From positions 1 through 47,682 of the forward strand of contig NZ_FMXA01000015.1 in assembly GCF_900103425.1 (NCBI RefSeq): DNA of 47,682 bases, written 5' to 3'. This DNA is from Dialister histaminiformans. GTDB lineage: Bacteria > Bacillota > Negativicutes > Veillonellales > Dialisteraceae. The position numbers were made by a program, and so were the translations under genes. A model generated the notes under the pieces. That model had not been told where the DNA came from, did no database searches, and saw only the letters and a program-made list of their open reading frames with translations. Below are positions 1 to 47,682 of this stretch, one piece after another. Each line of letters opens with the position of its first letter. The first letter of the stretch is position 1.

Positions 1-248
1 ATCACAGAGGACTATCCATTGAAAAAAGAATAAAAGCGGTTTTCTGGTGGTGCTACATGCACTCACCGAAACCGCTTTCATCCACAGAAATACTAAAGGT
101 TATGCCGACCAATGAAAGTATTTCCGATATTTATAATACCATGAATGAACGAGGTAAATTAGAAGGATCAATTCCCACTTGGGGAGACGCTGTTGTTTGG
201 GGAGAACTTCATAAAACTGATTTTGATATTAGTTTTTACTGGGACTAA
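1..248 (+). CDS. IS1249-like (IS256 group) transposase, C-terminal fragment
   Basis: The frame is open from the window edge (first full codon at 3) to the stop at 246-248. It reads through a segment with RGLSIEKRIKAVFWWCYMHS, then PTNESI and IPTWGDAVVW. From memory of IS1249-type transposases, a tail with an arginine-rich start followed by KAVFWWCYMHS and a late WGD motif is characteristic of their extreme C-terminus. The catalytic DDE part would lie left of the window, so activity cannot be judged. The neighbouring genes on the right are also decayed mobile DNA. The family call is from recall, not from a search. Confidence 0.6.
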   Translation, partial: HRGLSIEKRIKAVFWWCYMHSPKPLSSTEILKVMPTNESISDIYNTMNERGKLEGSIPTWGDAVVWGELHKTDFDISFYWD

Positions 249-431
249 AAACACACTTTTTGTCCTATAACCCTGAAAATAGAATGTACGGCAGAAGAAT
301 TAAAACAACTGATACAAAAAGAACCTCCATCAACGGAGGCTCTTTCGGCAGCAACTATTCTGAATGATAAATCATTGAATATTATCAGAAGAGTGCTGCT
401 CAACACAGATTTTCTGGAGAACGTGAAATAA
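249..431 (+). pseudogene. Start-less short frame, possible remnant of a 54-residue protein
   Basis: In the same frame as the transposase and directly after its stop, 60 codons stay open to a TAA at 429-431. The peptide is hydrophilic and helix-prone (TLKIECTAEELKQLIQ, then LNDKSLNIIRRVLL). No ATG, GTG or TTG lies near its beginning; an ATA at 267-269 sits where a Met would fit, so a mutated start is possible. I do not recognise the family. It could also be chance open frame. Confidence 0.3.
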
Positions 432-443
432 GAATTTGGACTA

Positions 444-1100
444 ATGCGCTTCATTGTTTCGGTAATTTACAAACATAATCCATATACGGCACTGATAACT
501 GCAGAAGTGTTTGAAAGTGACATTTTATTTAATAGAACTCCTGCTACGCTGTATGAAATATTTGATCGCAAAATTAAAACCGCCCGACCAGATCAAGCGG
601 ACCTGAAATGGAGCGGTTTAGGTGAAAAATCACCTATTAACCACACTTTACTGGAAATTCTGGGGGAATGTCAAGGACCTGTCAGGGATTCCCTATGTTG
701 TGGATGGGCATTTAAATTATTATCTCCTGAATAAAGGAAAAGAAAAGTACTTTCAGAAAGTGGAAGAATATACAGGGGAAGGTGTTTTTAAATATCATAA
801 TTTTTATCTGCCAATTAAAGTACAAGACAAATTTTATATAGCACGTATTGTAGGCGAAGAATGGTATGACTCCAAGGGATATAACCCATAAATTGTATGA
901 TTTAATCATACAAAAAAAGAGTTCACCATTCCTAAAAACGGCGCAAGGCCGTTTAGGAGCGAATGATGAACCCTTTCAAGTTACAATAGCAGAAATGCTT
1001 AAAAACGTCAAGGATTCTAACCATCAACCATTTGTCAATAAAGATAGAACGTTGGTTGTAAAGAAAAACATCAAATCATCAAAAGCTGGGAATGAGCATG
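444..1100 (+). pseudogene. Frameshifted phage-type gene, family unknown
   Basis: Three frames join into one plausible protein. 444-665 encodes a part ending HTLLEILG. A run of five G at about 663-667 shifts the frame: dropping one G continues as NVKDLSGIPYVVDG and runs to a stop at 891. A second shift near 880-890 leads into KLYDLIIQKKSS, followed by FQVTIAEMLKNVKDS. The middle part alternates beta-strand-like and polar stretches (FKYHNFYLPIKVQDKFYIARI), reminiscent of C-terminal domains of Negativicutes phage structural polyproteins, but I cannot name it. The right boundary is uncertain because the last frame stays open into the next gene. Seen: frames and G-run. Inferred: common origin. Confidence 0.45.
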
Positions 1101-1212
1101 ATAATAATGAAAGCAACTACTTCCAGAAGGGAGGACAATACAAAGGTGGTTATTCCCCAGAATCTAATGCCATTCATCTCTTTGCAGTCGCCGACCAGTT
1201 TACCATTATGTT

Positions 1213-1566
1213 ATGTGTGTATCCGCTGTCATATTCATCGGCTGCATCATCGGATGGTGGTTGCTCTACACAGACAGCAGGACAGCCAATGACTATCACG
1301 ATGCAGTTAACTCAGTGGAACACGTTGAAGAAGGCATTGACAGAGCAGAACATGGAGTTGGAACAGCTCAGACAGAAATTAAAAATGCTGAGGTCCACGT
1401 CAAGCGAGCAAATGAAGCTACTGGAAAACTTACAGAACGAACTAAACGCGACGCAGAAGAACTTGACGAATGCCAGCATCTCGCTGACCGAATGCAGGAA
1501 CGAGCTGGAAAAATCGAAAGCATCATTAGAGACGTTGAAAGTGCAAATCCAAGCAATGGAACATAA
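1213..1566 (+). CDS. Small membrane-anchored coiled-coil protein, i-spanin-like, phage origin
   Basis: 117 residues from the ATG at 1213. One N-terminal transmembrane helix (about residues 3-20, AVIFIGCIIGWWLLY) is followed by a long charged coiled coil (about 25-110) rich in E, A, K and R. That is the layout of phage inner-membrane spanins such as lambda Rz, which span the periplasm of diderm hosts; the host here is probably diderm. No good ribosome-binding site precedes 1213, and the hydrophobic stretch seems to continue upstream in another frame (QFTIML before 1213), so the original start may be lost by a frameshift at the TGTGTG run. It overlaps the next gene by 278 bases in a different frame. 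Function is inferred from topology only. Confidence 0.5.
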   Translation: MCVSAVIFIGCIIGWWLLYTDSRTANDYHDAVNSVEHVEEGIDRAEHGVGTAQTEIKNAEVHVKRANEATGKLTERTKRDAEELDECQHLADRMQERAGKIESIIRDVESANPSNGT

Positions 1567-1732
1567 ACAGGTAGTCATGCGCCGTCAACGGGATGCTTAT
1601 GCTTTTGGGTTTGCATTGTCAGTGGCCAGCTTACTTAACTTATTTGCAATTCAGGACGCTCAGAAATCATCGATAAATACAGCAAAATCCGGTGATAATT
1701 TTGCCGTCCATTTTGCCGTCCTAATACGTTAA
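1289..1732 (+). CDS. Coiled-coil protein with C-terminal hydrophobic helix, overlapping the preceding gene out of frame
   Basis: 147 residues starting at ATG 1289, with AGGA at 1279-1282 as a well-spaced ribosome-binding site. It opens MTITMQLTQWNTLKKAL, runs as a leucine/glutamine/glutamate-rich coiled coil to about residue 98, then has a basic patch (MRRQRD) and a hydrophobic helix (AYAFGFALSVASLLNLFAI). Similar short N-terminal motifs followed by coils occur in Negativicutes prophages, by recall. The frame also stays open 5' of 1289 back to 866, but the ribosome-binding site and the character of the protein favour 1289. There is no lipobox, so it is not a standard outer-membrane spanin. 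The last ~40 codons after the helix may be run-on sequence. Confidence 0.55.
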   Translation: MTITMQLTQWNTLKKALTEQNMELEQLRQKLKMLRSTSSEQMKLLENLQNELNATQKNLTNASISLTECRNELEKSKASLETLKVQIQAMEHKQVVMRRQRDAYAFGFALSVASLLNLFAIQDAQKSSINTAKSGDNFAVHFAVLIR

Positions 1733-1783
1733 AAACTACAAAAAACGCTACGAATCGTTACTGCATTTTATTTAGGCAAAATG

Positions 1784-1792
1784 TGGTATAAT
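1784..1792 (+). promoter_or_regulatory. Extended -10 promoter for candidate small RNA
   Basis: TGGTATAAT: a consensus TATAAT at 1787-1792 preceded by the TGN extension at 1784-1786. No good -35 is visible, which extended -10 promoters can lack. Expected start of transcription is about 1799. No reading frame with a ribosome-binding site follows before the terminator at 1852-1890. Confidence 0.5.
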
Positions 1793-1798
1793 ACTCGA

Positions 1799-1890
1799 TA
1801 GAATCAGGCATTCTAGGATATTGTGAGAAACGTTAATAGGGCGAAATATGTTTACTTCCGATAACATTAAATTATCGGAAGTAATTTTTA
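1799..1890 (+). ncRNA. Candidate ~90-nt small RNA with two hairpins
   Basis: Between the promoter at 1784-1792 and a strong intrinsic terminator, about 90 bases would be transcribed. A 5' hairpin AGAAT(1800-1804)/ATTCT(1810-1814) with loop CAGGC sits at the very start, then a single-stranded stretch, then the terminator stem. No Met codon with a ribosome-binding site and no useful frame is seen. It matches no RNA family I know; it could be a regulatory RNA of the decayed phage region, or the short leader of a lost gene. Confidence 0.4.
1852..1890 (+). terminator. Intrinsic terminator of the candidate small RNA
   Basis: Perfect 13-bp stem TTACTTCCGATAA (1852-1864) / TTATCGGAAGTAA (1872-1884), 7-base loop, followed by TTTTTA. 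No gene stop codon is near on the plus strand, so the stem ends either the small RNA or a lost transcript. Confidence 0.75.
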
Positions 1891-3522
1891 TATGGTTTTT
1901 AGCCCTTAGCTCTACTCTATACCCTGCTTTAATCGAATTTATCGGATTTTGTTTCATTTGCAGTTTCTGTTTGTCCTTTCTGTTGCCTGGAATGATTGGT
2001 CTTTTGGATTTGAAGACTATTCTGACACTGAGTTCAACATCGTATGGTTGTGCTGTGTACAGATCTGTTGGTCAGTGACAGAAATTCATACATTATAAAC
2101 ATGTGTCTGACTATCATAAGTTAGACTGATGCCTTCCTTGGGCTTTTCCTGAGATCTGTTTCCTGTTTTTAATTATTACTAATATTGGATACTCTGGTAT
2201 TTTACTTCCTCTGTTTAAGTCAGCTTATTCTGAACTTTTCTATTTATCAGAACATATCAGATTCCGCATGCATTATCATCTCTGAGCAGAAAGTTTTCAG
2301 GATTGTATCTGCTTACTGCTTTTTATCTTTATAGGCAATAAGATGATGATCAGGTAGTGTGTTCAGGGGCATGATCCGGAAAATTGAATTACTTCTTCTT
2401 GTTTTTCTATTATAATCCCCTGGAGACCTCTGAGTTATCAATCATAAATGATAAAAGTCAATTTTAAATGAGAATTTGCGTTTAAAGGCACTTTTAACGC
2501 GTGAAAATGAATTTAATGAAAAACTACTCATGGAATATATTGAAAATGCGTCTTTGGCCGGTGGATTTTAGCTGTTTTGTGAAGTTTTGTAAAAATTTGG
2601 ATGGTTACCGGTAACTTCCAGAGATTGAAGTTCTGAATCTCAGAAAAATATACCTTTATACCTGTCAATAGCTCTTTGCTTCGGATATTTTGTTGTTCTG
2701 AGGATACCTGGTAGCCTGCAGATCACGTTCTGATATTCTTCAGTAGGCTCTGCAGTGATAATCAATGGAGTTCATCTTTTTTCGTCCGATTGTCTTTACC
2801 ACTGAAAAGGTGAATTTTTTTATCAGATTATACTGTAGAAAGACTTCATCAGAGTCTCCCTGGATTCTATATATCTTCTTGCTCTTTTAACATCAGGTTT
2901 CGTTTTTTCCTGTGATGTTTGTATAATCCTTCGTCAAGCAATCTATAGAAGATATTTACTGGATTGTGACAGGTTTACAAAGTTAAAACCTGTTTGAACC
3001 TGATTAAAACAGGTTGAAATTGTTTGGATCAATTAGAAGCTGACTGAAACTGGTGCAAACTGTTTTTGCCTGTGTGAGATTGAATTTCTTTAACGGGTTG
3101 TGGCCAAATATGGCGGTAACAGGTGGATGAACCTTCTTCCGGTAATTAAGAGCGCCTATCTGTTTCGTTTTACCTTTATCCACTTCTGAGAAAAAATGCG
3201 GACAGATTTTAACAGATGCAATATCACACTGGTTTGCGTTGTTATAAACTGCCTGAACCTGACGAAAATGTTTGCAACAGGTAAAATCGGATTGAAATTG
3301 TTTCAACCTGTTTTAACCTGACAGAAGCGGTTTGGAACAGCTTTTACTAGTTTGAAACGGAACGCCATGACAATCTTTGTATTCTGGGATTGATGCAATA
3401 TAAAAGCCTGTTCTCTTTATAATAATAAAATTACTTGAAAGTATGTATATCATTCTGGTAAACAATGTAAATATAGAACTCTATATTATTCAGAAGAGGG
3501 ATAGTTTTAAGATACCACCATA
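1891..3522. other. 1.6-kb AT-rich stretch without credible genes
   Basis: Frames are short, lack ribosome-binding sites and look unlike proteins. A perfect palindrome GTTACCGGTAAC lies at 2604-2615. A 100-codon minus-strand frame at 3004-3306 is built partly from the AACCTG repeats and is not credible. The stretch looks like decayed mobile DNA continuing from the phage-like region on the left. Confidence 0.6.
2970..3320. repeat. Cluster of AACCTG/CAGGTT motifs
   Basis: The hexamer AACCTG or its complement occurs at 2970-2975, 2987-2992, 2997-3002, 3010-3015, 3256-3261, 3305-3310 and 3315-3320, about 40 times the random expectation for this length. Two are spaced exactly 10 bases apart on each side (2987/2997 and 3305/3315). 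TTGAAATTGTTT occurs on both sides (around 3014 and 3292). The left and right groups flank about 240 bases of ordinary sequence. Purpose unknown: protein-binding iterons, or remnants of a repeat expansion. Confidence 0.5.
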
Positions 3523-3569
3523 GAACACATATTCTTGTTAAAGAAAAAATCTCAAAAGAACGTATGTTT
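3523..3569. promoter_or_regulatory. Pair of LexA-like boxes (imperfect), 3' side of pdxST
   Basis: GAACACATATTC (3523-3534) and GAACGTATGTTT (3558-3569) each differ by one base from the Firmicute SOS pattern GAAC-N4-GTTC. Their 35-base spacing matches the perfect pair at 5452-5499, and the intervening bases share CAAAAGAAC. No gene is positioned to be controlled from here; pdxT ends about 90 bases to the right on the minus strand. Confidence 0.45.
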
Positions 3570-3578
3570 GAAAAAAGA

Positions 3579-3615
3579 AAAACAGAGAGCAATAATAAAT
3601 TCACTCTCTGTTTTT
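3579..3615 (-). terminator. pdxST terminator
   Basis: Stem AAAACAGAGAG (3579-3589) / CTCTCTGTTTT (3604-3614); read on the minus strand it is followed by a T-rich tract (complement of AAAAAAG at 3571-3577). It lies 43 bases after the pdxT stop. Confidence 0.8.
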
Positions 3616-3656
3616 CCTGTTTATATGTATGTATGTTAAAACAATATGGATTAAAT

Positions 3657-4223
3657 TTATTTTGTAACCATCTGGAGAAATTGCTTATGTATCCGTGTAT
3701 CTTCCCCTATCTCCGGGTGAAAGGATAAAATCATTTGCTTTTTGTACCTGGCAGCGACTATGTGGTGGTTTACTTCTGCCAGAACTTCTACTCCGGGGGA
3801 AATGGACTCAATATAAGGAGCCCGTATAAAATTCATGGTCACTTCGCCAATTCCTTTGAAGGGAGCTCTGGTTATGAAACTTCCCAGCTGTCGGCCGTAG
3901 GCATTTCGGCGTACAGTGGCAGGAAATGTCTGCAGCCATTGCTTGTTATCATTGCTCAACTTTTTTGCCAGAAGTATCATTCCCGCACAGGTCCCCATAA
4001 CTGGCAATCCTTCCATTATCCATTGTCTTATAGTCTCGAACATCCCCAGATCTTTTAAAAGTTTTCCCTGTGTGGTGCTTTCCCCTCCCGGCAGGATTAA
4101 TGCATCCGGTTTATTCTGTAAATCGGCTTTCTGCCGGAGTTCTACAGTGCTTACGCCCAGTTTCCGGAGCATCTGTTCATGTTCGATAAAGGCACCTTGA
4201 AGAGCCAGTACTCCAACTATCAT
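3657..4223 (-). CDS. pdxT: Pyridoxal 5'-phosphate synthase glutaminase subunit
   Basis: 188 residues, normal length. PdxT hydrolyses glutamine and channels ammonia to PdxS for one-step synthesis of pyridoxal phosphate from ribose 5-phosphate and glyceraldehyde 3-phosphate, in the cytoplasm. The class-I glutaminase signs are present: oxyanion motif PGGEST (45-50), nucleophile Cys79 in GTCAGM, and His-Glu of the triad in SFHPEIGEDTRIH near the C-terminus. The start follows the pdxS stop by one base, so translation is probably coupled to pdxS. A terminator follows at 3579-3615. No missing residues. Confidence 0.96.
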   Translation of the reverse strand: MIVGVLALQGAFIEHEQMLRKLGVSTVELRQKADLQNKPDALILPGGESTTQGKLLKDLGMFETIRQWIMEGLPVMGTCAGMILLAKKLSNDNKQWLQTFPATVRRNAYGRQLGSFITRAPFKGIGEVTMNFIRAPYIESISPGVEVLAEVNHHIVAARYKKQMILSFHPEIGEDTRIHKQFLQMVTK

Positions 4224-4224
4224 A

Positions 4225-5118
4225 TTAACGGCCTCTTTCTGCCATGAGCAAATCTATTTCATCTTTATTGATACCTACCATGGCCTCGCCAAGATTTTCA
4301 GAAACGGAAGCGAGTAAATGGGCGTCCTTGTAATTGGTTACGGCTTTAACAATGGCTGCGGCGCGCTTAGCCGGATTTCCGGATTTAAAAATTCCAGAGC
4401 CAACAAATACCCCTTCAGCCCCCAGCTGCATCATAAGAGAAGCATCCGCCGGTGTGGCAATGCCTCCGGCTGCAAAATTCACGACCGGGAGTTTCCTGTG
4501 TTCATGCACATAGGCAACCAGGGAATACGGTACACTGAGTTTTTTCGCAATTTCGAATAATTCGTCATCCCGGGCAGCTGCTACTTTGGCAATCTGAGAC
4601 TGGATGAGGCGCATATGACTTACCGCCTGTACTACATCCCCTGTGCCTGGTTCGCCTTTAGTTCTGATCATGGAAGCTCCTTCGGCAATGCGTCGTAAAG
4701 CTTCTCCCAGGTCTCTGGCACCGCAGACAAATGGAACCTTGAACTGATGTTTATCAATATGGTATACATCATCAGCCGGAGACAGAACTTCACTTTCATC
4801 AATATAATCAATTTCAATGGCTTCCAGAATCTGGGCTTCCGCAAAATGGCCAATACGGCACTTCGCCATAACCGGAATAGAAACCGCTTCCTGAATCCCT
4901 TTAATCATGGCCGGATCACTCATACGGGATACGCCGCCAGCCGCACGGATATCCGCTGGAATACGTTCCAGAGCCATGACGGCACAGGCACCTGCCGCTT
5001 CCGCAATCTTTGCCTGTTCCGGAGTAGTAACATCCATAATAACACCGCCCTTAAGCATCTGTGCCAGCTGGCAGTTTAATTCATACCGTTCGTTCTGTGA
5101 TCTTGTTGTGTTGCTCAT
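4225..5118 (-). CDS. pdxS: Pyridoxal 5'-phosphate synthase lyase subunit
   Basis: 297 residues with the usual PdxS start ([20 protein letters not shown]), the catalytic lysines in [20 protein letters not shown]-type context and [14 protein letters not shown], and the phosphate-binding ends [12 protein letters not shown] and GVFVGSGIF. It forms the dodecameric TIM-barrel synthase that takes ammonia from PdxT. First gene of the pdxST pair. A ribosome-binding site (GGAGAGG) lies just before the ATG. A three-half-site element at 5141-5172 lies directly upstream and may bind a regulator such as PdxR. The pair is isolated from its neighbours by terminators on both sides. Confidence 0.97.
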
Positions 5119-5140
5119 AACATACCTCTCCTGTTAATAA

Positions 5141-5172
5141 ATAGAATCTAAATGAATCTAAATAGATTCTAT
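5141..5172. promoter_or_regulatory. Candidate operator of pdxST
   Basis: ATAGAATCTA (5141-5150) and TAGATTCTAT (5163-5172) form a perfect 10-base inverted repeat with a 12-base spacer; a third direct half-site GAATCTA (5154-5160) lies one helical turn (10 bases) from the first (5144-5150). It begins 23 bases upstream of the pdxS start. A direct plus inverted half-site layout resembles sites of MocR-type regulators such as PdxR, but no regulator gene is in the window, so the link is inference. Confidence 0.5.
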
Positions 5173-5451
5173 ATCAAGACTGAATATATTAAAATAATCA
5201 GAAATAATAAATATAGTATAACCAGATTGATTTAATTATTGGTGAAATATGTGGTGTTTACACTTTTTAACAGCGAATGAATTATTTTGTAAGTACATTA
5301 AACTCGTATTTGCATATATCCAGAAGAGTGAGCCGTATTCCATTTAAAGAAAGTTCTGTTTCTATTATCTGTCGTTTATATGTCGGTTGCTTTTCCTGTT
5401 TCCAGACTTTAAAAGGTTTATTTTTCGGGAAAAACAGATACAGTGTACATA

Positions 5452-5499
5452 GAACACATGTTCTTATAAGGGAGGAACTGCACAAAAGAACATACGTTC
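5452..5499. promoter_or_regulatory. Pair of perfect LexA-type (SOS) boxes
   Basis: GAACACATGTTC (5452-5463) and GAACATACGTTC (5488-5499) both fit GAAC-N4-GTTC exactly. They lie in the 430-base gap between the mtaD terminator and pdxS, 334 bases upstream of the pdxS start. On the minus strand a promoter could lie between them, but only very short frames follow (a 13-codon frame starting within the left box). The same paired arrangement recurs, degraded, at 3523-3569 on the other side of pdxST. Confidence 0.6.
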
Positions 5500-5517
5500 C
5501 ATTACTTCCAAAAAGAA

Positions 5518-5546
5518 AACCATTTCTGCAATAAACAGAAATGGTT
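5518..5546 (-). terminator. Terminator of the hslO-mtaD operon
   Basis: Perfect 11-bp stem AACCATTTCTG (5518-5528) / CAGAAATGGTT (5536-5546), loop CAATAAA; on the minus strand a TTTTCTTTTT tract follows. It ends 6 bases from the mtaD stop. Confidence 0.85.
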
Positions 5547-5551
5547 GTGTG

Positions 5552-6838
5552 TTATTCCAAACCGCCATAGAGTTCTTTGACTACCCGGTTAACTTCAAAA
5601 TCCAGGCGTTCGGTATCAATAGTGAGCAGCTCTTTATTTATCATAACCGGTTTACCATTGATGATTACGGTATCCACATCTCTGGAGTTAGCCGCATAAA
5701 CGGTAATGGACACATCATTAAAATCAGGTTTCCAGTTAAATCCCGAGCGGTCAATCAGGATAATATCCGCCAGCCAGCCTTCACGAAGTTCTCCCAGGTC
5801 ATCGTAGCCAAGGCATTTAGCCCCTTCCCTGGTAGCCATGTCCAGTGCTTCACCGGCTTCAATGGCTTTCGGATTATAGGAAACCGCCTTATGAATTAAT
5901 GCGGCGAGGCGCATTTCCGCAAACATATCCAGTTTGTTGTTGCTGGAGGCTCCATCAGTACCAAGGCCGACTGTGATTCCGGCTTTGCGCATGGCAAGAA
6001 CAGGAGCTATTCCGGAAGCCAGCTTGAGGTTGCTTCCCGGATTATGAGCTACGCGAACGCCTTTTTCAGCCATAATCGCAATATCCTTGTCATTTACATG
6101 AACACAGTGAGCTGCCAATACTGGGACATCAAACAGACCTACATGATCCATCAGGGCAATAGGTGTCATTCCGTATTCTTTCTCACAGTTTTCTACTTCC
6201 GTTCTGGTTTCTGCCAGGTGGATATGAATCGGAATATGGTGGGTAATGGCAGCATCCCTTACCTGTTTTAAGTAATCCGGTGGGCAAGTATAAGGTGCAT
6301 GAGGTCCCAGCATGACGCGGATACGGCCATCGCAGGCGCCATCCCACTGTTCAAATAAATCTATATTTTCCTGTAACGCTGACTGGGCATTGGGAGAAAC
6401 TCCGGCAAGACCGCGGGCAATATTTCCACGGATTCCAGCCTGAGCCGCTGCCTTCGCACATGAATTCATAAACATGTACATATCGCAGAAGGATGTTGTA
6501 CCGCCACGAATCATCTCCGCAAAGGCCAGTGTACTTCCCCAATAAACGATATCATCATTGAGCCGGTTTTCCGCTGGCCAGATCTTATTCTGGAGCCAGT
6601 CCATAAGTTCCATGTCATCAGCATAACTTCTGAAAAGAGTCATGGCTACATGGGTATGAGTATTTACCAGTCCTGGAAGTGCCAGTTTCCCCTTCCCCTC
6701 AATAATCTGGTCATACTGAGATACATCGGGATGTTTTGGGAATGCACTGATTCGGTTTCCTGTAATCTCAATGTTTTTCGCTTTAACCGCTTTCCCATCT
6801 TTACCGGGAATATACACATTTTTAATCAGTAATTTCAT
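5552..6838 (-). CDS. mtaD: 5-methylthioadenosine/S-adenosylhomocysteine deaminase
   Basis: 428 residues of the metal-dependent amidohydrolase superfamily. It deaminates the adenine of S-adenosylhomocysteine and/or methylthioadenosine to the inosyl forms. Zinc ligands H61 and H63 are in NTHTHVAM; further ligands are in HIHLAETRTE, LAAHCVHV and GLGTDGASSNN. Length is normal. A ribosome-binding site AAAAAGGAG precedes the ATG, 19 bases after the ahcY stop. It is the last gene of the operon. The exact substrate preference cannot be read from sequence; neighbours mtnP and ahcY make both substrates reasonable. Confidence 0.9.
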   Translation of the reverse strand: MKLLIKNVYIPGKDGKAVKAKNIEITGNRISAFPKHPDVSQYDQIIEGKGKLALPGLVNTHTHVAMTLFRSYADDMELMDWLQNKIWPAENRLNDDIVYWGSTLAFAEMIRGGTTSFCDMYMFMNSCAKAAAQAGIRGNIARGLAGVSPNAQSALQENIDLFEQWDGACDGRIRVMLGPHAPYTCPPDYLKQVRDAAITHHIPIHIHLAETRTEVENCEKEYGMTPIALMDHVGLFDVPVLAAHCVHVNDKDIAIMAEKGVRVAHNPGSNLKLASGIAPVLAMRKAGITVGLGTDGASSNNKLDMFAEMRLAALIHKAVSYNPKAIEAGEALDMATREGAKCLGYDDLGELREGWLADIILIDRSGFNWKPDFNDVSITVYAANSRDVDTVIINGKPVMINKELLTIDTERLDFEVNRVVKELYGGLE

Positions 6839-6857
6839 AAAGGAATCTCCTTTTTAC

Positions 6858-8105
6858 TTATTTTAATCCCAGATAGGCTTTCTGCTCCTCCGTTAGGGAA
6901 TCGATGGAATAGCCCATAGAGGACAGTTTAATCTGCGCAACCTTAACATCCAGTTCATGAGGCAGGACATAGAGGCCTGGCTTAAGTTCCTTTTCGTGAC
7001 GGCAGATATAATCCGCTGCCAGCGCCTGCATAGCAAAAGACAGATCCATAATTTCCGCCGGATGTCCATCGCCTGCTGCCAGATTGACGAGGCGGCCTTC
7101 TGCCATAAGATAAATGGTCCGGCCATCAGGAAGAACGTAACCTTCAATATTTTTTCTGGCTTCAAAGTGGGAAACGGATATTTCTTTGAGGTCTTCCTTA
7201 TTGACTTCTACGTCAAAGTGACCGGCATTAGCACAGATGGCCCCATCCTTCATAGCCAGGAAGGCATCCTTGTTAATGACATGAATATCTCCGGTTACAG
7301 TGACAAAATAATCTCCATACGGAGCGGCTTCCACCATGGGCTTTACATCAAAACCGTCAAATACGGCTTCGATGGCTTTGATAGGGTCTACTTCCGTTAC
7401 GATAACATGTGCGCCCAGACCCTTTGCACGCATAGCTACCCCTTTTCCGCACCAGCCATAACCGGCAACGACAACGGTCTTACCGGTTACAGTGAGATTT
7501 GTACTGCGGATAATGCCATCCCATACAGACTGTCCTGTGCCATATCGGTTATCAAACAGGAATTTACACTGGGAATTATTTACCGCAAGCATAGGGAAAA
7601 GGAGTTTATTTTCATTGGCCAGCTGACGCAGGCGGTATACACCGGTAGTGGTTTCTTCTGAACCGCCAATCAGATTTTCCAGGGCATCCTTCCTTGTAGT
7701 ATGGAGAAGATGTACCAGGTCCCCGCCGTCATCAATGATGAGATGCGGCTTATGATCCAGCGCCATATTGAGATAGTCCATATACTCCTTATCCGTACAT
7801 CCGTGGGTGGCATATACAGTGATTCCCTGACTGACCAGGGCCGCCGCGATGGGATCCTGGGTAGACAGAGGGTTGCTCCCGGTGGCAATGACGTTAGCCC
7901 CGGCTTTTTTGAGGGTAAGCGCAAGATAAGCGGTCTTAGCTTCCAGATGTATGGACATTACAATGGTTTTGCCTTTAAAGGTATCCGGATTAAAACAGGT
8001 TTTGCTTAACGTATTCAATGCAGGCATGAATTTCTCTACCCAGCGGATACGCTGCATGCCTTCATCGGCAAGATGAATATCACGAATAACAGAAGGTTTA
8101 ACCAT
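6858..8105 (-). CDS. ahcY: Adenosylhomocysteinase (SAH or SIH hydrolase)
   Basis: 415 residues from the ATG at 8105, chosen because AAAGGAG sits 8 bases upstream; an earlier in-frame start is unlikely. The enzyme splits S-adenosylhomocysteine (or inosylhomocysteine) to homocysteine and nucleoside using bound NAD. The NAD-binding motif VAGYGWCGKGVAMRAKGLGA is intact, as are FDNRYGTGQSVWDGI and ANAGHFDVEVN. At about 415 residues it is the shorter bacterial/archaeal type. The ORF overlaps the end of mtnA by 8 bases. Placement next to mtaD suggests a deaminase-plus-hydrolase route, as described for some archaea and bacteria. Confidence 0.93.
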   Translation of the reverse strand: MVKPSVIRDIHLADEGMQRIRWVEKFMPALNTLSKTCFNPDTFKGKTIVMSIHLEAKTAYLALTLKKAGANVIATGSNPLSTQDPIAAALVSQGITVYATHGCTDKEYMDYLNMALDHKPHLIIDDGGDLVHLLHTTRKDALENLIGGSEETTTGVYRLRQLANENKLLFPMLAVNNSQCKFLFDNRYGTGQSVWDGIIRSTNLTVTGKTVVVAGYGWCGKGVAMRAKGLGAHVIVTEVDPIKAIEAVFDGFDVKPMVEAAPYGDYFVTVTGDIHVINKDAFLAMKDGAICANAGHFDVEVNKEDLKEISVSHFEARKNIEGYVLPDGRTIYLMAEGRLVNLAAGDGHPAEIMDLSFAMQALAADYICRHEKELKPGLYVLPHELDVKVAQIKLSSMGYSIDSLTEEQKAYLGLK

Positions 8106-9159
8106 GGGATATGCTCCTTTCATAATTAGCAACCGAATCCTTATCGGGATGAGAAATAACTCCTCGTTCGGTAATGATTCCGGAAATCAGAGTGTGCGGT
8201 GTTATATCAAAGGCCGGATTAAAAACCGGCATATCTGCCGGGGCAATCTGTGTGTTTCCCACATATCGGATCTCATCAGGGTTTCGTTCCTCGATGACAA
8301 TATGATTTCCGGAAGGTATGGAAAAATCAAAAGTGGAAAATGGTGCTGCTACATACAGCGGTATGTGGTGATAGGCTGCAAGGATGGCCAGTCCGTAAGT
8401 GCCTATTTTGTTAGCTGTATCTCCGTTTGCTGCAATCCGGTCAGCTCCTACAATAATGGCATCTATTTTCTTCGTTTTCATAACCAGAGCCGCCATATCA
8501 TCGCAGATTAGAATAGAGGGAATCCCTTCCTTCCGGAGCTCTGATGCGGTAAGTCTGGCTCCCTGAAGGACCGGACGTGTTTCATCGGCATACACAGCAG
8601 AGAGCTGGCCTCTTCTGAACAATTCACGTATTACTCCTAAAGCAGTACCTGTCCCAGCAGTAGCCAGTGTGCCGGTATTGCAATGGGTAAGGATGGTCAG
8701 ATTCTTTTTCCCGGAAAATAAATCTGCACCATGTACGGCCATGGAATGACAGAGCTGCTTATCCTCTTCTTCCATCGCCATGGCACGGCGGGTCAGGGTT
8801 TCACAGCGTTTATCGTCCTCTGCGGAATCAAATGTCTTTTCCATCTCCCGGACAGCCCAGGACAGATTGACTGCCGTGGGTCTGGCCTGCTCCAGTACCT
8901 CACCTGCCGCGTAGAAGGCATGGCGGAGGGATTCTCCGGATAGTCCGCGGGCAGTAAACGCAAGTACCGCCAGAACCATGGCATACGCAGCGGTAATACC
9001 TATGGCCGGGGCCCCCCGTACAGCCAGGGTCCGGATGGCTTGGGCTGCTTCCTTATAGTCTGTGCATGCCAGATATTCCTGTTTCTGTGGCAGTTTTCTC
9101 TGGTCCAGCAGATACAGTACATTATTCTTCCATTCCAGAGACTTAAGCCTATCGGTCAT
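8098..9159 (-). CDS. mtnA: S-methyl-5-thioribose-1-phosphate isomerase
   Basis: 353 residues. It converts methylthioribose 1-phosphate to methylthioribulose 1-phosphate, the step after MtnP. Key features: VRGAPAIGITAAYAM near the N-terminus, the catalytic Cys in LTHCNTGTLAT, ETRPVLQGARLTA, and the catalytic Asp in VGADRIAANGDTANKIGTY. The ATG at 9159 overlaps the mtnP stop in an ATGA, so translation is coupled. It overlaps ahcY at its other end. No mtnB, mtnC, mtnD, mtnE or aldolase follows in the window, so what happens to the product is not shown here. Confidence 0.93.
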   Translation of the reverse strand: MTDRLKSLEWKNNVLYLLDQRKLPQKQEYLACTDYKEAAQAIRTLAVRGAPAIGITAAYAMVLAVLAFTARGLSGESLRHAFYAAGEVLEQARPTAVNLSWAVREMEKTFDSAEDDKRCETLTRRAMAMEEEDKQLCHSMAVHGADLFSGKKNLTILTHCNTGTLATAGTGTALGVIRELFRRGQLSAVYADETRPVLQGARLTASELRKEGIPSILICDDMAALVMKTKKIDAIIVGADRIAANGDTANKIGTYGLAILAAYHHIPLYVAAPFSTFDFSIPSGNHIVIEERNPDEIRYVGNTQIAPADMPVFNPAFDITPHTLISGIITERGVISHPDKDSVANYERSISHG

Positions 9160-9950
9160 AAATGGAATCCTCCGAAGGCCTGTCCCGCGTGGTGGCAGGA
9201 ACAATCTGTATCCGGATCATAGGTGGTTGCCAGAAGGGTAATGATTTTACGGAAAGACGACTGATTTTCTTTCATGCAGGCCACAACTTCAGCGTGAGTA
9301 AGCGGCTGATCGGTCATACCGGTGGAGAAATTGGTGACCATGGAAATGGTGCAGTAACAGATTTCCGCTTCTCTGGCCAGCTGACATTCTGGAACGTTGG
9401 TCATGCCCACCACATCGGCGCCCCACATGCGATAAGCTTTGATTTCAGCGGCAGTTTCAAAACGCGGGCCTTCTGTACAGATATAGGTTCCGTGCGGATG
9501 GAGAAGTATATTTTCCGCACGGGCAGCCTGCTGTACGGCCTGACGGAGTGTTTCGCAGTATGGGTGGGACATGTCATAGTGAGCCACCCCATACCGGTCT
9601 CCATCAAAAAACGTGCCAATCCGGTTCTTAGTCATATCAATAAACTGGTCTACCAGTACCAGTTCGCCCGGCTTGTACGACGGATTCATTGAGCCTACGG
9701 CTGTAGTGGAGACTACAGCGGCTACATCGAGCATCTTCAGGGCATAAATGTTAGCCCGGTAATTAATCTTATGCGGTGGAATGGTATGTTTCACCCCATG
9801 ACGGGCAAGAAATATGATTGCCTTTGCGCCAAATTTTCCGGATTCTATACGGGCATCTCCATAGGGAGTATGGATGATTTCCTCATGCAGATCAGTAAGT
9901 ATCTCCGGATCATATACCCCGGTACCTCCTATAAACGCGAGTTTACTCAT
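9156..9950 (-). CDS. mtnP: S-methyl-5'-thioadenosine phosphorylase
   Basis: 264 residues of the trimeric purine nucleoside phosphorylase/MTAP family: FIGGTGVYDPE at the N-terminus, RHGVKHTIPPHKINYRANI, TEGPRFETAAEIKAYR, and GMTNVPECQLAREAEI. It cleaves methylthioadenosine with phosphate to adenine and methylthioribose 1-phosphate. The start overlaps the hslO stop (ATGA at 9947-9950). The C-terminus CSCHHAGQAFGG has a Cys-His-rich tail. Substrate could extend to other purine nucleosides, but the adjacent mtnA supports MTA. Confidence 0.92.
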   Translation of the reverse strand: MSKLAFIGGTGVYDPEILTDLHEEIIHTPYGDARIESGKFGAKAIIFLARHGVKHTIPPHKINYRANIYALKMLDVAAVVSTTAVGSMNPSYKPGELVLVDQFIDMTKNRIGTFFDGDRYGVAHYDMSHPYCETLRQAVQQAARAENILLHPHGTYICTEGPRFETAAEIKAYRMWGADVVGMTNVPECQLAREAEICYCTISMVTNFSTGMTDQPLTHAEVVACMKENQSSFRKIITLLATTYDPDTDCSCHHAGQAFGGFHL

Positions 9951-10795
9951 TGTACATTACTTCCCTTCTCTTCTTCAAACCACAGAGCTATGAGTTCTCT
10001 TGGGATAGAGTAATGGCTGCCGCAATATTCACAGGTAGCTTCCACTTTGTCATCTTTCAGAATTTCTGCCCGATCGTGTGCGTTTAATGACAGCAGCGCT
10101 GATTTGATACGGTCTGCGGAACAGGTGCAGCGGAAAGATACCTCCATCTTTCCCAGAAGGCTGAATTTGCCCTTCTTCAGCAAATCTTCCACCGATTCCG
10201 CGGCATGGCTTTCCCCTGCGAAATGGTAGTTTACGGAGAAATATTCTTTGAATTTATCCTTATTTCCCTGAGGCATCAGCTGAGCCATGAAGGCAAATAC
10301 GCGCTGTATTCTGCCCTGTTCATCCCGGATGACGGCCGTCTGAATATGAGATAGCGTCTGATCGGATTCCTTCATATAATCGGTGAGGCAGGAGGAAACA
10401 TCATGTCCCTTAAGTTCCACAGAGCTTGTATAAGGCATACGGAGAAGGGAATATCTGGTTACATAGAGCATGCCGTGTTCATTAAGAATGCTTTCATCGG
10501 CACCTGCGGCTTCCGGATGGTCCATATAGCCGCGCAGATATTTCCCTTCATAGGCATCGGTATGAATGTTTCCTATCGGTCCATTGGTTTCCCAGCGGAG
10601 AGATACCCCTTCATGATTCTTGAAATCGGTAGCCAGAATGGCTGTACCGGCCATAATTTCTCCCAGCATGGCCGCAGCCTGATCAGACATATTATGTCTT
10701 TTCGCGGCTTCCAGTGCCGCATCCGTAATGTCTGCCAGTGTCAGACGGATACCATCCAGATTCAAATAATGACAGATTGTGTTTTTTTCAATCAT
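9947..10795 (-). CDS. hslO: Hsp33 redox-regulated chaperone
   Basis: 282 residues. Hsp33 is a cytoplasmic holdase switched on by oxidation of a zinc-binding four-cysteine switch: C223-x-C225 and C255-x-x-C258 (FRCTCSADR and TCEYCGSHY) are all present. The N-terminal substrate domain begins HYLNLDGIRLTLADIT. It is the first gene of a unit with mtnP, mtnA, ahcY and mtaD, joined by an ATGA overlap to mtnP; a chaperone leading a methylthioadenosine operon is an unusual pairing. A ribosome-binding site AAAGGAG lies before the ATG, just downstream of the rpe terminator. Confidence 0.95.
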   Translation of the reverse strand: MIEKNTICHYLNLDGIRLTLADITDAALEAAKRHNMSDQAAAMLGEIMAGTAILATDFKNHEGVSLRWETNGPIGNIHTDAYEGKYLRGYMDHPEAAGADESILNEHGMLYVTRYSLLRMPYTSSVELKGHDVSSCLTDYMKESDQTLSHIQTAVIRDEQGRIQRVFAFMAQLMPQGNKDKFKEYFSVNYHFAGESHAAESVEDLLKKGKFSLLGKMEVSFRCTCSADRIKSALLSLNAHDRAEILKDDKVEATCEYCGSHYSIPRELIALWFEEEKGSNVQ

Positions 10796-10850
10796 AATGA
10801 CTCCTTTATAAAAGCAAAGCCTGTAACAATAATTATCCGGTGTGATAAGA

Positions 10851-10890
10851 AAAAGCCGTGAAAAAGCATGCAGGTCTTTTCACAGCCTTT
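10851..10890 (-). terminator. rpe terminator
   Basis: Minus-strand stem AAAGGCTGTGAAAA (10890-10877) pairing with TTTTCACGGCTTTT (10864-10851), followed by TTCTTATC. It begins 8 bases after the rpe stop and isolates hslO. Confidence 0.75.
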
Positions 10891-10897
10891 ATGAGAA

Positions 10898-11539
10898 TCA
10901 GCGCAGAGCGGCAATGGCAGCCTTCCGGTCTTCCTTTCCAAAAACTGCGGAACCGGCTACCAGGATATCCGCGCCGGCTTCTGCCAGCTTACCGGCATTC
11001 TCAGCCTTTACACCGCCATCGATTTCAATCTGACAATTCAGATGACGTTCGGAAATCATGGAACGAAGAGAACGGACCTTATCCATGGTGTAAGAAATAA
11101 ATTTCTGACCGCCGAATCCAGGATTGACGGACATAAGAAGAACATAATCCACAATCTCAAGCAGGTAGTCCACCGTTGAGAGTGAAGTGGCTGGATTAAG
11201 GACGATTCCGGCCTTCATGCCAGCGTCTTTAATCATATGTACTATACGGTCAGCGTGCGGTGCGGCTTCTACATGGAAGGACACCATATTGACACCGGCA
11301 TCCGCCAGCGGCTTAACATAATTTTCCGGATGATACACCATAAGGTGGGCATCAAAGGTCAGGTTGGTATGCGGACGCAGGGCTTTGATAATCGGAGCCC
11401 CAAATGTCAGATTAGGGACGAAATGGCCATCCATGATATCCAGATGGACCAGATCGGCACCGCCACGTTCAATATCCTTCAGTTCTTCTGCCAGACTGGC
11501 AAAATCAGCAGATAATAAGGATGGTGCAATTTTTACCAT
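10898..11539 (-). CDS. rpe: Ribulose-phosphate 3-epimerase
   Basis: 213 residues, a full-length TIM barrel. It interconverts ribulose 5-phosphate and xylulose 5-phosphate in the pentose phosphate pathway. Motifs: KIAPSLLSADFASL, the metal and acid residues in LVHLDIMDGHFVPNLTFG, DAHLMV, VLLMSVNPGFGGQKF and EIDGGV. The ribosome-binding site AGGAGG precedes ATG 11539. It sits downstream of rsgA with a terminator and its own promoter between, and so is probably a separate transcript. Confidence 0.96.
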   Translation of the reverse strand: MVKIAPSLLSADFASLAEELKDIERGGADLVHLDIMDGHFVPNLTFGAPIIKALRPHTNLTFDAHLMVYHPENYVKPLADAGVNMVSFHVEAAPHADRIVHMIKDAGMKAGIVLNPATSLSTVDYLLEIVDYVLLMSVNPGFGGQKFISYTMDKVRSLRSMISERHLNCQIEIDGGVKAENAGKLAEAGADILVAGSAVFGKEDRKAAIAALR

Positions 11540-11600
11540 GTTGAATCCTCCTGATAAACTTGTCTGGGTAGACCAGGTAATATACGTTTTGTCTTCTATT

Positions 11601-11606
11601 ATTATA
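11601..11606 (-). promoter_or_regulatory. rpe promoter -10 element
   Basis: Minus-strand TATAAT, 62 bases upstream of the rpe start; the -35 region is weak. It lies downstream of the rsgA terminator. Confidence 0.45.
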
Positions 11607-11740
11607 CAGCATCCGTATTCATTTTATTGTGAATTTCTCTTATCCGGTTTCTATGGATGGGAATCCGTGGGAATCATGGTCATTTTCTGCCGCAATTAAT
11701 GTACATTGTGGTTGCGCCTGGGAACGATTTCCTCATCAGA

Positions 11741-11773
11741 AAAAGCAGGACCGGTTTTCCCGGTGCCTGCTTT
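11741..11773 (-). terminator. rsgA terminator
   Basis: Minus-strand stem AAAGCAGG-ACCGG pairing around loop GAAA with a T-rich end (CTGCTTTTTCTG). It starts 6 bases after the rsgA stop and ends the priA-to-rsgA gene run. Confidence 0.85.
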
Positions 11774-11778
11774 CCTTA

Positions 11779-12651
11779 TCAATAGCGGATAATGCGGTTT
11801 TTTATTTCATTCAAAATGGAGACATAGGATGCGTATCTGGACTGTGCGATACATCCCTCGTCCACGGCCCTGGAAACGGCGCATCCAGGTTCTTTCAGAT
11901 GCCTGCAGTTGTTAAAGCGGCACTGGCCCAGATATGGACGGAAATCCCGGAACAGATAGTCCAGTCCGTCTTCCACCTGGCTGTCCAGATCCAGAGAGGT
12001 ATACCCCGGTGTATCCATCACATACAGGGAATCCATCAGCCGCACCAGCTCAGAATGGCGAGTTGTATTGCGTCCGCGGCCGGTATGCTGACTCACAGCC
12101 TGATGGGCAAACTGTTCTCTGCCCAGAATATGATTGAGCAATGTGGATTTCCCCACCCCGGAAGGACCGGAAAATGAGATAACCGGACCGGATAATGCTT
12201 CCTTCAGCTGAGAGATTCCCTTCTCCTGAATGGCCGAAACCGCTATACATGGGTATCCTGCCTTTTCATAAAGGGTCTGCAGCTTTTCCGCGTATTCCGG
12301 ATTGAGGTCTGCCTTATTGATGCAGAGAAGAATACCGGGAATGCGGGAATATTCCGCCAGCACCAGCATCTTGTCAATCATGAACAGGCTGGGGTCCGGA
12401 TTTTCAGCGGCCACCGTAAGCACCAGCTGATTGATATTGGCAATAGGCGGACGGTGGAGTTCATTGATGCGCGGATATACGGAGACAATGCTGGGAGCGG
12501 AATCCTTTGTCTGTTCGTATTCCACCCAGTCTCCTACCAGAATGGAACCTTTCCTTTTCGTACGGCCGCGGGAACGGGCCAGTGCTGTAGCGCCTTCCGG
12601 TCCTGCAATCGTAAAATATCCATTCTGATTCTTGATAATAAGACCTTTCAT
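11779..12651 (-). CDS. rsgA: Ribosome small-subunit GTPase RsgA
   Basis: 290 residues. RsgA is a circularly permuted GTPase that checks late 30S assembly. Order: N-terminal OB fold (SILVGDWVEYE), NKADL (G4), then SFSGPSGVGKSTLLN (P-loop), then DTPGY (G3), so G4 precedes G1 as expected. The C-terminal zinc finger CRFNNCRHLKEPGCAVSRA is present. It starts one base after the prkC stop. The stp-prkC-rsgA order is common in Firmicutes. Confidence 0.96.
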   Translation of the reverse strand: MKGLIIKNQNGYFTIAGPEGATALARSRGRTKRKGSILVGDWVEYEQTKDSAPSIVSVYPRINELHRPPIANINQLVLTVAAENPDPSLFMIDKMLVLAEYSRIPGILLCINKADLNPEYAEKLQTLYEKAGYPCIAVSAIQEKGISQLKEALSGPVISFSGPSGVGKSTLLNHILGREQFAHQAVSQHTGRGRNTTRHSELVRLMDSLYVMDTPGYTSLDLDSQVEDGLDYLFRDFRPYLGQCRFNNCRHLKEPGCAVSRAVDEGCIAQSRYASYVSILNEIKNRIIRY

Positions 12652-12652
12652 A

Positions 12653-14524
12653 TCACAGTTCTCTATCCTGAATAACCGACCCGTCGACTACAACCTGAAC
12701 ACGGACAGTACCCGTTCCGGAAACATCCTTAACAATGTTGCTTCCCGGTGCCGCCGTCTGGCTGTATACTTCCCGGCGGCCATTGCTGTCCGTTACGAAT
12801 ATTTCCACTTTCTTGCTGTCCCCGCTTCCCGGGAGGGTAATATTCACGGTACCACTCTTGGTTACCGGCTGAGCCGGCTTGTTATTGCTGCTGATGACCA
12901 GGTTGACCACACCGGTGGCATTAGCCCCGGCATTAGGACTCTGGCTGACTACGATGGAGGTTACGTCAGAAGGACTGGTTCCATCGTTGGAAGTTACCTG
13001 TCCCACAGACAGATCGCTGGCGCGAAGCGCGTTCTTAGCGTCTGCCAGGGTCATCCCGACTACGTTTGGTACCTTGGATTGCCGTACATTGATGACGACG
13101 TTAATCTGTGTACCGCTGTCTACCTGGGACGCAGAGGCCGGGGTCTGGGAAATGATAACATCAGCCGGCATGTTCGGGTTGCTGCCGTTTCTGACAGTAC
13201 CCAGTACCAGGTTGAGCTTACTCAGTCTTTCCCTTGCCTGATCCAGGGTAAGGCCCTTGAGATCCGGAGCCAGAATAACGGTTCCGCCCTTGCTGACGGT
13301 GAGATGGATAATACGCTGTTCCTTAACTTCAGTTCCTGCGGTAGGTGTCTGGGCGATAACTTCCCCAACCGGCACCTCATTACTTGCCACTTCATCCACA
13401 GAGACCTTCAGATTTTCATCTTCCAGCATCTGCTGGGCTACTTCCACAGGCTTTCCTTCTACATCCGGAACGGTAACCACCTTGTTGCTCCAGAAGTTGC
13501 CAAAGCTGAAAAAGGCCCAGGCAAAAGCAGCGGCAAAGATAACCAGCAGACCGCCCCAGATATATTTCTGTGGCAGATTGGATATGAAACTGGAAACCTT
13601 CCCTTCGGAATCACAGCGCTCGATACGCCGTGTCTTCTGTGAGATTGGACGGGTCATAGTGGCAAATTCCCGCTCTGCCGGTTTGAACGGAGACGCGGTG
13701 AAACCCTGAGCAATCTTAAGTTCGGAAACAAAATCCTGTACAGTATCATACCGACGGTTCGGATCCCGCTGCAATGCAGTAAGGAGGCATTCTTCCAGCA
13801 TAGGAGAAATGGCCGGATTGTACCGGGTAGGTCTCGGCACGTCATCCTGCATATGCTTGAGCGCAATGCTGACAGCCGTATCGCCATCAAATGGCAGATG
13901 ATGAGTCAGCATTTCATACAGGACGATACCCAGAGAGTAAATATCAGTCTTGGCGGTAAGCTTATCCCCTGCCGCCTGTTCAGGTGAGAGATAGTGTACT
14001 GAGCCAAGGATGGATTCCCTGGTCATAATGGTGGAAGAATTGACTGCTCTGGCGATACCAAAGTCAGTGACCTTTACCTTATGATTGGCAGTAAGCAAAA
14101 TGTTCTGCGGTTTAATATCACAATGAATGATTCCGTGGGAATGAGCTTCCGCCAGCGCATTACCGATATCTATGGCGATGCGGACAGCGGTATCGATAGG
14201 TATATGCGGATGCGTATTGATGTACTGTTTCAGTGTCTGCCCTTCCACATATTCCATGACGATGTAGTGATACCCTTCACTGCATCCCACATCATAAATC
14301 CCAACAATGTTAGGATGGCTCAATTTACCCGCAGACTGCGCTTCCCGCCGAAAACGGGAAATAAATTCGTTATCTTCAGCAAAATTACTGTGCAGGATTT
14401 TTACTGCCACTTTCCGGTCAAGCAGAAGGTCTTTGGCCAGATATACATCCGCCATGCCCCCTGTGCCAATTTTCCTGACCAGCTGATAACGGTCATCGAG
14501 TACTTTATTAATCATGATTGTCAT
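12653..14524 (-). CDS. prkC: PASTA-domain Ser/Thr protein kinase
   Basis: 623 residues. Cytoplasmic Hanks kinase: G-loop GTGGMADVY (20-28), Lys42 in VAVKIL, catalytic HCDIKPQN (134-141), DFG (154-156), SPEQ (180-183). One transmembrane helix at about 321-343 (YIWGGLLVIFAAAFAWAFF). Outside, three PASTA repeats (about 350-415, 416-484, 485-550) expected to sense peptidoglycan fragments, then a Ser/Gly-rich tail. The usual HRD is HCD here, as in many PrkC homologues. The start overlaps stp; ATG 14524 and ATG 14515 are both possible. The phosphatase next door is its partner. Confidence 0.95.
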   Translation of the reverse strand: MTIMINKVLDDRYQLVRKIGTGGMADVYLAKDLLLDRKVAVKILHSNFAEDNEFISRFRREAQSAGKLSHPNIVGIYDVGCSEGYHYIVMEYVEGQTLKQYINTHPHIPIDTAVRIAIDIGNALAEAHSHGIIHCDIKPQNILLTANHKVKVTDFGIARAVNSSTIMTRESILGSVHYLSPEQAAGDKLTAKTDIYSLGIVLYEMLTHHLPFDGDTAVSIALKHMQDDVPRPTRYNPAISPMLEECLLTALQRDPNRRYDTVQDFVSELKIAQGFTASPFKPAEREFATMTRPISQKTRRIERCDSEGKVSSFISNLPQKYIWGGLLVIFAAAFAWAFFSFGNFWSNKVVTVPDVEGKPVEVAQQMLEDENLKVSVDEVASNEVPVGEVIAQTPTAGTEVKEQRIIHLTVSKGGTVILAPDLKGLTLDQARERLSKLNLVLGTVRNGSNPNMPADVIISQTPASASQVDSGTQINVVINVRQSKVPNVVGMTLADAKNALRASDLSVGQVTSNDGTSPSDVTSIVVSQSPNAGANATGVVNLVISSNNKPAQPVTKSGTVNITLPGSGDSKKVEIFVTDSNGRREVYSQTAAPGSNIVKDVSGTGTVRVQVVVDGSVIQDREL

Positions 14525-15266
14525 TTACTCCATTTTGCAATGATTCATTATACGCTATGATTACGGACACATTATCTTCCGCTCCTGCCGCATATGTCTT
14601 TTCCATAAGGTCATCCACACAGGCGCATACATCCAACGTATCAGTCATGTGTGCCTGGAGGGAGGCCTTTATTTCTTCATCGGTAAGCATATTGGTCAGG
14701 CCATCCGAACAAAGGAGCATGACGGCTCCGTTGTTAAATGGTAAGTGTCCTGTATCTACTTTTAATTCACTGGTAATACCCACCGCCCGGGTAATTTCAT
14801 TGCGGCGCGGATGGGTTCGCATTTCTTCCCGCGTGATTTCTCCCTGCTTCACCAGCTGCATCACAAAAGAATGGTCTTCTGTAAGCTGGCGGAATGTACC
14901 ATTTTCCAGCAGGTACAGCCGGCTGTCCCCCACATGGGCCCAGTACAGGCAGTTATCATGAACTACCGCTGTCAGCAGAGTCGTTCCCATGGAAGAAAGG
15001 TCCGGAGATTCCGCTTTCTTTGCCAGAATGGCCTGATTGGCCTCCTGAAAGCTTTCCGCCAGTGTTTCTTCGGTTATGGATGACAGGGATTCCTGTTCTA
15101 ATGAATTGCGCACAGAAGAAACGGCCAGCCGGCTGGCTGTTTCACCGCCGGCATAACCGCCCATGCCATCCGCCAGGATGAAACAAGGCTGTTCTCCCAC
15201 GTAGATGCAATCTTCATTATTCTTCCGGACTAAGCCGGTATTGGTCTTTCCACACTTGGTAATCAT
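14508..15266 (-). CDS. stp: PP2C-type Ser/Thr phosphatase (PrpC/Stp)
   Basis: 252 residues with all PP2C metal motifs: FILADGMGGYAGGE, WAHVGDSRLYLL, LLCSDGLTNMLTDEE and AEDNVSVIIA. It reverses phosphorylation by the PASTA kinase encoded immediately downstream, with which it overlaps by 17 bases. Length is normal. It follows rlmN by 63 bases, within the same run of minus-strand genes. Confidence 0.95.
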   Translation of the reverse strand: MITKCGKTNTGLVRKNNEDCIYVGEQPCFILADGMGGYAGGETASRLAVSSVRNSLEQESLSSITEETLAESFQEANQAILAKKAESPDLSSMGTTLLTAVVHDNCLYWAHVGDSRLYLLENGTFRQLTEDHSFVMQLVKQGEITREEMRTHPRRNEITRAVGITSELKVDTGHLPFNNGAVMLLCSDGLTNMLTDEEIKASLQAHMTDTLDVCACVDDLMEKTYAAGAEDNVSVIIAYNESLQNGVNDNHD

Positions 15267-15329
15267 AATAAATCCTGTGAAATCAAACGAAAAGAAACTG
15301 CAATTATCTACTATTTTACCATTGAATGT

Positions 15330-16376
15330 TTATTTTGACGAATTCTTCACATCCTGGATAAAACGACGCTTCAGCTGCCCGCAGGCGGCCTGAATCTCAT
15401 CCCCCATCTGTCTTCTTACCGTAGCATTGCGTCCATGGGACGTAAGTACCCGCTGAAAGCGGAAAATCTGATTGGTCGACGGTGGGAACAGCTTAATGTG
15501 TTCTGTGCCGTTGATAGGTATCAGATTGATGTGGCAGTTGAGGTCTCCCAACAGACGATGCAGTTCTTCCGCGTTTTCCAGACTGGAGTTGACATCTTTG
15601 ATGAGAATGTATTCAAAGGTCACCCGGCGTCCTGTTTTCTTAAAATAATACCGAGCTGCCTTTATAACATCCTCTATCGGGAAGGCGCGGCTGGAAGGAA
15701 GGATACGGTTGCGTATTTCATCATTCGGCGCATGAAGGGAAATTGCCAGCGTTACTGGAAGCCCTTCATCAGCCAAACGGTAGATACGGGGAACGATGCC
15801 GCAGGTGGACAGAGTCATATTGCGATAGCTGATATTGAGCAGCTCCGGATCATGACAGAGCCTCATAAAGCGAAGAACTTCCTCATAATTCTGCAGTGGT
15901 TCTCCTGAGCCCATAAGGACCAGGGAATGAATCGGCGCGTCAAAAACTTCACGGAAAGCAAACATCTGGGCCAGCATTTCACCGGCGGTAAGATTTCTTT
16001 CCAGCCCCTTCTGCGTAGAGGCACAGAAGACGCAGCCCATGGCGCATCCGACCTGTGTGGAAACACAGATGGAATTTCCGTACACATGGTGCATGCATAC
16101 CGTTTCAATGAAACTGCCGTCATCCAGACGGAGCAGAAGCTTTGTCGTATCCTTATCGTCAGACTTCTGTTCTTTCACTATTTCCGGCTTATCAATAACC
16201 GCATTGGCGGAAAGCCATTCTCTGAGGTTGGCCGGAAGCTGTTTCATTTCACTGAAATCAAAGACAAACCGTTTATAGAGATAATCCCTGAGCTGTTTAG
16301 CGCGGAATTTCTGAAAACCGCCCCGAACGAGTATATCTTCCAGTTCCGGCAGTGTTTTCGCCCATATATTAATCAT
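15330..16376 (-). CDS. rlmN: 23S rRNA A2503 / tRNA A37 C2-methyltransferase, radical SAM
   Basis: 348 residues. RlmN methylates A2503 in the peptidyl transferase centre and A37 of some tRNAs. The radical-SAM cluster C111-x3-C115-x2-C118 is in GCAMGCVFCAST; SGEP follows (VLMGSGEPLQNYEEV), and the C-terminal methyl-carrying Cys lies in MGDEIQAACGQL. The start overlaps the rsmB stop by 8 bases. Confidence 0.96.
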   Translation of the reverse strand: MINIWAKTLPELEDILVRGGFQKFRAKQLRDYLYKRFVFDFSEMKQLPANLREWLSANAVIDKPEIVKEQKSDDKDTTKLLLRLDDGSFIETVCMHHVYGNSICVSTQVGCAMGCVFCASTQKGLERNLTAGEMLAQMFAFREVFDAPIHSLVLMGSGEPLQNYEEVLRFMRLCHDPELLNISYRNMTLSTCGIVPRIYRLADEGLPVTLAISLHAPNDEIRNRILPSSRAFPIEDVIKAARYYFKKTGRRVTFEYILIKDVNSSLENAEELHRLLGDLNCHINLIPINGTEHIKLFPPSTNQIFRFQRVLTSHGRNATVRRQMGDEIQAACGQLKRRFIQDVKNSSK

Positions 16377-17760
16377 CGTTGTTTCTCCTCACAAGACGAG
16401 CTACAAAGAATCCGTCTGTATGGAATTCATCCGGCCAGATGGTAATCATACCTTCTACCAGATGGCGTCCTGCAAAATCAAAGGTATCCCTGCGGAAATC
16501 CTTATGCTTTTCCAGGAACCAGGCTATCATGTCTTCATTCTCTTCCCGGTTCAGCGTACAGGTGCTGTACACCAGAACACCACCCGGTTTGACATAAACG
16601 GATGCGGCATCCAGTAGTTTCTGCTGAAGCGGAGGAAATTCCTTAAGATTGTCTTCCGTACGTCTCCAGCGGATTTCCGGCTTGTGGCCAAGTACGCCCA
16701 GCCCGGAACAGGGCGCATCCAGAAGGACCTTGTCATACTGCCCTTTTCTGGATTCATCAATCACAGTAGAATCATGCTGTTCCGCGTGAATACAGCGGAT
16801 TCCCAGCGTGCGGGCATTGTGGTCAATCAGATTGACCTTATGTTCATATAAATCCCAGGCATCAATGGACGCCCAGTTTCCTGTAAGCTGAGCAATATTA
16901 ATGGACTTGCTTCCTGGAGCCGCGCACATATCCAGTACTTTGTCTCCTCTGGATGGATTCATTACTACCGCAGGAATCATGGATGCGGCACTCTGCACGT
17001 AAGCTTCCCCATTCTTAAGGAGCGGGGACCGGAAAAAGGCATCGCCATTGCCTACCCGGATGCCATTGCCGTCCGGAATGAACGGAATGAGCTCAGGTTC
17101 CGCGTGATGGAACTTCAGCTTTTCAAAAAGCTTGGAAGCCGGAAGCTTAATAGGATTGGCATGAATATCCAGCGCCGGCGCCTTATTGAATTCTTCGAGG
17201 ACCGCTTCGGTGCGTGCCTTTCCAATCTGAGCACTCATGCGACGGATAAGCCATTCCGGTTCATTGAGAGTAAGGGACAGATACTGAAGTTCATGTCCTT
17301 TTCTCTGTGGGAAGTGAAGCTGAATTTTCTTACGCAGATAACTGCGGAGAATAGCATTGATGAACTTTACATTTCCAAGATGGGTTACCTTCTTGGCGAT
17401 TTCCACGGTTTCATTCACCGCTGCCGACTCCGGAATCCTGTCCAGGAACACCAGCTGATACAGACCGATGGCCAGAAGAATCCGTACTTTGGAATCCATC
17501 TTGCGCACCGGACGGGTGGATAACCGGCCCATAATCCATGTGAGATGGTTATACCGGCGGCAGACGCCATATACCAATTCAGTCAGAAGGCCCTTTTCCG
17601 GTTTGGAAAGCGGTTCATATTTTTTTCCAGAATATTTCTTCATGACCTTCTGCAGAGTCAGATTCGCATACGCTTCCTTAACAAACACATCATAAAGCAC
17701 ATCGTAGGCAAGGCGTCGGGCCGACGGTGGTGCAATCGGTTTAGTATTCCAGTTTATCAT
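16369..17760 (-). CDS. rsmB: 16S rRNA m5C967 methyltransferase
   Basis: 463 residues: an N-terminal NusB-like RNA-binding domain (about 1-150) and a C-terminal Rossmann methyltransferase. SAM motif VLDMCAAPGSKS; catalytic cysteines in LLDAPCSGLGVLG and VYSTCTLNREEN. Also called Sun/Fmu. It overlaps fmt by 20 bases; fmt-rsmB is a classic pair in bacteria. Confidence 0.95.
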   Translation of the reverse strand: MINWNTKPIAPPSARRLAYDVLYDVFVKEAYANLTLQKVMKKYSGKKYEPLSKPEKGLLTELVYGVCRRYNHLTWIMGRLSTRPVRKMDSKVRILLAIGLYQLVFLDRIPESAAVNETVEIAKKVTHLGNVKFINAILRSYLRKKIQLHFPQRKGHELQYLSLTLNEPEWLIRRMSAQIGKARTEAVLEEFNKAPALDIHANPIKLPASKLFEKLKFHHAEPELIPFIPDGNGIRVGNGDAFFRSPLLKNGEAYVQSAASMIPAVVMNPSRGDKVLDMCAAPGSKSINIAQLTGNWASIDAWDLYEHKVNLIDHNARTLGIRCIHAEQHDSTVIDESRKGQYDKVLLDAPCSGLGVLGHKPEIRWRRTEDNLKEFPPLQQKLLDAASVYVKPGGVLVYSTCTLNREENEDMIAWFLEKHKDFRRDTFDFAGRHLVEGMITIWPDEFHTDGFFVARLVRRNNDD

Positions 17761-18691
17761 TTATCTTTACCTGATGACCATTAATAAAATCAGAAACAAG
17801 CATTTTCTTATGGTTTTCCGGTTGTACTTCCGTAAGGGTCAGAATGCCGCGACCGGTCTGTACCCCCATGGCTCCGCCAGAAACAGAAACAATGGTTCCC
17901 GGTTCACTGGAAGTGTCCGCTGCCTCAGAGACACAGGCTCTGTGAATCTTCAGACGTTTGTCACGGAAAAATGTAAATGTTCCCGGGTTAGGATACATAC
18001 CGCGGATCAGAGCGTCCAGCGTTACGGCATCCTTTGTCCAGTCGATGCGTCCCATAGGCTTGGTAATCTTTTCCGCATAGGTAGCTTTGGAAGCGTCCTG
18101 CGGAACGGCGCCGGCCATATATTCCGGAAGATTATCCAGCACCTGAAGGAGCAGATCCGCCCCATCGAGGCTCAGGGCATCAAAAAGTTCACCTGCTGTC
18201 ATATGCGGACCTATCGGCATCTTTTTCTGAACCAGCATATCTCCGGTATCCATACCGGCATCCAGCTTCATAATGGTCGTACCGGTTTCCTTCTTCCCAT
18301 CAATGATAGCCCGCTGAATCGGAGCGGCTCCACGATATTTCGGAAGGAGGGACCCGTGTACGTTAATGGCCCCGTATGCAGGAATGTCCAGAAGCGCTTT
18401 CGGAAGGATACGTCCATAGGCGATGACTACCAGAAGATCCGGCTTCATCTCACGGATTCTTTCTATCTCTTCCTCAGTCTTAAGTGTTTCCGGCTGATAT
18501 ACAGGGATATTCTTTTCCATAGCCAGAGCCTTTACCGGCGGAGGGGTAATCTTCTTCCCCCGGCCATTGATACGGTCGGGTTGTGTGTATACAGCAATCG
18601 GGGTATATCCATTATCACAGAGTTTTTTCAGGGACGGTACCGCAAAATCGGGAGTCCCCATAAATATGATGCGCAGTGAATGTTCGCTCAT
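17741..18691 (-). CDS. fmt: Methionyl-tRNA formyltransferase
   Basis: 316 residues. Uses 10-formyl-THF to formylate initiator Met-tRNA. Motifs: RIIFMGTPDFAVPSL, folate site NVHGSLLPKYRGAAPIQRAI with catalytic Asn/His, and LDAGMDTGDML. A C-terminal OB-like tRNA-binding domain follows (from about 205). The start overlaps the def stop in ATGA, so def and fmt, which act at the two ends of N-formyl-Met metabolism, are co-translated. Confidence 0.97.
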   Translation of the reverse strand: MSEHSLRIIFMGTPDFAVPSLKKLCDNGYTPIAVYTQPDRINGRGKKITPPPVKALAMEKNIPVYQPETLKTEEEIERIREMKPDLLVVIAYGRILPKALLDIPAYGAINVHGSLLPKYRGAAPIQRAIIDGKKETGTTIMKLDAGMDTGDMLVQKKMPIGPHMTAGELFDALSLDGADLLLQVLDNLPEYMAGAVPQDASKATYAEKITKPMGRIDWTKDAVTLDALIRGMYPNPGTFTFFRDKRLKIHRACVSEAADTSSEPGTIVSVSGGAMGVQTGRGILTLTEVQPENHKKMLVSDFINGHQVKINDKLEY

Positions 18692-19146
18692 TCTTCCAGT
18701 CTCCTTAATGCGGTAGCCTTTTCAATAAACAGAATTCCGTTCAGATGGTCGGTTTCATGCTGAATGCAGCGTGCCAGAAGGCCGGTAGCCACCTTCTGTT
18801 TTTTCTTGCCGCGCACGTCCTGATACTTGATGCGTACAGTGGTATACCGTTCTACCAAACCAACATATCCTGGAACGGACAGGCATCCTTCCGTGTCCAC
18901 ATTGGTTTCATTCCCTACCGGTTCCCATACCGGGTTTACATAGGCTTCAAAACCACTTTCGCCATCATCGGCTACAAACACACGCATATTGAGGTCAATC
19001 TGCGGAGCGGCCAGGCCGACACCGTTGGCTTCATACAGCGTCTTCTTCATATCACTGATGATAAATTTCAGCTTCTTGTCAAATGCAGTAACCGGAAGAG
19101 CCTTTCTCTTGAGGTCCGGGTTTCCGGCAGTAATAATTTTGCTCAT
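18688..19146 (-). CDS. def: Peptide deformylase
   Basis: 152 residues. Removes the formyl group from nascent proteins. The three motifs are intact: GVGLAAPQ (42-49), EGCLS with metal Cys88, and QHETDH with His130, Glu131 and His134. The gene is the short type 1 form. The ribosome-binding site AAAAAGGAG lies 9 bases before the ATG. It lies 31 bases after priA. Confidence 0.97.
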   Translation of the reverse strand: MSKIITAGNPDLKRKALPVTAFDKKLKFIISDMKKTLYEANGVGLAAPQIDLNMRVFVADDGESGFEAYVNPVWEPVGNETNVDTEGCLSVPGYVGLVERYTTVRIKYQDVRGKKKQKVATGLLARCIQHETDHLNGILFIEKATALRRLEE

Positions 19147-19177
19147 TGTAAATTCTCCTTTTTATATGTCAATGTCT

Positions 19178-21547
19178 TTATAACGGATCTACATCTATAA
19201 TTATACCATTTTCCTGAAGTATAAAGGACTGGCGTATTTTCTGCTTAAGAGGCGCCAGATTCTCCCCTTTGATAAGGATGGAAATGTAATAGGTATCCCT
19301 TTTCTTTTTAATCGCTTCATCATACGGCGGAGTAATCTGGAAGGAATCTGCCTGCCTCGTTTCCTGCCTAAGCCATGCGTATACACGGGCGGCCTTTTCG
19401 CTCACGGCCCGGTATTCCTTTCCAAAGCAGGAAATCTTAAGCAGTTTCATAAACGGCGGATATCCCAGAAGCTTACGGAACTGAATTTCCTGAGTATAGA
19501 AGGCTTCATAATCCTGCCTGGCAGCGGCCTGTATGACAAAGTTCTCCGGAGTATAGGTCTGCAGTATTACATGCCCCTGTTCCCGGTCTCTTCCGGAACG
19601 GCCGGCACACTGGGTAATCAGCATGAAAGCATGTTCCGAAGCCAGATAGGTAGGAAGGTTCAGAATCATATCGATACCTACAACACCTACCGCTTGTACA
19701 CCTGGAATATCATGCCCTTTGGCCACCATCTGTGTGCCTACCAGAATATTGTATTTCCCGTTTCGGAAATCATCCAGAATATCCCTGGCACTGTTCTTAT
19801 TCCTGGTGCTGTCCAGGTCAAGTCTGGCAATGCATGCCTGAGGGACCAGAGTGCACAGATTTTCTACCAGCTTCTGCGTTCCGCTTCCACTGTACAGGAT
19901 TTTCTGTGAATGACATTTCGGACATTCCTGAGGAAGCGGATAACTGGATTCACAGTAGTGGCACTGAAGGCGCTGCCGGTCCTTGTGATATACAAGGGAC
20001 ACTTCACAGTGCGGACACTTAAACACATATCCGCAGTGAGTGCACATGAGTGTAGTGGCGTAGCCGCGACGGTTCAGGAAGACAATGGCCTTTTTTCCTC
20101 CGTTCACTGTCTTTTTCAGAAGATGGAGCAGTGCGTCACAGAAAAGCGGCGACTGCACCAGAGCCTGAGGCTGTTTCATATCTACAATGCTTACTTCAGG
20201 CAGCGGAGTTTCAAAGACCCGCTTATTCATCGTAATAAGGGAAATACGATTCGTTTTTGCCGCGTAATAGGTATTCACTGAGGGAGTGGCTGCGCCCAGT
20301 ACGATGGGACACTGATAGGTCACCGCCATAACCTTGGCCAGATCACATCCATTATATCTGGGTGTCTCATCCTGTTTATAGGAGGAATCGTATTCCTCAT
20401 CCACTACGATGAGCCGAAGGTTTCTGAAAGGCATAAACAGCGCAGAACGGGAGCCGATGATGACATGACTCTCTCCCCGCTCTACCCTCATGCGGTTGTT
20501 ATATCGTTCCCCTTTGCTGAGCTGGCTATGAATAAATACCACATCATCTCCAAAATGATGAGCAAAATAAGAAACCATCTGCACCGTGAGCGCGATTTCC
20601 GGAACAAGGATGAGAGCCATACCCCCCATGGCCAGCGCCTGATCGGCGGCTCTCACATAGACTTCCGTCTTTCCGCTCCCTGTCACCCCTTTAAGGAGGA
20701 TGCCCTGGAACTTCTTTTCCTTTTCCGCCTGAATAATCTGTTCACATGCCTTTTTCTGCTCTTCCGTCAGTTCCTTATGTGACAACTGTCCGCTGTCCCC
20801 AATGAGGGAATAGGTATCCTTCTTCTTATAGAAAAAACGAGCGTGTCCGCCCTGGACAAGGGAACGCATGACTTCCATGGAAAACCCCTGTTTCTTTCCT
20901 TCCTTTACCGGTACCGAGCCATGTTCAGTAAGAAAGGCATACAGGAAAACCTGTTTCTTTTTCCGGGCCGTTTCTTCTTCCGGAATGGGAAGCGTTGGCG
21001 CTATCCATCGTTCCAGCGGTTCTCTATGGGAGGCCTTTACTGATTCCCGGCGGGCGATATACCCATTGGACAGAGCTTTAGCAAACTCACTGCCCGTAAA
21101 CAGGAGGAGACAGTCTTCCTCTGTAAGCATTTCCACCGATTCATCAATCAGTCCCCGGAGGGGATGGTCCTTGGGAATCTTATCCCAGCACAGGGAATAG
21201 TAGACCTTTGTCTTTATCCCTTTCTTGTCAATAAGGAACAGGCGCAGGGCATCTATCAGTGTGCAGAGATAGTAAGAAGATATCCACCATGCAGTCTTCA
21301 GCATTTCCGGAGTAAAATAGCGGAATGTATCTACAGCTCCCTGTATATCCTTAACGGAATAGGTTAGCCTGGAGATATCTTCCTCCCGTGTGGAAAGAAT
21401 GATTGCCTCTTCTGTCCGTCCACTGAAAGGAACTATGCATCGCCATCCTTCGCAGAGAAAAGAGAGCTTTTCCGGAATACGGTAGGAAAAGGTCCGGTTC
21501 AGATGCTTGGATGGCCGGTTGATAATGACTTCTGCCAGGGTATCCAT
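19178..21547 (-). CDS. priA: Primosomal replication restart helicase PriA
   Basis: 789 residues. PriA reloads the replisome at stalled forks. N-terminal DNA-binding domain, then helicase core: LKGVTGSGKTEVYVRA (Walker A), GSRSALFMPF, and Walker B VVDEEYDSSYKQDE, where the usual DEEH is DEEY. The zinc-binding insert has the full cysteine set (CTHCGYVFKCPHC and CHYCESSYPLPQECPKC). The C-terminal part contains QMVAKGHDIPGV and TQCAGRSGRD. The AGGAGG ribosome-binding site lies 8 bases upstream of the ATG. It heads the priA-def-fmt-rsmB-rlmN-stp-prkC-rsgA run. Confidence 0.96.
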   Translation of the reverse strand: MDTLAEVIINRPSKHLNRTFSYRIPEKLSFLCEGWRCIVPFSGRTEEAIILSTREEDISRLTYSVKDIQGAVDTFRYFTPEMLKTAWWISSYYLCTLIDALRLFLIDKKGIKTKVYYSLCWDKIPKDHPLRGLIDESVEMLTEEDCLLLFTGSEFAKALSNGYIARRESVKASHREPLERWIAPTLPIPEEETARKKKQVFLYAFLTEHGSVPVKEGKKQGFSMEVMRSLVQGGHARFFYKKKDTYSLIGDSGQLSHKELTEEQKKACEQIIQAEKEKKFQGILLKGVTGSGKTEVYVRAADQALAMGGMALILVPEIALTVQMVSYFAHHFGDDVVFIHSQLSKGERYNNRMRVERGESHVIIGSRSALFMPFRNLRLIVVDEEYDSSYKQDETPRYNGCDLAKVMAVTYQCPIVLGAATPSVNTYYAAKTNRISLITMNKRVFETPLPEVSIVDMKQPQALVQSPLFCDALLHLLKKTVNGGKKAIVFLNRRGYATTLMCTHCGYVFKCPHCEVSLVYHKDRQRLQCHYCESSYPLPQECPKCHSQKILYSGSGTQKLVENLCTLVPQACIARLDLDSTRNKNSARDILDDFRNGKYNILVGTQMVAKGHDIPGVQAVGVVGIDMILNLPTYLASEHAFMLITQCAGRSGRDREQGHVILQTYTPENFVIQAAARQDYEAFYTQEIQFRKLLGYPPFMKLLKISCFGKEYRAVSEKAARVYAWLRQETRQADSFQITPPYDEAIKKKRDTYYISILIKGENLAPLKQKIRQSFILQENGIIIDVDPL

Positions 21548-21584
21548 GGATATGCCTCCTTTCCCTGTTCCTGTCTTACCATAT

Positions 21585-21634
21585 AAAAATAGGAGCTGTG
21601 AAAAAATGAGAACTCATTTCATCAAAGCCCCTAT
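21585..21634 (-). terminator. metK terminator
   Basis: Minus-strand compound hairpin: outer ATAGGGGCT / AGCTCCTAT, inner AAATGAG / CTCATTT, followed by TTTTATA. It ends about 38 bases before priA, 106 bases after the metK stop. Confidence 0.65.
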
Positions 21635-21739
21635 AAGGATTTGAATAATCGTGTCAGACAGAAACATCTGAGTCAGTTCCTGTATGGCACAGAAGGTGTT
21701 TTCACACCCTTTATTTTATCATATCCGGAAGCCTTCTGA

Positions 21740-22942
21740 TTATAAACCGGCTTCTTTACGGAGAATGGCGGCCTTATCGGTGGATTCCCATGGGAATTCC
21801 ACATCCTGACGGCCAAAGTGGCCATAGGCAGCCGTCTTGCGGTAAATTGGACGTGCCAGATTCAGCATGGAGATGATGCCGTCCGGACGAAGGTCAAAGT
21901 GCTTGCGTATAAGCTTAGTGATTTCTTCATCAGAAATACGGCCGGTGCCAAAAGTATCAACAAAGATAGATACCGGTTCCGCTACGCCAATAGCATAGGC
22001 CAGCTGAATTTCACAGCGGTCAGCAATGCCGGCAGCTACCAGGTTCTTGGCTACATAACGGGCTGCATAGGCTGCGGAACGGTCAACCTTTGTCGGATCC
22101 TTACCGGAGAAAGCTCCGCCGCCATGACGGGCCATACCACCGTAGGTATCGACGATAATCTTGCGTCCGGTAAGCCCAGCATCCCCCTGCGGACCTCCGA
22201 TGACAAAGCGGCCTGTCGGGTTGATGTGATAAATAGTCTGGTCATCCAGCAGTTCTGCCGGAATTACCTGATTAACCACCTTTTCCTTCATGTCCTTTTC
22301 AATCTGTTCATGGGAAACGTCCGGGTTATGCTGTGTGGAAATAACGATGGTATCCACACGAACCGGCTTTCCATTTTCATATTCCACAGTAACCTGGGTC
22401 TTTCCATCCGGGCGAAGGTAAGGTACTTCTCCATTCTTTCTGACCTGAGCCAGACGATAGGACAGACGATGCGCCAGGGTAATCGGCAGCGGCATATATG
22501 CGTCTTTGAAATAAGGTTCGGATTCATTGGAAGCATAGCCAAACATCATACCCTGATCGCCAGCGCCGGTGGTTCCCAGCTTATCCTTGTTCCCATTCTT
22601 AGCTTCCTTGGACTTATCTACCCCCATGGCAATATCAGTGGACTGACGGCCCAGGGAAATAAGAATCCCGCAGTGATCGCCGTCGAACCCATAATCGGCA
22701 TTGGTATATCCGATATCATTAATGGTCTTACGGATTAATGCGCCATAATCTACATGAGCGGTTGTACGGATTTCACCGAATACATGTACCTGACCGGTAG
22801 TTACGATAGTTTCGCAGGCTACACGGCCATGTGGGTCCTGGGCAAGAATGGCATCCAGAATGGTATCAGAAATCTGATCTGCAATTTTATCCGGATGACC
22901 TTCTGTCACGGATTCAGATGTGAAAAGAAATTTATCTGCCAT
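21740..22942 (-). CDS. metK: S-adenosylmethionine synthetase
   Basis: 400 residues. Makes SAM from ATP and methionine. Signature motifs: [52 protein letters not shown]. Ribosome-binding site AGGAGG before ATG 22942. Expression is governed by the SAM-I riboswitch and terminator in its leader (23001-23142), i.e. feedback by its own product. Its product feeds the methylation reactions whose by-products are handled by ahcY, mtaD, mtnP and mtnA in this window. Confidence 0.98.
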
Positions 22943-23000
22943 ATATTCCTCCTATGGTCTTACTGGCAATTATATGTATATTGCAGTGCTTACTCATACG

Positions 23001-23031
23001 AAAAACCCCCTCAAAATCAATTGAGGGGGTG
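23001..23031 (-). terminator. Terminator of the metK riboswitch
   Basis: Minus-strand CACCCCCTCAATTGATTTTG continuing to GAGGGGGTTTTT: a strong stem followed by T5, 59 bases upstream of metK. It is the off-state structure expected when SAM is bound. Confidence 0.9.
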
Positions 23032-23037
23032 AAAAGT

Positions 23038-23142
23038 CATTCCCTCATCTGCCAGCAAAAGCTGATGGAATTAGCACCTTGTCCAAAACGGATGGTTGCT
23101 GCAGCGTCCTTGGGCCAATCCCTCAGCTGCTCTTGATGAGAC
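23038..23142 (-). promoter_or_regulatory. SAM-I riboswitch (S-box) upstream of metK
   Basis: The minus strand carries the S-box core in order: CTCATCAAGAGC (P1 and P2 start), GAGGGATTGGCCC, GCAGCAACC, GGTGCTAATTCC, and GCAGATGAG closing P1. These are the most conserved S-box blocks. A terminator follows at 23001-23031. A promoter TTGCAT - 17 bases - TAGTAT (around 23151-23179) lies just upstream. Binding of SAM should favour termination of metK mRNA. Confidence 0.95.
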
Positions 23143-23262
23143 CACTGTCTTTCATATACTATACGAAATTACTGAAGAATGCAAGAGGAGAATAAAAAAG
23201 GAAACGCCAGGGCGGAAAAGCCAACTCATCGGGTGCCCTTTTCAGAAAATAATAAAGAATAC

Positions 23263-23298
23263 AAAAGGCGGCCTCCGTAAAAATGGAAGTCGCCTTTA
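23263..23298 (-). terminator. coaBC operon terminator
   Basis: Stem AAAGGCGGCCTCC (23264-23276) / GGAAGTCGCCTTT (23284-23297) with two internal mismatches; on the minus strand TTTTGTATTCTTTATT follows. It lies about 105 bases after the coaBC stop, beyond a family-2-like hairpin region. Confidence 0.75.
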
Positions 23299-23402
23299 TG
23301 CTTTTATAAGAAGGCTGTTCGCAAAATCCATTTCCGGAAATCTTCCGGTGACAGATTTTGCCGTCTGGACGCAGATCCCATCTGCCCCTCCAGTCTTTTA
23401 CC

Positions 23403-24602
23403 TTATTTCATGATACTGGCAATCTTTTCAATAATAAGTGTGCCAATATCCTCTTTAGCCATTCGTGGATAGCTGGAAACATGGCCATCCGGAGTGAGAA
23501 GAGAAACCTGATTTTCATCCACATGGAAACCGGATTCCGGAGAGGATACATCATTGGCTACCAACAGATCCAGATTCTTTCTGACCAGTTTTTCCCTGCC
23601 ATGAGCTATTACATCATTGGTTTCTGCGGCAAAGCCAACCAGTACCTGATTCTGCTTTCTTTCTCCCAGCCCCAGAAGGATATCCGGATTCAGGGTAAGT
23701 TTGAGATCCGGAGAAGTCATGGTTTCCTTCTTAATCTTCTGATCAGCCACAGCGGCCGGACGGTAATCCGCAACGGCTGCCGCCATAACCACCACATCAC
23801 TGGTGTCATACTGCCTATCCACCGCCTGTTTCATTTCCACGGCGGAAGATACGTATTCCATATCGGCCCCTTCCGGATGAGGAAGCGGCGGATTTGTGCT
23901 GATAAGGTGAACCATGGCTCCTTCCCTTAAAGCGGCACGGGCAATGGCATATCCCATCTTTCCGCTGGAATAATTGCCAATGTAGCGCACCGGATCAATA
24001 GCTTCCCGTGTGCCGCCTGCAGTAATAAGGACTTTTTTACCTTTCAGTAGTCCACGACCATTCAGAATCTGGTCCATGGCTGAAAAAATCTTGCTTTCTT
24101 CAGGGAAACGTCCTTTGCCGCTGGCATTGCATGCCAGATGGCCGCTGTCCGGATCCACAAAATGATATCCAAAGTTGTGAAGTTTTCTCATGTTATCCTG
24201 CACAATCGGATTATCAAACATGTGTGTGTTCATAGCGGGAACGAAAAGGATTGGCGAATGAGCAGAAATCAGTGATGTGCTGAGCATATCATCCCCAATT
24301 CCTGACGCTACTTTACCGATAATGTTGGCTGTAGCCGGAGCCACAACAAAAATGTCCGCCCAAGCGGCAAGCGCAATGTGACGAACATCAAAGTTTGTGA
24401 CCTTGCCAAACATATTCACAGCTACCGGATTACCAGACAATTCAGCAAACAGACGGGATGCTACCAATTCAGTTGCATGTTCCGTCATAATGACACGGAT
24501 TTCTGCACCCATCTGACGAAGGTGGCTTACCAGTCCGCATGCCTTATAGGCAGCAATGCTGCCTGTTACTCCCAGTACAATATGTTTGCCTTTAAAGTTC
24601 AT
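23403..24602 (-). CDS. coaBC: Bifunctional phosphopantothenoylcysteine decarboxylase / synthetase
   Basis: 399 residues. N-terminal flavin decarboxylase (CoaC): VLGVTGSIAAYKACGL, VPAMNTHMFDNP, and the Cys flap in GHLACNASGKGRFPE. C-terminal synthetase (CoaB, from about 185): KVLITAGGTREAIDPVRYIG and NYSSGKMGYAIA, with NPDILLGLG and VGFAAET. Two steps of coenzyme A synthesis in one polypeptide. Last gene of the dapF-yicC-remA-gmk-rpoZ-coaBC run; rpoZ ends 12 bases upstream. Confidence 0.97.
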   Translation of the reverse strand: MNFKGKHIVLGVTGSIAAYKACGLVSHLRQMGAEIRVIMTEHATELVASRLFAELSGNPVAVNMFGKVTNFDVRHIALAAWADIFVVAPATANIIGKVASGIGDDMLSTSLISAHSPILFVPAMNTHMFDNPIVQDNMRKLHNFGYHFVDPDSGHLACNASGKGRFPEESKIFSAMDQILNGRGLLKGKKVLITAGGTREAIDPVRYIGNYSSGKMGYAIARAALREGAMVHLISTNPPLPHPEGADMEYVSSAVEMKQAVDRQYDTSDVVVMAAAVADYRPAAVADQKIKKETMTSPDLKLTLNPDILLGLGERKQNQVLVGFAAETNDVIAHGREKLVRKNLDLLVANDVSSPESGFHVDENQVSLLTPDGHVSSYPRMAKEDIGTLIIEKIASIMK

Positions 24603-24614
24603 AAGGCCTCCGCT

Positions 24615-24830
24615 TTAACGGTTGCGAATACGACTTGCATCCGCATAGGTAATCTTGCCATCATCAATTTCCTGCAGAGCAATACTTACGGTCTTTTTGC
24701 CTTCTGCACCTTCAACCAGTGGTGCAGCACCATCATTCAATTCACGGGCACGCATAGCGGCCAGGGTAACCAGAGTATACTTATTATCGACTTTCTTTAC
24801 CAGGCTGTCGATAGACGGATAACTCATCAT
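24615..24830 (-). CDS. rpoZ: RNA polymerase omega subunit
   Basis: 71 residues: YPSIDSLVKKVDNKYTLVTLAAMRAREL, the omega core that clamps the beta-prime C-terminus, and a short tail. The ATG overlaps the gmk stop (ATGA), so it is co-translated with gmk; gmk-rpoZ-coaBC is a widespread order. A second ATG follows immediately and may be the true start. Confidence 0.95.
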   Translation of the reverse strand: MMSYPSIDSLVKKVDNKYTLVTLAAMRARELNDGAAPLVEGAEGKKTVSIALQEIDDGKITYADASRIRNR

Positions 24831-25474
24831 TTGGAACCAACCTCCTTGTTAATATACTGATTAAATATAACTTCTACCTGTCCTTCATTGCGGGACAACT
24901 TACAGGATTCTGCTTCCAGAATGGAGCAGACCTTGTGTACAGCATCTTCCAGCACATCATTGACAATGATGTAATCGTACTTATGCGCCATAGCCAGCTC
25001 ATCGGTAATCTTTGCCAGACGCTTCTGAATTACTTCCTCGCTGTCTGTCCCACGGCCATGAATACGGGCGGAAAGAACATCCAGAGACGGAGGTACTACA
25101 TAAACAAATACCCCCTGTGGATATCTCTGCTTAACCTGCATAGCTCCCTGGATATCAATTTCCAGAAGTACGGATTCTCCGTTTTCAATTTTATCGAGAG
25201 CATACTTCTTAGGTGTACCGTAATAATGATCATACACCCGGGCATATTCAAGGAACGCATCTTCCTTAATCAGTTTCTCGAATTCTTCATTCGTGCGGAA
25301 GAAATAACTTGTCCCTTCTACTTCCCCTTTACGTGGAGCTCGTGTAGTCATGGAAATGGAATAATTCAGTTTTGGGAAAATCTTGCGGATAGCCGCACAG
25401 ATTGTTCCCTTACCAGCCCCAGATGGGCCGGATACTACCAGAAGTATTCCCTTGTCTTTTTTAGTTGTGTTCAT
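24827..25474 (-). CDS. gmk: Guanylate kinase
   Basis: 215 residues. Phosphorylates GMP to GDP. P-loop VVSGPSGAGKGTICAAI, GMP-binding STTRAPRKGEVEG-type region (MTTRAPRKGEVEGTSYFF), and LLEIDIQGAMQVK. Length is normal. The ATG shares one base with the remA stop (TAATG). The remA-gmk-rpoZ arrangement is typical of Firmicutes. Confidence 0.97.
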   Translation of the reverse strand: MNTTKKDKGILLVVSGPSGAGKGTICAAIRKIFPKLNYSISMTTRAPRKGEVEGTSYFFRTNEEFEKLIKEDAFLEYARVYDHYYGTPKKYALDKIENGESVLLEIDIQGAMQVKQRYPQGVFVYVVPPSLDVLSARIHGRGTDSEEVIQKRLAKITDELAMAHKYDYIIVNDVLEDAVHKVCSILEAESCKLSRNEGQVEVIFNQYINKEVGSK

Positions 25475-25755
25475 TATTCTTCGTCAAGCTCCTCAGATTC
25501 AGCACTTACAATATCCTTAGTCAACAGGCGATGAGAAATAGTTTCAGGCTGTACAGCAGACAGAATAATCTGCCCGGTATCCATAATAAGTACTGCACGC
25601 GTCTTGCGGCCATACGTGGCATCAATGAGCTGCCCGCGGTCACGGGATTCCTGTACAATACGTTTTACCGGAGCGGATTCAGGACTGATAATTGCCATGA
25701 TACGATTGGCAGCTGCCATATTGCCAAAGCCGATGTTAATCAGTGAAAAAGCCAT
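25474..25755 (-). CDS. remA: RemA/DUF370 family DNA-binding regulator
   Basis: 93 residues: [28 protein letters not shown] and [28 protein letters not shown] are the family core. In Bacillus RemA forms rings that bind DNA and activate matrix and osmoprotection genes; in diderm anaerobes its targets are unknown. It has an acidic tail ([10 protein letters not shown]) instead of ending at the core. Twelve bases separate it from yicC. Confidence 0.92.
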
Positions 25756-25766
25756 ATGTCATACCT

Positions 25767-26657
25767 CTATTCCAAATTCTGAACCTGTTCTCGCATCTTT
25801 TCGAGTTCAGTTTTAATCATTATAACACAATTAACTATGTCAAGATTATCTGCCTTGGAGGCGGTGGTATTGACTTCCCGGTTGATTTCCTGAAGAAGGA
25901 AGTTAAGTTTCTTACCTTCCGGGCCATCAGAACGCAGAATCTTACGAAACTGATCCAGATGACTTCCCAGACGGACAACCTCTTCTGTAAAATCGGTCTT
26001 TTCCGCGTAGGCGGCGATTTCCGTAAGGATACGGCCTTCATCTACCGCGATGTGCAGACCGCCAAGCAGTTCAATCAGGCGGGCCTTAAACCGGTTTTCA
26101 TAGGCATATACCGCTTCATTGGCATGGTCCATAAGGAACTGACGCTTATTCTCAATCCAGTCCAGGCGCTTAAGCAAATCTTCGGTGAGATTTTTACCTT
26201 CCCGTACACGCATGGCAATGAGCTGCTGAATGGCTTCCGAAGCCGCTTCTCTGGCCAGGTCAATCATTTCCTCTTCCGGAATCTGCTGTTCTTCCACAGT
26301 AAGCCATGGTTCTGGGAGGGTCAGGAGATCCTGCACGGTCACCTTGCTCTTTTTGATGCCTTTAACATGCTTCAGTTCCTGAAGCGCCTTCACATAGGCA
26401 GACAGGAGTTCCTTATCCACATGTACCTGACGGCCGCTGCCTCCCTGAGCGGGGATGAAAGATATCTTTACCGTTACCTTGCCCCGTTCCAGTGAATCCT
26501 TTACCATCTGATAAACCGTCTGAGATACCGCTGCCGGTATTTTGGAATCATGTAAGGATATTTCAAGGAAACGGCTGTTTACGGTACGGATGTTGACTTC
26601 CAACGTCCCCAGCGCATGAGAAGCACTTCCGCTTCCATATCCGGTCATACTCTGCAT
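25767..26657 (-). CDS. yicC: YicC/YloC family endoribonuclease
   Basis: 296 residues with the family start SMTGYGSG, the N-terminal domain NIRTVNSRFLEISL, and the C-terminal DUF1732 region DFTEEVVRLGSHLDQFRKIL and GKKLNFLLQEINREVNTTASKA, which holds the conserved acidic and arginine residues. YicC is reported to be an RNase acting on small RNAs in E. coli. It lies 15 bases downstream of dapF and upstream of remA-gmk, as in many Firmicutes. Confidence 0.95.
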   Translation of the reverse strand: MQSMTGYGSGSASHALGTLEVNIRTVNSRFLEISLHDSKIPAAVSQTVYQMVKDSLERGKVTVKISFIPAQGGSGRQVHVDKELLSAYVKALQELKHVKGIKKSKVTVQDLLTLPEPWLTVEEQQIPEEEMIDLAREAASEAIQQLIAMRVREGKNLTEDLLKRLDWIENKRQFLMDHANEAVYAYENRFKARLIELLGGLHIAVDEGRILTEIAAYAEKTDFTEEVVRLGSHLDQFRKILRSDGPEGKKLNFLLQEINREVNTTASKADNLDIVNCVIMIKTELEKMREQVQNLE

Positions 26658-26672
26658 GAGATTACCTCCCCT

Positions 26673-27515
26673 TCAGATTAATTCCGGGGTAAAATCCCCT
26701 TCAAAGGCCATCGCTGCCGGACCGGTCATAAATACATGACTGTCTCCGCCTTTCCAGGAAATATGCAGTGTGCCTCCATCCACGTCAATGTAGGCTTCAT
26801 CTTTGGCCAGTCCATTGAGAATGGCCGCAACTGCCGTAGCGCAGCATCCGGTGCCGCAGGCCATGGTAATTCCTGTTCCCCGTTCCCATACACGCATACG
26901 GAAACGATTGTTTCCCAGAGGATGGACGAACTCTACATTGGTCTTCCTTGGGAAATGCACATCTTTTTCTATAGCGGATCCTTCCTTCTTCAGGAATTCA
27001 TCATCCGGCACATTATCCGTAAAGATGACACAGTGCGGATTGCCCATGGAAACACAGGTGACCTTATAGTGACTGCCTGTGGAAGAGACCAGTTCTTCTG
27101 AAACCACGGGATTTCCTGAAAATCCGGTAGTAGGAACCACAGCGGCTTCCAGATGAGGTGCCCCCATATCCACGCGCACTCTGTGGTCATCCAGGATTTC
27201 CGGATAGAGGATTCCAGCCCCTGTTTCTACAGAGAACCGGCGAGTACTTACCAGGCCCAGTTCATAGGCCCATCTGGCAAAGCATCGGATTCCATTACCG
27301 CACATTTCAGCTTCAGAACCATCCGCATTAAAAATACGCATACGGAGATCCGCCTTCTGGGAGGGCAAAACAAAAATAATGCCATCCGCACCGATGCCGA
27401 AATGTCTGTCACAAATGCGTTCACACTTGTCGAGTACAGGTTTCAGGTCATCCATATGCATGGCATTAATAAATACGAAGTCATTGCCGCATCCATTCCA
27501 CTTAGTAAAATGCAT
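26673..27515 (-). CDS. dapF: Diaminopimelate epimerase
   Basis: 280 residues from ATG 27515, where AGGGAGA gives good spacing; the frame is open further upstream but without a better site. Converts LL- to meso-diaminopimelate for lysine and peptidoglycan. Both active-site cysteines are present: EMCGNGIRCFARW and MACGTGCCATAVA. N-terminal NGCGNDFVFINA is standard. It heads the operon that runs to coaBC and faces rqcH across a 248-base divergent intergenic region. Confidence 0.96.
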   Translation of the reverse strand: MHFTKWNGCGNDFVFINAMHMDDLKPVLDKCERICDRHFGIGADGIIFVLPSQKADLRMRIFNADGSEAEMCGNGIRCFARWAYELGLVSTRRFSVETGAGILYPEILDDHRVRVDMGAPHLEAAVVPTTGFSGNPVVSEELVSSTGSHYKVTCVSMGNPHCVIFTDNVPDDEFLKKEGSAIEKDVHFPRKTNVEFVHPLGNNRFRMRVWERGTGITMACGTGCCATAVAAILNGLAKDEAYIDVDGGTLHISWKGGDSHVFMTGPAAMAFEGDFTPELI

Positions 27516-27763
27516 TGAAATCTCCCTTTCTGATGTCGTTTCCCTATCTGAAAACGGCACATAGTCATCAAAAATATATTAATACATTTTAGCATTACCA
27601 TGGGTAAATGTAAAATGATATACTAAGAAACGGCGAGCATACAGACGAAATAATGTCTGTTGTCTATTTAAAACCACTAATCAGGTAAAAACTCTCCGCT
27701 TTTTGCCTGACGAACCTATATACAGTGTAACAGGATAGTGTTAACCGGAAGAAAGGACATACT
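27516..27763. promoter_or_regulatory. Divergent promoter region between dapF and rqcH
   Basis: Contains TATACT at about 27617 (plus strand, possible -10 with TTACCA 18 bases upstream), an inverted repeat ACAGAC-gaaataat-GTCTGT around 27640-27660, and a hairpin TCAGGTAAAAA / TTTTTGCCTGA at 27681-27710 in the rqcH leader without a T-run after it. The rqcH ribosome-binding site AAAGGA lies just before 27764. Confidence 0.4.
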
Positions 27764-29485
27764 ATGCAACTTGACAGCCTAATGATATGCCATCTGGTAA
27801 ACGAATTGAATCAGCAGCTGATTGGCGCACAGATTCGTGAAATCCATCAGACCGATGACCGTATGTTTGAAATAGAATTATTCCGTGCGGATGCGAAGCC
27901 CATGCATCTTCTTCTTTGCGCGTATACCCCTACATATCTCTGCGTATTGAGCCATAAGAGAAAAAATACGAATTTTATTCCTTCCCAGACATTCTGCATG
28001 TCCATGCGGAAACATCTGGAAGGAAGCCGTATTGCCTCTGTGACCCAGATAAACATGGACCGCATTGTCCGTATTGAGTTTAATCGCATTGAAGATGGAA
28101 GTGCCATTGTTTCCCGGTATCTTTACTGTGAACTCCTTCCATCGGCTCCGAATATCATCCTTACCCAGGATGGAACCATTCTGGACGCATGTATCCACAG
28201 CCGGAAAGAAGACCGGACCGTTCTCCCTCAGGTGGAATATACCCTGCCTAAGAATTCCGGGCGCATGAATTTTATGGAATTTTCAGAAGCAGAACTCCGG
28301 AATGTACTGGACTATCCGTCTACAGAAGATGATGACACCGCGCCATCCATCCTTTTCCGTCTGTTTAATGGTCTCAACCGTCAGGTAGTGGAAAAGATCT
28401 GTACCGTGGCAAATATCGGATATGATGATCTGTATTCCACTTTAACTGGCGAAGGAAAAGATAAACTGGCACATGCCCTGTACAACGTGGCTCAGGAAAT
28501 CGCGGATACCACCGGTCTCTATCTTTATACCGATGCCAGCGGCCGGGTATCCCGGTCGGCGATTCCCCTTTCTGATTCCCTTCCATACACCCATGTGTCA
28601 GTCAATGACTGGATTTATCAGGAAGTATCCAGCTCAGGCGGGGTTATTGCCGCTGCGGTAAAGAATCTGGAAAAACAGATTCATTCCGCATGGAAGAAGG
28701 AACTCCGGAAAGAGCGGAAAATCCGGGAAGAAATGAATGAAACCGCTAAAATGGAAGAATATAAACTCTGGGGTAATCTCCTTTCCATTAACGCATGGCA
28801 GAAAGTTCCCCACGAGAAATCCATAACCGTATCTAACCTATTTGTCGACCCGCCGGTAGATATAACTATTCCACTGAATCCGGAACTGAACCTTTCCTCC
28901 AACAGCCAGCTCTACTTCAAAAAGTACAATAAGCTGAAAAAGCGCAAGGAAATTGGCGCGGAGAAGATTAAAGAATGCCAGCAGATGCAGGAATATCTGA
29001 ACAACCTGGCCTTCTTTGCCGCTGATGTAAAAGACAGAAAGGCACTGGATGCGCTGAAAGAAGAACTGAAGGCCGCCGGTATCCACAAACAGGAAACCCG
29101 CAGACCAGGCCATAAGAAGAACAGCCGGAATCCGGAACTAGCCACAGTAACCGTAGATGGATTCACCATCTATATCGGGCGCAATAACGTTCAGAACGAG
29201 TATCTTACCCTCCATAAGGCCGACAAGCAGGATGTATGGTTCCACGCCCAGAAAATTCCTGGCTCCCATGTAGTCATTCACAGACAAGACGCGCGGGAAG
29301 AAATTCCTGAAAATGTACTCCTCCACGCCGCCCGACTCGCCGCTAAACACAGTCAGGGCCGGGATTCAGGAAAAGTCAGCGTAGACTACACTCTCATCAA
29401 ATATGTAAAGAAAATCCCACAGGGACCTCCAGGACTGGTTAATTACTCCCACCAGAAAACCCTCGTAGTAACACCGGAACCGTAG
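27764..29485 (+). CDS. rqcH: Ribosome quality control protein RqcH (NFACT family)
   Basis: 573 residues. RqcH binds obstructed 50S subunits and adds C-terminal alanine tails to stalled peptides; older annotations call it fibronectin-binding protein. NFACT-N at the start (MQLDSLMICHLVNELNQQLIGAQIREIHQ), a helical coiled-coil middle (about 300-430), and the C-terminal NFACT-R domain with DVWFHAQKIPGSHVVI and LAAKHSQGRDSGKVSVDYT. First forward-strand gene after the minus-strand block. Confidence 0.94.
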   Translation: MQLDSLMICHLVNELNQQLIGAQIREIHQTDDRMFEIELFRADAKPMHLLLCAYTPTYLCVLSHKRKNTNFIPSQTFCMSMRKHLEGSRIASVTQINMDRIVRIEFNRIEDGSAIVSRYLYCELLPSAPNIILTQDGTILDACIHSRKEDRTVLPQVEYTLPKNSGRMNFMEFSEAELRNVLDYPSTEDDDTAPSILFRLFNGLNRQVVEKICTVANIGYDDLYSTLTGEGKDKLAHALYNVAQEIADTTGLYLYTDASGRVSRSAIPLSDSLPYTHVSVNDWIYQEVSSSGGVIAAAVKNLEKQIHSAWKKELRKERKIREEMNETAKMEEYKLWGNLLSINAWQKVPHEKSITVSNLFVDPPVDITIPLNPELNLSSNSQLYFKKYNKLKKRKEIGAEKIKECQQMQEYLNNLAFFAADVKDRKALDALKEELKAAGIHKQETRRPGHKKNSRNPELATVTVDGFTIYIGRNNVQNEYLTLHKADKQDVWFHAQKIPGSHVVIHRQDAREEIPENVLLHAARLAAKHSQGRDSGKVSVDYTLIKYVKKIPQGPPGLVNYSHQKTLVVTPEP

Positions 29486-29569
29486 TGATATAGTGTTAAT
29501 ACGCACATTCGAACTATTAACCAGAGAGTCCCTGTTCGTGTTAAATATGCAGGCTTAACAGGTCCGTAT

Positions 29570-29624
29570 TTGCCCTCATTTCCTTGAAATCTTCTCACCG
29601 AAGTTTTCGAGGAAATGAGGGCAA
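29570..29624. repeat. 55-base near-perfect hairpin between rqcH and the metal ATPase
   Basis: Two 25-base arms (29570-29594 and 29600-29624) around loop TCACC pair with one G-T wobble and one mismatch. Neither strand has a T-run after it, so it is not a standard intrinsic terminator. It lies 85 bases after the rqcH stop and 173 before the ATPase start. It may be a rho-type end, an attenuator of the ATPase leader or a small palindromic element. Confidence 0.75.
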
Positions 29625-29797
29625 TATCTTGTCGTCATTTGATTCAACTCCTTATCAAAGACCTGCGGACCGAGCAAAGTGCTTATCCGCTCATCTATGT
29701 ATCCCCATCCTTCTATCGCATTTTCCCTTTCCCCTATGTTAAAATAGGCCAGGTGCTGATTCATGCACCAGATATTTTTTATAAAGGAGTCTTTACT

Positions 29798-32527
29798 ATG
29801 CATAAGCACGAAACACCTCATGCACACAACTGTGCATGCCATGCATGTCATGGAACACACGGCCAGAATCATCAGAGCCGGAATGGAAGCTCCTCCTCAG
29901 GAGAAAGCCCATCCTCAGATGATGATGGCCCCTCGCAACCTCAATTAACAACTATTCATGATCACAGCCAAGATTCGGATCTGAAAGCACTGAAAGAATA
30001 TACCGATGATGTGATGAAAGACGAAAATGCGCGTAAGGAAGATGAACGCATCGCTTTCGGTCATTACCATGAACAGAAAATACGGCATCCGCTGAAAGGA
30101 CACAGAGCCGACTGTCACTGCACACAGTGTGAAGAACTGATAAAGTTCTGCGACCAGTGTGGACGTTCTCTGTCAGAATGCACCTGTAATTTTCTGGGTA
30201 AGACATATCACGAAAGTATCTATTCTCTCGCTCATCTGGACTGCCTCATTTGTGCAGCCCGCCTGGAAAGTGCCCTCCGCCGTCTCCCGGCTGTGTTTTT
30301 TGCATCCCTGAGTTTCCGGACCAAGATGCTGTATGTCATCTCCAGGGAAGATATGTCTCATGTCCTTCCCTCCCTGAAAAAGACAGCCGCTCGAATCGAT
30401 CCGAAAATTCAGATTATGCCGTTTACATCCCCGGAAAAGGCAGTCACTAAAACCTACGATATGCCGACTCTGGACTGTCCGAACTGCACCCTTAAGCTGG
30501 AAAAGATTATAAACCAGCAGGAAGGTGTCATTTCCGCGGAAATCTCCTATGCGAGCAAAAAGCTGAGACTGACAGCACTGAATCCGGATGCCCTTCTCCC
30601 TTCCCTCAGGGAAGCCTGCAATGCCATTGAACCGGGAACCCGTATAGTGGACGCGTCAGAAGCGCAGGAAGAAAAACCATCCGCTGAATCAAAAGACAGA
30701 ACCCTTCCAGCAGGACTGGCCTGCTACATTCTGGGGCTCATCCTGTATTATCTGCCCCAGGTACCCCGCCTTTGGGGAATTGTTCTGCTTCTGGCAAGCT
30801 ACCTTCTTCTCGGCTGGCCGGTATTTAAAAATCTGATTCGCAATATCCGGCATGGTGAATGGTTTGACGAAAATGTGCTCATGACCATCGCTACCGCAGG
30901 TGCTCTGGGAGTAGGTGAATATCCGGAAGCGTCCGGTGTACTGTTCTTCTTCCGTATAGGCGAAGTGCTGGAAGACAGAGCATCCGAAAAGAGCCGCCGT
31001 GAGATTACGAAAGCTGTGGATATGCGGCCTGATACGGTCATCCTTCTAAAGGATGGCACAGAAACTACTGTGGACGCATCCTCCATCCATGTAGGCGACA
31101 CACTGATGATTCGCCCGGGAGACCGTATCCCTCTGGATGGCATCGTCCTCAGCGGCAATTCCCATGTGGACACCTCTCCTATCACCGGAGAGTCCGATCC
31201 CAGAGAGATACATCCGGGAATCAGCCTTGTCTCCGGATGCGTCAATCTGGAAGGAACACTGACTATGCAGGTAACCAAGGAACTTTCGGAATCCATGGTA
31301 ACCCGTATTCTGGATGCGGTAGAAAACGCAGCGGCCACCAAGCCGGAATTAGACCGGTTCATCACCCGATTTTCCCGTATCTATGTACCGGTTGTCGTAG
31401 GCATTGCCTTAATTACTGCAATCCTTCCACCCCTGTGGATGGGTGGCTGGAAGCACTGGATTTATACAGCTATGACCTTCCTGGTTATCTCCTGCCCGTG
31501 CGCCCTGGTTATTTCTGTGCCCCTTTCCTTCTTTGCAGGCATTGGTGCCGCTTCTAAAAAGGGAATCCTGTTTAAGAGCGGACAGGTTATAGAAAAGATG
31601 GCAACAATCCGGAATGTACTTCTGGACAAAACAGGAACCCTGACTAAAGGCCGTTTCTCCGTTGTCCGCATTGAACGGGAACCGGGTATAGAAGAAATGG
31701 AACTTTTGTCCCTGGCAGCGGGTCTGGAAACCTATTCCACTCACCCTATAGCCCATTCCATTGTCAATGCCGCCCGGGCCAGAGACTGTCAGGCCAAGCC
31801 ATTTACTGATGTTCAGGAAATATCCGGTCATGGGCTGGAAGGAAACTCCGGAAATGATCATGTATGTGTAGGAAACAGGAAATGGATGCTTGCCAGAGGA
31901 ATTCCTGTAAATACCGCGGATACCTGGGAAGGCACATCCATCTATGTGGCTGTCAATAATCATCTGGCCGGAAAAATCTGCATAGCCGATACACCAAAAG
32001 ATGACGCAGCCGATGCGGTACGCCAGTTGCATGACATGGGACTGCATGTAGTCATGCTCACAGGCGATACAGAAAAATCCGCACGGATGATAGCTGACAA
32101 ACTGCATATAGACGAAGTACACGCCAGTCTTCTTCCGGAAGACAAGCTGAAGGAAATGCAGAACACCCGCATAGAAAGGGGCCCTGTTCTCTTTACCGGG
32201 GATGGGATTAACGACGCGCCGGTGCTGGCCGGAGCCGATGTAGGCGCCGCTATGGGCAGCGGTTCCGATGCTGCTATCACCGTAGCGGATACCGTGTACA
32301 TGACCTCTCAGGTTTCTTCCATTCCGGAATCTATCCGACTGGCAAAGAAAACCGTGAGAACTGCCCAATTTAACACCCTGTTTGCACTGACAGTTAAAGC
32401 CTTGGTCATGCTGCTCGGATTTGCCGGTTACGCCAACATGTGGCTCGCCGTATTCGCCGATACAGGAGTCACTCTACTCTGCATCCTCTTCTCCATGACA
32501 CTGCTCAGAGATTCTCAGAAACAGTAA
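29798..32527 (+). CDS. Heavy-metal (Zn/Cd/Pb-type) P1B ATPase with His/Cys-rich N-terminus and two HMA domains
   Basis: 909 residues from ATG 29798, chosen because AAGGAG sits 8 bases upstream. Order: His/Cys-rich start (MHKHETPHAHNCACHACH), Ser/Asp linker, a cysteine-rich knuckle (C106, C108, C111, C118, C121, C128, C130), HMA domain 1 (C149/C152) and HMA domain 2 (C227/C230), then eight expected membrane helices. TGES at 463-466, CPC at 566-568, phosphorylated Asp610 in DKTGTLTKG, HP in STHPIA, and TGDGINDAPV. The CPC context and TM arrangement fit ZntA/CadA-type efflux of Zn, Cd or Pb. No regulator is adjacent. A terminator follows at 32629. Confidence 0.92.
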   Translation: MHKHETPHAHNCACHACHGTHGQNHQSRNGSSSSGESPSSDDDGPSQPQLTTIHDHSQDSDLKALKEYTDDVMKDENARKEDERIAFGHYHEQKIRHPLKGHRADCHCTQCEELIKFCDQCGRSLSECTCNFLGKTYHESIYSLAHLDCLICAARLESALRRLPAVFFASLSFRTKMLYVISREDMSHVLPSLKKTAARIDPKIQIMPFTSPEKAVTKTYDMPTLDCPNCTLKLEKIINQQEGVISAEISYASKKLRLTALNPDALLPSLREACNAIEPGTRIVDASEAQEEKPSAESKDRTLPAGLACYILGLILYYLPQVPRLWGIVLLLASYLLLGWPVFKNLIRNIRHGEWFDENVLMTIATAGALGVGEYPEASGVLFFFRIGEVLEDRASEKSRREITKAVDMRPDTVILLKDGTETTVDASSIHVGDTLMIRPGDRIPLDGIVLSGNSHVDTSPITGESDPREIHPGISLVSGCVNLEGTLTMQVTKELSESMVTRILDAVENAAATKPELDRFITRFSRIYVPVVVGIALITAILPPLWMGGWKHWIYTAMTFLVISCPCALVISVPLSFFAGIGAASKKGILFKSGQVIEKMATIRNVLLDKTGTLTKGRFSVVRIEREPGIEEMELLSLAAGLETYSTHPIAHSIVNAARARDCQAKPFTDVQEISGHGLEGNSGNDHVCVGNRKWMLARGIPVNTADTWEGTSIYVAVNNHLAGKICIADTPKDDAADAVRQLHDMGLHVVMLTGDTEKSARMIADKLHIDEVHASLLPEDKLKEMQNTRIERGPVLFTGDGINDAPVLAGADVGAAMGSGSDAAITVADTVYMTSQVSSIPESIRLAKKTVRTAQFNTLFALTVKALVMLLGFAGYANMWLAVFADTGVTLLCILFSMTLLRDSQKQ

Positions 32528-32628
32528 GATTCTGAAATATCCTGGCTTTTGGCATATAAAGGATAGTCGCGGGAATTTAGAAAGACTAAAGGCTGTGCGA
32601 TCTTTTTGCTTTGCACAGCGATTCAATT

Positions 32629-32678
32629 CCAATAAAAAACGTCAGGAATACCAATTTATTCCTGACGTTTTTTATTGG
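32629..32678 (+). terminator. Terminator after the metal ATPase
   Basis: CCAATAAAAAACGTCAGGAAT pairs with ATTCCTGACGTTTTTTATTGG: a 21-bp stem with T6 inside the 3' arm; works on either strand. A second weaker stem (CTGTGC / GCACAG) lies at 32592-32620. Confidence 0.85.
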
Positions 32679-32784
32679 AGATACAGGGCAAGGAATACAG
32701 TACAAAAGTGTTGTTTCCTGTATTACAACATACGAAGATGAGATGATGCACAAAGCTTATCAAACATACAGATACTTTCCCTTA

Positions 32785-32965
32785 TTCAAACATAGAGCAA
32801 TCTACCTTCCCCCACCAGCCAACAAAGACCGGGCTGTCAATAGTATTGAAATCAAAGATTTCATAATTCTATGGACTTACAGCCAATGACGACAAGCTAT
32901 TGTCATCATTCCACCCTTTCTCTCCAGAACGGGAAACTTGCTATGTTCTTTCCATTTGGATGCTA
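32785..32965. repeat. Family-1 modules, reverse orientation, interrupted
   Basis: A left part (CAATCTACCTTCCCCCACCAGCC at about 32800, shown only in part) is followed after about 80 bases by a stem ATGACGACAA / TTGTCATCAT (loop GCTA, one mismatch) at about 32886-32910 and then CCCTTTCTCTCCAGAACGGG. It looks like one degraded copy joined to another with a different hairpin tip. Confidence 0.5.
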
Positions 32966-32989
32966 CTGCATTCTTACGGTCTTTTGCTT

Positions 32990-33106
32990 TTAGCTCATCA
33001 ACCATACTTCCTTCCGTGTCATTGTCTTACGAAGATGTCGAGCATGATTTTCCGCCTTGGGCCTTCCATAAATATACTTTGACAAATAAATTCCCTTTTT
33101 CCCCAT
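32990..33106 (-). pseudogene. DUF559 (Vsr-like endonuclease fold) gene, N-terminal remnant
   Basis: From ATG 33106 (GGGGGA just upstream) 38 codons read to a premature TAA at 32990-32992. The segment ARHLRKTMTRKEVWL matches the start of DUF559 proteins, which I recall as A-R-x-LRKNMTxxEKxLW. The rest of the domain, with the catalytic region, is missing. It lies between two family-1 repeat copies (32900-32965 and 33165-33262). A DUF559 C-terminus lies at 47518-47682, also beside such a copy. Confidence 0.6.
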
Positions 33107-33164
33107 ATGTCCCCCTCTATACATAAGCAAATTATAACTCAAAGCTTCAGCAATATTCCCCTTT

Positions 33165-33262
33165 GTTCTAACATACAGCAATCTACTTTCCCCCACCAGC
33201 CAAAGGCTGGCGGTCCGCCCTTTCTCTCCAGAACGGGAAACGTGTTGCATGCTTTCCATCTA
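33165..33262 (-). repeat. Family-1 module, tip CCAGCC-AAA-GGCTGG
   Basis: Reverse-orientation copy: tip stem CCAGCC (33196-33201) / GGCTGG (33205-33210), then GGTCCGCCCTTTCTCTCC, AGAACGGGAAACG and GCATGCTTTCC. Flank CAATCTACTTTCCCCCACC on the other side. Complete copy. Confidence 0.7.
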
Positions 33263-33410
33263 TCGGCTTTTGCTTGTTTTCCTTTTTACAAGAGAACATT
33301 CCGTTATCTAACCTTTAGCCTCCTGGCATATGTCTGTGTATAAAGGCCGTCACGAACATATATCCTTTTGCCATAAAAGTAAGCGGTTCCGTTTTTTGGC
33401 TAAAGAAATT

Positions 33411-33475
33411 CTTACTCTACGATTTTTCTCTCTGGAGAGAGAGGGGGAATGACGAGTATATGATATGCCTTTCCT
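33411..33475 (+). repeat. Family-1 module, divergent
   Basis: Forward copy: TTTTCTCTCTGGAGAGAGAG then GGGGAATGACGAG. The tip arms TGACGAG and CTCGTCA are separated by an enlarged loop. The right flank is degraded. Confidence 0.5.
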
Positions 33476-33539
33476 CCTCGTCACCCGCATACTCAATTCT
33501 AAGATCAGTCTTGTTCCCACTGCAATTCCCAACCACATC

Positions 33540-33572
33540 AAAAAACGACAGGAAAAATTCCTGCCGTTTTTT
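33540..33572 (-). terminator. Terminator of the obgE-to-S1 operon
   Basis: AAAAAACGACAGG / CCTGCCGTTTTTT stem with A/T-rich loop; symmetrical, with T6 on the minus strand. It lies about 190 bases after the S1 protein stop. Confidence 0.75.
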
Positions 33573-33760
33573 CTGAAGAAAGCTTTTCTGGTTTTCATGT
33601 CTGAAAGCCTGCATGATTGTCTACTTATCTCAAGCTTTAAAGCCGACCGGCCCACCGATCATAGAAAATTCTTACGGGTTTTCTATATAAAGGAACTGTG
33701 GACCATCATTTGCAGATAAGCGAAGTGATTCTGCTTTTCTCCTGTCTCAAACCTGTCTTT

Positions 33761-34750
33761 TTACACCAGTCTTGTTCCGTCTTCTTCCAGTTTGACTCTG
33801 CCCATCTTGTAGAGGTGACCCAGTGCGCGTTTGAACGAGCCTTTGCTCATATCCAGTGCGTATTTGATGTCGCCGGGACTGCTCTTATCAGAAAATGGCA
33901 TAAAACCATTATGTTTTTCCATAAAATCGAGCAGCTTTTCCATATCTGCATCCATTGCCTTTTCCTTAGTAGGACGCAGGGAAATGTTCAGACGGCCATC
34001 TTCACGTACGAAGGTGACGCGACCGGTTACTTCCTGTCCAGCTTCCAGATTTCTCGGCATATCATCCTTATAGAGGAAAGCAATCCACTTCTCGCGGGTA
34101 ATGATAAACGCGCCAGATCGGGTAATGTTGTAAACAGTACCTTCAATCTTGCCACCCACCTTGATTCCATGAGCGGGTTTTGCAATTTTTATCATATCTT
34201 CTGCCACGCCACGCATGGTAACAGCCAGACGGCCTGTCTTATCAGTATAGAGCTTAATCCAGATTTTCTGTCCAGGATGAACACGGCCTATGGTTTCAGA
34301 AATAGGAAGAAAAATTCCTCGTTCAGTTCCCACGTCCACAAATGCACCAAACTTAGTAGTAAGCAGGACATCAGTATAGGCAATTTCCCCGTCCTTAACC
34401 TTTGGCAATCGCATACTGGCAGTAAGACGGTGATGCGGGTCATGATACAGGAATACCTTTACCCGATCCCCAACTTTTACCGGTTCCGTCTGCTGTGCAT
34501 TATGAAGCAGAATATCATCATTGGAATCACCGGTACCTGCGGAAAGGAATGCACCAAAGTCAGCCACACGGACCACTGGAAGTGTGGCAATAGAATTTTC
34601 CTTCAGTGTCATTTCTTTTTTCTGAACAAAATTGCGGTTCCGTTCGGAGTATTCTCGCTGTTTTTCTTCATCGTAAACAGGGTGGAATCTCTGGGTACGG
34701 CTTTTTGAAAAATCTTTTTTTACTGTTTTCTGTGTAATATCTTTTTCCAT
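33761..34750 (-). CDS. cvfB: S1-domain RNA-binding protein, CvfB/YitL family, with N-terminal extension
   Basis: 329 residues from ATG 34750, which follows the rsfS stop by 3 bases. Several S1-like OB folds: LKENSIATLPVVRVADFGAFL, DVLLTTKFGAFVDVGTERGIFLP and KIEGTVYNITRSGAFI; then a winged-helix C-terminus (SPGDIKYALDMSKGSFKRAL) typical of CvfB. The family usually begins at the equivalent of Met47 (34612), so 46 extra Lys/Arg/Glu-rich residues precede it here. The ribosome-binding site for 34612 is weak, which favours the longer form, but the choice is open. Role in RNA metabolism is by family; precise function unknown. Confidence 0.88.
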   Translation of the reverse strand: MEKDITQKTVKKDFSKSRTQRFHPVYDEEKQREYSERNRNFVQKKEMTLKENSIATLPVVRVADFGAFLSAGTGDSNDDILLHNAQQTEPVKVGDRVKVFLYHDPHHRLTASMRLPKVKDGEIAYTDVLLTTKFGAFVDVGTERGIFLPISETIGRVHPGQKIWIKLYTDKTGRLAVTMRGVAEDMIKIAKPAHGIKVGGKIEGTVYNITRSGAFIITREKWIAFLYKDDMPRNLEAGQEVTGRVTFVREDGRLNISLRPTKEKAMDADMEKLLDFMEKHNGFMPFSDKSSPGDIKYALDMSKGSFKRALGHLYKMGRVKLEEDGTRLV

Positions 34751-34753
34751 CAA

Positions 34754-35140
34754 TTATCTTTTCACCTTAAGCATGCCTTCAAAGCCATCGGCTTCATCAT
34801 CTTCTTCATGATATTCTTCTGCCGGTGCTTCACTCCAGAGGCTGTCCAGTTCGTAATGACGTCTTTCATCATCTGTGAAGATATGAACGATAACGTCACC
34901 AAAATCCAGAAGGATCCAGTCCCCTTCACGATAGCCTTCCTTGCGGAGGCAGTGAACCTTCTTTTCTGCCATCTTGTCTTCCACCGCATCAGCAGCTGCC
35001 TGGCTCTGCTTCTTGTTTCGTGTAGAAGCCAGAATGAAATAATCAGCAATAGATGTCAGATCTCTCACATTAAGAACCTTGATAAGGACACCTTTCTTAT
35101 CCGCAATAGCATGACAAATTTCTTTAATTTCCTGATTCAT
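34754..35140 (-). CDS. rsfS: Ribosomal silencing factor RsfS
   Basis: 128 residues. Binds uL14 on the 50S subunit to block premature joining with 30S. Core: ICHAIADKKGVLIKVLNVRDLTSIADYFILASTRNKKQ and GDWILLDFGDVIVHIF. The acidic extension (EEYHEEDDEADGFEG) after the domain is longer than in many homologues. Nineteen bases after the LCP gene, in the nadD-yqeK-LCP-rsfS order known from many Firmicutes. Confidence 0.96.
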   Translation of the reverse strand: MNQEIKEICHAIADKKGVLIKVLNVRDLTSIADYFILASTRNKKQSQAAADAVEDKMAEKKVHCLRKEGYREGDWILLDFGDVIVHIFTDDERRHYELDSLWSEAPAEEYHEEDDEADGFEGMLKVKR

Positions 35141-35159
35141 TGATTAAAATCTCCTTTAT

Positions 35160-36044
35160 TTAATTCATAGTAGAAGCAATGGTCTTCTGCATTTCAATCG
35201 GGTTTACTACCCATACCTTAGTATTTTTATCTTTGTTTTCCATCTCTCCTGGGAGAATGGCAAACTGAATATTTTCAGCCGGGAAACCAGTAATATCATA
35301 AGCCAGAGATGCGGCTTCCTTATAGGTAACATTGGAATAATAAGGAGCCCAGTAATGACGCACCATTTCCCAGTTGGTAACCGCATAGTGCTGCTGCATC
35401 TGAAGCAGACAGGTCTTCATAAAACGCTGCTGTCTCTGAATCCTGGCAATTTCATCCTGTTCCGGATCCATGTAGCGTACATAAGCCATCGCACCATTAG
35501 CATCCAGAGTCTGATAACCCGTGTACAGATGGAAATCGGCTGTTCCATCTCCCTTATTATGCATCATTTCCTGTTCCACATACAGATTTATATTTCCGAA
35601 ATGGTTCATAGCCTCATTAAATGTTTTTTCATTGAAAATGATGAAATGGTTAATACGGATATGCATCAGATTTTCAATACAGCTTTTGGTTTCAATGACT
35701 CCGCCCTTGCGATAAGCTTCCCCCACCGTAATCTGATTCTTTGCATCAATGCCAAGTCCGGATGATGTACTGGCAGGCACAGAAATCAGCTCCAGATGTT
35801 TCGTCTTGCGGTCAACAGAGCAGACAATTACCGTCTCTGCAGACGGCACCGGGTCATTATTTATCCCCACCAGCAGATAATAATCAGGTGCTGAAGCCGT
35901 CTCTGCTGTTCCCGTATCAGATTTCATTGACACATAGCGGTATATGGATGCGGCGGCATAAACCAGGGCTCCACACAAAGCGATAATGACCAGAATAAAT
36001 GCCATCAGCTTTCCCAGACGAATGTGATATTTTCTTCTACGCAT
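35160..36044 (-). CDS. LytR-CpsA-Psr (LCP) family protein
   Basis: 294 residues: short basic cytoplasmic tail, one transmembrane helix (about 12-34, LMAFILVIIALCGALVYAAA), then an extracytoplasmic LCP domain. LCP enzymes transfer polymers from lipid carriers to peptidoglycan. Recognisable parts: VDRKTKHLELISVPA, ETKSCIENLMHIRINHFIIFN, LDANGAMAYVRYMDPEQDEIARIQRQQRFM. The usual PRDT motif after SVP is replaced (SVPASTSSG), and the domain is short, so catalytic activity is uncertain. Its ATG directly abuts the yqeK stop. No gene name is safe. Confidence 0.85.
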   Translation of the reverse strand: MRRRKYHIRLGKLMAFILVIIALCGALVYAAASIYRYVSMKSDTGTAETASAPDYYLLVGINNDPVPSAETVIVCSVDRKTKHLELISVPASTSSGLGIDAKNQITVGEAYRKGGVIETKSCIENLMHIRINHFIIFNEKTFNEAMNHFGNINLYVEQEMMHNKGDGTADFHLYTGYQTLDANGAMAYVRYMDPEQDEIARIQRQQRFMKTCLLQMQQHYAVTNWEMVRHYWAPYYSNVTYKEAASLAYDITGFPAENIQFAILPGEMENKDKNTKVWVVNPIEMQKTIASTMN

Positions 36045-36623
36045 TTACAGCCCCTCTTCCATTTTTTTCAGCAGATCATTCCGCCCTTCCATGGTTAGCG
36101 GATAAATGAAGGCATTGGTATCCAAAAGATGTGAAATGGTAGATGCATAAGCTGCCAGTACCGCCTTATCCAGTGAAATTTCTGAAAGCCGGCGAAGATT
36201 GTCCACGCCAGGAAAATCTCTGGATGGTTCAATATAATCTGCCAGAAAAACAATCTTTTCCAGAAGCTGCATATCCGGATGTCCTGTGGTGTGATAATAA
36301 ACAGCAGACAGAATTTCCTCATCCGTTATATTGAACAGTTTTCTCGCCAGAACGGATCCGGCCGGTCCATGGAGGAGCGCCTTACTGTTATATAGTGCCA
36401 GATCCATGGGAATACGGCCTTCATCTGCCAGCTGTTGCATTTTCTCCAGAGGGAGATTTTTTGCACAATCATGCACGAGGCCGGCAAGTTCTGCCTTGTC
36501 AGGATCGGCATACCCATAGTTTTCAGCCAGGTGGCGGGAAACAGAAGCAACTCCCAGCGAATGGATATATCTCTTATCTTTTAACAATTCCTTCAAACGT
36601 TTTTTTATTTCCTTCTTATCCAT
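36045..36623 (-). CDS. yqeK: YqeK-type HD-domain hydrolase (Ap4A-cleaving)
   Basis: 192 residues. HD motif LAGLVHDCAKNLP, further ligands in LLHGPAGSVLAR and VYYHTTGHPDM, and FLADYIEPSRDFPGV are standard for YqeK, described as a symmetrical diadenosine tetraphosphatase. Two bases separate it from nadD; nadD-yqeK is a near-universal Firmicute pair. Its HD metal ligands appear complete. Confidence 0.95.
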   Translation of the reverse strand: MDKKEIKKRLKELLKDKRYIHSLGVASVSRHLAENYGYADPDKAELAGLVHDCAKNLPLEKMQQLADEGRIPMDLALYNSKALLHGPAGSVLARKLFNITDEEILSAVYYHTTGHPDMQLLEKIVFLADYIEPSRDFPGVDNLRRLSEISLDKAVLAAYASTISHLLDTNAFIYPLTMEGRNDLLKKMEEGL

Positions 36624-36625
36624 GG

Positions 36626-37231
36626 TTACCTTCTGTATAAATGATGTTCTTTAATAAACTGAATAACGGAATCCGGCATAAGATAGCGCGTGGAAACTCC
36701 CCGTGCAAGCCAATCCCTGAGAATGGTTGACGAAATGGCCAATTCAGGCGTTTTCAGTGTAAGAATCTTCTCCTTTCCCAGTTCACCGAAAAAGGCAATG
36801 GTTTTTGCAAGCTTTTCCTTCTTTTCCGGGCGGCTGGCGCTGATAAAGTAGCAGGCATGGAGAAGCTCCTTATTGTATTTCCATTCCGGCAGATCAGCTA
36901 CTGCATCTGTACCGGCAATAAAATAAAAATCGGTGTTCACATCACAGCGTTCCCGCAGTTCCCTTATGGTATCCACCGTATAGGAAATGCCTTCCCTCTC
37001 AATCTCAATGGGAGAAATTGAAAAGTGGTCATTTCCTGCAATAGCCAGCCTGACCATTTCATATCGAAGGTACTTATCTATATTATGCATATCCTTCTGC
37101 GGGGTATCGGCAGTGGGAATGAAGATAATCTTCTCCAGGCCAAACTCCTGCCATGCAGCTTCCGCTATTACCAGATGTCCAATATGTATGGGATTAAATG
37201 AACCACCGAAAATTCCTATTTTATGTGACAT
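36626..37231 (-). CDS. nadD: Nicotinate-nucleotide adenylyltransferase
   Basis: 201 residues from ATG 37231; the frame is open upstream but the family start MSHKIGIFGGSFNPIHIGHL fixes the N-terminus. Makes deamido-NAD from NaMN and ATP. Nucleotidyltransferase motifs: GGSFNPIHIGH and ISSTILRDWLARG. The start lies inside the end of the 58-residue membrane-protein gene (16-base overlap). Confidence 0.96.
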   Translation of the reverse strand: MSHKIGIFGGSFNPIHIGHLVIAEAAWQEFGLEKIIFIPTADTPQKDMHNIDKYLRYEMVRLAIAGNDHFSISPIEIEREGISYTVDTIRELRERCDVNTDFYFIAGTDAVADLPEWKYNKELLHACYFISASRPEKKEKLAKTIAFFGELGKEKILTLKTPELAISSTILRDWLARGVSTRYLMPDSVIQFIKEHHLYRR

Positions 37232-37392
37232 AAATAAATTGCTACATCCAAGAATAAAACACAAATAATAATGAAAACAAGTACTTCCAGACAATGACGC
37301 ACTTCAAAACGGCCTTTTGTCGTCTTAGTCAGATAATACCATATCCACCTGAGCTTATACGCCAGGGAAAAATCCTTTTGTTTATTGCTCAT
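37216..37392 (-). CDS. Unnamed 58-residue single-pass membrane protein between proA and nadD
   Basis: ATG 37390-37392 overlaps the proA stop in a classic ATGA; stop TAG at 37216-37218 lies within nadD. An AGG seven bases upstream of the ATG can serve as ribosome-binding site. The protein has a basic N-terminal half (SNKQKDFSLAYKLRWIWYY, then KTTKGRFEVRH) and one transmembrane helix (about residues 35-55, LEVLVFIIICVLFLDVAIY). I do not recognise a family. Tight coupling on both sides suggests a real gene. Too short for common gene-calling cut-offs. Confidence 0.7.
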   Translation of the reverse strand: MSNKQKDFSLAYKLRWIWYYLTKTTKGRFEVRHCLEVLVFIIICVLFLDVAIYLCHIK

Positions 37393-38645
37393 CCACGTAC
37401 CTGTCCATCGCCGAATATCTTATATTTGCATGTGACCAGTGCTTCCAGTCCCATAGGGCCTCGTACATGGAGTTTCTGTGTACTGATGCCGATTTCAGCA
37501 CCAAAGCCAAATTCAAAACCATCAGTAAAACGAGTGGACGCATTCACATAGACACAGGCTGCATCAATAGCATTTACAAAAAGGCGTGCATTTTTCTTGT
37601 TTTCAGTGACGATACATTCCGAATGATGAGTAGAATAACGGGAAATATGATTTATGGCTTCTTCCAGAGAATCCACTACCCTGACGGAAAGTATGAGATC
37701 ACCATATTCTGTACTCCAGTCTGCCTCCACTGCAGGAATGGCATGAGGCCACAGAGAACATATTCTTTCATCACCCCGGATTTCCACTCCGTAGGCTTCC
37801 AGTTCAGGAAATACCTTCTTCACTGCAGCATCAGCTACATCCTTATGGATAAGAAGGGTTTCCATAGCATTGCATACGGATGGACGCTGAACCTTGGCAT
37901 TGACTATGATTCTGACTGCCTTGTCCAAATCCGCTTCTTTATCCACATAGGTGTGGCATACCCCGCTTCCGGTTTCAATCACAGGAACAGAGCTGTTGCT
38001 TACCACCGTCTGAATCAGGCGATGGCCGCCTCTGGGGATAACCAGGTCAATAATGCCACGAAGATGAAGCAGTTCGTTTACCAACTCATGGGATGGATCC
38101 AGAATGCTGAATACGGCCTGCTTTGGTACATTACAGGATACCAGAGCCTTCTGAATAACCTGTGTCAGTGCCGCATTGGTAAAATGAGCCTCTTTGCCAC
38201 CACGGAGTATGCAGGCATTACCACTCTTGAGACAAAGCACTGCCGCATCCACTGTCACATTCGGACGGGATTCATAAATCATGGCGATCGTACCAAAATG
38301 TACGGATGTCTTTACGATTTCCAGGCCATTAGGCAATGTACGGTCACTGATAGTCCTGCCCGATGGATCCGGGAGGGTCATAACCTGTCTTACCCCTTCC
38401 GCAATGGAGACAATCCTCTTCTCAGTCAGATTAAGTCGTTCCTTCATGGATGATGACAGATGAAATACTGATTCCGCGCGTTCCATATCCTTTGCGTTTT
38501 CCGCAAGGATGAAATCCGACTCTTTCAGAAGAGCATCATGAACAGCACCGAGTACTTCATTCTTCTTTGATTCCGAAAGACTGCCTAACACCTGGGAAGC
38601 TTTTTTAACTTCCAGACACGCTGCTTTAAGTTCACTGCTGTTCAT
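37389..38645 (-). CDS. proA: Glutamate-5-semialdehyde dehydrogenase (gamma-glutamyl phosphate reductase)
   Basis: 418 residues, aldehyde-dehydrogenase fold. Second step of proline synthesis. VRGGKEA-type substrate loop (ILRGGKEAHFTN), catalytic Cys in QRPSVCNAMETLLIH, and ASTRFTDGFEFGFGAEIGIST with HVRGPMGLEAL near the C-terminus. Ribosome-binding site AGGAGG before the ATG. It follows proB by 13 bases. Confidence 0.97.
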   Translation of the reverse strand: MNSSELKAACLEVKKASQVLGSLSESKKNEVLGAVHDALLKESDFILAENAKDMERAESVFHLSSSMKERLNLTEKRIVSIAEGVRQVMTLPDPSGRTISDRTLPNGLEIVKTSVHFGTIAMIYESRPNVTVDAAVLCLKSGNACILRGGKEAHFTNAALTQVIQKALVSCNVPKQAVFSILDPSHELVNELLHLRGIIDLVIPRGGHRLIQTVVSNSSVPVIETGSGVCHTYVDKEADLDKAVRIIVNAKVQRPSVCNAMETLLIHKDVADAAVKKVFPELEAYGVEIRGDERICSLWPHAIPAVEADWSTEYGDLILSVRVVDSLEEAINHISRYSTHHSECIVTENKKNARLFVNAIDAACVYVNASTRFTDGFEFGFGAEIGISTQKLHVRGPMGLEALVTCKYKIFGDGQVRG

Positions 38646-38658
38646 ATCATGTTCCTCC

Positions 38659-39804
38659 TTAGCGGATTACAAGTAAATAATTCCGATGTACTACCGTGTC
38701 ATATGTCTTTTCATACCCAAGACGTTCGCTTAAGTCGTCCGTCTGGCATCCGCGGATGCTGTTCACATCTTCTGCATCATAATGGGTAATGCCACGGGCT
38801 ATTTCCTGATCTCCATAACAGATGGATACCGGATCTCCCACATGGAAGTTTCCTTCTGCCCGCAAAATACCGACCGGCAGGAGACTGGAGCCATTATTCA
38901 CAATGGCATCCCGGCATCCTTTATCCACATAGATTCTACCTTTAATAGCAGAGCCAATAATAATCTGCCGCTTCTTCATCTGCGGATGCACATTATCGGC
39001 CTGGAACAGGGTACCAATGGCTTCACCATCCATAATAGAAAAGAGAACATCGTGAATACTGCTGTTGGCAATTACCATATCTATCCCCGAGCGGGTACAG
39101 ATTTCCGCAGCTTTCATCTTAGTCTGCATGCCACCCGTACCACGGGCAGTTCCCGCTCCGCCAGCCATATCCATATATTTTCTGGAGAATTCGCCGACAT
39201 AGGAAATAAACTGAGCATCAGGATTGGCAGAGGGATTATCTGTATATAACCCGTTGACATCAGAAAGGATAATCAGCAGATCTGCCTCACAGATACTTGC
39301 GACTACAGCCGACAGGGTATCATTATCTCCTACCTTAATTTCATCGGCAGTCACCGCATCATTTTCATTAACAATCGGGATAGCGTCCAATGCAAGAAGC
39401 GCATCCAGACAGCCACGGGCATAGAGATATCGTTTAGGATTCAGCGCATCCCCTTTTGTAAGGAGAATCTGAGAAACAATCCCGCCATATTCGTGAAAGA
39501 ACTTTTCATACAGATGCATGAGCGTTCCCTGCCCAACGGCTGCACAGGCCTGCTTTTCCGGAAGATTCTTCGGTTTGGTCGTATAGCCAAGACTCGGCAT
39601 ACCCATGGCAATGGCACCAGAAGATACGAGAACCATTTCATACCCGCGGTTCTGCAAATCCATCAACTGGCGGGCCATGCTGTCAAAAAAACGAAGGTTT
39701 GGTTTTCCGTTCGGATAGGTAAGAGAACTGGTTCCAATCTTAACCACCACCCTCTTTTTAGCAGGTATGGCCTGTCTGGCTTTCAGTTCATCTTGGGAGT
39801 TCAT
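38659..39804 (-). CDS. proB: Glutamate 5-kinase with PUA domain
   Basis: 381 residues from ATG 39804 (MNSQDEL); an alternative ATG at 39819 cannot be excluded. Amino-acid kinase core: VVVKIGTSSLT, VLVSSGAIAMGM, PIVNENDAV, LSDVNGLYT, GTGGMQTKMKAA. The C-terminal PUA domain (about 290-375, GRIYVDKGCRDAIVNNGSSLLP) is present, as in E. coli-type ProB. First step of proline synthesis, normally inhibited by proline. Overlaps yhbY by 17 bases. Confidence 0.95.
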   Translation of the reverse strand: MNSQDELKARQAIPAKKRVVVKIGTSSLTYPNGKPNLRFFDSMARQLMDLQNRGYEMVLVSSGAIAMGMPSLGYTTKPKNLPEKQACAAVGQGTLMHLYEKFFHEYGGIVSQILLTKGDALNPKRYLYARGCLDALLALDAIPIVNENDAVTADEIKVGDNDTLSAVVASICEADLLIILSDVNGLYTDNPSANPDAQFISYVGEFSRKYMDMAGGAGTARGTGGMQTKMKAAEICTRSGIDMVIANSSIHDVLFSIMDGEAIGTLFQADNVHPQMKKRQIIIGSAIKGRIYVDKGCRDAIVNNGSSLLPVGILRAEGNFHVGDPVSICYGDQEIARGITHYDAEDVNSIRGCQTDDLSERLGYEKTYDTVVHRNYLLVIR

Positions 39805-40081
39805 AATGTGACTTATCATCTTTCTGACGGAACAGTACACAGTTGCGTCCGATAACCTGTACCAGTTCACAGCCGAGATTATCGGCCAGAAGTTCTGCCA
39901 CATGACGGATATCTTCCGCAGAATTCTGATTAATCTTTACCTTAATCAGTTCGTTAGCTGTGATATTTTTTTCTGCACTGTCAATAACGGAAAAAGTAAG
40001 ACCATCCTTGCCAATCTGAACGGTTGCCGGCAGATGACTTGCCAGCGCTTTAAGATACTGTTTCTGTTTTCCTGTAAGCAT
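39788..40081 (-). CDS. yhbY: YhbY/CRM-domain RNA-binding protein
   Basis: 97 residues from ATG 40081, one base after the obgE stop; the frame extends upstream but MLTGKQKQYLKALASHLPATVQIGKDGLT is the typical YhbY start. The CRM fold carries the KH-like GKDGLT loop and ELIKVKI. YhbY associates with pre-50S particles. The obgE-yhbY order links two 50S assembly factors and is common in Firmicutes. Confidence 0.94.
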   Translation of the reverse strand: MLTGKQKQYLKALASHLPATVQIGKDGLTFSVIDSAEKNITANELIKVKINQNSAEDIRHVAELLADNLGCELVQVIGRNCVLFRQKDDKSHYELPR

Positions 40082-40082
40082 A

Positions 40083-41390
40083 CTATTCTTCATCCTCCTG
40101 TGGAGTATCTTCTCCATGTTTTCTTGCTGTATAAGTGAATTCCACACCGTACAGATTTACGGTATCGCCTTCTTTAATGCCTTCTTTCTTCAGAAGCTTT
40201 TCCAGATCCATGTATTTCCATGCCTTTTCAAAACGGCGAAGAGATACATAATCATCAAAATTGGTCATATTTACAAGCTTCTGTACGCGTTTACCTGTCA
40301 GATAATAAACGCCATCTTCCACCTTAACCTTGAAATCATCAGGCTTCACATCATAAATGATGGAAGTATCCGGAGTTTCCAATTCTACCTTCGGTGTAGC
40401 TTCAATGATCTGCCATGCTCTTTCCATAAGCGGCTTCAATCCACGGCCGTCCAGAGTGCAGATAGGGAAAAATTCATACCCTTCCGCTTCGATTTCTTCT
40501 CTCAGCTTGTCAAGTTTTGACATATCGGTAATCAGGTCAATCTTGTTAGCGGCCACCAGCTGTTTCTTTTTCGTCAGTTTATCGCTGTACTTAGCCAGCT
40601 CCTGGTTAATGACATGGAAATCATCTATCGGATCTCTGCCTTCACTGCCGGCAGCATCCAGTACATGAATCAGTACGCGGGTGCGTTCAATATGACGCAG
40701 GAATTCATCCCCCAGACCTACCCCTTCACTGGCCCCTTCAATAAGACCTGGAATATCCGCCATAACAAAGCTTCTGGATTCATCCAGGTTAACCATGCCA
40801 AGAATCGGATTCAATGTAGTGAAATGATAAGCAGCTACCTGCGGCTTAGCACCGGATACTTTGCGGATAAGGCTTGACTTACCAACACTTGGATATCCAA
40901 GAAGACCTACATCAGCCAGCACCTTCAGTTCCAGACGCATTTCTCTGCGTTCCCCAGGTTCCCCTTTTTCTGCATAAGTTGGTGCTCTTACGGCAGGCGT
41001 TGCGAAATGGGAATTGCCTCTGCCTCCCCGTCCGCCTTTTGCCAGTACAACCCGCTGACCATGATGAGTCATATCGGCAATTAATTTGCCTGTGTCAATA
41101 TCATAAATCAGTGTACCCAGCGGAACCGGGACCAGTACATCGTCAGCTGCTTTGCCAAAACAATCCTTGGCACCCCCGTTTTCCCCTTTTTTAGCGGCCC
41201 ATTTGCGATGGCGTCTGAATGCTTGCAGTGTGTTGATTTCCTGATCAGCTACAGCAATTACAGAACCACCTTCACCGCCATCACCACCAGCCGGGCCTCC
41301 GCGGGGAACATACTTTTCCCGGCGAAATGCCACCGCTCCATCGCCACCGGCTCCGGATTCAACGATTATTCTCGCTCTATCAATAAACAT
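40083..41390 (-). CDS. obgE: GTPase Obg (CgtA)
   Basis: 435 residues from ATG 41390 (GAGAGG six bases upstream; an earlier frame start lacks support). Obg is an essential 50S-assembly and stress GTPase. Gly-rich Obg fold first (GAGGDGAVAFRREKYVPRGGPAGGDGG), G domain GYPSVGKSSLIRKV, DIPGLIEGASEG and ANKIDL, then the C-terminal OCT domain (about 340-425). A promoter with TATAAT lies 42 bases upstream. Confidence 0.96.
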   Translation of the reverse strand: MFIDRARIIVESGAGGDGAVAFRREKYVPRGGPAGGDGGEGGSVIAVADQEINTLQAFRRHRKWAAKKGENGGAKDCFGKAADDVLVPVPLGTLIYDIDTGKLIADMTHHGQRVVLAKGGRGGRGNSHFATPAVRAPTYAEKGEPGERREMRLELKVLADVGLLGYPSVGKSSLIRKVSGAKPQVAAYHFTTLNPILGMVNLDESRSFVMADIPGLIEGASEGVGLGDEFLRHIERTRVLIHVLDAAGSEGRDPIDDFHVINQELAKYSDKLTKKKQLVAANKIDLITDMSKLDKLREEIEAEGYEFFPICTLDGRGLKPLMERAWQIIEATPKVELETPDTSIIYDVKPDDFKVKVEDGVYYLTGKRVQKLVNMTNFDDYVSLRRFEKAWKYMDLEKLLKKEGIKEGDTVNLYGVEFTYTARKHGEDTPQEDEE

Positions 41391-41431
41391 AATATACCTC
41401 TCAGTCAAAAACGCATAAAGTCTTACCTTAT

Positions 41432-41460
41432 ATTATACAAGATACAGGCCCAGATGGAAA
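41432..41460 (-). promoter_or_regulatory. obgE promoter
   Basis: Minus strand TTTCCA (41460-41455) - 17 bases - TATAAT (41437-41432). It would start the obgE-yhbY-proBA-nadD run. Confidence 0.6.
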
Positions 41461-41485
41461 TGCAGGAAGTTATAAAGACCGCATG

Positions 41486-41506
41486 GAGATTTGAGGTTTG
41501 AGCATG
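41486..41506 (+). repeat. Heptamer array (family 2), 3 units
   Basis: GAGATTT GAGGTTT GAGCATG: three consecutive 7-base units of the GAGGTNN type, between the obgE promoter and a hairpin at 41516-41552. Confidence 0.55.
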
Positions 41507-41515
41507 GATATGGAA

Positions 41516-41552
41516 AAGGTCGTCAGGAATATAGATACATTCTGACGACCTT
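41516..41552. terminator. Orphan terminator-like hairpin
   Basis: AAGGTCGTCAGGAAT / ATTCTGACGACCTT with an 8-base loop; plus strand continues GTTTTATTTT, minus strand TTTTCC. It lies over 1 kb from the stop of the 3D protein gene, so what it terminates is unclear. Confidence 0.6.
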
Positions 41553-42064
41553 GTTTTATTTTGAGAAAATATTTACAACATGCTCACTGCAAAAGTTGGA
41601 TACTTTTGTGCAGGCTTTGCATTCTACTCATCTTGATTCTCTATTTTGTGGGGATAAAGGATAACAATGCGGATATTGCACATGGATTTTCATCAGTTCA
41701 AAATGTTATATACACTAACTGGCTTTCCTGCTTCCTGACATAGAAGAAATCTAATTTCCCTTGCTCGAACATATTACGTCTCACGTATAACATTGGATAT
41801 AGTTGTTCTCCAGAATGGGAAACGTTTGAATTCTTGCCTTTATCTAATCATCAACATTCTGGCTTATGTTAGAGTATAAAACTAAGTCAGTGGAAAGTAG
41901 AATCCTCTTTGTTGGAATGTAGGAAAGCATGCTGTTGTTCTGGGATTATTGTAACCAGGCAATCCGCATTCTTACCCTTATCAAGCTTTAATACGGACCT
42001 GGATACCAAATATCCTCTTCTTGCAAAGGGTAAGAATGCAAAAGCTGATTAAAGGAAAGCATGA

Positions 42065-42155
42065 AAAACGATGCTCCTTTCTTGAAAGAAAGGGGGACCG
42101 ACGAAGTCGGTGGATAGTTGATTCCACTTTGTTTGAATAAAGGAAAGTAGAAGGA
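42065..42155 (+). repeat. Family-1 module, tip CCGAC-GAA-GTCGG
   Basis: Stem CCGAC (42098-42102) / GTCGG (42106-42110), preceded by CTCCTTTCTTGAAAGAAAGG and followed by TGGATAGTTGATTCC. The first hairpin here is CCTTTCTTGAAAGAAAGG, i.e. also a changed but paired sequence. Confidence 0.75.
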
Positions 42156-42159
42156 TATC

Positions 42160-42245
42160 ACATATTTCCCTCTCTGGAGAGAGAGGGGGACCGACGCATG
42201 TCGGTGGAAAGTAGAATCCTCTTTGTTGGAATGTAGGAATAGCAT
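42160..42245 (+). repeat. Family-1 module, tip CCGAC-GCAT-GTCGG
   Basis: First hairpin CCCTCTCT-GGAG-AGAGAGGG (about 42168-42187), second stem CCGAC (42191-42195) / GTCGG (42200-42204), then TGGAAAGTAGAATCCTC and TTTGTTGGAATGTAGGAA. Complete copy. Confidence 0.75.
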
Positions 42246-42334
42246 AAACATGTTGCCAATAATTACTCAAAATGGACATACCATTCATGCAATCTTTGAT
42301 TTTCTACTTATCAGCCATACTACCCTTTGTTCTA

Positions 42335-42484
42335 ACATACAGAAATCTACTTTCCCCCACCAGCTAAAGCTGGCGGTCCGCCCTTTCTCTCCAGAACGGG
42401 AAACCTTCGAGCCCCTGCCCCTGTCAATTCAAATTCATTCTTTGAGATTGCGTGTTTTTCTCGATACTTATATCTTCGTCAAAA
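42335..42484 (-). repeat. Family-1 module, tip CCAGC-TAAA-GCTGG, with long conserved tail
   Basis: Reverse copy with stem CCAGC / GCTGG at 42360-42373. From 42371 to 42484 it is almost identical (about 4 differences in 114 bases) to 46922-47034. The tail on the minus strand ends with an open peptide DEDISIEKNTQSQRMNLN and stop, kept in both copies. Confidence 0.75.
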
Positions 42485-42567
42485 TAGGAAACTGAATTCT
42501 AATGGGAAGTGCTTCATTGTCTGCCACATCCCCTAATAACCGGTTCCCTCCATTCTCAAACCTGTCT

Positions 42568-43956
42568 TTACCTCACCAGGTACACCTTCACCTGTTTGTT
42601 TCCCCAGCTGTAGGCCTGTTCCATGGTATCCACACCTACATCGATGATGTTTCCTTTAACGCTTCCGCCTATATCATCGGCTATGCAATATCCGTATCCC
42701 TCTACAAAGAGGACACTTCCAATCGGAATTACAGACGGGTCTACAGCCGCATGTCCTTTACCAGCATAATTCCCACTGTATGTAAAACCGGTTCCGCCGG
42801 CATTAGGCGCATAGGCGGTAGACTGCATAATCATCACCTGTTTATAATCTCCGGTAAGAGATGGTGCTCGACTCAGACGATTCCATACTCCTTCATCCAC
42901 TACACCGGTAAGCGGCATGGAATTTTTCTTCTGAAGTTTCATTACTGCCTGCTTCGTACCATTGCCGAACTGTCCATCCACACCCCCTGGATTATATCCG
43001 TGAAGCAGAAGCAGATTTTGCAGTTTTACTACCCGGTCTCCTGAATCTCCCAGTTCCAGCTCATCTTCCATCTGACTGCCGGATTGCCGGTTATTTTTGG
43101 CTATTACCTTGTTAAGAACAGATAAGGTCCTGGCATCCACATTTCCGGTTACCGGAAGTCCCAGTTTTTTCTGGAAAGTGCTGACAGCCTTAACGGTATT
43201 ATCTCCATATATACCGTCCGCCTTATCAGAAAGGAAACCCGCCTTTTTCAGTTTTGTCTGAATAGAGGCTACATCCGGCCCCTGATCCCCTTTTCCAAAC
43301 AGATAAGTTCTTCCGCCAGTGGATGGTGCCACACGGGAAGGGGCTGTTCGTGGCAACGCGTTGACAGCCGGTGCAGAGGTTACCTTCTGCGAAGATGACT
43401 TATGCACCTGCGCCTGTCTTGCCATTTCTGCATTGACTTTCTGCCCCAATTTGGGGTCAGCAGCCTGCAATGCACTGGCGGTGGACTCATCAATCACCCC
43501 GGACACCGGAAGTCCTGAAGCTTTCTGAAAATCAGAAACTGCCTTAACCGTTCCCGGGCCATATCTTCCGTCTACGCCGCCCTTCAGATAGCCTTTAGCC
43601 TGAAGAATCTGCTGGTAAGTAATTAATGTACCTCCGGTATTTCCTTCCGCAATCAGTACTCCGCCACCTGCACGAGTTCCCCCTTTGGCGCGTTTAATGG
43701 CCGCCTGCGTTGCGTCATCCGCTATTCCGGTTACGCGAAGTCCATGATCTTTCTGAAATAATTCAACCGCTTTGACCGTAGTGGACCCATAATCCCCATC
43801 TACCTGGCGGGCAAAATAACCGCAGTCTATCAGCTGCTGTTGCAACTGAGAAACCTCAGGTCCCTTCATTCCCCCGGACAGAGAAGCAGCCGAAACACTG
43901 CCCGCCATCGTCAGAGTGAGAAGAGATGCCAGAAGAATTTTTCTTATTCCCTTCAT
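42568..43956 (-). CDS. Secreted peptidoglycan-binding protein with C-terminal 3D domain
   Basis: 462 residues. Signal peptide (about 1-23, MKGIRKILLASLLTLTMAGS ending SVSA-A). Four PG_binding_1 repeats with the D/G-YG-xxT motif: around 29-85 (VDGDYGSTTVKAV), 112-165 (VDGRYGPGTVKAV), 225-285 (ADGIYGDNTVKAV) and 300-360 (VDGQFGNGTKQAV). C-terminal 3D domain (about 375-460): STAYAPNAGGTGFTYSG, AAVDPSVIPIGS, VEGYGYCIADDIGGSVKGNIIDVG, with the three aspartates of the lytic-transglycosylase-like barrel. Probably a cell-wall hydrolase or remodelling protein in the periplasm. AGGTGG-type ribosome-binding site before the ATG. It is monocistronic. Confidence 0.9.
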   Translation of the reverse strand: MKGIRKILLASLLTLTMAGSVSAASLSGGMKGPEVSQLQQQLIDCGYFARQVDGDYGSTTVKAVELFQKDHGLRVTGIADDATQAAIKRAKGGTRAGGGVLIAEGNTGGTLITYQQILQAKGYLKGGVDGRYGPGTVKAVSDFQKASGLPVSGVIDESTASALQAADPKLGQKVNAEMARQAQVHKSSSQKVTSAPAVNALPRTAPSRVAPSTGGRTYLFGKGDQGPDVASIQTKLKKAGFLSDKADGIYGDNTVKAVSTFQKKLGLPVTGNVDARTLSVLNKVIAKNNRQSGSQMEDELELGDSGDRVVKLQNLLLLHGYNPGGVDGQFGNGTKQAVMKLQKKNSMPLTGVVDEGVWNRLSRAPSLTGDYKQVMIMQSTAYAPNAGGTGFTYSGNYAGKGHAAVDPSVIPIGSVLFVEGYGYCIADDIGGSVKGNIIDVGVDTMEQAYSWGNKQVKVYLVR

Positions 43957-44007
43957 GTATCCACCTCCGTAAAAACATTTTTATTTTATCATGATTTACC
44001 ACTTTGT

Positions 44008-44115
44008 GCCATTTCCCGCCTGGGAAATGGCGAGGTAAGAGGTTGGAGGTAGGAGGCTGGAGGGAGCAAATTTACTCCGTTCATTTGCACGTGGATTCTG
44101 CGAATAGCTAAAAAA
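44008..44115 (+). repeat. Hairpin plus heptamer array plus hairpin (family 2), 5 units
   Basis: A perfect stem GCCATTTCCC / GGGAAATGGC (44008-44031) leads into five exact heptamers GAGGTAA GAGGTTG GAGGTAG, then GAGGCTG GAGGGAG (44032-44066), then a stem GCAAAT / ATTTGC (44066-44088) and GGATTCTGCGAATAG. It lies upstream of the 3D protein gene. Confidence 0.7.
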
Positions 44116-44122
44116 CAGGTTT

Positions 44123-44150
44123 GAGTTTTGAGGTTGGAGGTTAGAGGGGG
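44123..44150 (+). repeat. Heptamer array (family 2), 4 units
   Basis: GAGTTTT GAGGTTG followed by GAGGTTA GAGGGGG, immediately before the four-helix-bundle gene terminator. Confidence 0.65.
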
Positions 44151-44168
44151 ATATGGAAAACTTTGGTA

Positions 44169-44209
44169 AATTAAAAGCCGAAAGAATCAGTATTGCATTT
44201 GATTCTTTC
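44169..44209 (-). terminator. Terminator of the four-helix-bundle gene
   Basis: AGCCGAAAGAATCA / TGATTCTTTCGGCT stem with 10-base loop; minus strand continues TTTAATTT. About 70 bases after the stop at 44278. Confidence 0.8.
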
Positions 44210-44224
44210 GGCTCTTATACAAGA

Positions 44225-44292
44225 AATACCATTCGCAAAATCCACTTGCAGATGCGCGAAGCTAATCTGCCAAACCTCTAACCTCCAGCCTC
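44225..44292 (-). repeat. Family-2 element: heptamer array overlapping the gene end, plus hairpin
   Basis: On the minus strand GAGGCTG GAGGTTA GAGGTTT (44292-44272), then stem GCAGAT / ATCTGC (44270-44248) and GGATTTTGCGAATGG. The stop codon of the four-helix-bundle gene (44278-44280) is inside the second heptamer. Confidence 0.75.
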
Positions 44293-44646
44293 AATTCTTT
44301 TACCTATCTTCATTATCAGAGTGCCAAGCATTCGGATGATTTCATCGTACAATGCTAATGCTCGTTTCATTTCCATGTCGTTTATATAACCCAGATTTTT
44401 AGAAATTAGAAGCTGGGTTTCCACTTCGGCAGCTGACCCTTTTGCAACCCGTAGAAAAAAGACAAACTCTTTATCAGTACCTCGGCTTAGCCCTTCTGCG
44501 ATATTTGATGGAATGGAAATAACTGCTCGTCTTATCTGATTTGTTAACCCAAATAACTCTTCCCTGGGAAATCCACGAGTTAACGAATAGATAAAACTCG
44601 CCAACGCCATTGATTTCTGCCAGACAATTAAATCCTTATGATCCAT
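44278..44646 (-). CDS. S23/IVS-type four-helix-bundle protein
   Basis: 122 residues from ATG 44646; a TTG at 44670 gives a longer but less likely form. Motifs of the S23 rRNA intervening-sequence family: DLIVWQKSMALASFIYSLTRGFP, ELFGLTNQIRRAVISIPSNIAEGLSRG, and FFLRVAKGSAAEVETQLLISKNLGYI. Relatives include proteins coded in 23S rRNA intervening sequences and Avd of diversity-generating retroelements; cellular role of free-standing copies is unknown. The last codons (IEAGG-stop) are written by a GAGGCTGGAGGTTAG heptamer array, so the gene runs straight into a repeat element. No reverse transcriptase or rRNA is nearby. Confidence 0.85.
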   Translation of the reverse strand: MDHKDLIVWQKSMALASFIYSLTRGFPREELFGLTNQIRRAVISIPSNIAEGLSRGTDKEFVFFLRVAKGSAAEVETQLLISKNLGYINDMEMKRALALYDEIIRMLGTLIMKIGKRIEAGG

Positions 44647-44798
44647 AATCCACAAATCCCCCTTACTCAAAAAAATACCCTAAGTAAACAAATACAAATT
44701 CATAAACCCCAATTCTATAATCTGTACTTATATTAATATCATTATATCATAATTTTAACATTTTGTATTTTAATATTCATTTCCTTCAAGGCATCAAA

Positions 44799-44831
44799 AA
44801 AGACTTCCATTTGAATTGGAAGTCTTTTGGA
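44799..44831 (-). terminator. Terminator of the AGCS symporter gene
   Basis: AAAAGACTTCCA / TGGAAGTCTTTT with loop TTTGAAT; T6 follows on the minus strand. The gene stop is at 44934; the family-2 element lies between. Confidence 0.85.
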
Positions 44832-44835
44832 TACG

Positions 44836-44928
44836 TTATATAAGAAGATGCCATTCGCAGAATCATTCTGCAGATGAGCGTAGCAAGTCTGCCAGACCTC
44901 CTACCTCAAATCTCCTACCTCTAACCTC
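44836..44928 (-). repeat. Family-2 element: 5-unit heptamer array plus hairpin
   Basis: Minus strand: GAGGTTA GAGGTAG, then GAGATTT, then GAGGTAG GAGGTCT (44928-44894), then hairpin GCAGA / TCTGC (44892-44870) and GCAGAAT-C-ATTCTGC, then AATGGCATCTTCTTATATAA. Begins 5 bases after the symporter stop and ends at its terminator. Confidence 0.75.
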
Positions 44929-44933
44929 TCCTA

Positions 44934-46352
44934 TCAGTTCTGCCACCAAACCACACCGGTGGTGTTCTTGAGAACGTTCTTTACAAACTTAGGAGAAGCT
45001 ACCCCATTTGCCTGCTGCGTTTCGTAATCATCCAGCGCTTCCTTAACTCTCGGGAAGAGAATAAGGATGGCCGTAACGTTGGTCAGGACCTGGAATGCCA
45101 TGAACAGGTCGGCGAGGTTCCATACCAGTGGCAGATCGGCAATAGAACCAAAATATACCATCACGCCTACCAGACCACGATACAGATTAAGTGGCCACTT
45201 CTTCTTGGTAAGGTGGGAAATATTGATTTCACCATAATAGTAGTTACCTACAATAGAGCTGAACGCAAACAGGAAAATCAGAATAGCTACTGCAGATGGA
45301 GCAATAGAGCCAAAGTACTGAGACAGATTCCACTGTACCAATTCGATACCCGTCAGATTAGTGGTTGTGTAGTCGCCAGACAGGAGAATAATGAATGCAC
45401 TGGCAGAACAAATAAACAGAGTATCTACATACACACCGAAAGACTGAATCAGCCCCTGTACTACCGGATGATCCGCATCAGCGGTAGCTGCCGCATTCGG
45501 AACAGAACCTTCACCGGCTTCGTTGGAGAACAGACCTCTCTTGAAACCTGTAAGAACAGCCGCACCCATACCGCCACCAGCAGCTGCCTGGAAGCTGAAT
45601 GCATCTTCCAGAATTTCTGCAAAAACGTGCGGAAGCAGGTTGATGTGATAAATCATGATTCCCAGAGCTACCAGGATATACACGCCTGCCATCAGTGGAA
45701 CCATCCATTCGGTTACACGTGCAATACGACCAAGACCGCCACAGATAATAGCTACAGAGGCAATAGCCAGGATAATCCCCATAACTGCCCTGTCAAAACC
45801 AAACGCGGAATTGAGCGCCAGACTGATGGTGTTAGCCTGTACAGAGTTATAAATCATACCGTAAGTAACAGAAATGAGTACAGCAAACAGAGCTGCCCAG
45901 GCACTGTATCCCAAACCATACTTCAGATAGTAAGCCGGGCCGCCTCGGAAGGAAGTTTCCCCCTTCTTGCCGGTTACCGGAACCTTATAAATCTGGCCAA
46001 GGGTGGATTCTACAAATCCGGTAGCTGCGCCAACTACGGCAATGAACCACATCCAGAAAATAGCTCCCGGACCACCGGTGGTAATTGCAATGGCAATACC
46101 CGCAATATTACCTACCCCTACGCGGGATGCGGTGCTAACACAGAATGCCTGGAATGGAGAAATTTCATTCCCCTTTGTCTTGGAACCAGCAGAAGAGACA
46201 ATAAGCCGGAACATTTCCTTAAAATGTCTGATCTGTACAAAGCGGAGACGGAATGTGAAATAGAATCCCGCAACTACCAGCAATGTAATGATGACGTAGG
46301 TCCAGAGGAACCCATTCACGTCAGATACAATGTTGTTCAAAAAATCCATCAT
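44934..46352 (-). CDS. AGCS-family sodium:alanine/glycine symporter
   Basis: 472 residues, about 10-11 transmembrane helices. Family motifs: the N-terminal WTYVIITLLVVAGFYFTFRLRFVQIRHF, QAFCVSTASRVGVGNIAGIAIAITTGGPGAIFWMW, GGPAYYLKYGLG and KRGLFSNEAGEGSVPNAAATA. Imports alanine and/or glycine with Na+; substrate is not decided by sequence. Ribosome-binding site GGGAGGAAAG. The leader contains a terminator-like hairpin only 28 bases before the start, suggesting attenuation. Confidence 0.93.
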   Translation of the reverse strand: MMDFLNNIVSDVNGFLWTYVIITLLVVAGFYFTFRLRFVQIRHFKEMFRLIVSSAGSKTKGNEISPFQAFCVSTASRVGVGNIAGIAIAITTGGPGAIFWMWFIAVVGAATGFVESTLGQIYKVPVTGKKGETSFRGGPAYYLKYGLGYSAWAALFAVLISVTYGMIYNSVQANTISLALNSAFGFDRAVMGIILAIASVAIICGGLGRIARVTEWMVPLMAGVYILVALGIMIYHINLLPHVFAEILEDAFSFQAAAGGGMGAAVLTGFKRGLFSNEAGEGSVPNAAATADADHPVVQGLIQSFGVYVDTLFICSASAFIILLSGDYTTTNLTGIELVQWNLSQYFGSIAPSAVAILIFLFAFSSIVGNYYYGEINISHLTKKKWPLNLYRGLVGVMVYFGSIADLPLVWNLADLFMAFQVLTNVTAILILFPRVKEALDDYETQQANGVASPKFVKNVLKNTTGVVWWQN

Positions 46353-46373
46353 ACTTTCTTTCCTCCCGTGTCA

Positions 46374-46420
46374 TAAAAAAAGACTTACAGGTACCATAAA
46401 AGTACAAGCCAGTAAGTCTT
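46374..46420 (-). promoter_or_regulatory. Terminator-like hairpin in the symporter leader
   Basis: AAGACTTAC (46380-46388) / GTAAGTCTT (46412-46420) with an inner GTAC / GTAC pairing; on the minus strand TTTTTTT follows directly, 22 bases from the start codon. A possible promoter (TATAAA near 46455) lies just upstream, so a transcript would meet the hairpin at once. No glycine riboswitch or T-box core is visible, so the sensing partner, if any, is unknown. Confidence 0.65.
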
Positions 46421-46502
46421 CTTTGACAAGATATTAACTTTTCTCTTAATTTTATACTATATATGTATAAAAAGCAATGGGGAGAAATATAAAGATAGGT
46501 TT

Positions 46503-46575
46503 GAGATAAGAGATAAGAGGTTAGAGGCTGGCAGATTTGCTTCGCGCATCTGCAGATGGATACTGCGTATTGCCT
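46503..46575 (+). repeat. Family-2 element, 4-unit heptamer array plus hairpin
   Basis: GAGATAA GAGATAA, then GAGGTTA GAGGCTG (46503-46530), stem GCAGAT / ATCTGC (46531-46553) around a TTCG-containing loop, then GATGGATACTGCGTATTG. Opposite orientation to the copy at 44836-44928, so the two flank the symporter gene as inverted copies. Confidence 0.7.
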
Positions 46576-46734
46576 CTTTGTATAAAGGCAGACCGCCTGC
46601 AGAATGCAGTCTATCAGACACGAAAACCTGAAAGGTTTTCTTCAGACTTCAGACCGAAAGCCTGGTGGGCTTTCTTTCAGACTAAAAGAACTCAGAACAT
46701 TTGCATGCTTTCCTGTACCCAAACAACGTGGTAT

Positions 46735-46810
46735 CAACTATCCCCCATCCGCCCAGCGGATGGTCCACCCTTTCTCTCCAGAAAGGAGCAATGTTTCGCA
46801 AGTTTCCCTT
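46735..46810 (-). repeat. Family-1 module, tip CCATCCGC-CCA-GCGGATGG
   Basis: Eight-bp perfect tip stem (46745-46752 / 46756-46763), then TCCACCCTTTCTCTCCAGAA. The longest tip stem of the set. Confidence 0.75.
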
Positions 46811-46884
46811 TGTGAAGCTTTTGCATTCTTGCTTTTTCATAAAGCGGAAGAAGTGCAACATATTACCGTTATCCCCATTGATTC

Positions 46885-47034
46885 ACATACAGCATTCTAC
46901 TTTCCACCACCAGCCGTTGGCTGGCGGTCCCCCTTTCTCTCCAGAACGGGAAACCTTCGAGCCCCTGCCCCTATCAATTCAAATTCATTCTTTGAGATTG
47001 CGTTTTTTCCTCGATACTTATATCTTCGTCAAAA
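46885..47034 (-). repeat. Family-1 module, tip CCAGCC-GTT-GGCTGG, with long conserved tail
   Basis: Stem 46910-46915 / 46919-46924, then GGTCCCCCTTTCTCTCC. From 46922 it shares a tail almost identical with 42371-42484. Confidence 0.75.
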
Positions 47035-47104
47035 AATGTATATCTACTATTTTGTGCTATACCTCGACTAATCGTTAACAGGTAGAAGCTATACCGAAGG
47101 AAAG

Positions 47105-47150
47105 CTTCTAAGATATTTCCCTCTCTGGAGAGAGAGGGTAAAGGTCGCAA
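47105..47150 (+). repeat. Family-1 module, partial
   Basis: TTCCCTCTCTGGAGAGAGAG then GGTAAAGGTCGC; first hairpin intact, tip stem not recognisable. Confidence 0.5.
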
Positions 47151-47254
47151 ACTTTGTCTGCTGTCGGCAAATTCCTATGGGATTTGGGACGGTGTGAAGC
47201 GGAAGGTTTTCTTCTTGCAAAGGGCAAGAATGCAAAAGCTGATTAATGGAAGCA

Positions 47255-47345
47255 TGCAAAACGTTTTCCTCTCTGGAGAGAGAGGGAGACCATCGAAGAT
47301 GGTGGAAAGTAGATTCCTCTATGTTGGGATAAGGGAAAGCAAAAG
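47255..47345 (+). repeat. Family-1 module, tip CCATC-GAA-GATGG
   Basis: TTTTCCTCTCTGGAGAGAGA, stem 47290-47294 / 47298-47302, then TGGAAAGTAGATTCCTC and TATGTTGGGATAAGGGAAAG. Complete copy. Confidence 0.75.
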
Positions 47346-47429
47346 GATGTTACATATGGCCTTTTTTATAAAAACGTTCCTTATCCACTCTCCAACCACA
47401 TACCTCCAACCTGTCTATGTAGCAAAGGA

Positions 47430-47515
47430 AAGCATGCAGCACGTTTTCCTCTCTGGAGAGAGAGGAGGGCCATCGTAGATGGCGGAGAGTTGATTCCTGT
47501 ATGTGCATCGTAAGG
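47430..47515 (+). repeat. Family-1 module, tip CCATC-GTA-GATGG
   Basis: AGCATGCAGCACGTTTTCCT then the first hairpin, stem 47470-47474 / 47478-47482, then CGGAGAGTTGATTCCTG. It ends within about 5 bases of the DUF559 gene stop. Confidence 0.75.
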
Positions 47516-47517
47516 AA

Positions 47518-47682
47518 TTATAGGTAAAGCTCCTGGCTCTGTCTGCTCCTAAGTTCTTTCAACCTCTGCTTAACCACATAATCAATGTACTCACATACCC
47601 CTGACAGGTTCGTTAATATCTCTTTATTCATAAATCGTAATACAAGAATACCAAATTGTTTCATAAAAACCGTTCTTCGGTA
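47518..47682 (-). CDS. DUF559 domain protein (Vsr-like endonuclease fold), C-terminal part
   Basis: 54 residues are visible; the rest lies beyond the window. The segment FGILVLRFMNKEILTNLSGV followed by a helix (CEYIDYVVKQRLKEL) matches the DUF559 ending, recalled as G-x-x-VLRFxNxEVLxNLxGV. DUF559 is structurally related to very-short-patch-repair endonucleases; biological role unknown. Stop TAA at 47518-47520. It lies directly beside a complete family-1 repeat. Whether the gene is intact cannot be seen. Confidence 0.75.
   Translation of the reverse strand, partial: YRRTVFMKQFGILVLRFMNKEILTNLSGVCEYIDYVVKQRLKELRSRQSQELYL

Follow-up and report, generated by a model that had tools for sequence, protein, structure and literature searches.

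The window analysed here, a 47,682-nt stretch of DNA from Dialister histaminiformans, carries on its minus strand a gene for a 122-residue S23 protein, set in an insert of ca. 0.9 kb (about 44032–44931) between agcS and a 3D-domain gene of the same strand (Table 1). The protein matches PF05635 (E = 6.7e-39; 132.8 bits against a cut-off of 33.8, with positions 1–105 of 106 aligned) and TIGR02436, "four helix bundle protein" (E = 6.2e-38; 129.4 bits against 24). The S23 gene is best known as a component of inserts in bacterial rRNA. The copy described here sits between two protein genes, not in the tip of a 23S rRNA helix, and no rRNA was found in the window. The sole Rfam match in the window is a SAM riboswitch (23042–23142, minus strand, 85 bits).

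According to the initial annotation, the last codons of this gene, encoding IEAGG and the stop, are units of a repeat, and both the sequence and the abundance of the repeat confirm this. The C-terminus R-I-E-A-G-G-stop is encoded by ATT GAG GCT GGA GGT TAG, and the repeat continues past the stop codon as AGAGGTTTGG, which divides into GAGGCTG GAGGTTA GAGG; the 3' end of the gene itself holds only ca. 2.5 repeat units. The motif CCTCNNNCCTC is present 12 times in the window, compared to 1.3 expected, a count as high as this being found in 0 of 100 shuffles. Eleven of the 12 copies fall at 44032–44928 and 46517.

The gene and its array had also been proposed to form one mobile unit. The recurrence of arrays at other S23 genes and the presence of empty sites, both described below, support this, but the unit is larger than was supposed: it spans about 900 bp and has an inverted array at each end, not one at the 3' end alone. 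Each end of the insert consists of a GAGGTNN array and a palindrome, and the two outermost arrays, which bound the insert, are mutually inverted. With the inner palindromes included, the ends make up an imperfect inverted repeat of ca. 82 nt. The RNA of the insert is predicted to fold end to end with its ends paired (z = −10.4 relative to 20 shuffles). In the one congener compared, the sister species G001, the same two genes are separated by ca. 130 bp, against 977 bp in the window, and the gap holds an ordinary terminator hairpin. The window copy is atypical: it has additional palindromes and hairpins, and it does not fit tightly between the two cistrons.

Table 1. Features of the S23 insert and its surroundings in the window
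Feature	Position	Strand	Remark
5' terminal array, GGAGAGGTTAGAGGTAGGAGATTTGAGGTAGGAGG on the minus strand	44897–44931	-	2–3 nt after the agcS stop codon (44936–44934)
Inner 5' terminal inverted repeat, palindrome TCTGGCAGACTTGCTACGCTCATCTGCAGAATGATTCTGCGAATGGC	44848–44893	-	part of the 82-nt match to the other end
Hairpin AAAAGACTTCCAATTCAAATGGAAGTCTTTT	44798–44828	.	also upstream of the paralogous C3 S23 copy
Promoter-like TTAAAA-16-TATGAT before S23	44746–44773	-	no more than expected by chance
S23 / 23S_rRNA_IVP four-helix-bundle gene, 122 aa	44278–44646	-	profile matches
Direct array copy across the S23 stop codon, GAGGCTGGAGGTTAGAGG	44275–44292	-	
Internal palindrome, second copy	44226–44271	.	
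18-bp hairpin TAAAAGCCGAAAGAATCA/TGATTCTTTCGGCTCTTA	44172–44217	.	
Inverted array 3' of S23, CCTCTAACCTCCAACCTCAAAACTCAAACCT on the minus strand	44117–44147	-	
Inner 3' terminal inverted repeat (palindrome)	44066–44108	-	
3' terminal inverted array, CCTCCAGCCTCCTACCTCCAACCTCTTACCTC on the minus strand	44032–44063	-	outer end of the element
Nearby copy of array and palindrome without S23	46500–46554	-	

The source genome contains four S23 copies, three of them whole and one broken. The paralogue on contig C3 likewise ends in GTTGAGGTTAGAGATTAG, while the arrays flanking another paralogue are built of a different unit. The combination of array and palindrome also recurs in this genome without an S23 gene. 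The broken copy (L018, at G000:C24:101246) is shortened, has an in-frame TGA and has no clear array.

Arrays are a widespread companion of S23 genes. A survey covered 133 distinct S23 loci, drawn from the Negativicutes and, by a single scan across 84,980 species genomes, from many phyla; many of these are from isolates and some from metagenome assemblies, and the contigs surveyed are biased toward S23 genes that resemble the query. Neighbouring ORFs were called by length, with no gene finder. Arrays were defined by units of 7, 8 or 9 nt, with a threshold that overlooks short arrays and misplaces some boundaries (e.g. in L017). Both flanks were available for 126 loci, of which, at the threshold used, 71 (56%) had arrays on both sides, 30 had an array on one side and 25 (about 20%) had none, giving at least one array in 80% of loci. 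Within 150 nt, arrays were found in 167 of 272 S23 flanks (61%) but in only 20 of 236 control junctions between other genes at these loci (8.5%; odds ratio 17, p = 3e-38). S23 genes with arrays at one or both ends are found in the source genome, in the class and in other phyla, and in 39 of 93 downstream arrays the array runs over the S23 stop codon, as it does in the window.

The two ends of a locus are matched. Among the 71 loci with two arrays, the period is identical on the two sides in 64. Overall, periods of 7 and 8 are the commonest. The units of the two ends match within one mismatch in inverted orientation in 47 of 71 loci (5.6% when permuted) and in direct orientation in 3. Complementarity between the arms has a median score of 23, compared to 12 for permuted arms. 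Nearly every locus has a unit of its own, with 59 different ones among 71 heptamer loci. A design of the units as a three-frame stop was considered: stop codons are more frequent in the array units than in shuffles of them in the sense direction (0.66 vs. 0.54), but also in the antisense (0.44 vs. 0.28). As in the window, the RNA of a copy of the element from an sdhAB operon is predicted to fold end to end (z = −6.2). Mismatches between the arms have no bias toward G-U compatibility (228 vs. 251, p = 0.31). Pairing as RNA is therefore not established as the cause of arm similarity, and DNA-level copying, rather than selection acting on RNA, may have made the ends alike. No Rfam families were found at the arrays of 18 loci.

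Arrays of this type are also found without S23. Using the pattern (TAGNNNN)5 in 300 genomes, arrays were identified in 28 of 50 S23-positive genomes and 25 of 250 S23-negative genomes, with a p-value (4.7e-12) that is optimistic because related genomes are not independent. Several of the 25 array-bearing S23-negative genomes belong to genera that have S23, and 20 sampled S23-less array stretches contained many foldback pairs, often beginning at a stop codon. An excess of heptamers in bacteria has been described independently of S23 (PMC4692102). The heptameric GGGAATC SSRs of Xanthomonas, often in convergent pairs, and the TAACTGA repeats of Beggiatoaceae (PMC4692102, PMC4679880) are likewise intergenic heptamer arrays, and some of those in Beggiatoaceae overlap stop codons. 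The term S23 is absent from these papers (PMC4692102, PMC4679880); the link to S23 is new and is proposed here from the likeness of the arrays.

These S23-less arrays bear on the order in which the parts came together. Slippage during replication, with foldback correction, might first produce repeats of 7–8 nt at the ends of genes, and S23 might recombine into them only later. The arrays in the 25 S23-negative genomes, the solo arrays found genome-wide and at the atpG/atpD junction of two genomes of one Negativicutes genus (L175 and L195), the published heptamer excess and the lack of a G-U bias between the arms are all consistent with such an origin. It is nevertheless unlikely, given the strong co-occurrence of arrays with S23 and the fact that units vary from locus to locus but agree between the two ends of one S23 locus; the solo arrays can equally well be read as satellites or remnants of S23 elements.

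S23 genes have a clear preference for orientation and site. Of 125 loci, 97 have S23 in the same direction as both neighbours and 8 have it opposed to both. The median start of upstream arrays is 1 nt inside the preceding stop codon (−1), and 66 of 77 are within 10 nt of it or overlap it. Tallies of Pfam domains in neighbouring genes revealed repeated junctions, with S23 between sdhA and sdhB in 12 loci of Bacteroidota and, in other cases, between atpG and atpD (several loci), between the genes for the small and large subunits of NiFe hydrogenase, and between cheB and cheA. An assignment of the 12-fold junction to polysaccharide operons, hinted at by ORF lengths, was rejected once the junction proved to be sdhA/sdhB. 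The S23 proteins from sdhAB operons do not group in a single clade (AU p = 0.0026 in a tree of 38 rows), so this junction has been used more than once. The atpG/atpD copies are scattered in the full tree and grouped in a reduced tree, and with the two trees in disagreement their independence is unproven.

Empty and occupied sites are both present among relatives. The junction orthologous to that of the window is empty in the congener, and in the Negativicutes genus mentioned above, the gap between atpG and atpD is 20–27 nt in many genomes and contains S23 with inverted arrays in others. The same locus is therefore not occupied in all relatives. The spacers at the empty sites are too short and diverged to define a target-site duplication. 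Two further atpG/atpD junctions (L183 and L189) have inserts of other kinds or edges that resemble arrays, and may hold decayed elements. S23 with inverted arrays is also found within the suf operon of Riemerella, between a sufA-like gene and sufB (L163, 3953–4369), and within a type I-D CRISPR cas operon on an Anabaena plasmid, between cas6 and cas4 (L167, 2489–2857). A search for S23 in 50,697 phage records gave no match.

The operon position, the co-direction with neighbours and the conservation at sdhA/sdhB in Bacteroidota, together with an S23 ribosome-binding region that lies in or adjoins the array, could also indicate that S23 is a regulatory gene resident in conserved operons, with the inverted arrays as its regulatory RNA and no mobility. 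We consider this quite improbable: the sdhAB copies are polyphyletic, S23 is found in unrelated operons and in CRISPR, suf and rRNA loci, relatives have empty sites, and there can be several S23 copies per genome.

The rRNA loci are of particular interest. In the class, several S23 genes are located within 23S rRNA, and in these the inverted heptamer arrays are directly against the ORF; in the 23S rRNA copy of genome G158, GAGAGGT and GGGAGGC units precede S23 and units of the ACCTCTC type follow it. In Coxiella, the intervening sequence (IVS) has tandem heptamers before the S23p gene, in a number that varies by strain, as well as paired ends and excision by RNase III (PMC4990558). Because of this report and the inverted arrays of the rRNA copies in the class, rRNA IVSs and free-standing S23 loci are read here as one kind of element. 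Like the 23S rRNA IVSs with an S23 ORF (Coxiella, Leptospira; helix 25/45), the window element has an internal ORF and complementary, stem-forming ends. The free-standing elements differ from rRNA IVSs in that they are inserted between protein genes, at stop codons and in many operons, and in that they have 7–9-nt arrays at both ends, locus-specific units and S23-less satellites. Identical S23 copies in two genomes (G138 and G094) were considered as transposed copies and rejected, both being in 23S rRNA operons.

A further part of the initial annotation was that relatives of S23 travel with rRNA IVSs or retroelements. The link to IVSs holds, while the link to retroelements is doubtful, because no reverse transcriptase (RT) was detected in the source genome (99% complete; no match to PF00078) or in 15 of the 28 genomes that have both S23 and arrays. 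The S23 family has the near-invariant residues P27, E30, Q37, R40, S44, N48, E51, G52, R55, S71 and E74, with the polar ones (E30, Q37, R40, S44, N48, E51, R55, S71 and E74) conserved at 98–100%. The predicted model of the window S23 (pLDDT 97.8) has the four-helix bundle of 2gsc and 2rld (Z = 21.6 and 17.6), and its fold also matches the Avd protein of DGRs (4dwl, Z = 15.8; 8ub7, Z = 15.6). In sequence, the match to bAvd is weak (E = 4e-5), and the score to the Avd equivalog NF033474 is 21.8 bits against a cut-off of 80. Unlike a DGR, the window has no RT, template or variable repeat near the S23 gene. We know of no catalytic activity of S23, nor of any function assigned to it in the two decades since its structures were solved.

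A retroelement moved in trans by an RT of the DGR or group II type, with S23 acting like Avd, would be in keeping with this fold match, with the mild enrichment of RT in S23 genomes (27 of 50, compared to 82 of 250; p = 0.006) and with the sense orientation in operons, which suggests an RNA step. However, RT is undetected in many carriers and arrays show no association with it (odds ratio 0.97), making an RT-driven cycle unlikely to be general, and we regard this explanation as very unlikely. A chance overlap between a few purine-rich heptamers and an ordinary gene end, conceivable from the ca. 2.5 units at the end of the S23 gene, is refuted by the excess of CCTCNNNCCTC in the window and by the enrichment of arrays at S23 flanks across phyla.

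We thus read these loci as probable mobile elements, compact and of the intervening-sequence type, in which S23 is the coding part and which have satellites that lack S23; the grounds for mobility are the empty sites and the phylogeny. Such an element consists, in order, of a 5' array of 7–9-nt units, the S23 ORF, and a 3' array matching the 5' one in inverted orientation. It is found in intergenic positions, tied to the stop codon of the preceding gene, and its orientation is that of the operon. When transcribed, the complete insert is predicted to form a foldback RNA in which one array pairs with the other, like the 23S rRNA IVS stem that is cut out by RNase III. As to processing, we infer from the analogy with IVSs that the stem may insulate the mRNA of the host operon, keeping the host transcript usable and releasing the S23 cistron. 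S23, a conserved Avd-like protein, would recognise the foldback ends and could help in the spread of elements that carry the S23 gene and of foldback arrays that do not.

More tentatively, and with somewhat less than even confidence, these loci might represent an unrecognised class of mobile elements that spans phyla, has locus-specific foldback ends of the heptamer type, is spread by the small protein S23 – neither a transposase nor an RT – and inserts at stop codons in transcribed operons. The rRNA IVSs would be members of this class, and much of the heptamer content of bacteria would be its satellites. No work joining free-standing S23 genes to inverted arrays was found in the open-licence literature; subscription papers and preprints were outside this search, so priority is not certain.

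Two known systems have a similar design. REP/BIME sequences with RAYT (TnpA_REP) have many satellites and few coding copies, and resemble the S23 elements in being dispersed foldback repeats behind stop codons. They differ in that the protein here is the S23 four-helix bundle and not a Y1 transposase, and in that the repeats here are short tandem arrays with variable units. The FB foldback transposons of Drosophila have long inverted ends made of short tandem repeats; they are eukaryotic, with a source element of the transposase type. They are like the S23 element in the design of their ends only.

The association of S23 with arrays, the precise ends, the empty sites and the recurrent junctions make both the function of S23 and the excess of 7-nt repeats testable. 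S23 elements may account for many of the unexplained 7-letter repeats of bacterial genomes. Inserts in sdh, atp, hydrogenase, suf, CRISPR and rRNA operons become recognisable, and their effect on expression measurable. If S23 does move elements without a known transposase or RT, the chemistry would be new.

Two further observations concern copy number and repeats in this lineage. A related genome, G006, has eight S23 copies, on contigs C33, C67, C73 and C92 (L151–L154), and 204 overlapping matches of the TAG-heptamer pattern, with no RT detected. The source genome also has a second family of dispersed repeats, with palindromes resembling TTTCCCGTTCTGGAGAGAAAGGGCG, in several intergenic regions (about 41900–42300 and 46680–47510 in the window, and 600–1060 in L019).
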